Shown piece after piece: positions 1 to 64,000 of a stretch of 64,000 bases of DNA (the stretch's first letter is position 1; each line of letters starts with the position of its first letter). The DNA lies in assembly GCA_963971425.1 (NCBI GenBank), contig OZ020524.1:10729845-10793844 (forward strand), given 5' to 3'. Both the position numbers and the translations under genes were made by a program. This stretch comes from Bryoerythrophyllum caledonicum (Eukaryota; Streptophyta; Bryopsida; Pottiales; Pottiaceae). The notes below the pieces were generated by a model that saw nothing but the letters and a program-made list of their open reading frames with translations, was not told the origin of the DNA and did not search any database.

Positions 1-790
1 TTGGCGACCTAAGGCCAAAAAGCGAAATTTTATTTCCAAAAATAGAATATTCCCGAAAAACTGGGAAATCTTAAGATTTTATATCGCCAAAACTTCATTG
101 ATGGCCGTTGGCATATCGCCATATTGCTACTAATGAACTCCAACTTGTCGCCAAAAAGGATGTACAAATCTATGTTTATAGAGATGAATTCTCCAAAATG
201 GATATTTATAGAGAAAATTTGGTTTTGTATGGTTTTGAGAGAAACTTTGTGTCGCCAAACTTGCCGTCGTCAAAAAGTTTGTGTTGCCACTCTGGCCAAA
301 TCTGGCTAAAACTCTGAAACCAAAAAAAAAGGCCTGGAGCCAATCACAGATTTTAGAGGGTCATGGGACGAGTTCTTGGTCCGTAGTGTAAACCGCCCGT
401 TAGGGAGGTTTCACACAGGCCTTTTTTATTTTTTGTTTTTGTTTTTTTTTGTTGGCGATTTAGAGCCAAATGGAGAATTTTTTTCCAAAAAAAAGAACAC
501 TCCCCCAAAAGTGGGAAAATTATGATTTTATATTGCCAAAATTTCTTTGACGTCGTTTCCATATTGCCATATTGCTACTAGTGAACAACAGGGACTCCAT
601 CATGTTGCCAAAAAGGATGTACAATCTATGTTCATGGAGATGGATTCTCCAAAAAAAGATGTTTGTGGAGAAAATTTGGATTCAGGAGAAACTTTGTGTT
701 GCGACATGCCTGGTCTCCAAGAAATTTGTGTCGCCACTTTGGCTAAAACTGTGAAACGAAGAAAAAAAACCCTGGTTTCACACATAGACC
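1..790. repeat. Two-copy direct repeat, about 453-bp period
   Basis: The blocks 1-320 and 454-770 align along their length: both begin ttggcga, both carry 'catattgccatattgctact' style words, 'aaaaaggatgtacaa' and 'gaaactttgtgt' in the same order. They differ by many substitutions and small indels, so the duplication is old. The small ORFs in them are not conserved between copies, so I do not call genes. The spacer between copies ends in a Harbinger-type terminus (330-401). Confidence 0.7.
330..404. mobile_element. PIF/Harbinger-type right terminus with TTA
   Basis: This stretch matches 37757-37823, the right end of the large Harbinger element: both share 'gccaatcacagattttagag' followed by 'ggtcatgg' and end in 'gtaaaccgccc'. 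Here the terminus is followed directly by TTA (402-404), the 3-bp target preference of PIF/Harbinger elements. It is probably the end of a non-autonomous or truncated relative. Confidence 0.5.
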
Positions 791-792
791 AT

Positions 793-1219
793 GGTAACGT
801 CAAAATACCTTAAACCGACACTTTAGTGATTCTGTGTTTCAAAAGTTGAGATTTAATTGCAAAAAAAATGTGCTTGGGTAGAGAAATAAGGTTCTGATTT
901 GTGAGAGATTTTTTTTTTGAAAACAACGTTGTAGATTGTGAGAAAAAAGAAAGAAAGTGGGTTTCCTCCAATCAACCCTAAAGCGACCAGGTTTAGTGAC
1001 AAAACTAAACCTTAAAAGCACATTAAACCGTCACCTCTATCCCACCAAACCGCCAGCTCCATCCAGCTCCATCCTTGCATTCATTGGTGGGCTTGGAATA
1101 GACTTGGAATATTTCTGACAGAACATATGACAGAAAACGAGAGGAAGAAATCCGGTTCTGACGAGGTCTGCAGTGTCGCTTCAGGGTTGAGTGTCGGTTT
1201 AAGGTATTTTGACGTTACC
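793..1219. mobile_element. Small inverted-repeat element (MITE-like)
   Basis: A perfect 30-bp inverted repeat bounds 427 bp: 793-822 (ggtaacgtcaaaatacct...) and 1190-1219 (its exact reverse complement). The interior is AT-rich and without a credible ORF. The inverted ends and the length fit a MITE, but I cannot find a target duplication because neighbouring repeats abut on both sides. Confidence 0.5.
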
Positions 1220-1985
1220 AAGGTACCAAAGGACCAAGGTGCCGAGTTCTCAAGTTGGAAAAAAATATTAAAGTATACAATTTGTGGAGTTTGGGACCAT
1301 CCATGTGTGAAAGCCCAAGGTACCAAGTTGAGAGGCCGAGATCCATACCATTTGGCAAATCCCAAGTTGATTTCTACTTCTTAAGGGTTTTACTTTTATG
1401 AAATTTTCCTCTCTCATGTTCTCTAGCCATGGAGTCTATAGAGGAACACATTTTTGGTAAAAAAAATAAAGAATATGGTCAAAATGCTCATTACACAAAA
1501 AATTCCAGCACAAGCACCAACACTGGAAAATTTAGGTAAAAAGTATAAGTGATAATTTGAATAAAAAATTTCACGTAAAATTTTCAGGTAAAGTAAGATG
1601 AATAAAAGAATTGGATAAAAAATGTGGATGAAGAATCTGGGTAAATGTTTTAGGGTATAATAAGCTACTAGTTTGAAAATCTAATGGTTTAGATCTTGTC
1701 AAATCTAACTTTTTTATAAATTTTTCCTTTTGGCACCTTGGCAAGAGTTTGGTCCAAACAAGAATAGAAACACAAACTTCTCTTGAGGGACCAAACTCTT
1801 GGAGCCGAAACCTCCAAAAAGTGTTGCCATGTAGGCATTTTAGATGCCCTTCATACCTTGGTCCATGTGTGAAACCCCAAGGTCCCAACCAAGGCCAATT
1901 TTGAGGCTCTACACCAATCAAATTGCAAGAAGCACTAAGTAGCATTTGGTATCTTGGTACAATGGTCCATGTATGAAACCCCCCT
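1220..1985 (-). mobile_element. Harbinger-like MITE, copy A (inverted)
   Basis: Read on the minus strand this matches copy C at 39290-40150: shared are the segment 'agtttggtc...aacaagaat...aaac', the run of 'tttacctgaa/tttacttgaa' words and the 'ctccatg' block. The terminus near 1966-1983 reads 'catgtatgaaaccccc' and is followed by TTA. No long ORF. Together with copy B it forms a large imperfect palindrome. Confidence 0.55.
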
Positions 1986-2034
1986 TAGAAGAAAAAGGGG
2001 AATAAGACCAAGGCTCGAGGGTGTGAGTGCTACT

Positions 2035-2645
2035 AGCAATTTGCTTGGTCGAGAGCCTTAAAATTGGCCTTGGTCGGCCTCTCATCTTTCACACTAGGGA
2101 CCAAGGTCGAGAGGGTGACGATGTCTAGAATGCCTACATGGCAACACTTTTTAATGGTTATGGTGCCACAAATTTGTCCTCCTGAGGAAAATTTGGATCA
2201 AATTTTTTCATATGATTTTTAGTTTTGCCTTTTTTTACTTGAAAATTTTCTTAGCCAAAATTATTTAATTTGAATCTTCACTTGTTTTGTTGTACTGATG
2301 CTTGTACTGGATTTGTTTTGGTACATTGAGCACTTTGGCCATTCTCTTGATTTTTGTACTAGATAAAAAATGTGATTTTTTCTAGGCTCCATGATTAAAG
2401 AGAGTGAGAGCAAAAAAATTCAAAGAACAACGACCTTAAATAAGTAAAATGGACTTGGAATTTGCCCAATAATTTGGATCACAACCTCTCAAGTTGGCCC
2501 TTAGATTTTTCACACTACAAGGATCCACACTCCGTAAATTGCATATTTAAATGTTTTTCTCCAATTCTGAAATTGAGCCTCTCAACACAGCCTCTCGATG
2601 GAATATGGTCCTTGACCCTTGTGAGAGTCGCCCCTTATTAACTTG
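2035..2645 (+). mobile_element. Harbinger-like MITE, copy B
   Basis: The same family as copy A in the opposite orientation. It has 'ttcacactagggaccaagg' near its left side, the word 'gcctacatggcaacactttt', the 'tttacttgaaaattttc' region and an end near 2630 reading 'gtgagagtcgcccc' followed by TTA. No coding capacity is seen. Confidence 0.5.
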
Positions 2646-2929
2646 AGTAAATAAAGAGCTTGTTAGGGATAGCGCTATTATACAGGTCATCAAGATTTAG
2701 ATAGCGCATACTACCCTCAATGCCTCTTCTCTGTGGAAGACATTATGACAAACAATCGATTGTGACATTGATTGAAAAACCCCACTATTGACAACAACAT
2801 GGCTGTAAATCCTCTAACACTACCAATAGAAGCACAAAAACTTGTAGAGAGCTAAGTTATGTGATTGCCTCTAAACATTTGAGAATTATAGAAGCTGTTT
2901 ATTTGATATTTTAGCCACAAATATACAAC
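2646..2929. other. AT-rich spacer
   Basis: No conserved ORF, RNA or repeat recognised. Confidence 0.3.
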
Positions 2930-3130
2930 CCAAATGTAACTCGGAAAGGTATGTGGGGAGCATATATATGGTCACATATTTTACTCTTAGAATACAAAGA
3001 ATGTATTGAAATTTAGCATGACATATATCTTTGGATTGAAGATTCTTCAACTAACATCTTTCATTTGGAGGTCATCTCAAATTCTGAACCTTATCATGTT
3101 CAAATACGGCACCATACATATAAAATACAT
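2930..3130 (+). mobile_element. TTAA-family MITE, degenerate copy 1
   Basis: The stretch shares the family core 'tttggattgaagattcttca' and 'actaacatctttcatttgga', then 'ccttatcatgttcaaatac', with copies at 11036, 38505 and 43084-43770. Its termini have decayed. The remainder up to 3444 shows nothing I can name. Confidence 0.6.
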
Positions 3131-4303
3131 GATCATTTTGCAACTTCTCAAAAATGTAGTAGGTGCAATAATGATCTCAATATGAATTGCCAAGTTGAAT
3201 GGAGACTCAACACAAATAGAAACTTTTGTAACCATTGTATACCTTGTATGTCAAATACATTGGAAACATCATATTGTAATCCAAATGTGGCTTCTCAAAC
3301 CTTTAAGGGTTAACCTCTTACTCAATATAAATAGATTATGTTTCTTTCAAGAAGAACAAGAACACATTTTAGCTATCAAATAAAGGTGACATGATTGTGC
3401 ACACAATACTTCATTTTTGTACCATATACCAAGTAAATGTATAGTACAGTACCCGGAAGAATGTATTCAACTACGGGACTTTTCATTCAATAGAGACAAT
3501 ACACTGTAGAGAAGATACAATTGAATTTATTACAACATTACAGATTTCTGGGAACACAAGGTAGCACAACGGAGTTGGAGTCTTTGACATCATATTAGAT
3601 TAAAAATCTATAATGTAATCTTCTTCTCTATTGTATGAATTGCACAAAAAAATGAAGATCTCTACCATAAAATATTATGACCTTGGGCTTCCACCACTCC
3701 CTCCATTCGACTTGGCATGGATGAAACAAAATTACGTAGAGTGTCTTGCGATATAGCTTCCCAAGCTGCATTGACGTGCTCCCACATTCTTTCCTTATTC
3801 TTTGGTCGGGACCTTTTTTGAACTCGATCTTTACAGACCTTCCACAAGTTCTCTATAGGGTTGAGATCAAGTGATTCTGCTGGCCATTTAAACTTCTTTA
3901 GCCCAATTTCTTTCCTCCACCTTGCTACAACACGACTACTATGCACTAATGCACCATTCCTCCATCAAAAGCAATTGCTCATGTTCTCATGGTGATAACA
4001 ATAAGGCTCTAATGCCGACTGATACACAACATCTAAAAAATCTAAAGCTTTGCATTTATCGTGAAGAATTAACACCAAATAGCATTTAGAAGAGGCAGTG
4101 AAAGCTCCCGATACCATTATAGATGTCCTTCTTGACTTGAACGTGGGTGCTATACAATCCCAGTGGTATCATTTGTAAGACTTTTGCCACACTCGTATTT
4201 GACATGAATGCTTTCCAATCTCAAATGATGATTCGTCTGTTCACATGACTTGACCCCGATCTTCCACTGTCCAATGTAGGTGCCTTGTGGCAAACGCATA
4301 TCT

Positions 4304-4442
4304 AGAAGAAGAAGAAGAAGAAGAACGCCGATCTCCGAAGGAGGCCGGCGTGAATAAAGTGTCTGTTCGTTCCACTACTAAGACCAAGCCCACTGGACAA
4401 GGAATTAGTAAGTTGGAACTACTTCCCTCTCTCGAGGGTAGA
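4304..4442 (-). mobile_element. 5'-truncated LINE 3' end, 139 bp
   Basis: The insert is the reverse complement of the last part of the full LINE at 22667-35846: it has the (TTC)n tail (seen here as agaagaag), the terminal stem-loop at 4327-4349 and the 'acactttattcacgccgg' and 'ggaagtagttcca'-like blocks. It is flanked by a perfect 13-bp duplication, caaacgcatatct, at 4291-4303 and 4443-4455. This is a target-primed insertion that stopped after about 140 nt, and it independently defines the family's 3' end. Confidence 0.9.
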
Positions 4443-5054
4443 CAAACGCATATCTATCTCTTATGTGTTTTGGGCTTATAAACAGTTTCTTAGTAGCTAC
4501 ACAATAGTTCATCCCAAAGTCATGCACATATTTACGAAGTGTTCTAATCGTCACAAGAACTAGAAGGTTTTTCTGCAATTTCAAACGAAGGTGATCTACG
4601 ATTCTTGTGCAACTCACGTAAAAGTATTCTTTTACTAAACTCGTTCAACTTCTTTGGCCTTCTTGACTTCTCTACAATCTTCACCTCTCCACGTTCACAG
4701 TATCTCTTAGGAAGGTTTTACACTACGGTGGAGAACTCCACCGGCCGGTCAAGAAGTCTCGCCCAAGACGTGGTTATTTGAGGCGAGCGGTGGATGTTGG
4801 ACAAGACAAAAAAAGAATAAAGTAATGCATGAAGAAGTCTTGACCGGTTAGTGGTGTAAACATCCAACGGTGAAGTCCACCGGCCAACTTCATAAGGTGA
4901 AGACCAACGGTGAACTTCACCACCAAGAAAGTTTATGCTAGCCAATGGAAACCACAATTTCTAATGGTCCCCATGGACATATTATGTACATTATGGGCTC
5001 TATTGAACTGCAAAAATTTATATCTTTTGCATCAAATGTCCAAATGTAGTAACA

Positions 5055-6112
5055 GTTGTTGGAAAAAAAGCCCCTACTTGTCTAATTCGTGTGGTAAAAA
5101 TTTCACATGAATACAATATACATGCTGTTAGCACACACAACCATATTATAATTGATTTGTTTCAAACCTTTTAATTATTTTCTTGCCTTTTCTTCAATTA
5201 CCACATAAGGCTTGTTGATGCTGACATTAGTTTAAGTAACAACACATCTATGAGCTTATTGTGGGTTCTACTTTATAATTTTTATACTACAAAAAAATCG
5301 ATTTGGTTGTTCAAAATTTATTTACCAAAAAGTACATCAGGAAAATAGAAGGCACTTTTGTTCATATGTAGAATATATAAGAGATATATGTTTCTTATGG
5401 TCATATAGATTCAATATGGGTCATAATTGCATTCCATATCAATATTGACATAAAATCAATATTGTTTCAATCCTTCTTGAGATCATATTGTAAAAAGATG
5501 ATATGAAGTTGGTATAAAATATTTTCAATACAATAATTTAAAAAATGAAATACAAAAAATAACACATAATTTGAAAAAAATATTAGTATGAAACTTTAGG
5601 ACATTGTTTTTTTATGTGGACAATAATTGATCCAACTAATAGAAATGAAATGATTTTTGCACATTGGAAGAGTGTGAAAAAGAAATCTCAAAAGATGTCA
5701 ATATAAAAATAAAAATAAAGATAAGATATACCTTGACAACAATTGATGTCCAAATATAAGGTCAAACTCAAAAGCAACTATTCTAATTAAAACATGTACC
5801 ATCAATGTAAATTGTTTTTGTTAATTTCCTTCCCGCTTTTTGCCAATGTCATCTTGTCTTTTCCTATTAATTTCTTCAATGCGCCAACTCTTTGTTGATG
5901 AAAAATCATTTTCCAAATTGGCTTTTGATTTCTTTGAACAAAGGATGGATATCTCCCATCTACTTCATGTTATAAGGTCCTCCATGCATTTTTGCCCGCA
6001 ATCACCTTTCAAAATCTATACATTTTATGTATACAAGATACACTTGTTGGAAAAAATGGTCCTACTTGTCTAGTTTGTGTGGTAAAAAGTTCACATGAAT
6101 TCAACATACAAT
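5055..6112. repeat. 65-bp direct repeat about 990 bp apart
   Basis: The segments near 5055-5120 and 6047-6112 share 'gttggaaaaaa', 'cctacttgtcta' and 'gtgtggtaaaaa.ttcacatg' in the same order. Between them lies AT-rich DNA without a credible gene. It may mark the ends of a further small insertion, or a segmental duplication; I cannot decide. Confidence 0.45.
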
Positions 6113-6319
6113 GTAATTTTGAGAGCCATTTATTACACCGGGTTACTCTACTTGTATAGAAAACATAATCTAGCATAGAGTTTTTGGGCTACAGTCAACT
6201 TTGAAATCTAAGAAAGAGTAACAAGTAGTAAACTCCTACTTGAAACACAAGTCCCATAATCATGTCATTTACAATTAAAGTACAATTGAAAATCAATAGC
6301 AATAAAAATTTGCAAATAT

Positions 6320-6790
6320 GCAGAACCCCTTCCACTAAAATGCATGTAACTCACTCAATACTAATTGAATTGACTTGAAATTTGCACCGTACAAACACGA
6401 CAAAAATGTATCTTTGAGAAAAATAATTGGTGGAAAAGGATCTTCTACCAAGAAGTTACAGCACGCCGAAATTGCAGTGTTTAAAACTGACCTGAATTTT
6501 TTGGCAGAACCCCATTCTACTAAAATGCACGTAACACACTCAATAGTTATGGAATTAACTTGAAATTTGCACCACAGAAACTTAACAAAAATGCACATTT
6601 GATAAAAACAATTGTTGGATAAGGACCTTCCACCAAGAAGTTACAACACGCCGAAGTTGCAGTGTTCAAAAACTGACCCTGTATTTTTTTGCAGAACCCC
6701 CTTCCACTAAAATGCACGTAACTCACTCAATACTAATTGAACTAACTTGAAATTTGTACCACATAAACTAGACAAAAATATGCAACTTAT
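6320..6790. repeat. Tandem repeat, about 185-bp unit, 2.5 copies
   Basis: Units begin at 6321, 6505 and 6692 with 'cagaaccc' and share 'ctaaaatgcacgtaac', 'ttgaaatttgcacc' and 'accaagaagttacagcacgc'. The third unit is partial. The copies differ by roughly one base in ten by eye. The length is satellite-like. Confidence 0.8.
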
Positions 6791-7748
6791 CCAATAATGT
6801 TTTTAAAAAATAGACACTCATGGAAGAAGAAGCAAGAACTTGAACTGCAATAAAATTCAGCGAATTTGTAGGGGGAAATTATATTTTAAGTAAGTTCTTC
6901 TTCTCTAGTGGTTTGGTTTCTTTTCCGGGGGTTGAGGTCGGACAAGAAACTAATCTAGAAGAGAGGAAACTCTTCAAAAAGGTATTGCCACATAGGCATC
7001 CATGTCAATTTTTCATCCATGCTTGAAGTTCTTCACCGATCAAGTCTTGGCCATAGTATAAACCCCATCCGGTGAAGAACAAATTGTTCTCCAATCGTAT
7101 TGCTCCATTTTCCTTGAATTCTTGGCTGGTGGAGTTCTGCACCATAGTGTAAAGCGGGCCTTAATGACCTTTGATATGGTGCTCTTTGGTCTTCTAACTT
7201 CAGCTAAAATCTCACTCAAAGAGCTACCACCTTTACGCATTCCGACAATCAAAGATTGCTCAAAAATAGTCAAGTTCTTTGAATGTGTCATGCTGCTATC
7301 TATATTTCACAATCCTTACTGCATGTGGTAATTCTTTCAACAAATTTTTCAAAAAACTCAGACGAATAACTACTACCCAACCAAGAGAATTTAGTGAATA
7401 ATCAACTAGGCATGTGCTCTTCCTACATCAATCACTCAAGTTTGCCAAGTCCAGAAGACCATGTTGCAACACAAATCTCTGCAAAGCTAATCATCTCAAG
7501 TGATTCCTGTCACTAATTCCAAATCAATGAGTTTTTGAACGTACTATTTGAACCATAAAATAGAATTGCCTCATGACATGGATTCCTATTTTGAAGCAGC
7601 TGAGTCACTAATCTTTGCTTAAATATTTGAACATCCCATACCCAAAAAATCACCTTAAGATCAAGATTCTAAACTTAGTGAATGAATTTTCACCACCTGT
7701 TTGTTACGTGCTTGCTTTGAGTTGCAATACATTCTTCCGGGTACTGTA

Positions 7749-8629
7749 TATTTAAAAGTGTCTACCATTCTACAATATTCTCATTGCTATTGGGACATTG
7801 CTACAAGAAACCAAACGAATCAACACTGGCCCATAATTTTAACCTCCAAAAGGACCAACTTCTAAGTCTCCAATTTGGAGAACAAAATTTCTCACCTAGT
7901 TAACTTTCAATCAGTACAGTCAAAATTCACAACCTCATATAAGTTCAGAAGAAGATCCTCGAGTTACATTCTAAAATTATTCATCTTGGCAAATTTTAAT
8001 CAATGAAGTAGAGATTCCTCTAAAATAAATGCCTTGGTCTTTTAGGGGTCAAAGTAGGGACCACAATTCTTTTTCTTACAAGCCACTGTGAACCTTTTAC
8101 TGAAATGCAATGTGCACCAATGTACACTCAACTCCCTTTTACATCAACATCTGCTACAATATCTAGTTACCTCTACAATAGCCAACTCCCTCTACAAAAA
8201 CGTTGATGTAAGAGATGATGTTTTAACAAACACAGTTGTAGTAGAGGAAGCTAAATGTTGTTCCCAAACCCAACTTCTCATGAAATTTCCTTGTTTTAAC
8301 CCTTTAATGCCGAGCTCGTTGTTTTTGAGTTGTACAAATCCCGGGCACATCAGTGCAAGCATTGGCAAGCTACAATTATATTTGTGAAGTGGGGTCAATA
8401 GTAAAATGTACCTTGTGTGTAGATGCTATCGTGCATGATCAATGACAGGATCCTCCCAAGCCTTGTGAAGCTCATCGGCGCTAAAGGCTTAAAATGCCAA
8501 ACAACAAATGTGAGTTCAATCAAAATTTTACAGAGACGAGAGCTCTACCAAACTCCAACTCCATCTTTCTGTCTAGCTTGCAAAACTCAACCAGTCTATG
8601 CAGCAGTGAAAGAATACTACAATTGTTGC
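7749..8629. other. Intergenic, nothing recognised
   Basis: AT-rich sequence with short, non-conserved ORFs only. 'aaccctttaatgcc' at about 8298 resembles a TTAA-family terminus without the rest of that element. Confidence 0.3.
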
Positions 8630-8805
8630 CTTATACACACACACACACACACAAGTTGATGCCGTATACAGACAGGTTGATGTTGTGTACACACACACGA
8701 GTTGATGCCGTGTAAGACAAGTTGATGCCGTATACAGACAAGTTGATCCCGTGTACACACACAGCTTGATGCCTTGTACATTCACACACGAGTTGATTGG
8801 GTCAG
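8630..8805. repeat. CA microsatellite and imperfect minisatellite
   Basis: A short (CA)n run at about 8635-8652 is followed by several imperfect units built on 'agttgatgccgtatacagac' and 'gttgatgccgtgtacacaca'. ORFs reading through it are repeat artefacts. Confidence 0.8.
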
Positions 8806-9608
8806 TGCAGCAGTGAACTTCTTCCAGCGAAGTTAAGTCCTGCGCTGTGCACTCCCTCCAACAGCGAAGCACGCCTGAAAATGGGCGCTCATTCACCCAA
8901 AGCAAACGTAATATCTTCTGGTCAGTGAGTCAGTCAAGACGTTGGGGGTCCGGTTTCCAAGTACTGCGTTGACCAGGTCCTGTGAATGAGCGCTCCAAGC
9001 TTCCTGACAACCAATCTGAAATGCTGTAAATACCGCACCAAAGCATGCGAGGATTTCTGAGTCTACAACTTTACGAAGAAGCACAACACTATCTCTATCT
9101 CTACCAATTAAGAGTCCGAAAGCCGACATCCGGGGTGTTTGTTTGAAGATCGGAGACGGTGGATTGAAAGGTCAATGAGGCAATGACACCAAAATAGCAT
9201 GCAAGGCTTACTAGCAAGAGGCTATCTCTGCTCATGTTGCTTCACTCCGGTTCACTTTCCTGGTCTGCACTCCTTTCTTCTCCATGCGATCGGCCAGGCA
9301 TGTTTCGTTCGAAAACTTTTATGTCTGTTCGAAAACCGGAAACAGTAGATTAAAAGCGGAATCCTTGATATCAAGATCAGTAAGAGAATAATGACTATCT
9401 CTACTCATGGTGCTCCCAACTCTCAATGTGATCTACCAGGCGTGATTACCCAATATCCGGCCTGTTTGTCAGGAAACTTGTATGTCTATGTCTGCTTCAT
9501 TGACAGAACGATCAATGAAAACGATTCAGAATCACGCTTGAGAAGTTGCAGGATTCATGTTCAGATCACACATGACGTTTAAGGGTCAAGTGCGAGGTCC
9601 TGGTGTTT
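8806..9608. other. Intergenic, downstream of the TVP38 gene
   Basis: Mixed-composition DNA without a conserved ORF. A terminal word 'catgacgtttaaggg' at about 9570 resembles the right end of the TTAA MITE family. Confidence 0.3.
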
Positions 9609-9682
9609 CACTGCTAATAAAATTCGTCACTTCCCACTCAGTTTTCACTGCTAATAAAATTCGTCACTTCCCACTCAGTTTT
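9609..9682. repeat. Perfect 37-bp tandem duplication
   Basis: Two identical 37-bp units (starting cactgctaataaaattcg) lie at 9609-9645 and 9646-9682, about 100 bp beyond the stop of the TVP38 gene, so probably in its 3' UTR or just past it. Identity of the two units implies a recent event. Confidence 0.95.
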
Positions 9683-9781
9683 CACTGACTAAAAATGCAA
9701 GAAACTAGTAAGTGAAAACGACAAGCTTGCTACAAGTGTTTCGTCATAGTACCTGGCAAAGCGTTATCTCCATGAATGGCC

Positions 9782-12591
9782 TCACACAGGAGGAGGGAAG
9801 TCGTCCAGAGAGCGAGCCAAAGGCTCTGCCGCTGACTCGAGCCCAGTAGTCCACGGCTTGAAAGAGCCTGGCGGTGACTCGGTGATCACGTGGGTCATGG
9901 AGTGGGAGAGCAGCTGCTCCGAGACTTCACGCTCCGCGGCTTCTTTCAGCTCCATCTCTTTCAATGCCCTGCGTCCGTAAACGGTGGCCGTTATTGCTGT
10001 CGCTGCCGCCAGACATGCGCCCACGGAGTTGTATATGATCTCCACTGGTGTTATCTGCCGCTTCCTGTGCTCGATGTCCGCCAGTGTGCTCAGTAATCTC
10101 CCACTGCCACAATCCAAACCATAATCCAAATCCAAATCATAATCGAAATGGGTACTGAACCAAACCAAACACCATTCACTTTGTCCTGGGCACTGATCTT
10201 TGTGAGCACAGATGGTTATCATCAAGTGCCGAAGCGGAACGATAGAAAGAGGAATGGCACTTCAAACTTCTTCAGACAGAAACTTTCTTATGTGGAAGCA
10301 AATTAACCCACTGGTTGTAAGGAGCTTTTTTCTTTCTTTCCATGAGTATGAAGTTTCTGGTGATTCATTTTGAGTGCCCAAGCTAAATCTAGAAATGTCA
10401 AAAGAAGAAGCTTCCAATGTATATCCAAAGTACTCCATGTTGTAGAGCAGACTTTCTTCTTTTCGTCGATATGCAATTCAGTTTCGAACCATTCATTTTG
10501 CGAGCTATGGGAATGGACACTTTTGTCCTCTCATGATGCGCACTAATACCTCACAAGCACGGAGACAAATCAAAAACTGGCTACTGATTCAGACAGAAGA
10601 CAGAGGAACTACATACCTGTAGATTGTGATGAACGCTTCTGGGACCATTCCGAAGATGGAGCCAATGATGTAGGGAGCATATTCGATGTTGGTAGCAGTG
10701 ACAATGTAATTGAAGAGCGGGTATGGGATTGGGGAGAGTCGCAAGAGCGTAATCGTGCGCACATGTTGAAGCCAACCGCCTTGCTCGGCAACTCTCAACA
10801 CGGCTGCCTTCTTTGGATACTTGGACAGCCACATCTACAAAAAATTAGAACCACAAGTAACATCAAAGGTCTTGTCCCTGGATATGAAATGCTTCCACGA
10901 GATCCATAGACTACAAAAGTTACCAGAGATAATCATCCAGGACAACACAAAAGTGCATGAGTGTGAAAAGTTCGAGTAAGATGCCTCCTCTATTGTTTTC
11001 TCTATTTGAATTGAATAACAATTGAGTTCTCAATTAACCCTTAAATGTCAGAAGGTGCCATTCGTGGCCCCATTATTCTACATGTATGGTGTCGTATTTG
11101 AACATGGTAAGGTTCAGATTGGTTGAAAGGACCTCCAAATGAAAGATGTTAGTTGAAGAATCTTCAATCCAAAGGTGTAAGTCTTGCTAAACTTTCATAC
11201 ATTTTTTGTATTCTATAGTGTAAAATACGTGCCTGTATATACGGTTCCCGACTGACGTTTAAGGGTTGATATAAGATCAGCTTAAAGGAGAGAAAGGTGA
11301 CTAATATTCATCAGGGTTAATCCATACTTGAAAGGAACATTAAAATGGTATTGTGATGGGAAAAGGGACACATACCTGTATTCGATCATGCAACAGCCAG
11401 TGTCCGATGAAGTAAGGCAGCGTCTGGCCGACTGTAGTGCCGCCCATGATGATCAGGAACCCATACCCATAGCCAAACATCATGCCTGCCAACCACATGG
11501 AAGGCCCGGATGGCAGCACAAACATGGGGAAGATCGCCAGCGAGCACACGAGAACCACCGCCAGGACAGGTGTGGAGAATTTCGTCGACTCCCACAGCAT
11601 CAACGGTATGATAACCTGCACAGAAAACGAAGCCAAAATCAGTCCAAAGTGCGGTGTTTGTCATGTCACGCAAAGTTTCGATAAGATCCCCCCAAAGTCA
11701 CCTCTAAATGATTCTCGCTATCTAAAATCAGCTCGAAGGAGAGGAAAGGCGGATGAGTTGATCGCATGCAAACTCTTTGTTCACTCTCAAACTACTTTGA
11801 CTTGCGTTTAGAGACTGAATCGAAGGCTTCATGAACATGAACATGACATTGACTGAATCCATACCTGAAAGACCCCCAGCTCTGTCGAGAAAGGAACATG
11901 TCATGAACATGACTTTGACTAAATCGAAGGATTCTACTGGAAAGTCCGCCAAACTCTTTCTATTGAGCTAAGAGTGAGGACAATAAACAGAAAGAGGGGG
12001 TCACTTATCGAAACTTTGGGTGACTACAAGTAACTCGATCCTTTCATCCCTCTCAAAATGAGCTCAAACTACTTTAGTGACTGCAAAGCTCTTCCATTGA
12101 CGGAATTAAAGGATTTTAACTGAAAGACCACCAAGCCCTTCTATTAATCTGCATCATGTAAACTCTTTCTTCGCTCTAAAAGATGGTTGGAAACTCTACT
12201 TTGCCTTGAGCTCTTCCATTGACTGAATTGAAGGATAAGACCAGCAAGCTCAGACAGAAGAGTGAAAAGAGGGGGTTATCTTATTGAAACCATGATGTTT
12301 TCAATACAAACGCCTCATCTGCCAGTTGAGAAAACAACGTACCTTGTCTAAAAAGAGGGGTACAACCCAGTGAATCAACGCAGCAGCAACAGCGAGACCC
12401 ACAAGACCGACACAAATGAGCCCCGGCCACCAGAACCACCGACTGGACCAGGGCATGGGCCGAGCGAGCTCCGAAACGCTGAACTCTTCAAGATGATCCG
12501 CATCCTCCTCCTCCGCGTGTCCTCCCAGAGGGCGGTACTCAACATCGTCAAAACCCGCTCCTTCCATGTTCTCAAACAAGCCGGTGCTCAT
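9782..12591 (-). CDS. TVP38/TMEM64 family (SNARE-associated Golgi) membrane protein
   Basis: Coding exons on the minus strand: 12591-12343, 11615-11376, 10834-10617, 10103-9782; every junction has GT/AG and joins in frame, giving about 342 residues. The acidic, charged N-terminus (EYRPLGGHAEEED) precedes a membrane segment (PGLICVGLVGLAVAAALI). The second exon holds the VTT/DedA-like core: VLPSGPSMWLAGMMFGYGYG and GQTLPYFIGHWLL. Exon 3 carries RLSPIPYPLFNYIVTATNI and GSIFGMVPEAFI, and exon 4 begins YSGRLLSTLADIEH with a last hydrophobic stretch, then a charged tail. Plant members have this layout and about 270-340 residues. The family is linked to Golgi/ER membrane and possibly lipid scrambling; the precise role here is unknown. 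An upstream spliced exon ends at 12708 (donor GAGCAG/gtggg) and joins an acceptor at 12592; an ATG in it would also be in frame, adding 11 residues, so the start is not certain. Intron 2 holds a MITE. Confidence 0.9.
11036..11268 (-). mobile_element. TTAA-family MITE, copy 2, inside TVP38 intron 2
   Basis: 233 bp bounded by the inverted ends 'aacccttaaatgtcag' (11036-11051) and 'ctgacgtttaagggtt' (11253-11268). The TTAA next to ATGTCAG/CTGACGT would fit a piggyBac-like TTAA target. The core matches the copies at 38505 and 43084-43770. It is the best preserved isolated copy. Confidence 0.8.
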
Positions 12592-13127
12592 CCTGAACCA
12601 TTCCAAATTCCAACAATTCAGACAAAAAAACAATGCTTATCATGGGATGCACTAACCCTAATTGACATGATCGAGAACGGACTTTCCTAGTAAAAAAGAA
12701 GACCCACCTGCTCGAAATTCGCGAGTTTCCTTCGATCATCTTCCTCCTTGAACAGATTCTTGATCATCCACATCTAATGCAACTAGAACAACTCCAGAAA
12801 CTTGAACCGTACTCCAGATTACCACACATAAGCCATGGATTCTTCTTCCTTCAAACTCCTCGATTACGCAACCACAGCATGGCATGGGGGAGCTTCCTTC
12901 TCTGCCCCAACCCACAAACACATGCCCTAGAAAAACAGAGCTCATGTGACCAACCCTGATTTCTAGAACCCCATGCCATGAAAACTGAAAACCCAAATCG
13001 CAGGGAGATTAATTTCCTTGCAGGGAGGCCATGATGAGAAGATCCGAAGCGGGCATAATCTGGATTTGTTCAGCGCTTGGGTGGAATTGGTGGTAAATTG
13101 ATCGAGATGTGATGAGATGATGGTCTG
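12592..13127 (-). promoter_or_regulatory. TVP38 5' UTR, 5' UTR intron and upstream region
   Basis: An intron from donor at 12707 to acceptor at 12593 separates the start region from an upstream exon. No clear TATA box was found, so the start of transcription is not placed. Confidence 0.45.
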
Positions 13128-13262
13128 CTGCAGCTGGTGTGTGTATGTGTGTATGTGTGCAGCTGGTGTGCGTATGTGTGTATGTGTGCAGCTGGTGTGT
13201 GTGTGTATGTGTGTATGTGTGCAGCTGGTGTGTGAGTGTATGTGTGTGTATGTATGTTTTGC
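13128..13262. repeat. GT-rich minisatellite, about 4 units
   Basis: Units of about 29-33 bp are built from 'tgcagctggtgtgtgtatg' followed by 'tgtgtatg'. The array sits about 540 bp upstream of the TVP38 start. ORFs on both strands here are repeat artefacts. Confidence 0.9.
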
Positions 13263-13842
13263 AGCACAATCTGTGAGCACGATGCGTGAAGAAAAGCGAT
13301 GGATTGCGTTAGTTTGGAGCGCCTCGACTCAAGCGGAATCGCTGCGACCTTGATGGCTACGACTGCCGTCCTGTTGTAGCTGTTGTTCATACCCGACTCT
13401 GATATCCTGTTTATATACCCGGAGCGTTAGTATCATGTGTTCATACCCGGAATGTTGTCGAATATCTCAATTGTTTGTAACCCTTTAGAGCACCTACACC
13501 GGGGCGTGCCGCCCGTGCATAAATGCCTCGGCGGGGCATCGTCGGCCCCCACTGCGTTGGTTGGGCGGGATTGTGGAGGTCAAACAAGAGACTGCCATAT
13601 CGAAGGATCTTTCAAGGCAATTGCGAAATTCTACCGAACTGGCAAGACTTATTGACAGTGAGCACATGAGACTTGCACTTTGCTTCTACTTTGACGTCAG
13701 ACTAACATCACCTTGTTCCATGAGTTACTTGTCACTTCCAAGTGCACTTCAGCCACCGTAGGAAAACCGATGTGTGGGCAAAGTGGAGGCAATCTTTGCC
13801 ATAGGTGGCTTGGCTAGCATTTCCCTAGTAGAGATGCTCTTA
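13263..13842. other. Intergenic spacer
   Basis: No supported gene between the minisatellite and the left end of the Harbinger element. GC is a little higher around 13500-13580. Confidence 0.3.
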
Positions 13843-14642
13843 GAGCCGGTTTACACTATGAACTACGAGGATTGACCTAGAGAAATCATTCATTTTCATG
13901 GTCATGGCTCTTGGTCTAGAGCCGTGACCATGAAAAATCAAAAATCATTTTTTGAGTGTCTTGGTCACTTCTCATAGTGTAAAGTTGATCTGGACCAAGA
14001 TGTGTATGGGCTTATTTTGTTAATGTATATCTAAAAAGGATAGATTTGGAATTTACCTTGTCGTTGACTCTCTTATCCTCCCTTTCTTCTTCATCTTTGT
14101 TTCCACCTTCCCTCCTTCTTCTTCTTGCTTTTCCTATCTTCTCTTGAAATTTCAGCAACTAGGATAGCAATGGAGGAGAGGAAGAGGACCTTGTATTGAT
14201 GCTAAGGTTGTATATGACCTTGCACATGCTTGTTTCACACGTTGTGAGCATGCCAACATTGATTTTACAAGGAGAGTAGGAGAAATTGAAAAAATTTAGC
14301 ATGTTTTTCGATGATATGGGACAAGGAACACGAAGCATTTGGAGTTTAGAAAGAAAAGGTGGATTTACGGATCTATTGTTGTTGGGTTTATACATCAAAG
14401 GGCAATTCAAGGTAGGAACACGAGTTAAATTTGCTACTTTAAGATTTCTTCGTGAGAAGTTAGGGCCGTTTTTGCAAAAACAGAATACATCTTTTCGAAA
14501 TTCAATCTCTGTGGAAACTAGGGTTGCATTTTTTGTTGATAAGGCTAGGATCTAGTAGTAGACAATTGCTTACAGGGAGTTATTATGGAGTTGGTGAATG
14601 TGGGGTATTAAAAATTATGTGAGAATTTTGTAAAGCCTCTCA

Positions 14643-15108
14643 TGTAAAGAAAGATCAATAATCACAACAATTTGAGAGTTCTAACCAACATCAAATAAAT
14701 GAAAAATATACAATACATTAAGTATACGTAGTACACCCTCAAAGAAAGAGTTGTAAATCACAGTGGTAGTCAGGCGTCACACACTCCATCAAGAGAAAAT
14801 CAATGAGCGCGAGTGGAACTAGCAAATGCGGAGCCTTCATTAATGATTGACCATCACTTACAAGCAAAACACTCACTAATCATTCTCAAAACAAACTCAC
14901 AAAGCTTGATTTGACAACGGCGTCAAGTCAAGGATGTGTGTGGCGCTATACGCATACACACACAATCCTAAGTGGATGGAAATCATCTACGAATGAATGC
15001 AGTGCGTCGTCGTACATCCTTGAATCCGTAGATTAATAAAAAATTAATCTATGCTATCACACTATAATGCGGAGAGGCCCTCGACGCCACGTCCCGTGAC
15101 AGCTGTTG
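14643..15108 (-). repeat. Ty3/gypsy terminal repeat (left)
   Basis: The core 14747-15107 aligns with 21933-22306: shared 'gagttgtaaatcaca', 'tacaagcaaa', 'cacaaagcttga' and 'gaccctcaacgccacg'-type words in the same order. A block of about 105 bp at 14643-14745 recurs at 15109-15220, just inside the repeat, and is not evident at the right side. Confidence 0.75.
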
Positions 15109-15567
15109 TGTAAAGAAAGATCGATAACGACAAGAGATTGAGAGTCCTAACCATCATCAAATAAACAAAAAACATACCCAAAAACAAGTAAACGTAGTAC
15201 ATCCTCAAGTGCCTCCCCTAGCGGATAAAGAGACCCTCTATCCAGCTAGGACCAAACAACACTAACAAGACTAAACGCCACGGTGATATTGCTGCAACAA
15301 CTGTACGCATCCAGTCAAAGATGTTGCTCGTCGCCGAATCAATAAGCATGTGAAGAAGTAACAAAGAGAGGGTAGGTCGGGTGCAATGTGAGCCCCATCT
15401 TTAATCGCCTTCGGCAACTTTGTTGCCAATTCCTTGGTCAATCTTCACGTTGACTATCCCTGAATCGAAACCAAGAATTCCAACTCGATGGCAATGCACA
15501 ACACAGTGATAAGTCTACTTGGAATTCAAGTTGTTTCATTGGGTGAAACGTAGCTCGAAGACCTCCA

Positions 15568-16446
15568 TCAACAAGGGCAAGTCCAATCCCTGGACGTCAG
15601 AGAAGAAAGAGGCGGCGTCAAGCAAGCCATATGCCAACCACGCTGGCAATGGTCACAAAGCAACATGATAGCCGCGCCCTTCTTTTCACCACACACCAAA
15701 CACGGAAGGCCGCTTGTCACAACGACCAACTCTAGAAGAACAGAGCCATCAAAGGATAAATGGCAGAGAGCATAATTCTTAGAGTGCTCCCAATACTCCC
15801 GGCCATCCTTGCCTCCCAGCAATAAGATACCATTGGACAATACATCCTTCACGAGAAGAATAGTGCGCCCTACCTTGACGTCCAATGTCGTGGGTGCCTT
15901 ACGCTGCAGATAAATATAATCCCCTATGGAAAAACGTTGCAGCTGAGGCCAGTAGGCACCGCTACAAATACTAGCAAACCGTAAGGTGTCACGGTGCTGA
16001 GCGATGAACAAGTTCTCCATGGCCATAGGCATAGCCCGCTTGAAGAACTCCGCTTGATCCCATAGACATTGGACCCACACCTCTAGATTGTCCAAATCCA
16101 CAACCGGAGCCAACTTTTCTTGAACGGAACTCGGTAAAATTGGCTCTCGCCCGTACAACAATTGATACGAACTGAAAGCTGGTAGTGAAGCCTGCCAGCT
16201 AAACCAATATTCCATGGCAATCCATGGTATCAATAGATTCCAATCACGGTGGTTGCCTTGAAGTAATCCATACTTCCGTAGGCCCTGCTTTACGATCTGA
16301 ACTATACGCTCCGCCAAATCATCCGCTTTCGGGTGATCCCAAGAAGTGGTACGATGGTTAATCAAAGCCTTGGTACACAAAGCTTCGAAAGCCTTAAGGA
16401 ACTCACGCCCCTGGTCCGTCAAAACCTCAGTTGAGGCTCCAAACAA
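15568..16446 (-). pseudogene. Ty3/gypsy integrase core with C-terminal PHD finger (fossil)
   Basis: The longest surviving reading frame of the fossil, 292 residues. It has the integrase core (TDQGREF, DHPKADDLAERIVQ) and the DWNLLIPW and LLYGREP motifs, then a basic, SH3-like stretch, and ends in a C4HC3 zinc finger of the PHD type: CLVC, CDHC, HMAC and WTCPC. PHD fingers read histone tails in host proteins; in this position it may serve target choice, as chromodomains do in chromoviruses. That role is inference. Confidence 0.75.
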
Positions 16447-16744
16447 GCCAACTCCCGGTTGAGGAATGCCATGGCCGCCAACTCTGAAGAGTTCTACGGA
16501 AGAGCCACGAGCTCAATCCACTTGCTGAGATGCTACACCATCACCAAGACATACTTGGCTCCGCGTAGAGTCACGACAAGTGGACCAACAAAGTCCAAAG
16601 ACCATCGGTCTCCTAGCCTCCCAATGGGCAAAGATCGCAACTGCGATGACATGGTATTGAAGCTAGATCGAATCCGATCACATACTTCACATCAAAAAAC
16701 ATACGTGGCAACCTGCTGATACATGTCGGTCCACCAATACTTGC

Positions 16745-18040
16745 TGCTATGAGCAAATCCACCGGTGAGGGTGAAAATGTTATAAAGTTGGGCCGGTTGA
16801 GAATTGAAACCCCAACACGCCTCTAAGCAATGGACTTAAATTATCAAGAAGTTGAGCACTCATTATACAACCGTATATCAAACAAGAGAATCATTTCCAT
16901 AAGAATATGTAAAAGAAATACAATTGATCCAATTTCAATATATCCACTAGGTTCTAGATGCAACTGTTGACCCCTTGATGATTGAACAACTTGCAATCCG
17001 TGCGGCTTGACTGGAATGAAATGAACTTTGGCTTGACTGGAATGAAGTGAACTTTGGCTTGACTAGAATGAAGTGAACTTAGGCTTATTAGATAGAAGAC
17101 TCTAAGGTGTTTGAGCGCTCTAAAGTTCGCCTCCAAGATTGCTTTAGTCCAGAAGATTTGGCACTCAAAGTTGGCGCTCCCTAAAGTCTTAGCAGTAGAA
17201 TCCTTGGTGCTTTGAGGGTTATATCTTTATATCTTCTTGCGAGACACCTTGGTTTTGGTGTCCCTTGAAAGCTAATACCACAAAGCTTCTTTCCTCCAAA
17301 TCTCACACCCTAAATCGCTACAAACTCTGAGATTGTGCCTTCCAAAATTGAATATTTGGTTCTGGGTTGACCACAAACCTCCTAAAGCCTTGGCTGCCAT
17401 ATCTCCTATGCTGCTTTGCTAAATCCCTTGTTCTAGGTGTTTTTAGAAAGCTACCTCAACGGTGTTTGTACCTTTAAAATCTCAAGTCTTGATACGATAC
17501 AAGCTACGTGATCTTGCTCTCGGAAGTTGATGTTTAAACACCGTGACGACCGCATACCCCCTATTGATTGATCGCTTGTCACTCCTTAGGTTGTCGTCCA
17601 AACTATACAAGCCTAAGTTTTTTTAGAATTGCAATCTTATTTAGTTTATGCCTACAAAGTATCAACTACAAATTATTCCTAGCCTAGTGAAACTCTTGAT
17701 TCAAAATTTTGGCTTTTTTTTTCCTAGCTCCAACTCTACCTTGTCTATCTTCTTGCATACAAACTTCCACACACACCTACACACATGGGAGGGAGAGAGA
17801 AAAAAAAAGAAAATAGAGGCCAGTCCTTGCAAGCCACCCTAAAATCCTACCTTCTATCCACTAGATTCCATCCTACTTCATCAATTACATACATGGCCAT
17901 TCATAATCATAGATGGACCATCAACAACACATAGATCTTGTAAAATAAATGTACTAACTCTTTCTTTGTGAAATAACTAAACATCAATCACTTGATACTT
18001 CCTAAGTTCTTGAGGTTTTATATTTCTTCACCTAAAACTA
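16745..18040. other. DNA interrupting the fossil integrase
   Basis: About 1.3 kb between the integrase zinc-binding part and core, with no retroelement similarity I can see. It holds three imperfect copies of 'ttggcttgactggaatgaa' at about 17000-17090 and AT-rich DNA, without a credible ORF. A separate insertion is likely; similar words tgctatgagcaaat and gctgtgagccaaag flank it but are too imperfect to call a target duplication. Confidence 0.45.
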
Positions 18041-21000
18041 AGCTGTGAGCCAAAGTAGTGGCTTACAATTGCACAACATCAAATGACTCAATCGCACACC
18101 AAAATGTCCTAGCTCTTTGTGTATTTGTTGTACCAACGGAGACCTATGATCTGGCCTGGGAACTATGCGCCTAGTCCCATCCAACCACACCCAAAATAGA
18201 AGGCCGTTTTTCCAACGAAACGTTGCTATTTGGTGCGCAACTCGGTCACGCTCCATAGTAGAAAGAGCTGGGGGAAGTATCCCATGTTGTAGCTTGTGCA
18301 AGACTAGACTGTCTTTCCACACATCGCTAACCACTTGGGTCCTATCTGGTTCCTCATTCGTTATCAAATCAATCAACACCGATGTGGAGCCATACATCAA
18401 TGTGAGGTAAGCCGCTGCATGCCACCCAAGGACTCACTCCCTCTCACAGTCCCCATGCCACCTGAAACCAGTCAGATCTTCTTCTCAAGGACTTGAATTG
18501 CGAGATAGACCATCCGCATCCAAGGTCGTAATGCCAGCCCGATGTACAACGTCAAAGTTATACTCCTGAAGCAACAAAGTCCATATGGCGAGTTTTCTAG
18601 TAAGCTTGTCAGACTCCATGAGCCACTTCAAAGGTTGATGGTCGCTCACCAAAGTAAAACATAGCCCAAATAAATAGGGCCTAAAATGTGCTATGGCCCA
18701 AACTGTAGCCAAAGCCTCCCAGGCTCCCCCTCATAGGATGAATAGTTGGACTCCGTGTTGTTGTTGCTTCTAGAAGCAAACTCCACAATTTACTCCCGTC
18801 CCTCATCATCCTTATCATTGAACACCGCCCCTAGTCCCACATCACTCCAGTCTATGTGCAACTGGAAGAGTTGTGTAGCATATGGACGTCGCAGTACATG
18901 CGCTAAACCTAGCTTCAACTTCAAAGTTGCAAACGCCCACTGCTGTTCTTGTCCCCAAGTCCATGGTTGATCCTGCCCCGTGAGAATAGCCAACGTCTTT
19001 GCGATCAAGCTAAAGTTCTTGACAAATCGACAATAGTAAATTGTTGAGCCAAAAAAAGCTCAAAGCCGTGACACGTCGGGTGGGGTATGGATCTTCTACA
19101 ATGCATTCACCTTGGCCTACTGTAAGCCAAGACTCCTTGGAACAATCATATGTCCCAAATATGGCAACAAGTCATGGAAGAACTTACACTTGCCATGGTG
19201 CAAGCGCAATTTCCAATGCCGTAACCTCTCGAACACCCCTTAAAGATGTCTTTTATGCTCCTGTGGACTGCTACTGAAAATGATAACATCATCAATGTAG
19301 CATTGGACAAACGGTAAATTGGTCAATACCTATTCGATCACCCTCTGAAACTTAGCAAGTGCGTTCTTGAGGCAAAATGGGAGAAACTTCCAATGATAGA
19401 GTTGATCTCTCCCGTCCTAAGCAACTTTCTAGAATGCAGTCTTGACCCGGTCATCCGCCATCAATGGTAACTAGTGATAACCACATGGCAAAAATCTATA
19501 GTTCCAAATACTGTAATGTGGCCCACCGCATCAAATAACTCCTTTGACATGGGCATGGGATACCACTCTGACTTGCTCTTGCGATTGACTAGCCTGTAAT
19601 CTCCACACATCCGCTTCTTTGTTTAGTTGCCAAAGATATCCTTATTTGATGGCATAACCGTAGCACAAGCGTACACAATGTTGGAGAAGTCAATCAAGCT
19701 CGCGGCCAATAACTCATGACAACAAGTCTACACTCCAACATTCATTGAAAGAAGGAGCTTGCATGGTCGTCGAAAGATTGAGTTGTCCTCCTCCGAGTCG
19801 ATGTGTATTGGTTTGCCTTTTTAATCTTCCAAATCATGGACGGTAAAGGCAAACTAGCTACGATACGAACGAATAAACACTTGTATCCTTTGTGCCTCGG
19901 CATTAATAAGATATGGCCCCAAATCAAACTCCGTGGTCTCTTTTTCCAATCGTAAAAGATTCACCGCATATAGGCACTGCTAGTGATTGCTACTTATTTA
20001 CAGAGAGGGCATTCATGCCCCACGCTTCTCAGTCACGCGATCGACAAAAAATTGCATGTCGTGATCGTAAAACCGGGAAAAGATATATCAAGCATCCTCT
20101 TAATCAAAGTCCTCGGCCAAGGGTGTAAAGACATGCTGAGCACAAAGGTCCTGAGTTGCGTGCCTCTTCAAACAGCTGAAGAACTTGGGTGCTTCTCCCG
20201 GTAAAGAGAAAAGTAGTTCTCATCATTGCGGCTAGATTTGCAATAGTGAGAGCATGTCACAAACTTCTTCCCCTTGCCTCCAGTCTTTTTTGTAGGCTAG
20301 GCCGTCTCGATCTTAAGATTAGCCTTCACCGTCATTGCCTCCTTTTATTAGAACAATTTGGATCCCCCTTTGTGTGACCGGCTCCTCCACATGCCCTACA
20401 ATGCACAACCCGCTCAAGTTGTGTCTACGCCAAACTCTCGGTCGTGGTGACAAGCTTCTTGGGCTTAGGAGCGTCCACCAGCGCCGTGACCAAATCCATG
20501 GCCTTGCTCATGCCTAACGCTCTATCAAGCGCTTCCACATCGACAAACGCATGTGCCAAAGTGGAATTTCCGTGATACCAAAAAAGAAGATGCGAACTAA
20601 TGAATTCCACCATCCACTTATCCAACTTGGAGATGAGGATCTTCACCAGCTCGCGCTTCGTGAAGACATCACCGGCCTCCACTAATAACGTGCCAAACAA
20701 GTATACATGGTGTGTGGAGTATCCTCATTTTTATGACGGAAATCTTGGATACGCTGAATTTGGTCACGTCTCAACCCTACGTACTTTACTTTTATGTGCG
20801 CCATGAACTGCGCTTGAAGATCAAAGGCTGGCGGATTGCCAACCGCTAGCAATGCCTCACGTGTGGCTACGACCAAATAGTACATGGCCCCTATGCTACA
20901 TTGTTTAGCTACAATGGCAACGCCCTTGTCTATAGAGTCCTCACTATGGAAACTTTCATCTACATTGGGCTCGTTGGTGGAAGTCGAGAGTTGGGCAACC

Positions 21001-21929
21001 ACACTTTCCTTGAGCGCAGTCACCAACTTCAACACGCTGACACCAGCACTCCTAAACGGGGCGCAACTTCGCCTCGTGTTACGTGGTCCTGAGAAACTAT
21101 CTGCTGATACTATCTAAAGGGTATAGGTAAGAATGGGCAGCCTGCACCTGCAAAATCATCAAATTATATGGTGCACCCGTCATCACCTCCGACTACCTCA
21201 CGTCCAACCACAACCTCCTACATAGAAAGGTCTTGCCGGCAATCAACCCGACTTCACTCCTATGGTACTCTATTGGAATCTAGGGACTACAAGAAGTAGG
21301 GCCATCACAAAACACCAACAACAAGCCCACAACAAAGGGAGGTACCGCACAAGAATCTAAAATGCAAAACCGGGTCATCTACAGTTGCTTAAAGTTAATG
21401 GAGTTGAATTGCCTTAGTTATGTACCTCCAAAGTTTAGACAATAAATAATTTATTTATAACAACCCACAAGATTGTGGTTTTGAAAAAAAATTACACAAA
21501 TATTTATTTTCGATCAAATAGAAAAATTCATGGAAAGCTCAAATTTGCAACTGGAATTTAAAAATAAAAAGTATTTTGGAAGATATTAGCTCACAATTAA
21601 ATAACTTCTGCACAAAATACAACTTCATCCGCCGTGGATGAAATATGCGCACAATGGAGGAAATTGCAAAATAGATGAAAACCAGTTGTGGATGAAAAAA
21701 TTGCCGCAAATGAAACCCAACACGGTTGAAACCGCTCAAACAAGCTGAAGCTGACCTTCTTGCTTCAAACCTTACAATCCTCACAACTACTTCTAAAATT
21801 GTCCAAATTACACGTCATTTTTTGCGTTGCCATTGTTCAATTGCGCTCTACGCCATCAATTTATGTATCCACTAAAAATTTATATCTACCTAAATTAAAG
21901 ACGGATATGTGAGAGAGTCTTTGTGAAGT

Positions 21930-22306
21930 GAAAGAGTTGTAAATCACAATGGTAGATAAGCGTCATGCACTCCACCTAGTTAGAATCAACGAGTACGAGT
22001 GGAACTAAAGAATGTGGAGTCTCTACTAATGATTAACCATCATTTACAAGCAAAGTACTCACTAATCACTCTCTAAACACACTTACAAAGCTTGACTTGA
22101 CAAAGACGTCAAATCAAAGACGTGTGCGGCGCTATACTTACGTACACACAACCCTAAATAGATGAGAAACATCCATGGGATGAATATGGTCCATTGTCCA
22201 AGACTTCGCACGTCCCTAAACTCGTAGGTTAGCAACAAACTAATATACGCTAAAATCCTACAACACGGAAAGACCCTCAACGCCACGTTCCGTGACAAGC
22301 CGTTAG
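21930..22306 (-). repeat. Ty3/gypsy terminal repeat (right)
   Basis: Counterpart of 14747-15107, diverged by roughly a fifth. The region 21120-21930 between gag-like sequence and this repeat is AT-rich leader with no ORF of note. Confidence 0.75.
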
Positions 22307-23545
22307 ACAACATTTGCAACTAATATTTGTTCAAATGCCTAGTGAATTGCAATTTAGGGTTTAACCAGAGAATTTGAAGCTCTACATGGCATTTGATATA
22401 TCGTACGCGCAATAAATGGGTCGCATATTGTGGGATTGGCGCCAATGGTTGGTAGTCTTCATGATTGGATTGCTTTGGAAGTTATAAAAATTGGAAGAGC
22501 TTGTATAGAGGGGAAATTGCATCGGTACAAATTGATAGGAGATGCATCATATCTTGTTAGATCGTGAATGTGTAGTCCATTCAAGGGAGGAAAAACTTAA
22601 TTGTCACAAATCCATGGAAATCAAATTTTCATTCAATCTTCAACCCGAATGTATGTGAAGAGGGCAATGCTTGAAAAACGTATCCCTCTGGTTGAGGATC
22701 GAGGGATGGCTGAGGAGTAGCTCCGCAAAACCTGGTGAGGAGAGGCTTGGTGTTAGTCACATTTGCATCATGTTTGTAGTGAGAGTTGCTGGGCCTCACT
22801 ACCAACCCCGAACATGTTTGCCTTGTGAATAATGATGTTTCTAGTGGCATTTTGTGTTGGAGAGGGGTTTTAGATCCAGATCTAGATTATGAATTGTGCA
22901 AGGAGTTGTTTCTGGATCTAGCTTGACTTGGAGAGGTAGAACTGAGGCGAGCACCCTGTGTTGGACCAAATCTGCTAAGATCCAACTCAAACTTGTATAT
23001 TGACATCCTCTAGATCTAGATCTAGTGTTGGAAGTCGACTGGAAACATTGCAGCCAACGCCTCTCTAGCCTGGAAAAGCAACAATAGATGCAAGAGAAAA
23101 AGCGTGGGACACAAGAGAAGCCTCACCAGCAACATCAATCAAAATGCAAGCAAGCAACCATCTCAGCTAAGCTCCTTTCAATATCCATTCTTTTCATTGT
23201 CGCTTTTATTGCAAGTTATGCTCGTATACTTAACCTAGGATGCATATTATATAAAAGAGAAGTAGAACAACTTGGAGCAAGCTTTAGCCCAGCACCAGCG
23301 CTGCTGGCGGGATCAAACAAAGACACAGAAGTTCAGCCGGAACCAACAGCCCCCGCATCAAGACATACAGGACAAGATCGAGCCCACCGAGTATTGGCTG
23401 TAACGAACCCCGACCAGGAAACTACACCAAAAATCCACACATCAACCCGCAACGCCAGAGAGAGGCAGCAACCACCACGATCCGAAGCCGAACCGCATCC
23501 CGAAAACAACAACCGCCAACACACCTGCAGCACGCTACAAATCAG

Positions 23546-23609
23546 GTAAGCATTCTATACCTTACACTATCTAATATCAATACCATGGTTGTTGCCCAGC
23601 TGTCCACAG
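23546..23609 (+). other. Intron-like segment 1 (LINE 5' region)
   Basis: CAG/gtaagc donor; two possible acceptors, ttgcccag at 23599 and tgtccacag at 23609, giving 54 or 64 nt. T-rich inside an A/C-rich context. Confidence 0.5.
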
Positions 23610-23875
23610 GAACATCCAAGTACCAACAACAACAACTCATACGCATACAACAAAGACCAGCCTACCAACACCAAGACCACAAACGATGGCAAAATACTGA
23701 AGATCAGCCAACAGCTTGCGCCGAAAATCCACTCACCAAGTTTGCGTCCGACACCTTCCGCCCAGGCAGGAGCAGCCTACACCGACAGCCTGCAGCAGCA
23801 ACCACCAAAACCCGGGGCCGAACCGCATCTCGAAGGCAGCAAATGCCAATCCACCTGCAACACACAACAAACCAG

Positions 23876-23939
23876 GTAAGTATTCTGAACCCCTCACTAA
23901 ATTACATTATAACCATATATGCTGTCCAGTTGCCTACAG
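23876..23939 (+). other. Intron-like segment 2 (LINE 5' region)
   Basis: CAG/gtaagt donor; acceptors ctgtccag at 23929 or tgcctacag at 23939, giving 54 or 64 nt, the same two choices as segment 1. Confidence 0.5.
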
Positions 23940-24115
23940 GTACACACAAATACCTACAACAACAGATCATACGCTCAACCTGCCAACACCAAGACCGCAT
24001 ACGACCGCAAAACGCTCAAACTGAAGACACCAAAACTAAAAAAGATCGCACAAACTTCGCAAGCTCATCCAACAACTGCACTCGTCAAGACACATTCACA
24101 AAGTCCTCAATCCAG

Positions 24116-24171
24116 GTAAGTACTCTCAAACGATACTCATTTCCTGCCTACATTTTGTATTCTAACAACAG
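24116..24171 (+). other. Intron-like segment 3 (LINE 5' region)
   Basis: 56 nt: CAG/gtaagtactctc ... tctaacaacag. tctaac resembles a branch point. Confidence 0.5.
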
Positions 24172-24274
24172 GAAGGCCCAACCAAAAAACTCACGAATAG
24201 GAACCAGCACCGTGAGTGGATGCGAACCTCAACAAAGAGCTGCCATGAAGACACTCACAAAGTCCTCAATCCAG

Positions 24275-24330
24275 GTAAGCACTCTCAAACAATACTCATT
24301 TCCGACCTACATTTTGCATTCTAACAACAG
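24275..24330 (+). other. Intron-like segment 4 (LINE 5' region)
   Basis: 56 nt, CAG/gtaagcactctc ... tctaacaacag; a 159-bp-offset copy of segment 3 with few differences. Confidence 0.5.
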
Positions 24331-26109
24331 GACTACCCAACCAAAGAACCCACGAATGGGAACCAGCACCGAAAGTGGGTGCGAACTACAGCAAAAAGCT
24401 GCCATGAAGAACAAATGTCGCAAGCAACAAGAGAACAGCCCAATAAAGACCCCGAAGCCTACTCCCAGAAACAAAGATTCCGAGGAACAAGATCCAACAC
24501 TCGAAGAACCAACACTCAGAGGAAGCCGCACAACTACAATCGAGCAGACTCGGAGTTCCCACATGAGGGCGCACCTACACACAAGCCCACATCAACGGCC
24601 CCCTGGAAGCCTCAACCACGACCAAAAAAATAGTACACCTCAAAAATCAAATCCACACCCGACAGGCTGCCCTCCCAACGGCCAGACTCCAATCAGACGA
24701 CCTTCACGGCGGCCAGCAGAAGCAAAACCTAGCCGCCCACAACGACAACAACGAAAGCACGCATTAGCAACTGTAACATCCACTGCACCTCATCACAAAA
24801 CAAGGTATAAAGGAAGTTATCCCCCTCATACCAAACCCTCTTACAATGATGTTCCTTGTTGCAACACCCCCCCTTGCAAATACGCAGGTGCATATCATAG
24901 AAGAAGTCCCGCACAGCTTACCTGCGTAGCCGACGGACGAGACAAGTCGACGCACTGGCTGGAAGGACGCGACGAAGACCACAAGCAACGGCCTCCATCG
25001 ACACCAGCCTCAACCGACAGTAACACATACTCCAAACCTCCCATACTCCTCTCTGTTGTCTTGTTGCAATCTCTGGTTTTCTTTGGACAATATGCAAGAT
25101 CTAACCTAGATTTATTAGCTGCATTAGGTCAGTGCAAGAATCACCCGCCATCAAACGGAGGAGATCGCGCCCACCCCAATACGCCATCATCAACCACAGC
25201 TCCGATAAATCCTAGCGCGACACCTGCAGATCGAGGAAGACTGCAACCCACCCTAACCATCGCCACCCACGTCCACAGCCGCCAACGAACCTGCAGGGTT
25301 CGGGAGGATATCACCACTGAAGGGCTTGGAGGACCACCGAAACCAAAGCACTGCAGAGTTCGGAGGACCACTGAAGCCAAAGCAGCACTCAGGAGAAGAA
25401 ACACTGGAGATACCACCAAGGGAGGGAGGACATTCAATATTATCGAGAGAAGGAGCCCTGCCATGACCAGGCCAGGGAGACGCGAGATCGAACTGGAAGA
25501 CGCATGTGGAGCAAGGAGAACTGGGAGACGCAAGCGGAGCTAGCACGAACTGGGAGACAAGCAAGGGAGGAAGCTGCAGGCTGTACAGAGATGTCGCAAA
25601 TCCTCACAAGCCCCCCAACACGAAGCCCCTCGAAGTCGAGAAGGCCCACAAGCCTCCAGAAACCGCGAAGCCCCACAAGCCCCCCGCAGCCGCGAAGTCC
25701 CCCAAGCCTCCCGAAGCCACGAAGCCCGACAACGGCCAACCAGAGAATCAACGAAGCAGAGTGGATCCAACAGGTGAAACATCACACCCAACTCGAGCGC
25801 ACACTATCAGGTTATAGATCCCTACTACTCCTCTCTTTGATTACTAGTACTGTACCTCATTGGGTTTATTATGAAAACCAATGGGCATGTTTACAAATTC
25901 TAATATCAATCTTGTTAACTAGGGGGGGTGACCACTTCTATGGCACCTCTCACGTGTGTGTTTGTATGAATGTCACTAAAAGCTTTAGTCTCAATATCTA
26001 TCACTTAGGTTTCATTGTTGTTAGGGGTCAAGATACTTATTTGCAATTCATCTACATTGTTTCTCCTCTCTCCTTCTTGATCATATTAACTTCAACAAGC
26101 CCCCAACAC

Positions 26110-27776
26110 ATGTTGAGGGAAGAAGTTAATATCAAGGTGATAAGGGGTGATGCTTTAACAATCTTACACAACTCTGCTAGTAACACTCTTGCCCTTGATA
26201 TTGACAGCATGGATCAATTCCAAACCACGACTATTCCCACCAAGAGATTGTTTGTTGAAGTTGATGAGGAAAATGCATGTGCTACAAATGTATCTCAAAA
26301 TATGTTAGTTATTGCAAGTACCTCCCAGAAAAAGGTGAAGGCAACAAGTTTGCCTTACACTGAATACTGGCTGGGGTTCAACATAATGAATACTCTTGCC
26401 AAAAATCGGGGCAATCCAAAGATACCCATTGTTGCCATAGAGGAATTATTAAAAAACGGCCTTAATCCAAAAGAGGCAGCCGAAAGTTATGAAGCAATGC
26501 CTTCATATCCATTTGTTGCACAAGGGGAATGGCCATCTAAAAGGGCAGATGGTAAGAATGGCAATCACTTCAACCTTACCCAACTTCCAAGTGAAGTTGA
26601 GGTAGATGAAGATGGTGTTTCCTTAGATTACCAAGTTTCAATTCATTTTGAACTTGGTAATCAAACATGGACAAAAGAGGTTATACTAGACATGATAAAA
26701 GCAAGGCTAAAGGACATGAAAATTCCTCTTGGCACCACAATTGGTGAACCAATAGCCATCTTTTGCTACCACCAATCCGATAAATGGAATGGTGTTATCA
26801 AACTCCATCTAAAAAACCCCAAAATAGATGGAACAGGGTTATTGCAAGGGCTGAGACCTTTCATCCTCATCTTGGATGAAGGTATTCCACACAAAGGGAA
26901 AGTATGTAAAACATACGACGCCTTGGCCTTTTCACACCTTTTATCAGTAAAAATCTCAGGTCCTAACCTTGCCAATAAAGAACCACATGACTTGCATGCC
27001 GAAATTATAAAAGATAGTTTTGCAAGAGGTTATGACTTTGAAGTTACTGGGGTAGAAAAGAAAATATCTTTTGAATTTGCTTGGGTCAAAACCCCCTCCC
27101 CGGTGCAAGCGGCCAAAGTGAAAGACTACAAAATCTCATTTGATAATGAGATCTTTGTACCAGTCTTCGCAACCCGGAAGATGGATGAGGATGAGATCGC
27201 AAAAAAGAATTGTCTAATTCTCATTGCCAAAAACCTCAATAAAACCAAAAGTGAAAAAGAACTAGTAGAAGGCATAAAATCCATACTCGGGGAAGAGAAT
27301 GTGGTCGATACATTCTTCAAACTCGAACATGGACGGCATGTGGGGACGTGCAACATTGAATGCCTAAATGCAGCAGTGTATAAAAAATATGTTAAACAAA
27401 GCAAAAAACTCCACGGTAAGTACATAATGTTTACCCCACACCCTAAAAGTTTGGATGGTAGTAACAAACCAAACACGGATGAATTAACAAGATTAGGGTT
27501 CACGGATGTAAACTCGGCTGTAGCCAACGCGGTAATTGCCATGGAAAATGGCCCAATCAAGAGCAATGGTGTCACCCTACAACAACTCCGGCAAGAAATG
27601 AAGACCATGAAAGGGGAGATCGTGGAAGAAGCGAGACAATACGCAGACCTGGTACAAGCAAATACAGTAAAATCCCTCAGAGGGGAAATGTCAACTCTTC
27701 GGTCTCAACTCATTGCAACCATCATGGCAGCAGAGATGCAAGCATCGGAACGGGAGCAACGAGCCACTGAAAGTAA

Positions 27777-27795
<19 letters not shown>
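26110..27795 (+). CDS. LINE ORF1 protein (RRM-like, coiled coil)
   Basis: 561 residues from the ATG at 26110 (MLREEVNIKV). The frame is open upstream to 25504, but 25811-26100 is T-rich with a pyrimidine tract before 'aacttcaacaag', unlike the coding parts, so I chose the later start. Residues about 365-443 resemble an RNA-recognition motif: CLILIAKNLNKTKSEKEL, a helix, then HVGTCNIECLNAAVYKKY. Residues about 475-561 are strongly helical and charged (LQQLRQEMKTMKGEIVEEAR, then SEREQRATES), a likely coiled coil. RRM plus coiled coil is the known layout of many LINE ORF1 proteins, which bind the element's RNA and help form the RNP. No CCHC knuckle is visible. The residues 1-360 are unrecognised. 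Its end overlaps the open ORF2 frame by 19 nt. Confidence 0.75.
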
Positions 27796-28571
<776 letters not shown>

Positions 28572-31500
28572 ATGCCAAATGTCTTCCACAACCACCCAAA
28601 AATACACAAAAGATTATCAAAAATATATTTTATTCCGAACACTATAAAACTCCACCCCGAATATCAACACCTAGCATCTTCCTTTGCACCACTCCTAAAA
28701 AGTAATCACATACTTCACCAAAATTACTCTACCCTCTACCCCAACATTTCCCGCTACATACATAAAAAAAACAACCATCCACCCACACACATCTTATTCG
28801 CCATAATTACCACCCTCCACCCTTCAATAGACGAATGCAACAACATCACTAACCAAAATCCTACCAACACAAACCCAACACATTGGACAAATATACTACT
28901 AAATACCTTATCCACTCTAAATAATCCCCCCGAAAGACACATAGATACACTCCACCCATACACTAAGTTCCTAGAAGAAAATCAACACCTTTTCGAACAC
29001 AAAACTTCTCTACACAATGACCTATACAACTTTATTCATAGCCAAACCATACCTCCTTCCACTGATGAACTACAACTAAAATTTCCCTACTTTCCACACA
29101 ATCTCATCCTTGAAGCTCTTAGATGTTTTGAACCAATTCATGATTACACGCACCCCACCCCGACACCCGCCTACATTCCCCCCTCGCTTTGTAACCATGA
29201 CAATTCAAACAATAGAAATACATATATAGTTACATGGAACGCCTCAACGTTAAACACCGCTTTACCATGCATCCACAATCTAACCGCCCACACCAACACA
29301 CCACCCGCCATAATTGCTATACAGAAAACTAAAATAACAGCTACTAAATCCACAAAATATATTCAAAAAACATTTCATGATTATAAACTTATATTTAACA
29401 ACACCCATTCCCTCACACGTTGCATCCAACAACGTAGGCCATATACACCAGCAAGAGGAGGTCTACTCATGCTCATACATCAATCATATGCCTTCCCCGG
29501 GAATATTACTAAAATCCCTACCCCGGCCAATATATTACCATATCTCCAAGTGATTGAAATCACTAACCGACCCCTCCAACCATGGCTCATTCTCCACCTA
29601 TACATGCCCTCGCACATAGAAGACTCTAGATTTATTCCGGAAATCCAAAATTCCATCACTTCACAAATAAATACACACACTAATCACACAATAATACTTT
29701 GCGGAGACTTTAACCGAGACATCGCCCTTATTGGAAGACAAAACGGAGGGATTGTCACTCCTCCACTGGACATAGACTATCAATGGCAAAACTATACGAA
29801 TAACCTAGAATTACATTTAATTCCAACCGATACACAATACTCTCGGCAAGGTGGCCTTAATTACACTCACACTAGCCTAATTGATGGATTTTACATTAAA
29901 ACACCTAACCATACTCGATATACATCTATCACTAATACCTCAACCAACTTAAACTCAGACCACTTCCCAATCCTACTTAATATACCTCACAACACCCTTA
30001 TAAGCAGACCTCCCACTACCATCAAATCAAATGATATTAAAATATTAGACCCCATCCCAAAAGAAAACCTTGACAAATTTAATACTATATTCTTCGAAAA
30101 AAACTCACCACAAATAGACTCCCTCACAGATACTCTTTCTAACCACCAACACCTCACACATATACAATGGCAAGAAGCTTGCACGACCCTTGACAAACTT
30201 ATTAACGAAATTTCCACTACACTAGAAAAGACTTGTAAAGCGCCCCTAATACCACAACTTACACCTAGAACCTCAAAACAAGGGGGGTATCTCCCAAGAA
30301 AACTAGCCAAAAAGTGGAAACAACATCTTGCCGCATACCACACTATTCGCAAAACAATTTATATTACTAAAACCAACCAAAATTGGCAAACCCACCCCAT
30401 ACTCTCCGAACTACAAAACCTCCGTTATCCCCAAATCCCACAAGTACCACCACCCAACACCCCTCACGAAGACTGGCTAAAAGATATTGCAATCATTGCA
30501 AAAACCGCCAATAAAGAAGCCCGGAAAATTACCACAAAATATGCAAGAGAATGTGTTAAAAAAGCTATATCTAAATATCGTCAATTACACGAAACCAGCC
30601 CAAAAAAGATTAACAGAAAAGTCTTTAAAAACAACACAAACCTACCACTAGACTGCATTTTAGACCAAAACAATAACATATTAACTAGCCCAGAGGACAT
30701 TGCAAACGAAATACATCTTCAACAATCCATAAACAATAGACCAACCATCCCCCCATGTCACTTTCAACCACAACATTCACCAACATGCACATGCGGAGTT
30801 AGACAATACCCGTGGCATGAGCTAGACGGATTCACTATTGATAAAAGAGGCGAACCAACAACACCTCTCCACACATATTATAACAGAGACACATACAACA
30901 TGTGCCTAAAAAATCTGGGAACCAACAAAGCCCCTCGACCGGACCATATACCCAACTCAATTCTAAGAAATATGCCCCCAAGATTCCATGATCTTCTATC
31001 ATTATTTTTCCTTCACTGCTACAAACAAAAATCCATTCCCACATCTTGGAAAACAAGTCTAACAATCTTACTTTACAAAAAAGGAAACCCATCTGCATTA
31101 TCTAACCACCGACCTATTGCCTTAGCTAACACCATTTACAAATTATATACTAGTAAACTAAAATCAATATTATCGGCTTATGGAGAAATACACCAAATTT
31201 TACACGAAAGCCAAGAAGGGTTTAGAGCCGAGAGAAGTACCACACGACAACTTCAAACCCTCATTGCCGCTCTTGAGGATGCAAAATTCACGAATAAAGA
31301 TATCTACATACTCTATATTGACTTCAAAAACGCATTTGGTTCCATTGACCATCCTAGACTGCTAGCAGTTATGAGTGATCTTGGATACCCGGAAGACGCA
31401 GTCACACTAGTTGGCAATATATACTCCCAATCTACCACTACATACGTCGGAGAATTCTTTGGTAAAACACGCCCGATCCCCATCCAACGTGGCACCATCC

Positions 31501-32228
31501 AAGGCGATACACTGAGCCTATACCTCTTTATTATTTTTCTAGAACCTCTTCTGAGATGGCTTCAAAGAGGCAATAATGGCTACACATTTGGAACCTCTAA
31601 AATCACCATAAATTCGGCCGCATATGCCGACGATCTAGCGGCCATCTCCGGACGTCTTAAATCACTCCAAATTCAATTAGACAAAATAGACAAATTCTGT
31701 CTATGGACCGGGATGGAACCCGGGGTCCAAAAATGTGCCGTAACCGGATGCCCAAACAAGTCCAAAATAAATCCGACCGCCTTCAAAGCTCTTATCCAAG
31801 CTACCAATATCCACTATCGTAACCAACCAATTCCGGTTCTCAACCAAAACCAATCCTACATATACCTTGGAATAAACCTCGTCCCATCTTTAAAATGGAA
31901 AATTCAAATTCACGCTACTACTACAAAACTTATTAAACAATGCAGGGAACTTACACTCTGTCCGGCCACATTGCAACAAAAAATAAAAATGATTGATACC
32001 GTTATACGTCCGGGTATCTCATACAGTTTTTATGCGGTCCCTTACTCCATGCCCGCCATAAACAAACTTGATAAAAAAATTATAGCCATACAAAAGAAAG
32101 TATGCGGACTCCCTGATTGTACGCCCAATGTCATAACACAACTCCCCCACGAACTATTTGGATTAGAAGCTTTTTCCATTAAAAATGCCTATTTAGTTGT
32201 ATTGGAGAACAACTCCAGAACGCACTAA
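28572..32228 (+). CDS. LINE ORF2, N-terminal part: APE endonuclease and reverse transcriptase
   Basis: 1218 residues. Residues 1-215 are an unrecognised N-terminal part. The APE-type endonuclease occupies about 218-470: VTWNAS (218-), AIQKTKI (about 249), GDFNRD (about 377), DGFY and SDHFPIL (about 462). The usual LQET glutamate is Lys here (codon aaa). The reverse transcriptase occupies about 790-1130: LYKKGNPSALSNHRPIAL, QEGFRAERSTTRQL, LYIDFKNAFGSIDH (first Asp), QGDTLSLYLF and AAYADDLAAISG with the YADD box (about 1018). Catalytic Asp residues are all present. A thumb-like region follows. The frame ends at 32228 after LVVLENNSRTH, while homologous-looking sequence continues in the next frame, so this is one gene with a frameshift at about 32183-32228. 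Confidence 0.9.
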   Translation: MPNVFHNHPKIHKRLSKIYFIPNTIKLHPEYQHLASSFAPLLKSNHILHQNYSTLYPNISRYIHKKNNHPPTHILFAIITTLHPSIDECNNITNQNPTNTNPTHWTNILLNTLSTLNNPPERHIDTLHPYTKFLEENQHLFEHKTSLHNDLYNFIHSQTIPPSTDELQLKFPYFPHNLILEALRCFEPIHDYTHPTPTPAYIPPSLCNHDNSNNRNTYIVTWNASTLNTALPCIHNLTAHTNTPPAIIAIQKTKITATKSTKYIQKTFHDYKLIFNNTHSLTRCIQQRRPYTPARGGLLMLIHQSYAFPGNITKIPTPANILPYLQVIEITNRPLQPWLILHLYMPSHIEDSRFIPEIQNSITSQINTHTNHTIILCGDFNRDIALIGRQNGGIVTPPLDIDYQWQNYTNNLELHLIPTDTQYSRQGGLNYTHTSLIDGFYIKTPNHTRYTSITNTSTNLNSDHFPILLNIPHNTLISRPPTTIKSNDIKILDPIPKENLDKFNTIFFEKNSPQIDSLTDTLSNHQHLTHIQWQEACTTLDKLINEISTTLEKTCKAPLIPQLTPRTSKQGGYLPRKLAKKWKQHLAAYHTIRKTIYITKTNQNWQTHPILSELQNLRYPQIPQVPPPNTPHEDWLKDIAIIAKTANKEARKITTKYARECVKKAISKYRQLHETSPKKINRKVFKNNTNLPLDCILDQNNNILTSPEDIANEIHLQQSINNRPTIPPCHFQPQHSPTCTCGVRQYPWHELDGFTIDKRGEPTTPLHTYYNRDTYNMCLKNLGTNKAPRPDHIPNSILRNMPPRFHDLLSLFFLHCYKQKSIPTSWKTSLTILLYKKGNPSALSNHRPIALANTIYKLYTSKLKSILSAYGEIHQILHESQEGFRAERSTTRQLQTLIAALEDAKFTNKDIYILYIDFKNAFGSIDHPRLLAVMSDLGYPEDAVTLVGNIYSQSTTTYVGEFFGKTRPIPIQRGTIQGDTLSLYLFIIFLEPLLRWLQRGNNGYTFGTSKITINSAAYADDLAAISGRLKSLQIQLDKIDKFCLWTGMEPGVQKCAVTGCPNKSKINPTAFKALIQATNIHYRNQPIPVLNQNQSYIYLGINLVPSLKWKIQIHATTTKLIKQCRELTLCPATLQQKIKMIDTVIRPGISYSFYAVPYSMPAINKLDKKIIAIQKKVCGLPDCTPNVITQLPHELFGLEAFSIKNAYLVVLENNSRTH

Positions 32229-35200
32229 ACGATAAAGGACGACTAGGACTAATCTACAGTGGACTCCTTTGGCATATACTTGCCATTTATGGAGGAGCAC
32301 AATACCTCCAAAGATTTAAAAAATCCGACTGTCTTAGGTCCCCCATTACCCGCACGCTTTTCCTACTCAAAACAGAAGGTCAAACATTTCTAAAAAGCAC
32401 ACTAGAAGATTTCCTACTAGACCCCGCGCCACTCGAACAAAACTGGGCAAATGAAATACATAACCTCCCTAGACTTGACCGCCAACTATCCGACAAACTC
32501 CTACAAAAACTTTTCTCCGCAAACATTACCGATCTAAAACAAATCACACTACCAAATGGAACACACCTTATGAACGACAAGAACTACAAAAAAATCTATG
32601 GTACCCCTCATAAATTAATAAAAAGTGCACTAAATATTGCCAAACAATTATTTTGTAACCCTACATGTCTCCCTATATGCCCTAACCCTTGCACCAACCA
32701 CGCCCCACCGTACACACTTAAAGACTCATACATCATCAATCACAATGGCATCCACCCCAACATCAACCCCCCACTAACCCCTCCAAACCCGCCACATTCA
32801 CGTCCATATGCCCCTCCACCACATATACTAAAAAATCCTTCCATACACCCAATAAACAACATAACCGCGCACAAACATAGAAAGTACATTGACTCTAACA
32901 ACATAAGCAAACAATATACAACATACCTATGCCATTGGTCCCACAATAACAACACCTACGCCAAATGGCTTCCACAAGGAAATCTTTTCCCTTGGCACAA
33001 CCCAAACGCCTCCTTACATAACACCGAAATCCTCACACAATACTACCTTAGAACCCAAAACAATTATTACCTAAACATCATACAATTACACCACCCCCAA
33101 ACACAACCTCGTGATAGAAGATTTGTCACGCCACCTCTTATTATCCCCCTCCTTAACATCTTTACAACCAAATGCAACCCGGAAACTGACATCCTAGCAC
33201 AAACGAATACAATCAAAATACAACAAGATAATGCCCACATATACGAAGATAACGGTAGACATCTAATAACCATACCACTCGCTAGACTACAATGGCTGTG
33301 GAACCAATATCACAACGCACTACAAACCCCCATTAACATTGAACCAATACCCCAAACATTTGAAACCGAAATTGTTTGGCTATACCAAAGATATAAATAC
33401 CGCATACCCAAAAATGACCCCCTTAAAAATGCACACTACACATTACCCGATCCTATCCTAGACTACCTTATTACCTCTCTGAATATTACACATTCATACT
33501 TCTCATCCCCCGTTACATGCTCCACAAAAATCTCCAAATTTTACTCTCCATTTGAATGCGATAAGATTTTTGGTTCTCTTGGAAAAGCTTTTGATTACAA
33601 GTGGAGCGGAATAGGCCTTGCACACCCTCACAACGAAGAAGAAACACAACAAGCAATACATTGGGCACGCGTAGCGGCAAATAGTGATCCCAACCACAAC
33701 ATCACCATTATTATCACTTCCGACACTCATTGGTACCACAACCCTAACCCACACTTAGGCCCATTCCCGGACTCTCACATTATAGTATTATTTGAAGCAG
33801 ACTCTATGACTTACAAAGAACCCACTATACCACCGCAAACACAAACACCCCGCCTTGAACCAGCAACTCTACGTATCCACTGTATACATCAACAAACTCA
33901 AGAAATAGGTACTCTAGAAAACCTCACTCATCTCACGTTGATAGCAAAAAATCTAAACATTAACAAGGTATACACCGCAATTGCCTCTCCCACACCCATT
34001 TCAACCCGTGTAAACCGCAGCAAAAAAAGGTCTAAAACCCCCCACGCAAACATCTCCACATCACCAATCACCGAATGGAGCCTCCCCCTCCCCTACTACC
34101 AAATTAATACAGACCTTAAATTTGACCCCAACTTTAGCTACTACACTGACGGCTCCTTTAAAGAACCAACCAGAGTAAGCCTGGGACATTGGCACCGAGA
34201 AAAAGCTGGTTATGGGATATACAATTCAACCAAACAAATAAAAATAGGCAAAAGACTACATGGACTCAAAAATATTCTAAGAGCCGAGATGATGGCTATA
34301 CACAAAACCCTTAAAATAATCACCACTCAATACCCAAACGAACCAGCTCACATTTTTACAGATTGCATAAATGTATTACATCTCCTCAATACACACATTA
34401 AACACCCCACTTTACACAATAGTCACCCGGATAAAACAATCCTCACATCTATGGTTGCAATGCTCCAAAACCGTACACACATCACTACACTCCACAAAGT
34501 CCGAGCACATGATATCGATGGCAATGAACAAGCCGACAAACTAGCAAAGGAAGGAAGAGAAAAAACCCACAAGAACGCCGAACACCCATACGAACACGCC
34601 CATGCCACCCCATATTACTTTCATAGATATGAATGGCCCTCTATGGGTGAAACTCCCGATAAAGGCCCCATACGATTCTTGGATAAATACCTCAAAAAAC
34701 ATGATCTGGTAAATAATCTAGAAAATCTTACAGAAAACTTCCCCAATATTGATAAATGGACTGGCAACCCAAACATTCATAATGAAATGTCCAACAACTT
34801 TTGGAAAAACCCCATTATAACGGATCCACAAATTACATGCCTAATCAAATTCCGCACCGGACAATACATGGGTAATGCCCGCAAACAACTCTTCTTTGGA
34901 ATGGAAAGATTTCCTACAATTACATGTCCAATTTGTAACACCACGGACCCGGACACATGGCTACATATCCTACTCAAATGCCAAAACCCCCATATACACT
35001 CACTAATTGTCAAAAGACATAACAAAGCCGTATGGGCTATTCGTAAACTACTTATATCATCCACCAAATCCCGATGTTTCATTCTCATGAATGCCGGAAC
35101 CTTTAATGACAACCCACAAGAAAATACGGTCCCTCCTTGGCTATTACCCTGCATCTGTCATACCCAAAGATGCCACTGTAATGCAAGATTTAAACCAGAC

Positions 35201-35602
35201 CTATTATGTGTTAGAGGACTTTCATACAAAGACCCCCCACCAAACCACATAGACCCTAGTCTCACCATCCAATTTATTGAATTCACATATTGCAATGATA
35301 GATTCTCCCCGGACACCATAGCAAACAAAACAAATAAATACCAACCACTACTTGACGACATCCAAGCACTAGGACGGAAAGTAGACCCCCTCATTGTCAT
35401 CACCGCGGGTGCTAGAGCCACCACCTTCATTCCCTCAATGACAACCCTTGAAGAAACATTTAAAATCCCCATCACTTCAATCAAAACCACCTTTTCAAAT
35501 ATTAACACTATTGCAATTCAACATGCTATGTCGATACTCCTACATAAACGTAAACTTGAAAACAACCAACCCCTTCCGGTCACCTCAAACCCCCTTCCAT
35601 AG
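32183..35602 (+). CDS. LINE ORF2, C-terminal part: RNase H, CCHC knuckle and PD-(D/E)XK endonuclease
   Basis: The continuation of ORF2, open from 32183 (first ATG 32570). RNase H at about 34117-34560: YYTDGSF (Asp), RAEMMAIHKTL (Glu), FTDCINVLHLL (Asp), and VRAHDIDGNEQADKLAKEG (His/Asp). A CCHC knuckle C-X2-C-X9-H-X4-C starts at about 34927 (CPICNTT...LHILLKC). At 35185-35420 a PD-(D/E)XK-like domain: FKPDLLCVRG, then IQFIEFTYCND, then NKTNKYQPLLDDI and VITAGARAT. Knuckle followed by KPD...E/D...KxxKY is the arrangement of the restriction-like endonuclease (REL) of R2-type LINEs. A Cys-rich strip PCICHTQRCHC lies just before. With the APE domain upstream, the whole gene encodes two endonuclease types. 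The segment 32570-34100 is unrecognised. Confidence 0.8.
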   Translation, partial: KCLFSCIGEQLQNALNDKGRLGLIYSGLLWHILAIYGGAQYLQRFKKSDCLRSPITRTLFLLKTEGQTFLKSTLEDFLLDPAPLEQNWANEIHNLPRLDRQLSDKLLQKLFSANITDLKQITLPNGTHLMNDKNYKKIYGTPHKLIKSALNIAKQLFCNPTCLPICPNPCTNHAPPYTLKDSYIINHNGIHPNINPPLTPPNPPHSRPYAPPPHILKNPSIHPINNITAHKHRKYIDSNNISKQYTTYLCHWSHNNNTYAKWLPQGNLFPWHNPNASLHNTEILTQYYLRTQNNYYLNIIQLHHPQTQPRDRRFVTPPLIIPLLNIFTTKCNPETDILAQTNTIKIQQDNAHIYEDNGRHLITIPLARLQWLWNQYHNALQTPINIEPIPQTFETEIVWLYQRYKYRIPKNDPLKNAHYTLPDPILDYLITSLNITHSYFSSPVTCSTKISKFYSPFECDKIFGSLGKAFDYKWSGIGLAHPHNEEETQQAIHWARVAANSDPNHNITIIITSDTHWYHNPNPHLGPFPDSHIIVLFEADSMTYKEPTIPPQTQTPRLEPATLRIHCIHQQTQEIGTLENLTHLTLIAKNLNINKVYTAIASPTPISTRVNRSKKRSKTPHANISTSPITEWSLPLPYYQINTDLKFDPNFSYYTDGSFKEPTRVSLGHWHREKAGYGIYNSTKQIKIGKRLHGLKNILRAEMMAIHKTLKIITTQYPNEPAHIFTDCINVLHLLNTHIKHPTLHNSHPDKTILTSMVAMLQNRTHITTLHKVRAHDIDGNEQADKLAKEGREKTHKNAEHPYEHAHATPYYFHRYEWPSMGETPDKGPIRFLDKYLKKHDLVNNLENLTENFPNIDKWTGNPNIHNEMSNNFWKNPIITDPQITCLIKFRTGQYMGNARKQLFFGMERFPTITCPICNTTDPDTWLHILLKCQNPHIHSLIVKRHNKAVWAIRKLLISSTKSRCFILMNAGTFNDNPQENTVPPWLLPCICHTQRCHCNARFKPDLLCVRGLSYKDPPPNHIDPSLTIQFIEFTYCNDRFSPDTIANKTNKYQPLLDDIQALGRKVDPLIVITAGARATTFIPSMTTLEETFKIPITSIKTTFSNINTIAIQHAMSILLHKRKLENNQPLPVTSNPLP

Positions 35603-35800
35603 ACCTACACTTGCATTTTGCATTTCACCGTACCTGCACTCCCTCTTTTAGTACATTTTGGGACCTAGTGTTCTTTGGTACTGGTTACTTGTTACTGGGT
35701 ACATAGTGTCCACCCTCGAAAGGGGGAAGTAGTTCCATACTACTAACCCATGCCCGGTGGGCATGGACTTAGTGGTGGAATGAACGGACACTTTACTCAC
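35603..35800 (+). other. LINE 3' UTR
   Basis: About 200 bp between the ORF2 stop and the terminal hairpin. It contains repeated 'ggtactggttacttgttactg' type words (about 35679-35700) and a short 'gcccggtgggc' palindrome at 35753-35763. The last 100 bp are shared with the truncated copy at 4304-4442. Confidence 0.7.
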
Positions 35801-35845
35801 GCCGGCCCCCTTTCGGGGACCGGCGTTCTTCTTCTTCTTCTTCTT
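35801..35845 (+). promoter_or_regulatory. LINE 3' stem-loop and (TTC)n tail
   Basis: 35801-35824 folds as a 10-bp stem (arms gccggccccc and ggggaccggc, loop tttc, one C/A mismatch), directly followed by gttcttcttc... to 35845. The copy at 4327-4349 has arms gccggcctcc and ggagatcggc: one C-G pair has become T-A, a compensatory change, and one G-C became G-T wobble. In LINEs of the eel UnaL2 type such a 3' hairpin is recognised by the reverse transcriptase; this role is inferred here. Confidence 0.7.
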
Positions 35846-36370
35846 AAAGAGGGCATTTTGAATCTGAAAAGGGAGATGGAGAATTATCACGAAGTAGTGT
35901 GATGTACCATTGAGGATGGTGCCGGAAATTGTCTCAACATGCCTTGTGATGCCCAATTTGTGCATCAAAGTGAGGGAATAGATTCAACGTGGACTGGATT
36001 GCGGAAGCTGATGAACAACTACAAAAAAAAAGGATAGAGGTGATTTAAAAGAAGGTCAAGAATTGCGTTTTAAAAGGGCATCAATTTAGGAAGTAAAGTA
36101 TAGTAATTTTGATTCGAGATGATTTTATGGCAGCAAATGAAGTGAACAATGAGGAGCTAGAAGCGTTTTTATTGAATGGTGCTGGAGATTTGCTTTGTGA
36201 AACTACAACAACGTACGAAGTTTTGACCAAAAGTCTATGGCATTACAAAATTGGAAGGAATCAAATCTAGTGTTTTTTATACTGGTTATGATTCTATGGC
36301 CAAAATGCTAAAACCTCTCTAGAAGTACTACAAAAGTACGATCCATATTTTTTAATAAATCTGTAGACTA

Positions 36371-36739
36371 TTAGAAGGTGGAAATCAAAATGGTAGGATT
36401 TCCTACCACTTGCTGCAGAAGCCCTTCAATTTTGTCTTCAGTCTTTTTCTTCTTCTCTTGTGTACTTGGTATTGTGGAAGTATTGACTTGTTCCCATTCA
36501 GGAGTTGTAGGTGGTGAAGAAGTTGTTCTGAATGTGTCGTCTCCTTCCGTAGCACTTGCCAGGATTTGGTTGTAAACACTTGCACGTTTACCGTTCCATA
36601 TGTCCATCTCTTTGAACCAACGACACTCTTGTTTCTGATCCGTTCCCAAAATCTCATTTGTCCTTTTATCACTTTGGTATTCGGTCAATATTGTTTTGTA
36701 CTTCTTCTTCAAGATAGCAATGTCCGGTTGAATCCTCAA
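36371..36739 (-). CDS. Myb/SANT-like ORF of the Harbinger element
   Basis: 122 residues on the minus strand, convergent with the Harbinger transposase. It reads KKKYKTILTEYQSDKRTNEI, then QECRWFKEMDIWNGKRASVY, a pattern common in the Myb/SANT-like second protein of PIF/Harbinger elements (W/F-rich trihelix with CRWFxEMD...). A Ser/Thr/Pro-rich linker and a Lys-rich tail follow (TQEKKKKTEDKIEGLLQQV). In this superfamily the partner helps the transposase bind ends and enter the nucleus. The N-terminal part is missing or in another exon. Confidence 0.55.
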   Translation of the reverse strand: MRIQPDIAILKKKYKTILTEYQSDKRTNEILGTDQKQECRWFKEMDIWNGKRASVYNQILASATEGDDTFRTTSSPPTTPEWEQVNTSTIPSTQEKKKKTEDKIEGLLQQVVGNPTILISTF

Positions 36740-36934
36740 ATTTTTTCAACCATTCAGACTTGTAACTTCACCTACGCATTCAATCCTACAATACACGTCA
36801 AAAAATAAGAGAATTATGGCAAAAAACAAGCTCAAAAGGGGTGAAAGTGCAACTTATATGGTAACTCCAGCAAAGAAATTGGGACAATTTTTAGTACAAG
36901 GAACACTTTGAAGAAAGCTTGGACACAAGTAAGC

Positions 36935-37130
36935 TTGTAGTGGAGTGGATAGTATCTTGGGAGGAAACTATTTGATCTCCGGAGACGAGGATTCAAATTC
37001 CCTTGCTAGAGAAGCGTTGGCGAACTAGTGGAAACCGCGATGCACCAGTGAAAATCGCGACGTGAAAATCTCGAAGAGATGGATAGTATCCTGGGCATAT
37101 CCGGTCCACCACAATTTTTCTGTTTTGTAG
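36935..37130 (+). mobile_element. Possible tRNA-derived SINE
   Basis: 'gtagtggagtggatagtat' resembles a tRNA A-box region and 'gaggattcaaattccc' at about 36989-37004 a B-box at the right spacing. The tail repeats 'gatggatagtatc' at 37080. No clear tail or target duplication. Confidence 0.35.
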
Positions 37131-37823
37131 AAACTCCAAAAGATGCACCATATCTTTCCTCTGGGATACTATGTTAACCTCGAAGAATCGGATGAGGAGG
37201 ACGTGTCTCTTATGAAATAGAAGGATTACGAAATCGAAATAGTGATTGCAATAAGAGGCAAGATGCACAAGGAGTTTATAAGAACAACAAACAAACAAGG
37301 TATGAAATTCTTTGTCAAAATTTGCAAATGATGATGAATTTTGAAGCGAATGTGGCAGTATGTTAGCCGTATGATGAGGCCGTAGAAGGCCTTGGCCTTA
37401 GCCGCATGCCCATACCTATGCCCTCCCTACCCTCCAAAACTGCGTTGTGTTTTTCACGAGCGTAAAAAATGACCTTAAAAATAGTGTTCCAATGTCCTAT
37501 AGTAACATGGAAAAAATCCGGGAATAAATAATTAAAAAATAATAAACAAAACAAATTTAAAGCAATCACTGATTTTCAGCCCAACACCCCCTTGATTTCT
37601 GTTGAGTTGACCTCTTTGCTTCAACTCAATGGAAAGCCCATTGGACCAAGAAACATTATCCGCTCAGCAGTAAATAGCATACCTAGGTTACCTCAAACTC
37701 CGTGGTCAATCTCCTTTTTTCAAGGTAGTGTAAAGCAAACTCGGACCGGGATGACTTCCTTGGCCAATCACAGATTTTAGAGGGTCATGGTCAATTTCCC
37801 TGGTCCATAATGTAAACCGCCCC

Positions 37824-38504
37824 TTGGTGACTAGGACTTTTTCACAATCTCAAGATTTGCGTTGCTTTTCTTCTTTGAGTTGCTTTCCATGGAAATACAA
37901 TTTCAAATTTTGGTCTCCTACCTTGCAAAATTGAACTTAACCCATGATAATTGGGGACTGCACAACCTGAGTCCTAAGGTTGATGAGATTCATTGGTGGC
38001 AATATTCAAAAAAGACTTGATTATGCATGATAATTTTTCTCTCTAAGAAGACGTGATCTATGCTGGATAAACCCTAAACCCTTAATAACTGATTACCATG
38101 TATGCTCTGTATGAAGACTTGATAATCATGCATAAAGGGGACGCGGACACATCTGAGAATCAAACCAAAGCTGGTACTTGTTCGGCTCCGTCTGCGACTT
38201 CCCTCAGCAATGAAGGTTGTTCATCAAGCTGAAGAAGCTTTCCCACCCTCTTTGAAGTTTTCGTGGGGCATGGGCCCATGACCTTTCGGCGCAGGTCGGC
38301 GGGGACTACTATGCTAGTGACGTGCATCACAGACGCGTACAGACACACCAATACAAGTGGCTGTGCTTCTCGCCACGCTCACAGCTTTGGTAAGTTAGTG
38401 ACGTATATCAGGCTCCTCACAGACGCGTGCAGACACTAGAGTTCTTCCCTGAAAGTCCTTCCTGAAGAGGAAAGAAATGAATACGGCAGATAGAGATGAA
38501 TTAA
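37824..38504. other. Intergenic, nothing supported
   Basis: Short non-conserved ORFs. A small repeat 'cacagacgcgt(a/g)cagacac' occurs at about 38328 and 38419. Confidence 0.3.
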
Positions 38505-38705
38505 CCGGGAACTGTGTAAACATGAAAGTATTGTAGAATACAGAAAATGTACTAAAGTTTAGCAAGACTTTCACCTTTGGATTGAAGATTCTTCATCTAA
38601 CATCTTTCAATTTGGAGGTCATTTCAATCAGTCTGAACCTTATCATGTTCAGATACGACACTATGCATGTAGGATATTGTGGCCACTAGTGGCACCTTTT
38701 GACGT
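38505..38705 (+). mobile_element. TTAA-family MITE, copy 3
   Basis: Shares 'agcaagactttcacctttgg', 'attgaagattcttca' and 'ggccactagtggcacctttt' with the cluster at 43084-43770. The left terminus is changed (ttaaccgggaactg); the right reads ttttgacgttt. Confidence 0.7.
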
Positions 38706-39289
38706 TTCAATTCTTTTTTTGCATCAATGAAATGCATGGTAGTCTGTGCGAATTTTGGGCCCTACCCAATGCACGCTAATGCTCTCCCAAAGTACCCTAA
38801 GTCTTCAAAGGATTGACCATTGATAGCTCTCTTGCACCCTTCGATAGCCCAGTCCTCTTGTCCATGTGGTCCCAGTTTCTAACATGATAAGACTATAAAG
38901 TAAGGGGTGACAGGCATGGTCATCCCCTTTCACTTTGAGGAAAAATTCTACTATCTTATCTAGAGCTGGCCAAAAAATCTAGACTCACTTTATAAGGTCC
39001 ACTTTTGACCAAGCCTGGAGGAAAGCCAAATGTACCACCACCCTAGATGAAGTTGTCCTTAATCTACTTGGATCATGGATTTTTACATTGTTCAATTGCC
39101 TAAGATAGAGGCCCTGCATACAAAGGACTGAGGTTGAGAGGCCAAGCAATTCTAGGAATTTGATTGGTCTATAGCTAAACTGGCCTTTAAAGATGATGGC
39201 CAAATGTGGTCCTCACGAGTCGTAGATTTGGTTAGCGTAATTTATGACAAGGGAGGACCAGATTTAGTCATTGTCCTTAAAGGGTTAAA
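38706..39289. repeat. Dispersed repeat segment
   Basis: 38715-38820 (tgcatcaatgaaatgcatgg, ccctaccca.tgcacgc.aa) resembles 46770-46870. The rest is unassigned, with no convincing ORF. Confidence 0.4.
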
Positions 39290-40150
39290 CTAGGCCCTTG
39301 GGGCTTTGCACTAGGGACCATATGCCATGGGCTGACCGTGTCTTAAATGTCAACATTGCATCACTTTTTGAGACTTTTGGTGCCAAGAGTTTGGTCTCTG
39401 AAGGGAAGTTTGAGTTAAACAAGAATAAAAACTCAAACTCTTGTTGAGGTGCCAAACTTCATTAAATTATTCAAAATCTGACAAGATCTTCGATGTTGAG
39501 TAGAAACAACTGATTCTATTTTACGTGAATTTCTTACCTAATCTTTTTACTTGAATTTCTTCTCTAAGTTTTTTACTTGAATTTTTTACCTAAATTTATT
39601 ACTTGAATTTCTCCCCTATATTTGAAACTTAGATCATCTAAATTTACCTTTGCCTTTGCCTTTGCCTTTGCATGTGGATCCCCCAGCTCCCCCATTATCC
39701 AAAGAGCTTGCATTAAGCTATGTTGGTGTGGTAATTGGAACTCTTGTCTCCTCCGAATTGCTAATGGCTCAATCTCGCATTGGAAACTCTTTCACCATTT
39801 CTTGTTTGGTAAATAAAATCTCCATTATTGATGCCGATACAAGTAATTGAATTTTTTGAAAAATTTGCATTTTTGCCATTTTCTTTATATTATTGGCCAA
39901 AAACGTGTTTTCTTCTAGGTTCCATGACTAGAGAAAGTGAGATTAGAAAATATTAGAAATAGAGTCCTTCAAAGGCTAAATATTTACTTGATATTTTCCA
40001 AACAATACATGTCATTCTCCTCCGGACTTCACACAACAAAGACCCAAGCTCTACAAATTCATATTTTAATGTTTTTTCATCTCCAAAACTCGGCCCCTAT
40101 GCATAGTTTGGTCTTCAATGGAGTTTAGTCCTTGGTAAGAGTGTAAAACG
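39290..40150 (+). mobile_element. Harbinger-like MITE, copy C
   Basis: Third copy of the family at 1220-2645. Left end near 39297 reads 'cccttggggctttgcactag' then 'ggacca'; interior has 'agtttggtctctgaaggg', repeated 'tttacttgaatttctt' words and 'ttctaggttccatgactag'; right end near 40140 reads 'gtgtaaaacgtcac' then TAA. No transposase. Confidence 0.6.
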
Positions 40151-40409
40151 TCACTAAGTGTCTCAATCCAAGTTCTCACAAACGCAAACAAGTGCTACCT
40201 ATATTGGAGATGAGTAATAGCTTTGTCGAGGAATACTTTTTTAATTAACAAAGGCACAAAGCTAAGGTTACAAGGTACTGAATTTCAAACACGGAGAGTG
40301 GGCATGGCGAGCAAGGTACTATGAAGCTAAATGGTACTATTGTAAAACTGGAATAGTACTAATGTAGAGCTGAATAATGCATGGGTGGGTAGGTGTAAAG
40401 GAAAGTTTT

Positions 40410-40960
40410 GGCGACCCTCATTATTTTGAAAATAATTACTTAAAACAGGTAGAAATAAGGATTTTACATTATTTCAAAAAAAATCTTCTTGTAATAAAAG
40501 AAAGCACAATGATATATTATTCATTGTTAGGATTTTGAATTGAACGATTATTTTTTTATCCCTATGTAAATGGCTACTTTTGATACCTCTAGTCACTGCA
40601 AGTCCATTTCTCTTCTGCCAAACAACTCCATTACTTGTGAGTTTTGTTGTAGAATGACCTAATACAAGGTAGAATAAAGATCCATAAAACTTTCACAATG
40701 TGTAGTGCAAAAATATGTCATTATCTTGAGTCAAAGTAAGTTGACCTAGTTCACACACGGAATAAAAGAGCCATATTGCACTCTTCAAATGCATGTATCT
40801 TACAATCTCAGCACTCAAAGTTTACAACAATATATGACTCTCGTTTACTAGTAATTAAACTATAGATCCTATAGTTGAAAATAGTAAAATGTTGTTTCAA
40901 TCACTCTTTCAACGTCTCATCTTAGAGAAACAATTTTGGGGTGGTTTTAATGAAACATAG
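40410..40960 (+). repeat. Dispersed repeat, copy 1 (with 46670-47370)
   Basis: Shares with 46920-47370, in order: 'agtcactgcaagtccattt', 'gatccataaaactt', 'caatgtgtagtg', 'cttcaaatgcatgta' and 'aacgtctcatctt'. No ORF is preserved in both, so it is probably a non-autonomous transposon or fragment. Confidence 0.6.
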
Positions 40961-41835
40961 TCTCCGTCCTTTAGGGATTAGTGATAATAATTGTAGGATT
41001 TAGCAAAAACTGCACAATATAGTCTTTTGGAAAGCTGATTGAAATGTCATCATAAGGTAACCCCCTAGTACCTAACCAAAACCCATAGCTGCCAATTCTC
41101 AAATGGAGATGTATCCAACCCACTTCCATCCCATTACAACCCATTCAACTCCAAATGGAGGCTTGCTAATAGTCAAGGCCCCTTACTTTTGGTTGGCGCT
41201 TTGCATTGAAATTGTGATTCTATTAGCTATCGCTAAATAATAAATGTATTATTCTTTCTCCTCTCCATATGTGGACGTTGCGTAAGTTCTCGGTTATGGC
41301 GGGGGATGTACCTTGATTCTTCTGCAGCTCACAACTAAATCACTGGCAGGCAACCGTTGGTCACAAAGAAGAAGGTTATTTCCCCATAATCAAGGCTTGC
41401 TATGAAGTTATGATGCGCTTCTTGTGTGACTCTTGATTGGTGGTAATGGTGATGTTTGCTGATGTGTAAGCAGGTAATGTTTACCAGGCTGTTTACCTTG
41501 TGTCAAGTTCAACGTTCTAGCCTGTGACATGTAGGTCCTTGAGTACTGTCTAGGTGGTGTTAAACGAATCACTAGCACTTGCTACAGGTTTTATGATCAT
41601 CAAATGCATGCACCACAAACCCAGCCTTTTGTGCAAAAGGAGCGATATGTCTCGAAATTAGTTATGGTCGGATCAAGTTCCCATATACAGAAAGTGCGGT
41701 GACGTCATCTAGACATTCTGACCGGAAGAAAACAAAGGGCACGTTTCCCAAAACTATAGTAGTAGCAACATCCTCTGGAAAAAGATTTAATATCTACAGT
41801 AAGATTCTATACAAAGTGGAAACTCTCACTACTAT
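40961..41835. other. Intergenic region downstream of the small gene
   Basis: No supported gene. 3' flank of the minus-strand gene at 41836-42662. Confidence 0.3.
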
Positions 41836-42662
41836 TCAGCCCATCCGGAGCTCCGTCGCATTTCGGTCGATGCGCTGCTGGATGAAGTCCAGCACTCGAG
41901 AGGTGTTGATGCCATCCAGACTGTGAACTTTCACAGTGTTGTTCTGTGAGTCAATGTCACAATGATAACCTGGATAGAGGGGGAAAAAAACCCGGTTAGT
42001 GGCTGCTAGATTCCTCTCCATTCACTAACAAACTTCCTGCATTCAACTCTGACCGAAGCGCACGACACTTCACAATTTAGATCAGCTTGATCCAGAGGCT
42101 TATTCTTAAAAAAGAGCTTCTTCGAGGTGCGAAGCTTTTTCCTATCTCAACATATGGACTTCTCCTGCTTTCCTGGCTTTCGCTCAGGTGGCAAACATCA
42201 GGCTGAATTCAAGGGGTACTAACCCATGGTATTCGTCACGAAAGTCACCAGCTGCTGGCGCTTTCTCGGGGATCGAATGCTGGCATTCACGGTCATCTCC
42301 AGCTGCACAGACAGAGTTAGCTTAGATCTGGCGTCCACACGAAAAGAACCACAAGTGCTTACTTCTACAACATGACTTGACAGAGTAGTACGCAACTAAA
42401 GACGGCACTCACGCGCACCTGGTATGACAGATCCATGTTTCCTGCTTCCTGGGCCGAGTAAGTGGGGATGACGAAGGAGGGACGCGCCTTATCCTGCTCA
42501 AACATCTGCATCAAGTCGACGCAAACCAAACTCAACACAACAACCAACCATCTCACACCTCCATAGCTAGAAGAAACAACAGAGGAACTCAGAACTACTA
42601 AGTCAACAAACACGAAAAGGGACATGTTTCATCCTTCACCCACCTCCCTGAGCGACATCATA
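41836..42662 (-). CDS. Small conserved-looking protein, unknown function (4 exons)
   Basis: Exons on the minus strand: 42662-42645, 42505-42419, 42302-42224, 41969-41836. All junctions are GT/AG (for example CAG/gtgcgcg, gtgcag/CTGG, ATGG/gttagt, ccag/GTTATC) and join in frame into a 105-residue protein beginning MMSLREMFEQDKARPSFVIP and ending QQRIDRNATELRMG. It has no signal peptide, membrane segment or zinc motif; a basic patch RSPRKRQQ is central and the C-terminal 25 residues look helical. I do not recognise the family. Support comes from codon-like composition, small coherent exons and clean splice sites, and its local GC is higher than the surrounding repeats. Either of the first two ATGs could start it. 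Confidence 0.65.
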
Positions 42663-42880
42663 GCGGTGAACAGAGGCCTAGTCACACAACAGAGACAGAG
42701 CCTGGGACTGAAACAATAATAACAGATCCACTCCAAACCTCTAGACCTTCACCTCCGGAGATTCGTCAGAGCAACTGGAGCAGCAGAGGACGAGCAGCGG
42801 AGCTCTCGAAGAGGAAAACTGAATAAGAGGAGGAAGTGGTGTGGCAAATATGGAAGGTGGTGGTCTCTATATATACAATA
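42663..42880 (-). promoter_or_regulatory. Promoter/5' UTR of the small gene, TATA box
   Basis: tatatata at 42868-42875 (on the minus strand gtatatatag) lies about 210 bp upstream of the start codon, leaving a plausible leader with CT-rich stretches. Confidence 0.5.
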
Positions 42881-43083
42881 GGCAGGACTGGGAATGAATG
42901 CCTGCAGACATAGAAGTTTCAGACAGAAGGCGGACAAAAGTTGCTCGTCGGTTACCATACCCGAGCGGCGTTCAAGTCGGCGGACACGCGGTGCGAACGG
43001 CGTCCTACAGACACCCTGTCGCACGCGACGGTCCTACAGACAGCCGGCTGTGTGAACGCGGTCGCTGATATTTCCACTCGTTT

Positions 43084-43315
43084 ACCCTTAACCTTAAACG
43101 TCACAAGGTGCGGCTGGTGGCCGCCGTATTCTACATGTATGGTGTCGTATTTGAACATGCTAAGGTTCAGATATTGAAATGACTCCCAAATGAAAGCTGT
43201 TAGTTGAAGATTCTTCAATACAAAGGTGTAAATCTTGCTAAACTCTAATACATTTTCTATATTCCACAGTGTAAAATACGGCTATGCGTATACGGTTCCC
43301 GACTGACGTTTAATC
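43084..43315 (-). mobile_element. TTAA-family MITE, copy 4
   Basis: About 230 bp ending 'actgacgtttaa' at 43315; left side 'ccttaaacgtcacaagg'. Minus orientation, adjoining copy 5 head to head. Confidence 0.8.
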
Positions 43316-43540
43316 CTTAAACGTCAGCCGGGAACCATATATACAGGACCGTATTTTACTATATAGAATACTGAAAATGTAATAAAGTTTAGCAAGATTT
43401 ACACCTTTGGATTGAAGAATCTTCAACTAACATCTTTCATTTGGGAGTCATTTCAATATCTGAACCTTAGCATGTTCAAATACGACATCGTACATGTAGA
43501 ATACGGCGGCCACCAGCGGAACCTTTTGAGGTTTAAGTGT
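43316..43540 (+). mobile_element. TTAA-family MITE, copy 5
   Basis: Begins ttaaacgtcagccgggaacc and contains 'tttggattgaagaatcttca'; right end ttttgaggtttaa. Confidence 0.8.
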
Positions 43541-43770
43541 TAAATGTCAGTCGAGAACCCTACACACGATCACGTATTTTACTGAGTAGGATACAAAAAA
43601 TGTATAAAATTTTAACAAGAGTTACACCTTTGGATTGATTATTCTTCGACTAACATCTTTCATGTGGAGGTCATATCAATATGTGAACCTAATTATGTTT
43701 AAATACAACACCATACAAGTAGAATTTTGTGGCCACCGGTGACACCTTTTGACAATTTTTGGGTTAAACG
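43541..43770 (+). mobile_element. TTAA-family MITE, copy 6
   Basis: Begins ttaaatgtcagtcgagaacc, same orientation as copy 5, more diverged; ends near 'ttttgacaatttttgggtta'. Confidence 0.75.
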
Positions 43771-46669
43771 TTGTTACCGTAGGAGTATTGTTGAAAGTCC
43801 TTTATCAAGAGGAAAGGAATGAGAAAGGTAGGATGAGATTTAAATTTGGTCATGAGGAATTTCACGCTCCCATTATGGAAAGCACATGACACTTGTTTTG
43901 ATTTGATTTTTTTGGGTGAACATGGGACTTCATTGTGTGGTAGTGATTTGTTTTGAATATTTTGGTGGTTATTTTAGCAGACACATGATCTTGGTTGAGG
44001 TGGAGGAACTTCTTAATAGGGGACGAACAGGCTGGGCACCGGCCTGTATGTCTGTACCGCTCTTTATGGTTTGGGTGTTATTTTGGGGGTAAATAATTAA
44101 AGAGTCAAATTGGGGAGTCAAATTCAGATGGAGTAGGATGAAAGCCTTCTTTTTGGGCCAGGAACCACTGGTTCAATGAATTTGGATTAATTCTAGAATA
44201 GGAATTCAAGTTCCATTCACTCAGATACGTTGTAGATTTCAAGGATGATTTGTACATTCACATATTCCCTTTATGGCTTTCTTTTTCTTTTATTTTTTTT
44301 GGCACAAATTAAAGCAAATTTTAATTGCATAGAGAGATACGCGACAGAGCTTGCCACGTGACAGACAATATGGGACACTAGTGAAACTCTCTAATCCAAG
44401 TGACTTGGTCACCTTGTCCCTTTATGGCTTACATGTCTTGTGTTAATTGTGGATTTGAGTGTGAATATGATCATTTGTGTCCCATGTAATTTATTTTTTA
44501 ATGAATTTAGGGGGCATGCATTATTCATATAGAAATTTTGGAATTGTTTTTTTTGAATTTGTAGGTCTTCAAGTGAGTTTATTAGAGGTTGTAAGGGTGT
44601 CAATAGTAATGTAGACTTTAACGATCACAACTATAAAGGGCTTTATTGTACGAGCACTCCACAAGGGTGTACGTTTGCCCAGTAGTGCTTTTTGTGGCTG
44701 GTCAATGTTGATCGTTTTGTTGGATTGAATATGTGGGGTCAAGTAGGGGCATTTTTGGTGTGATTGGAGTGTACATAATAAGCGTAGTTTGTGTGGATTT
44801 GAGAGTTCTAGGTTGACGGGAGAAATGGAGGGTTTGAATAGTTGGCAATTGATGGGTGGTTGATCAAGTATGCAGTCTGGTGAAGCTCAGCCTTAGGTGT
44901 ATGTCTCAGCCTTAGGTGTATGTCTCAGCCGCCGCTTTATGGTGGTTTTGAGTCTCAATTGATTACACCAACGTACTACTTTATCAAGTTGAATGGGTGA
45001 CAGTTTGAATGCATTTGAATACGCTAGTGTACTCTTTTTGAATGAAAGTTGGATGTATGACCTTCTGAGTCAAATGAATTTATGCCAAAGCAGTGCTTTT
45101 GAATGAGAGTTTGATGGATGAAAGTCTAATATCAATGGATCACCAATGCAATGCATTGTGTGAAGCTGAATGGATGATTTTTTGAATTTTAATGAATGAC
45201 ACCTATGTACCACTTTCAAAAAAAACTACATGACAATATTTTGACTTTCCAGTGCATTTTTGCTTGGATATATGGATCACGATATGTTGTATGTGTAGGC
45301 TACATACACACAAAAGATAAACTTGTAGCCACCTTTAAGGAGATAGCCACCATTACAATTAGGGGGATTAATAGTCTCTTATGACAATTTCAACAACATT
45401 CAATCATATTAATGCATAACCTATTTTAAATCACATGGATTAATTTTATTTTGATTACATCAATAAAATAATATGTCAAAGTAAATAAGGCATAGATTAT
45501 TAAAATACAATGTAAAGAACAATTTGATATCCCACATCTAAGGAAAATAAATCATATATAAATTATTTCCCAATAAACATTCATTATAATTTTTGTAATA
45601 ATCTTATGAAGTCTTCTAATAATAGCTTAAAGTTCACTACAATATATATTGTAGGTTGAAATATTGGATATTAAATATAGTTTATTTCAATGTTATTGTT
45701 GTTCAAGACTTAGCATGAGTTTAACTATTAAAAAAAGTTACAATGAACTTTGTGAGATATAAAATATAATGCTTTCATTGATCCTAAGAAATCAAAAGTC
45801 TCAACGTGGGCTTCTGCAAATCTCGGGTGTGTTCCCATGATTGCAATTTATGTTTCTCATTCTTCAATCTTTGTAGGAAGATGCAAGAAGGTAAGACCTA
45901 TGTGAAATTATTATTTGTATTCTCATTGGCCCTATAGAAACAAATCCATGCCATCTTTATATATATTTTTGATTGCAGGTGTGTATGTCAGACAACTCCA
46001 AACGTTTTGGCTACAACACTCTATAATATGTGATATTATTTATACAAGCAAGTAACATATTTTGGTTGAGATTTTAAGAAAAGTCATTCAAATCCATAGT
46101 GTAAAACTTTCACTCCAAGACATGAAAAGAATTATCCCATTATTTTGGGCAAGGTGCAAAAAAATATTTCATTTCCTCACAAAAGTTAAAGATCTTCATG
46201 TTTCTCCGAGAATATTATTTCAACTATAAGAAGAAGCATGACCGTTAGCTTTGACCATTTGGATTTTTAATTTACACAAGAATGGATTTTAAAGTGTCAA
46301 AATGTGTTTTCACAGTTTTTGAACCTCCGTCATTCCTTAACTGTTATGAAGATGCTTCTATTTTCCTCTACCTTTGAAATTTGGTATACAAGCAATTGCC
46401 ATCATACACAATGGTATAAAGTTTATACCTTGTATGGTACAAAAATTTATTACGAAGTGAAGTTATATTCTATTGACCTTCTAAATGGAAGGAAGAAAAA
46501 ATCTTCACTTCAAACACTATAATCTTGCAATATGTGCGGTCAAAAGTTTATGGTTTTTGTCACCATGTGTTTTTAGTACTATAGATTAAGATCTAACGGT
46601 TGGAGATGGGAATAATAACTATATTAGTCTTTTCCACTCTTTGCATTAGAATGAGCAAATAATGGTGTG
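43771..46669. other. Intergenic, AT-rich, no supported gene
   Basis: Only short unconserved ORFs. A perfect 20-bp tandem word (cagccttaggtgtatgtctc) lies at about 44888-44928. Part of 43790-43870 (gaaagtcctttatcaagagg) resembles 46685-46760 and 38445-38480. Confidence 0.35.
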
Positions 46670-47370
46670 AATAGAATTTTCATGAAAGTCCTTTACGAAG
46701 AAAAAATAAATGAAAATGTAAGGTGAGATTCAAATACCAAAAAAAAGCATGGAAATTTGATGCTCCTTTTTTTTGCATCAATGAAATGCATGGCAATCAA
46801 TACTCTTGGACCTTACCAAATGCAAGCCAAAGCTCCCCTATAGTATCCTAAGATCTCAAAGAGACATTTCCACCCAATAGAAGAAGGCATAATGATTCTA
46901 CCCACCATTTTGAATTTGAGATCCAACAATCATTTATTTAAAAGAATAAAATTGTTAAATAAAGTAAATGACTACTTTCTATACCGATAGTCATTGCAAG
47001 TCTATTCTTCATATCCTAAACACCTCCACTACCAATGAGTTCTAGCGTGCAATTACATAACACAAGTCAAAATATAGATCCATAAAACTTATGCAATGTG
47101 TAGTGGAAAATACGCCATTATTTTAAGTCAAATTATGATGACCTTGACCACTTTAGGAAGAAAAAAAAACCATACTACACCCTTCAAATGCATGTAAACT
47201 TACAATCCGTGCGGTCAAAATTTACAAGAATGTTTGAGTGTCTTCTTATAGTTGTTCAACTCAAGATCCTACAATTAAAGATAGTTAAAAGCTGTTTTAA
47301 TTAATCTTGCAACATCTCATCTTCGAGAGGCAATTATGGTCTCCCGAAGTCTTGAGAATTAGGTGTCAAG
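46670..47370 (+). repeat. Dispersed repeat, copy 2 (with 40410-40960)
   Basis: The larger copy. It joins the 'gaaagtcctttacgaag' block, the 'tgcatcaatgaaatgcatgg' block (also at 38715) and the 450-bp block shared with 40480-40960, suggesting a composite element of at least 700 bp. Confidence 0.55.
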
Positions 47371-48116
47371 GGGTTTAATATAGTAATCACATCCTTCAGG
47401 CAACATGTCTTTGTTTGAATCCCCCAAAAAATATTGGTGTATAACGACCCTAGTTTGACTGAAGCCTATTGAAAGTTCACAGCAACCACAACTTGAACTG
47501 TCTTGTGCAGCAGTTCCTAAAAATGGAGCCTGGATTTACTGGAGCTTCCAATATTAGTTCTCGTCTAGTGAACAGGTTCTTGTACTGTACAGTTGCTTTT
47601 GCATTAGGACGTGCTCATTCTCATTACAAAATAAAGTCAAAAAGCATGCTTGGATTGAGAACCTAAATGTCATAATTTTGCCATGTTGCAAAACGGTGTT
47701 GCAATTTCTTCTAAGCCTATGTACTTGTCGTCCAAGCTACTCATCACTCTCAGACACCGTGTGTTATCTATAAACAATCTAATTGTCCTGTTGTTGAATT
47801 GTAACGTCGTACCTCCTTTTGCCCATGTCATTGAGTGTATCTATGGTGGCTGAAGTGTGGAAGATCAAAGTCCTCAAGAATTTAAGTGAATCAAACATTG
47901 TAGGTGTAAACCGTAAAATCCACGCTCTCGAAACACCCAAGATTCTCTCTTAGTTAAACCCCTAAAAGCCCGTGACAATTTCACACCAAAAACACTTCAA
48001 AATTGTTGATTCTAGTGCAATGAGTAAGGAACGAAACAAAACCTTATATTTATCCTTTCGACCATAGGATCTCCATATAGACTTACTAAGTAACATACTC
48101 ACAAAATTTCATACAA
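47371..48116. other. Intergenic, nothing supported
   Basis: No recognised gene or repeat. Confidence 0.3.
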
Positions 48117-48309
48117 TTTGACCGGCCCAAGGCAAACTGACCCCCTCGTTCCCCCTCGTGGGATGAAGGGGCCAGTTGCCCTGGCCAATCGTCATCCCCC
48201 ATCTTTGTTGCCCTCATCCACAAATCCCAACTGACACACAAATCCTCCCCCCTGCCCGGCATGTGCCATGGCCTGTGCGCTCTTCTCGCCGTCGTCACAC
48301 GTTTCTGTT

Positions 48310-48760
48310 TGAAATACCCGTGACAGGTAATGTCGTGACACATTTGTCTACAAAATACCGGTGACGGGTATTCCCTCCTGTGAAGCTTGTGTGTGTAGAA
48401 TCACGTGTGGGATTTGTTTTGGTACCTCTCCAAGTGTTCTCAAGTGCTATCCTTTGTGCCCATTTGACACTAATATTGAATACATTATTTCTTTGATGGT
48501 TTCCATTCCATAGAGATTGATCTTTCGAGCTCATCTTTTGTGCTTTTGTATATTGTCATTGAGAACTAGGGTTTGAGTTTGGATGCAAAGGTTCCCAGGG
48601 ACGTTTTAGGGAACTTTTACTGCGCGTGACGGATATTGCCTTTTAAATGCTCACTCAAGTACATTTATTAAGACCTTTTTCCTTTGCGACGGATATTGTG
48701 ATAAGAAACCAATGACGTTTTGTTTCATATTCTTGTAGCATGATGGATATTTCTCTTGAA
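48310..48760 (+). repeat. Subterminal motif array, left
   Basis: Variants of gtgacggatattg at about 48319, 48360, 48626, 48686 and 48740. Inverted counterparts stand at the right end (53210-53617). Such subterminal arrays often bind the transposase. Confidence 0.6.
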
Positions 48761-49002
48761 AAACATAGTAACTAAGGGAATGTTTTTTAGTTGTCATGTC
48801 CGTGAAGTGTATTGCTATGTATATTTTGTCTTCCCTAACCTTATAATTACATAAATTTATCATAATTCAAATAAAATTCTTTTCATTTCTACCGCACTAA
48901 AAATAATGAATATTTATGTACGCAAATTGACCTATCCGCCACTTTCTTTTCCATTACTCAATTTGTCTTTCTTATTTTCTAAATTTTTCTTATAGAGTCA
49001 AC

Positions 49003-51383
49003 ATGCTAAAATCAAAGAAGACTATCAACGTCCAGAATCCTCCATCTAAACCATTTTCATTCCATGACATTATATGGGAGCATGCCAATAGACAAGGATG
49101 GAGCAATACAAGTGCAATCGTGCATTCATACATCCCTTGTAAGAGGATTCAAGATTTCATAGAATGCCAGACCTGTGACGGCGGTTCATCGGTTGGTTGG
49201 AATGTGAAAGAACGAAAGAAAGGAGAAGAGAAGAGGAAGCCATACACTATTTTATTTATCGAGCATGTGTGGTACGAATGTGCGTATGGCCCAGAGGATC
49301 ATAGGAACGATCCACAAATTTGTAAGTCTCATAAACGTAGATGCATTGCTGAGTTTTCAATCAAGCACTTCCAGTTGTATCCAAATGTTGCTGAAATAGC
49401 ATACTATTATGTAGATCACACACGAGAAGATGGGGCTCCAGCTCATGGTCTTAGTGATCCAGAGTCGGTTGGAAGGAAAATCACATATCAACAGCGAATG
49501 AGTGGCAAAATGAAGGCTTGGATTCAAAAGAAATTGAGCGCAGGATTTACATCTCTTCAGATATTTGAAGAGCATCGGCGGAATTGGGATGACTAAAGGA
49601 AATTATGTGTGCCTTACAATGGAGATGACTTCATCAAACTCAAAGATATAGCATACTTGGAAGGACGCCAGAAGATGGGAATTTGGCATAGAGATCCTTC
49701 AGATTTTTCTAGCGTGAAGATGTGGACTGAAGCATGTTCCGAAAACGTTTTCATGTGACATGAACAAGATGATGTGACGGATTTACCTTTCATCTTGGGT
49801 ATCCAAACCGATTGGCAAAAGAAAACGATGATGAAATTTAGGCATAGGAGAGCAATTTCTATGGATGCAACACATAATACAAATATTCCTAACTATCTTC
49901 TATGGTCTCTACTTGTCTTTGATGATTGGAATAATGGAATTTCTGTTGTTTGGATGCTTTCGAATAGATCCACAGAAGAAGATTTAACCATGAAGTTAGA
50001 ACCTTAGCGGCGGTATATCGAAAGAAATATGCCCCACTTCTTACCTTCATGCATTATGACTGACGATGCTGTGGAGATCCAAAACGCTATTAAGCGTATC
50101 AAAGGACAATGTCCCCATTTACTTATGTGCGTTCCACATTATCAAAAATTGGAAGAATCATATCCTCCTTGAGGTTCCAAATGTGGGAAACTTACGGGAT
50201 CTTACATACAAGGCTCTTCATTATTTTTTGTACTTAAGAATCGAGTACAAAGAAGAAGAATTGGATTTTTTGGAACGTGCAAATTTTTTTGGTGAAACTC
50301 TCTTCCAATATTTATATGTCAATAAATTCCGAAACTACTTTGAAACTCACTATAAGCATCAAAGTATATGACCTTTTCTTGGATCTTGATATTTCTGCAT
50401 ATACTATATTTTTAAAATGTAAACTCTATATTTTACTTTATCAACTACTACAATAACAATTTATAATTAAAATGTGTTTCTTTTATATTGTTACAGACTT
50501 ATACCTCATTGATTACCGCCGACATCATCATTCAAATTAAGATACTCAATCAAGTATTGAAGGTTATCATGGAGCTCTTAAACGGTGGATGTTGGTTGAT
50601 AATCAAGATAGACAGAGGAGAAGAATTGATTTTCTTCTATGGCGGTTGACAAACCCGATTGTCAATCACTACATGTATATGCAAGGGCAAAAGGTGAATG
50701 GTTACATTCCCAACAAGTCTGTGGAAGGGATTGTAGAGAGAGGAATTGCACGAGGAAAGACAATTTCCATCCACGACATTCTACCCCTGAAGGAAGGTGA
50801 TTTGATATGAAACGTGAAATATCAATCTTTTCACGATCATTGGTATGAGAGCTTTGACACAATTACTTCGTATGCGTGTTGTTCATGTAAATGGAGCATA
50901 CGGGATAACTTTTGTAAGCATCAACTTGTTGTACTGAAAGTGTCTACTGATTTATAGTGGAAAACTTTGTTAGAGTATTTAGGAACTTTTTATGGTTCGG
51001 TTCGAGGTGAGCTCAAAGCCATGTTTACTCATAATGTTCCAAGTTTTCCTTTTGAAAATGTTGAAAGTAAAGATGGTGATAAGAAAGACGTAGCAGAAGA
51101 CAATGTTGTACCGGAAACCAATGATGTGGAAGATGATGGCCTTATATCGGAAGGTCATGATTCTAATGTATTGGATTTAAATGACACTTTACCAAATGAG
51201 AACATCGGTTCTCGCAAAGTAGAGAGTACGGAATCATCCAATGATTGTACTCTACGTATGGTTAGAGATTCAATGGATAAGTCAATTTCTGAAGCTACTT
51301 CCGGAGGTGAAGTCCTTCTGAAGCACTTGCAGCCAATGATGTCTACCGTTGTAAGTGACATTTGTCAAATCCGTACGTTATAG
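49003..51383 (+). pseudogene. MULE transposase with SWIM zinc finger, broken
   Basis: The N-terminal 197 residues (from MLKSKKTINV at 49003) contain a Cys/His-rich region (CKRIQDFIECQTCDGG, YECAYGPEDH, CKSHKRRC) of the kind found before MULE catalytic domains. The catalytic part follows: SMDATHNTN (first Asp), SCIMTDDAVEIQNA (second Asp), YLCAFHIIKNWKNH (the C/H motif) and SIEGYHGALKRW (Glu). A SWIM finger CSCKWSIRDNFCKH is at about 50880-50920. An acidic tail region runs 50967-51383. In-frame stops end the blocks at 49596, about 49757 and 50007, and frame changes occur near 50060 and before 50940, so it is dead. Some gaps such as 50371-50490 could be introns. Confidence 0.85.
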
Positions 51384-51499
51384 GAGAACGATATTTTGCA
51401 TCCTCAAGCAACTTTCAAAATTTTATATTCAAAAGATGGTAATTCGGTGGCTGGAAAGAAAGATTGGAGGGAACGAATAGCCGGCACCTGGAAGAAGAG

Positions 51500-52260
51500 A
51501 AAGATTAGTACTTCAATAGAGTAGATATTGTATGGTTAATACAATATTTATTTGTTTACCTCAATGATTTTTTTGATAATTTTAGGTTTTTTTTACAAGG
51601 TTATAAAAGATGTATGCCTTGATACTTTTTATTTTATTATAAAATCATTAAAATTTATATTAAATATACCATTTATGCATTGAAAATGAAACACACAAAA
51701 TTTCTAAAATGGTATTGACATTATACCCAATAATGTTGAACAAGAACAATGAATACAAATCTCACATCCATACATATCACATCAAGGTTCACATCAAATC
51801 CTTCAACAAAATAGAAACAATATCCAAATGCGTATTCAATACACAAATAAGAAGACACTCATAACAAAAAATAACCAAACAATACAAAATATGAACTCTA
51901 CTTGATCTACTCTTCTTCTCGATCTTGTCCTTCTTCTTCTTCTTGATCTTGTATTTCTTCTTCTTGATCTTCTTCATTACATTCCTCCTAGACATCCAAG
52001 CCGCGCTAAACTGCATAGACGGAGCATGTTGTCTCAATGCGGTCCATAGAAAGAATGTTCTTCATGTGGAAGACATTCTTCTCGGCCTCCAAGTAGCGTT
52101 CAATGAATTTTGCCTTTCCCTCTTTGTGTCTATATTGCAATAATAAATTATGTCAATAGCATACCTACACCTAAAAAATAGAATAAATGAAACAATTCAA
52201 TAACATTACAAGTTTATAAACTTCATAAAGAATAAAATGTAATTGAACTTACATGGCTTA
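51500..52260. other. MULE interior spacer with TTC microsatellite
   Basis: AT-rich DNA with a (TTC/TTCTTG)n run at about 51909-51980. No gene supported. Confidence 0.4.
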
Positions 52261-52328
52261 AATAGATTGTTGACAGTGCCAACGTATCAAGTCTTCCATA
52301 TACTTACTCGGAGCTTCAAATTCTTCTT

Positions 52329-52781
52329 TTAGTCTTTCTTTTTATTGGAAACGCGGTGAAGATCCTTCAATTGCGCAATCTCCAACTCGTCCGCGCCACG
52401 GCCCAACTTCAACTCCGTAACCGCGTTGGCAAAATCGGGATGGTGGTGTAGTGCATCAAGGCATGCCGCATCCAATTCTCCAACTCCTTCCTTCTTTACG
52501 CGGAGGTGAGTGGCATACTTCTTTTCCATTACTATGGGAATAAAAGGTTTTTCCGACATAGTACGGTGAACGGTGGCCGCCATCTCCACCTGTGTGTACA
52601 ACGCCTCCGCCGCCTTTGTCCACGTTTGGAGTTTTTTTTTCCAAATTCCTTCTTTTGTTTCTTGAACGGTTTCGTTAAAATTCTTGCATACATATGGCAA
52701 GAGTTGATGTTGCGAAGTCGTTCTACCTTCCGCCGACGACCAAGTGTTTGCGTCGTGAGCTCCATGAAATGGCAATGACAA
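52329..52781 (-). CDS. Second ORF of the MULE, unknown protein
   Basis: 150 residues, minus strand, convergent with the transposase. It is hydrophilic and helical (NETVQETKEGIWKKKLQTWT, AAEALYTQVEMAATVH) and ends LKDLHRVSNKKKD. No zinc motif or catalytic pattern. A possible further exon upstream in another frame has MELLALPLAVLDRDY and CEVENCVFGPWKNRRHLN at about 52925-52790. The position matches mudrB of MuDR, but I see no sequence likeness to it; it could also be a captured gene fragment. Confidence 0.45.
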   Translation of the reverse strand: MSLPFHGAHDANTWSSAEGRTTSQHQLLPYVCKNFNETVQETKEGIWKKKLQTWTKAAEALYTQVEMAATVHRTMSEKPFIPIVMEKKYATHLRVKKEGVGELDAACLDALHHHPDFANAVTELKLGRGADELEIAQLKDLHRVSNKKKD

Positions 52782-53199
52782 AGATTACTATTCAAGTGTC
52801 GCCGATTCTTCCACGGACCAAAAACACAATTCTCAACCTCGCAATGCCATGGCTTCTTTGCATGCGGGACTTCCTTGTAGTCCCGATCGAGAACGGCAAG
52901 TGGTAAGGCCAATAACTCCATCCCGCGGAATGAAAAAACTACACATAAAGAAGAATGAAATAAGAATCTTACATCTTCAAACCTCTCTAAGCAGTACAAG
53001 ATCTAATCACAAAGCGAATAAAAATGAAAGAGATTATTCTAAAATACTAGTATCGGTCATGATTTAAAAACACACCAAGTACAACACGATGTAATGGAAA
53101 AATTGAAGCAATATTTGTTAGGACCCCAAAAAGAAAGCACCTAATATGTTGCAATAATATCATAATTTAATGAACACCTAAAACATTACTAAACAAAGG

Positions 53200-53620
53200 G
53201 AAAAAATTATGCAATACCCTTCACGTGCTAAAAATAGCACTTGAAACGTCACAAGGAAACTCTGTGGCAACATTGCAATATCCGTCACAACGTAAATCAA
53301 GGCGCTAAATGTGTCACAGCTAATGGTTGTGACAAACTCGCAATACCTGACACAATTCATAAAAAAATGTCACTAACTTGGAATCCATCACTTCCTCACA
53401 ACAAAATTTACGCACAACATGTTACATCATGCATTGTAGAACAATCACAAAGCACTTATGACTACCTAAATTGGTAGTAAAAAACAAAAACCACTACTCT
53501 TGTAAAATCCCAATACCCAAAAACCATAATATATTGCAAAATCAAGTCACCTACATTGCATGCCTCCATCAAGCGTACCTAATACACTTCTTATCTCCCA
53601 TTGCAACACCGTCATGAAGA
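53200..53620 (-). repeat. Subterminal motif array, right
   Basis: gcaataccc-ttcacg (53210), gcaatatccgtcaca (53275), gcaatacctgacaca (53339) and gcaacaccgtcatg (53602): inverted relative to the left array. Confidence 0.6.
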
Positions 53621-53759
53621 AAAATAAATGCAAATATGTCACTATTTCTAAACCCTAATCAATCAATATTGCAATACCGAAGTAATTAAAAAAAATTGAG
53701 TATGGTATAAACTTAGAAATCACCGCTTTGATGGTGCTGAACCATAGCATAAGGCCTAA

Positions 53760-54033
53760 AATGAAATGCAGTTGTCAGTGCAAACAGAAGGCGCAGACAC
53801 GCGCAGGACAGGCAAACATCCACGCGGCCATGGGGGGCGGCCACGAGGTCCTCGGCTGCGACAGACTTCGCGTGGGGTGAGGAGCGTGGTTGAGCCGGGC
53901 CGGGGCAGGGTATGGTTGGGGTTTGTGGCTGGCAGGCTGGCATGTGGGATGAAGATCGGCTAGGGCAACTAGCCCCTTCATCCCATGAGGGGAAACAAGG
54001 AGGTCAGTTTGTCCTGGGCCTTTGACCACACGG
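53760..54033 (-). repeat. MULE right terminal inverted repeat and GC-rich subterminal part
   Basis: The outer 85 bp pair with 48117-48200. The inner 53790-53945 is GC-rich and only partly similar to 48200-48300. ORFs here are incidental. Confidence 0.65.
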
Positions 54034-57000
54034 ATTCAAAGATTATAGTGTTTGAAGTCAAGAAAATGGTTCACTTTCTTCCCTGTGCTGAGTGGATCAG
54101 CAGACTTTGACTTCACTTGGTATTAAATTTTTGCACTACACAAGGTCTAAATCTTTTATCATTCTCTTGAGCATGATGTTATTTTGGTATACAACAATTT
54201 TTAGAGGTAGAAAAGGGGTGTAGCATATTCAAAACAAGTGTGTAAAGAATGGAGGTTTAAAAATTGTCAATTCACGATTAATTTTTTGAGAATTTTATAT
54301 GTTTTAGAATGATAATCTAAACGGTCAATAAGAAGGTTTACACCACATATTGTTGTAGAAAAAATAAAAAGTGAAAAATATGAAGATCTCTAGGTTTATG
54401 TAAAAAAGATGAAGTTTTTTCCTCGCTTGCCCGAAATGTGAAAAAATGTGTAAAAATGTTTTTTTACACTAAAGACAATAATTTTTTTGGACATCTTCAA
54501 AGAACGTAATATTATTTACATGCATGAAAAATCTCAATGTCAATAGAGACTTCTAGCAAAATTTTGGAGCTGCCCGAAGTCCCCATTTCTAACTTTGAGT
54601 GGGACTAACTTTCAAATCATGAATAAATTTTTTTTAAAAAATATCTCCATGGAGATCTCATCAAGGAAAATCTAGTACAAGAGTTTAAAAAAATCAAATT
54701 GTAGGAACCTGCCCAAAATCTAAAACGTACGCCCCACGTACACATGGGCGCTTAGGAGTTAAGTTCATTCTCATGGGCTGGTCTAGCGTATAGTTTAGAG
54801 TAGTTTTAGTCTAATTATGGTTTAAAAGTTATCATCTATAGATAATCTTAGTTTCTATCACGTTCTAGAGGAATATAGGTAATTACAGCCTGCACTCTTA
54901 ACCCCGAAAGGCCTAGGGCATTTCAACACCCAAACTTACTAAAAATTGCCAATTTCAATGCATTCAACAAAAAATGAAAACAAACACAATTCTACCATAT
55001 CTAACTGTAGGATCTTGTACTAGGATTGTACAAATATATGCGATAAGAAATTTGTTTAGTTTGACTACATGACTTGAAAGATATGAGCCTTTGAAGTACA
55101 ACATAAACTCTTCTTAAGGTCATACTAAACACCTTCAACAAACTTCAATGACCTTCTATGGCATTGTTTTACACTACGATGTGTGATTTTCTAATTTCAA
55201 CTTTATAAGGGTCATGTTAGGCACATTTGCACCAAATTTTAGAAATAGAAGACGAGAAGATGTCCTTAAGAATCTTGCAATGCAACTATGTGCTAAGAAT
55301 CAACAATACACTTCGAGTTTTGCATATATCATATCCTTCTCACGTTTTTGAAATTTGAAAATCCGTACGATAGATTTCCATTTTCTTTCCAAGAGGAGTT
55401 TTTCTTATTTTTAAATGGACGAAAATCCAAATTCTATTGAATTTAGAATTAATTAAAGTATTGCTACAGTGTTTGTTAAATGTCACACTAAACCGTTGCA
55501 CTATTTGTAAATGTTACATTTAAAGAAAAATGTAACTTTTGAACCATAAGTCAGATTTCTACAAAATTATGTCTATGGAAAGCTAATAAAAGGTTGTCCA
55601 TTCAATTGAAAATCTCATAAAATCATGTCTAAATTTTAGAACATGGTATCCTACCCAAACTCAAAAATGTCCTCAAAGGACATTGGGTCTTTAGTGTTAA
55701 AGTTTTGGGTTCTCTAAAATTATTCTTAAAAACAATGTGCATTTGAGAAGAGCCTTGCTCGATGTCTTGATTATGAGGTGTCCCGCCTATCAACCTATGC
55801 CTTCTTGAGCACATAGATACTATCCATTTGTAATCTCATTGCCGTTCTTAAATAATTTCTTCTTTATAATTGAAAAGCTTATCTCGTGCAAATTGCTCCG
55901 TCTTTATCATGTCTGCTCACTCATGTTCAAAGCTTCATTTCAATTATTAATCAAACACGTAAATACTTCCAAAACCACACTAGTTAATCAATGCTTCAAT
56001 AATTCTTCAATTGTATTGCATTCATAACAACCATTACTTAAACAAGTAAAATATTCCACTTAAGATCACTTCTTCCTAAAAGTCTTATCTTAACTCTATT
56101 CACTTGTAAACATTCATTGCATTAAGTATCTTTCCTTAATTGCAATTATGTTGTTCAAAAAAATTATTTTTGATTCCAATACTAAAATTCTTAAGCATAA
56201 TTCACTTATATTTAGAAATCCTAAATTCAAAGTGTAAATCATTTATAAGCTCTTTAATTTTGTGAATCACATCTCACTTTCTTAAAAGTATAAATAATTA
56301 TTTTGATTCACTTCTCTACACAAAGACAATGATTGACCAAATTAGGATTTTCTCCTAATGTAACATGAATTCAAATTTATGCAAGTCTCATGGATAAATG
56401 ATTAATATTGCACAACACAAAATTGCAATAACAATAATACATGTTAACAAAGACTCTTACAACCGTAAGAGTTTGAAGCTAGCTTTCTCCACAAGCTAGG
56501 ACTCACACAATTTTGCTCCATGTGGTGAAATTCTACTCACATGCCCAACTACTTATTCTAGAAACTCTTGAAGAGTCATGTGCTTCTAAAAGGTTTTTTC
56601 TAGATCTCCCACCAATATTTAACTTTTCTTAAAACCTTTTCATGTAATCAAAGGTCATGACTTTCTTCAAAGGTCTCTCCTAATATCCCTTTTACACTAG
56701 CTCCTATTTCCTTTAAGATATTCTAACCTTTTCTATCTATTTGAAAGGTTTAAGTTAACTTCTACTATTACTTTACTACTTTTAAGTATATTTTAAACTT
56801 TCTAGGCTACAAATTTTGAAAAAAACTATTTTCAACATTTTGGCTCTACAGCGGATAACACGACACAGCCTCACCAAGACCTTGTAAGTAAAGATGGTGC
56901 TACGAGAGCACACATTACATGCCGCCTCTCCAGACCAAACAGAATTGTGGGAATCCGTTCCCACAAGGTTCCGGATGTAACCTTTAAAATCCGGTGATTA

Positions 57001-57209
57001 GAAATAAATTAAAAAAAATAGTGATTAGAACGGTGTAGACTGGTACAACTAGATAAGAAATAAGAAATAAGGGTTTTGTGCTAAAATATAATCGTTAGGC
57101 CCTTGTCTTTAGCAACTTTCTGGTAACTAGACGTCCGAATAGCCGAAAATTGTCCACAGTATTCCGGAAGATATCCAGAAGCTGGAAACATCATCATGGG
57201 GTTTCGGAA
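54034..57209. other. Intergenic, AT-rich, no supported gene
   Basis: No ORF with recognisable content. gttttacactacg at 55166 resembles the Harbinger-type terminal word without a partner nearby. Confidence 0.35.
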
Positions 57210-57308
57210 GCGACGCCAGAGCCGTTATAAAATCCCGTACGACGTGTCCATTATAAAAAGGGTCAGAAACATGGACTCTTCACAGATGTCATTTCTGCTC
57301 TATCTCTC

Positions 57309-57365
<57 letters not shown>
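57210..57365 (+). promoter_or_regulatory. Promoter-like segment: TATA boxes and CT microsatellite
   Basis: Two TATA-like words, gttataaaat (about 57223) and attataaaaag (about 57251), precede a (TC)n run of about 55-60 bp (57301-57363). CT-rich leaders just after a TATA box are common in plants. No gene can be attached: an ATG in good context at 57497 (gccatggcc) meets a stop after five codons. Confidence 0.35.
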
Positions 57366-57367
<2 letters not shown>

Positions 57368-60300
57368 CTCCCTTGTTTTCTGCTCCTCCCAATCTCCGTT
57401 TGGTTTTTAGCATCCTGTAGCATTTTATGATACGAGTGATTTGTGAGGTCAGTGCGAGCAGGTGTGACCGGGGAGAAGAAAGGTTCGGAGATTGCCATGG
57501 CCGGAGTAGTCTAGTAGTTCGTAATTCTCACAGTTAACTAAAATTAACCTTAAGCGAGCCCGCCTAACCAGATCGTTTCCAGGGATTTTTATCATGCACA
57601 AACTCTTCAAATCTTAACAACTCTTCACACTTAATACCTCAGCACATCCCGGAAGATGGCTTCCTCGGTACCTTAGTAACCGGTAACAAGTAACTTCAAG
57701 TGTTTCAGTTAAACTCTGTTGAGCGTTAGAGTAGTTTTCCGATAAGTTTTTACAGTGCCCGGAATGTCACTGCCCTCCGTTCTCACAGTCTAGAAGCCAC
57801 AATGTCCACAATCTAACCCTACACCTTGAAAGAGTTAAAAAGGTTGCAGCCGGTTTACCGATCTTCATAATCTACCGGAAACTTGTCCCGGTAAACCGAT
57901 CACGCAAGCCCGGGTTCCAACTACAACCACACCCAACGAATCAGACAAATGATACAAGCCTCACAACAAGTTAGTGCTAAGCAAATCCTATGAGCAAGAC
58001 AACCTTCCACGGGGATCGTCGAAACTCGTTCACTGCAAGGGTAGAAACCCCGGAATTCTCCGGACTCATGCTTAGCCGGGATCTCTCCCGGTGTACCAAG
58101 AGGGGGAATATCATCCCTCCTCTCCATCAATCCAAACACTTCCTACTTAAGGAAGGCTATCATAAATAGCCGTGGGCTTTCCGGATCTCATACGGTAAAA
58201 CAACTTTTTTTGGTCCCACCGGTGAAGGATCTAGAGTATAGATCTTGGATCTTACTCCACCTATCTAACTTGGATATCCTACACCCTCGGAAAGTTTCTA
58301 TTCACACTCAATCACATAACACACAACAAGTCACAACCTTGCATACCTAGCAAAGACACACTAGAAGGATTCAACTCTCCCCACTTCTACTTGCACAAGC
58401 TCAACAAAAGACTCTAGACACAAGCCTTGAAGGCAAGACACGAGCAAATCAACAAAGAGAAGAATACTTAATACAAAAGCCCAAGGCTCCTTAAGTACAC
58501 AAAGGCTACTAGCTACCCTCCAAAACTAGATCCCCAAAAGGGGGAAATGGCATCTAAAGCGTGCACTAATCTCAATAGTTACCATCCAAAAGTAGATCCA
58601 CAAAAGGACAAAACGGCATCTAGATCTTAAAATCAAGGGTAGCCTAGTCACCGGCGGAGTACCGGTTGACCGGTAAATCGGGAGACTCCTGGTCCGGGAT
58701 CGGTGAATCATTCTCTAACAAAAGTAAGTAGCCGAAGAAATCACTTAAGTGGTAGTGACCGGGTGCGCAATGGGGCCCCATCGACATCACTACTCTCACC
58801 CTAGTGTTTAAATCTAGCAACTTTAACAACATCCCATCAACGGGTGGAATAAATCAACAATACATAATATATAATAAAAGCTCAACCGGAAGATCCATCC
58901 GAAGGAGTGGAGTTATCTCCCGATGGATCTCGGGAAGGATTAACCGGAAGATTGAGTTTAAAAATTCAACCACCTTATTCAAAGTATTTTCCTTTCGCAA
59001 TTCCTTCCCACTTGTTCGGATCAATCTTGGAAAACGTTCGTGTTACCGGTAGAGTCATGTTGTCCGGGATGGACTTACTCTCGGATGTGCCTTGTATTTA
59101 CAACAATCACCTATCACCAATTATCACAAACTCCGGTCCGGTTTAGAAAACATAAGTCTATTGGTCAACCGGTGTACCACTCCGGTGTCGTAGCAGAGAG
59201 TTTGTGTCCCAAAAGAACACCGAGTTTCTGGCTGCAACTTTTACTCTACCAAGTTCTTTGAGAAGTAAACCTAATTATATCTATAGATTGTCCCTTTTGA
59301 AAGACAATCACCTCAATACATAAGTCTTTGTAGGACAAAAGTGTCCAAATATTTAAGAAAACGATGTAAAACTTACAAACCTTAGAAAGGGAAACAATCC
59401 CAAATCCTAAGGGCGTGTATCTCCAAATCCAACCGTTGAAATGACTTCTATTTTTGGGGAAAATATTGATTTACTATAAATAACAACCACACTAAATCTT
59501 AACCGCAAATTCGTTACGAATCTTGAGCTATCGTCCAAAAACTCACTGCCTCTATAAACGTTTGTTTCCAAACTCCGGCTTACAATAATCTTCTTAAATC
59601 TCGAGTAAAATCTCCAAATGCCATGAAATTTTAGGTGTAGGTTTTCAACTTTAGAAACCACCTTTTCTTGAAGTCTTAGGCAAAAATTTGTTTGAAAGCA
59701 AAAGATATGGCCAAAACCATCACCAACATCAAAGTGATGAAGTTACGGTCTTAGAAAATATATGGACTCTGTTCAATTCCAAATATCTCCTTTAGTACAA
59801 CTCCAAATCCTTAAATTCTTCTGCGCAATAGATAAGAATTGAATATTCCTTGCTAATCGCTTTTTTCAATCTTCAAAAGCTCTCTTGAAACTCTTGGAAT
59901 GCTCAAAAGAGTGGCAATAGGTCTTCAAATTGCCCTCTAACTTCAAACGCTCATAACTCCTTCACCGAATTTCAAAATCCTAAGTTTTTTGTCCCAAAAC
60001 TACAGCCCACAATCTCATCTATCCAATTCTGATCTTCCTTTCATTCAAATCAGTGGTATAATGCTATACACCTCCTAGCTGCGTCGGGATGCCCCTTGAA
60101 TCCTCATTGGTCATGGGAATTGGCAAATGGGATGAGGACTTTCATCCAAGGCCATCCTCTGTCCATCCATCGCCACCTCCTTCAAACCTTGCCACTTCCT
60201 TCTATCCCTTGCCACCTCCTCTTATCTTTCTATCCCCTTGCTCTGTCATTTTATTCTTCAGGCTATCTTAATCTTCTCAATTTAATTACTTACATCTAAA

Positions 60301-60554
60301 CTCTAAATTTTAAATCCAATTTTTTTTAAAGACTTAACATGAACATTTAAATCTTAAATAATCTAGAGACCACAACCAATTTTAAAACGTACGAAGTGAG
60401 CTTTCTATATCAACTTCCAATTTCATTTATCAACTATTCTAACATACTTCAAACTTATAAAGATATTATCAACTGTGATTGGTTATTTACATATTTTAGG
60501 TAACCATAGTACTGCAAACATTGTATATACTTCAGGATAATCTCTACACACATC
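57366..60554. other. Unassigned region with CCGG-rich part
   Basis: No supported gene. 57640-59260 is unusually rich in CCGG and CCGGT words compared with the rest of the window, and contains a 10-bp inverted pair (cggtttaccg and cggtaaaccg) at about 57852 and 57891. 59260-60554 is AT-rich. Confidence 0.4.
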
Positions 60555-60840
60555 CATCACGACTCAGTGGGCTGACTGAGCGTTCCGCCACACTAAAGAG
60601 ATTTAGAGTTCAAATCCTGCAGATTGTCTGAACAGTTGGTGTGGCACGTGGTCCGGGGACTGTTGATACTTCAGCAGTGTGACAGCCGGTTAACGCTCTT
60701 GAACCCTGAGCTAGTGCCAAGATGCAGGAATAATTTACAAAATAAGGCTCGCCCCGGTAAAGTATGACCGTGTGGTTGAGGATAAACCCACTAGTCATAT
60801 CTTCACTATTGGCCCAGACCATTTAATACCCTCTCTTTTT
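60555..60840 (+). mobile_element. Possible tRNA-derived SINE
   Basis: 'cagtgggctgactgagcg' resembles a tRNA A-box region and 'gagttcaaatcctgc' at about 60606-60620 a B-box, at suitable spacing. A 3' part with 'cccggtaaagtatgaccg' follows. No clear tail or flanking repeat; a decayed tRNA is less likely as no cloverleaf forms. Confidence 0.35.
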
Positions 60841-63560
60841 CTACTTTAATATATGTTTTCACATCATGTACTCAGTTACTTCACGACACCGGAACACTTT
60901 GCTAGAATACATGGATATAGGTATCTCACGTATCTAACAACACACTTACGGAACAATATCACATATAACTATTATAAGGAGAGAATTTGGAAGAACAAGA
61001 CTTAGAGAGAGATTTCCCCGATTGTGAGCCAAACAAACCCCCCCTAGTGGGAAGCCTATCTTGAATACAAGACACTACTTTGGGGATTCAGCCCCTTGTA
61101 CAATCAACATTCAGGACCATGCATGCATACCTCACCCTAGGGTGCAACGGTTCGTGGTGCCATTCAGTAGAATTTGTTTATCATAAGTGAATTAGGGATG
61201 GATTCTGCCTTGCCTTATGGCCGGACTTTGGACATCCTTATCTTTTGCCTCATGGCTCCGAATTCAATGTTTTTTGGCCTGAAAAGGATCAGCACGTTCT
61301 TATAAACTTGATTAAACCACTTAGAACCAAGTCAGGACCAAGATTCGACCCCCACAGTAGCCAACAGCAGACAGACTCCCTTAAGAAGTTCAAAACTTCG
61401 TTCAATCTTAACTCCTTGTTAGTAACTCCGAATTCCTCGTTTTTCTTCAAACCCTACTAGTTTTTTGTTCTTTAAACAATGGAGGCATCCAATTAGTTAA
61501 CCAACCTCAAAGAAAACTCAGAGGCATGCAATCAGCAGTACTTTTAACCGCCACATACACTCACGTGAATCATGCACCTTGGCTCACGACCCATACAACA
61601 CATACACACATACAACACATGCACCTAATGATACATGACTCGGTTGCTCATGGACTACTGTCATGCAAGGTCACATTCACCTTTTTGTTAATTGTTTCAT
61701 CTTTATTTAAAATAATTTTAGGTTTAGGAAACCCCAATTCTGTCCAAATTTTGCAGCACTTCCGCACGATTTTTTTAAGACTGTAAATTTATTGTTCCCC
61801 CACAACGGCATGCAACAATTGCAACACAATCACATTAACAATTTATGAGATTAACAAGTTGGGGAAGGAGAGCTCCCTGATCCGGAATCGCAATTCACCC
61901 TCTACCCTTGGTGCTTTGGTTTACTCGTGCTCTTCGTGTTCGTCCTCTCGTGATCTTCTTGCTTAGCTGGTGCTCTTCACAACAACTCTCATCTCTAAAC
62001 CTAATTCCTCCTCACGCTCACCGGGGCTTCCGGCTCTCTCAAATTTCAGTATACTTTCTCCGAATTCCTTCAACCAGCCGGGCTTCCGGCTCTTCTCTCT
62101 TTCTCCCTCTTTCTCTGATCCCAGTCCCCCTTAAAAAATGAGCTCTCCTCGTGAGAGTAACTTTCAGGCAGCTTGCTTCTTCTGCGTTCCCCTTGTTCGT
62201 TCCCCTCATTCGGCACGCTTAAGCCGCCACCTTGGCTGCCACTATTAATGACCCACTAAAAAACCTTAACCTACATACCAAATCCTTCCAAGCCACCCTT
62301 GCAACAACTAAGGAGGTGCCTCCACTAACCTAAGAATACTCCACTAGTAGTTTTAATCCTTTGTCACATGATGTGCACATGAGTCAAAAATAATTGAGGC
62401 CCTTTAACTAATTCAAGGGTTCTAATTCCATCTAAATCTACCTAACCTTGAACCACCCTTGCATATGACTACCTTAAATTAAATCGTGATTGGTGGGGGC
62501 TTTTGCCTCAAGCCTTTTTAGCTTCTCTTCAATTAATTTTTATTAGGCTTTTAGGCCTCATTCTTTTTTCTTTCCTCTCACCGTAATTCTTGATTTTCTT
62601 TCTTATATCACCCCTTCTAATTGTGATAAAAACACCGGGGTTAGTCATGGTCTTCACCTTGGTAGGAGGTCATTTTTTCCATTATTTTCTTTTTCATTAT
62701 TCTCCTTGTTATGTTTTTTAACCTCTACCCTTTTTTGTCACTCTATTTATTTTTAGATTAACCACATAAAAGCCTTGATTGCCATAATATGGCTTTTAAA
62801 TTGAGAATTGGTAGATTAAGAGGCCAATTGGCCTTTCTAGCAGAACACCATGAGTTAATTCAATCATTTAATCCAATTTACTATTTCCTAGAATCAATGT
62901 GTGAGTTGTTTGACCCTTTTGTCATCGTGAGCCTATTTTGGGGCTCATATCGGTTGACTAGGGAGACCGGGAAATGATAGATAATTTGGGTAAGACCTAG
63001 AGATGATAGGAGGATGGAGAAAACCTAAAGGAAAGACTTGCCACAAGGCTAAGTCAATAGAAAACAAATGATAGGATACCAACGTAGACTCACACGTGTA
63101 GGAAGTCACAATCTAGGACATATATAATCTAGATAGAGTCTACCGGGGGACTTTTTTCCTAGACCGGAGAGGATGTTACCGGAGGTCTCCCTGATAGAAA
63201 TAGAGAGAGAAAGACTTATAAACAATGAAGTTTGCACAAACAAGAGAAACCCAACGTGGGCAAGAATCATCATTGTTTTCCAACTCCTTGATACACCCGC
63301 AACCTTCGTCAACTCTTGTCTCTTGGATCTTCTTGCGGTGGCCACAAAGCTCCTTGCATCAAGAAATCCTAGTTACCTTCACCAACTAGTTAAAAAGGCT
63401 CCTCTACTACCAAACCCTAGGTGCCACCACTCTCCTTCAAAACCCTAGCTTCCTGACTACAACAGAACCCCTGCTTTCTTTGACGACCGCCACGCCTTAG
63501 TCTTAGCTTCAAATGGGGTGAAATTTAGCCACTATAGAGAAGACTTTAGCTACCTTGAGC
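60841..63560. other. Unassigned region
   Basis: Short ORFs only. A B-box-like 'agattcgaccccc' at about 61340 hints at another SINE remnant. 61860-62140 is CT-rich. Confidence 0.3.
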
Positions 63561-63845
63561 TCGCCTAAAAATCTATTGAAAATCTGCTACCATCAATGAG
63601 ATCTTGCGCTCCAAAGTACGATGTCTCCATCACGACGGCCCCCAAGCCCCTTGCACTTCGACGAGCGCTGCTCCCTGCTCTTTTCTCCAGTCAATACAAA
63701 ATTCAAGTATATTGTAGAGGACTTCAAGCACCAAAAGGTTGCGCCCAAGTCACCTGGAAAGCTACTACCATCAAGAAGATTTTGGGCTATGAAGTACGCT
63801 GACTCAAACTCGACGGCCGCCAACCCCCTTGTACTCCGACGGCAA
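63561..63845. repeat. Diverged two-unit tandem repeat, about 175 bp
   Basis: 63588-63663 and 63763-63842 share 'ctaccatcaa.(g)agat', 'gaagtacg' and 'ccttg(c/t)act(t/c)cgacg' in order. ORFs across it on both strands are not conserved between units. Confidence 0.45.
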
Positions 63846-64000
63846 TAACTTTTTTGTTTCTTATCCAAAACACTTGTGTAGAGTGTCTTTGAAAACAAGA
63901 CTTCTAATCTACAAACCCTAAAAAAAGCTCTGTAAGATCTATTCTAGGTTGTAAGAAATCTCGCATCAATGATGCGGTTTCTACTTCTCCTACCTCGGAA

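Follow-up and report, generated by a model that had tools for sequence, protein, structure and literature searches.

A putative Dualen-like non-LTR retrotransposon with a PCIF1-like domain and a 2A-like peptide in the streptophyte Bryoerythrophyllum caledonicum

In the Dualen/RandI retrotransposons of green algae a single element bears both an APE endonuclease and a PD-(D/E)XK-like one (PMC3636483; PMC4640811), along with RNase H (PMC4640811), and Dualen-type elements have served in arguments over how LINEs went from REL to APE endonucleases (PMC4640811). The 3′ repeats given for RandI are (ATT)n and (CTATTT)n (PMC3747384). Two other groups of retrotransposons bear on the present case: the trypanosome L1Tc and sea urchin non-LTR elements, in which a 2A peptide lies in frame with the element proteins (PMC4981915), and retrotransposons of charophytes and dinoflagellates that carry cytosine DNA methyltransferases acting de novo (PMC5890265).

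The window, by which we mean the whole 64,000-nt stretch analysed (B. caledonicum, assembly GCA_963971425.1, contig OZ020524.1, positions 10,729,845-10,793,844), holds a non-LTR retrotransposon (LINE) on the + strand, to which all coordinates below refer unless stated. Its ORF2 encodes, in order, a 2A-like peptide, an APE endonuclease, a reverse transcriptase (RT), a PCIF1-like domain, RNase H, a CCHC knuckle and a REL-like C-terminus, with a tentative chromodomain-like stretch preceding the PCIF1-like domain. We think it probable that the element is one slightly decayed member of a Dualen-like streptophyte family of non-LTR retrotransposons, high in copy number and recently active, that works by the mechanism proposed below. 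Most likely it is a Dualen-like LINE that is novel in its PCIF1-like domain and 2A; putative membership in Dualen/RandI itself is likely. As in those elements, an APE and, putatively, a REL-like endonuclease occur together with RNase H, the APE shares an ORF with the RT, and the 3′ end has short-unit repeats, here (TTC)n, instead of poly-A. Unlike them, the element has a PCIF1-like segment, a tentative chromodomain-like one and a 2A, and its host is a streptophyte, as originally predicted and as borne out by 75 exon-level matches to GRAS (66 candidates, best 1.3e-144) and 20 to the nuclear RuBisCO small subunit. With L1Tc and the sea urchin elements it shares D[V/I]ExNPGP in frame with its proteins, whereas those are called APE-type and here the 2A precedes an ORF2 with APE and REL-like parts. 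It resembles the DNMT-carrying elements as a plant-lineage retrotransposon with a captured methyltransferase-family domain, but here the domain is related to an RNA adenine methyltransferase and its motif is changed. Among the papers listed by a literature search, with most subscription journals outside its scope, none reported a mobile element with a PCIF1-like domain. Since this streptophyte family is abundant, was active recently and apparently has both endonucleases, it would make the REL-to-APE shift testable at the bench.

Every motif quoted in the original prediction was located on the + strand by coordinates and translation. ORF2 opens with a 218-aa N-terminal region (28572..29225) that has no family match, followed by the APE endonuclease (29226..29990, end approximate) with the motifs IVTWNAS (29226-29246), GDFNRD (29703-29720) and NSDHFPIL (29952-29975). 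Exo_endo_phos_2 scores 5e-6 on a long ORF2 piece, just short of the cut-off, and 1.6e-6 on the APE piece alone, just past it, and the region aligns to exonuclease III with an E value of 0.08. Motif II (29310-29333) reads IQKT in the window, with lysine at the glutamate of the exonuclease III LQE; IQET stands in all 13 sister copies for which motif II is reported (18 compared), and the Glu-to-Lys change is private to the window. The RT (30906..32129, RVT_1 4.4e-27) contains AYADDLA (31620-31640), and its best phmmer matches are R2 (9nl2, 5e-30), L1 ORF2p (1.3e-17) and R2Bm (8gh6, 5.7e-15), the bit scores being 107, 98 and 98 for R2, 66, 65 and 63 for L1, and 57 and 53 for Bombyx R2. RNase H (34136..34558, PF00075 2.3e-11) is marked by YYTDGSF (34139-34159) and AHDIDGNEQAD (34505-34537), with RAEMMA and FTDC also in the translation. 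The original description of Dualen reportedly included a cysteine protease; no peptidase was found here in the scanned ORF pieces at Pfam E values up to 1, a search that a divergent one could escape.

The locus had been described as one LINE gene with exact ends in a young copy, and this part of the prediction has to be amended. ORF2 of the window copy is not a single open frame: it breaks at 32183-32228, where two open frames overlap. The span 28572-35602 is ORF2 from ATG to stop, with the 2A and ORF1 upstream of it and the 3′ UTR reaching to about 35845. The frame break and the lost APE glutamate together rule out an intact window copy, which is a slightly decayed member of its family. The 2A, the PCIF1-like domain, the chromodomain-like stretch and ORF1 were absent from the earlier description. 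At the position of the window's break the frame is open in copies L012, L013, L015 and L020, each of which starts at GDIETNPGP and runs through 2353 codons to its terminal stop with no internal one; an open, undeleted ORF2 occurs in 4 of the 18 copies compared, and L047, from a divergent subfamily, has an open architecture of 2349 codons. Purifying selection shows in the comparison of L012 with L047, where ORF2 gives a dN/dS of 0.09 at a dS of 2.2, which is near saturation; for the N-terminal, APE and RT regions dS was infinite, and we therefore claim no ratio there.

The family is recent, high-copy, dispersed and recently active. Forty places were scored among 4585 candidates, comprising the window and 39 others at 95-98%, and among 150 scored PCIF1 genome matches (2614 candidates) 33 share one score and a 3087-codon frame. 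The 3′ flanks differ among the 17 copies compared. Scans of IMG/VR with P0002, P0001 and the RT alignment gave no relative.

ORF1 (26110..27792; 561 codons from a conserved Met, with a coiled-coil-like C-terminus) belongs to the element, judging by its alignment across copies: 10 of 18 align with the window out to 25801-26167, two more do so from 26491 at 66%, and four ORF1 proteins are 55-80% identical to the window's and have a C-terminal SN-stop in common. A PDB profile search returned weak coiled-coil matches only (a nucleoprotein fragment, E 0.23; vimentin, E 0.29), and Pfam no convincing family. An (AAC)n array follows (28029..28370), stop-free in all frames (Asn, Thr or Gln), whose reading as poly-Asn or poly-Gln differs between copies. 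The 2A-like (StopGo) peptide HCKLLIILCGDIETNPGP occupies 28518..28571, in frame with ORF2 and adjoining its first ATG, with GDIETNPGP immediately upstream of position 28572; it has both the D[V/I]ExNPGP pattern and the upstream hydrophobic stretch. Across the host genome the pattern occurs 1,688 times (862 + 826) and its reversed form 0 + 0 times, a large natural StopGo collection within one plant genome, and of the 16 PCIF1 matches on C1 below 34.4 Mb, 8 are preceded on their own strand, at a distance of 4.7-5.9 kb, by a 2A among those listed, where 0.07 would be expected.

How the 2A would be translated is unproven, because an upstream in-frame ATG is rare and no canonical slippery heptamer was found. 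There is an appreciable chance, short of an even one, that in the window's subfamily the peptide is unused and ORF2 starts at the adjoining ATG, the 2A being a relic of an L047-like ancestor. In favour of this, 14 of the 15 subfamily copies compared have no in-frame ATG ahead of the 2A, ORF1 is in a different frame (a -1 step to ORF2 in ten of the copies examined), no slippery heptamer was found, and L016 has lost NPGP. Against it, 14 of 18 copies retain the motif, three of the others being cut short beyond the site, and a stop-free stretch of 54 to 589 codons leads into it.

The PCIF1-like domain (33350..33670) matches PF12237 at 6.9e-10 (39.2 bits, cut-off 31.1). Each of the 16 aligned copies matches the same family (best 9.8e-15), and all 150 genome matches scored, from 2614 candidates, exceed the cut-off. 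An hhalign comparison with animal PCIF1 gives P 1.8e-5 (probability 78%), and a PDB profile search with this region by itself gives weak matches (6irx, E 0.14). The likeness to PCIF1/CAPAM, the cap-adjacent m6Am methyltransferase, lies in PF12237, the FGSxG region and the flanks; the difference is that the domain sits inside a LINE polyprotein and has HPH[N/T/S] for the catalytic NPPF, with three of four positions changed (in the window AHPHN, 33620..33634, for ANPPF). We call it PCIF1-like, and not a PCIF1 enzyme, because NPPF is replaced. All 16 aligned copies keep FGSxG and AHPH unchanged; of two copies not in this alignment, L033 has ADPH and L034 has APPH. Decay of a single copy is ruled out as the cause of the loss, since the HPH form is common to subfamilies. 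The domain is under purifying selection (median dN/dS 0.14; 89 of 190 pairs with dS 0.2-1.5), and an element that keeps it amounts to a natural experiment on the fold without its catalytic motif. The WW and cap-contacting helical domains of PCIF1 were not identified in the element. A genome search with animal PCIF1, the NPPF form, in which 150 of 629 candidates were scored (best E 6e-4, 28 bits), gave no convincing ordinary PCIF1 gene among the places inspected, and introns could hide one; at least 11 of the places listed fall within known element copies. Ahead of the domain lies the tentative chromodomain-like stretch (32888..32989), for which 5 of the 16 aligned copies match PF00385 (Chromo; best 0.0011), the window's row, which starts mid-stretch, being without a match. 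The window protein P0002 likewise had no Chromo match at Pfam E values up to 1, and a PDB profile search gave the CBX4 chromodomain at E 0.45.

Mutants of PCIF1 at N553 and F556, within NPPF, have served as inactive controls (PMC10544176), and in Drosophila a PCIF1 whose NPPF F is changed to H accompanies the absence of m6Am (PMC9479742). Methylation has therefore most likely been lost from a domain without NPPF. It is unlikely that HPH[N/T/S] is an altered catalytic motif by which a working methyltransferase marks the element's own RNA or DNA: strong purifying selection, the invariant FGSxG and AHPH and the active cytosine methyltransferases of charophyte and dinoflagellate retrotransposons (PMC5890265) would all suit such an enzyme, but the mutant controls and the Drosophila protein, altered at one position where this family is altered at three, count against it.

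The C-terminus carries a knuckle C-X2-C-X9-H-X4-C (34925-34981) and then KRHNK, together an R2-like stretch (34925..35026), followed by a second cysteine cluster, C-x-C-x4-C-x-C (35150..35179), in which Tyr replaces the second Cys in two of the 13 copies aligned. Behind it lies the REL-like PD-(D/E)XK core (35189..35440, end approximate), with FKPDLL (35189-35206), IEFTYC (35276-35293) and NKTNKY (35324-35341), then PLIVITAGARATT. The resemblance to R2-type (REL) elements consists in the C-terminal order of CCHC, RHN, KPD, acidic residue and KxxKY, and R2 proteins match the element's RT as well. R2 inserts into one rDNA site, whereas the insertions here are dispersed, and R2 is not known to carry an APE, an RNase H or a PCIF1-like domain. 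The predicted motif order is indeed common to three R2 proteins, and as an ordered pattern it arose in 0 of 300,000 shuffles, with spacings chosen post hoc from the window. The KPD Asp, IEF and N-K..K-Y are invariant across the 13 copies aligned, which represent several subfamilies; the full KPD stands in 11 of 13, with RPD in L056 and RRD in L051. The latter copy is truncated before the CCHC.

The claim that APE, RT, RNase H, CCHC and a REL-like C-terminus share one polypeptide is upheld by open sister copies; the identity of that C-terminus as REL is weak. The motif order holds, and in profile comparisons with R2 the statistics are marginal: hhalign gave P 0.0037 with one sequence and 0.03 and 0.035 with families, and column shuffling reached the real score 7 times in 300 and 3 times in 300. 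A large share of the score is owed to the CCHC-RHNK stretch, overlapping pieces with that stretch and a partial REL core scoring 26.4 and 24.8 against 24.6 for the whole. The family's profile did not retrieve R2 from the PDB, and the REL piece alone found one chance match only there. We accordingly do not regard the REL proof as solid; REL identity is suggested by ordered, conserved motifs and is statistically not secure. An APE-only LINE whose C-terminus is a zinc-bearing nucleic-acid-binding domain, with KPD...KxxKY kept or convergent, seems improbable. The marginal profiles, the extra CxC...CxC cluster, absent from the three R2 sequences compared, and a KPD-to-acidic-residue gap longer than in R2 would fit it; against it stand the shared motif order, the retention of the motifs and the CCHC across the 13 copies, L051's truncation apart, and a dN/dS of 0.09 over the region between L012 and L047. 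That the whole is a false composite, unrelated elements nested or joined in assembly, is barely credible: the window's frame break and a 5′ part at 77.6-79.0% against 95.8-96.8% for most of ORF2 (L009, L010, L012, L019) might hint at it, but many copies, located on several contigs and with long open frames, repeat this arrangement of parts, which rules the artefact out as far as one assembly allows.

Two DNA-cutting domains, a 2A and a PCIF1-like piece make an unusual mix, and one may ask what use a single parasite has for each. For the Dualen-like element we favour, we propose that the ribosome would pass from ORF1 into the ORF2 frame by an inferred -1 step and that the 2A would then free an ORF2 protein beginning Pro-Met; alternatively, in the window's subfamily, ORF2 would begin at the ATG beside the 2A. 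The ORF2 protein would bind hairpins at the 3′ end of the RNA that encodes it, the APE would nick one strand in copies that bear the glutamate, reverse transcription would be primed at the nick, and RNase H would strip the RNA. The REL-like domain might make the second cut or handle target and branch. The PCIF1-like domain may be retained as an RNA module, perhaps gripping the capped 5′ end of the element's mRNA, which would hold that end so that full-length copies are made; cap binding is a conjecture. In its fullest form, a LINE with two endonucleases and a 2A used after a -1 frameshift captured an m6Am writer, lost NPPF and keeps a cap or 5′-end reader, a reconstruction that we offer as tentative and rather doubtful. 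If true, the element's own protein would recognise both RNA ends, which would explain favoured full-length copies.

The 3′ UTR (35603..35845, element end ~35845) is conserved and has predicted hairpins and then (TTC)n. Mean column identity is 88% over 8 sequences including L047, and the predicted fold has 51 pairs, 3 with two-sided change, the covariation term contributing little (-0.52 of -60.8 kcal/mol). A scan of the window against Rfam, run at gathering thresholds, was negative. No target site duplication (TSD) was found in a search around the main element. Exact duplications of 14 and 12 bp flank two truncated copies, and L021 has one of 14 nt with one mismatch; among 1000 random pairs, 28 gave 12 nt at the same tolerance of a single mismatch. 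In L014 the 3′ part is inverted, and this copy hence stood outside the TSD test. The exact 14-bp TSD, TAGATATGCGTTTG, at 4291-4304 and 4443-4456, flanks a second copy in the window, consisting of the family's 3′ end only and lying on the - strand (4306..4444).

Every motif quoted in the original prediction for the window's LINE was found at the place and on the strand given for it, and Pfam recognizes RVT_1 (4.4e-27) and RNase_H (2.3e-11) in its ORF2 (28572-35602, forward strand), as well as Exo_endo_phos_2 on the APE piece (1.6e-6). The window copy is not the single gene described there, as a frame break at 32183-32228 leaves ORF2 without one open frame. When aligned to exonuclease III, its APE has a lysine at the position of the exonuclease III glutamate. 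IQET is present in all 13 sister copies for which the motif was reported among 18 fetched; the other five are 5' truncated (L011, L014, L021), lack the region (L019) or returned no piece (L022). The host genome contains GRAS genes, a mark of streptophytes (75 matches from 66 candidates), and has 20 matches to nuclear RuBisCO small subunit; together these point to a streptophyte host, as had been inferred. From its domain content, the element is probably a Dualen-like LINE; it resembles Dualen in combining APE with a probable REL, a combination already known there, and its new parts are a PCIF1-like domain with an altered motif, a tentative chromodomain-like stretch and a 2A.

The C-terminal region is probably a REL, and the case made for this domain held in part: the motif order matches that of R2 and is kept across subfamilies, while the profile searches leave the match marginal. 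The window and three true R2 proteins from the PDB have the same succession of motifs: CCHC, RHN and KPD, then an acidic residue, then KxxKY. With spacings set after the window had been seen, none of 300,000 shuffles carried the whole pattern and 108 carried the KPD...KxxKY part alone. Using hhalign, the single window sequence matches R2 with P 0.0037 (0/400 shuffles as high); the score of the C-terminus minus CCHC was reached by 3/400 shuffles, and pieces with CCHC-RHNK but an incomplete REL core score no lower than the full region. Comparison of the family profiles gave P 0.03-0.035, with 7/300 and 3/300 column shuffles matching the score, and R2 was absent from the results of a PDB search with the family's REL-like profile. 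Across 13 aligned copies, IEF and NKxxKY are invariably kept and KPD is found in 11, being RPD in L056 and RRD in L051; dN/dS over CCHC and REL is 0.09 between L012 and the divergent L047.

In phmmer searches with the RT, three R2 chains ranked top (107, 98 and 98 bits), followed by L1 ORF2p (66, 65 and 63) and Bombyx R2 (57 and 53), an order that points cleanly to neither R2 nor L1. The element ends in a hairpin followed by (TTC)n. Its final about 150 nt show 88% per-column identity over eight sequences, L047 among them, and synonymous sites of ORF2 are near saturation between L047 and L012 (dS 2.2). RNAalifold predicts 51 pairs in the 3' UTR, three with two-sided change and with a small covariation term, which fits a candidate recognition structure for target-primed reverse transcription.

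ORF2 also carries a PCIF1-like domain. Residues 390-496 of P0002, a translated ORF2 piece of the window copy, match PF12237 over the curated cut-off (6.9e-10), as do all 16 family-alignment members (best 9.8e-15); in the host genome all 150 hits scored, from 2,614 candidates, exceeded the cut-off, 33 of them with an identical 50.6 bits and a 3087-codon frame. No PCIF1-like match was found in 14 control genomes, a result of low evidential value. Against animal PCIF1 the profile gave P 1.8e-5 (probability 78%) and placed AHPHN on ANPPF, a placement repeated in a further comparison (E 0.09); a PDB profile search retrieved 6irx weakly (E 0.14). NPP occurs in none of 45 FGS-motif stretches (39 distinct copies plus six repeats), of which 43 have AHPH, L033 ADPH and L034 APPH. 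The domain is under purifying selection, with a median dN/dS of 0.14 (0.07-0.27; 89 of 190 pairs, dS 0.2-1.5). According to one PCIF1 study, NPPF is required and the helical domain binds the cap (PMC10544176), and another reports that in Drosophila, whose PCIF1 has H in place of the F, m6Am is absent (PMC9479742). We therefore think that the domain has probably lost methylation and retained an RNA-binding role. With an animal query, no ordinary PCIF1 gene of the NPPF form was convincing in the host genome (best 28 bits), where introns may conceal one. The stretch preceding the domain is tentatively chromodomain-like: Chromo matched 5/16 members (up to 0.0011; the window is not one of the five) and CBX4 matched in a PDB profile search at E 0.45.

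A 2A-like peptide, HCKLLIILCGDIETNPGP, lies in frame immediately 5' of the ORF2 start base, 28572. A back-translated DIExNPGP pattern has 1,688 matches in the host genome (862 + 826) and its reversed control none (0 + 0); among 100 listed places, T, K, Q, A and I are the residues seen at x. Eight of the 16 scored PCIF1 hits on host contig C1 within the stretch spanned by these places have a same-strand 2A at a distance of 4.7-5.9 kb upstream, where random positions would give 0.07. The pattern is kept in 14/18 fetched copies, the exceptions being L016, where NPGP is lost, and the truncated L011, L014 and L021. In 14 of 15 sequences (the window and 14 copies) the frame of the 2A contains no ATG after the preceding stop; L023 alone has one. 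In eight copies (L012, L013, L015-L020) ORF1 runs 121 nt into the ORF2 frame, a -1 overlap in which no canonical slippery heptamer was found; the window and L024 have an overlap of 19 nt, likewise -1. Between ORF1 and the 2A, an (AAC)n array (28029-28370, 342 nt) is stop-free in all three frames, and reads as poly-Asn or poly-Gln depending on the copy. L047, from a divergent subfamily, has one 3087-codon frame with five in-frame ATGs upstream of the 2A. At L047:143-9403, its ORF2 is fused to a long N-terminal part rich in Thr, Asn, His and Pro, which holds two 2A-like stretches: the first, GGDINTRPN, is degenerate and the second perfect.

The host assembly comprises 437,360,962 bases, with the window on contig C12. 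A search of it with the terminal 803 bases of ORF2 scored 40 of 4,585 candidates, namely the window plus 39 further places with 95-98% identity; RT matches at 93-97% identity comprise the window and 141 others among 142 scored of 4,598. Alignment with the window extends to 25,801-26,167 in 10 of the 18 fetched copies, in eight of which this limit is approximately the end of the stretch fetched. It starts at 26,491 in L024 and L026 (66% identity), at 27,319 in L025 and only at about 27,950-28,000 in L022 and L023. Since sister copies align upstream through 26110-27792, ORF1, which occupies that region, is part of the element; the ORF1 proteins of four copies are 55-80% identical to the window's. 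For L009, L010, L012 and L019, identity to the window is 78-79% in the 5' part and 96-97% in ORF2 (most of ORF2, not all, in L019), which suggests that 5' modules are exchanged. A long low-complexity open frame lies upstream of ORF1 at 23288-25543 (forward strand).

Insertion is not confined to a single site, because the 3' flanks of 17 copies are mutually different. Exact target-site duplications flank two of four truncated copies examined (14 bp at window 4291-4456; 12 bp at L011); that of L021 is 14 bp with one mismatch, and a match of 12 nt with one mismatch was reached by 28 of 1,000 random pairs. A target-site duplication was looked for around the main window element and not found. In L014 the 3' part (9630-9953) is inverted relative to the rest of the copy; twin priming in LINEs would leave such an inversion. 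Family insertions seem to nest within one another, as an antisense relative (L011:691-6213, about 70% identical to window 29397-34914) directly adjoins the truncated copy L011 upstream. Elsewhere in the window, a fragment at 15571-16512 (reverse strand) matches the integrase core weakly (rve, E 0.044), then has a PHD finger (3.5e-8), and so resembles an LTR-element integrase ending in a reader domain.
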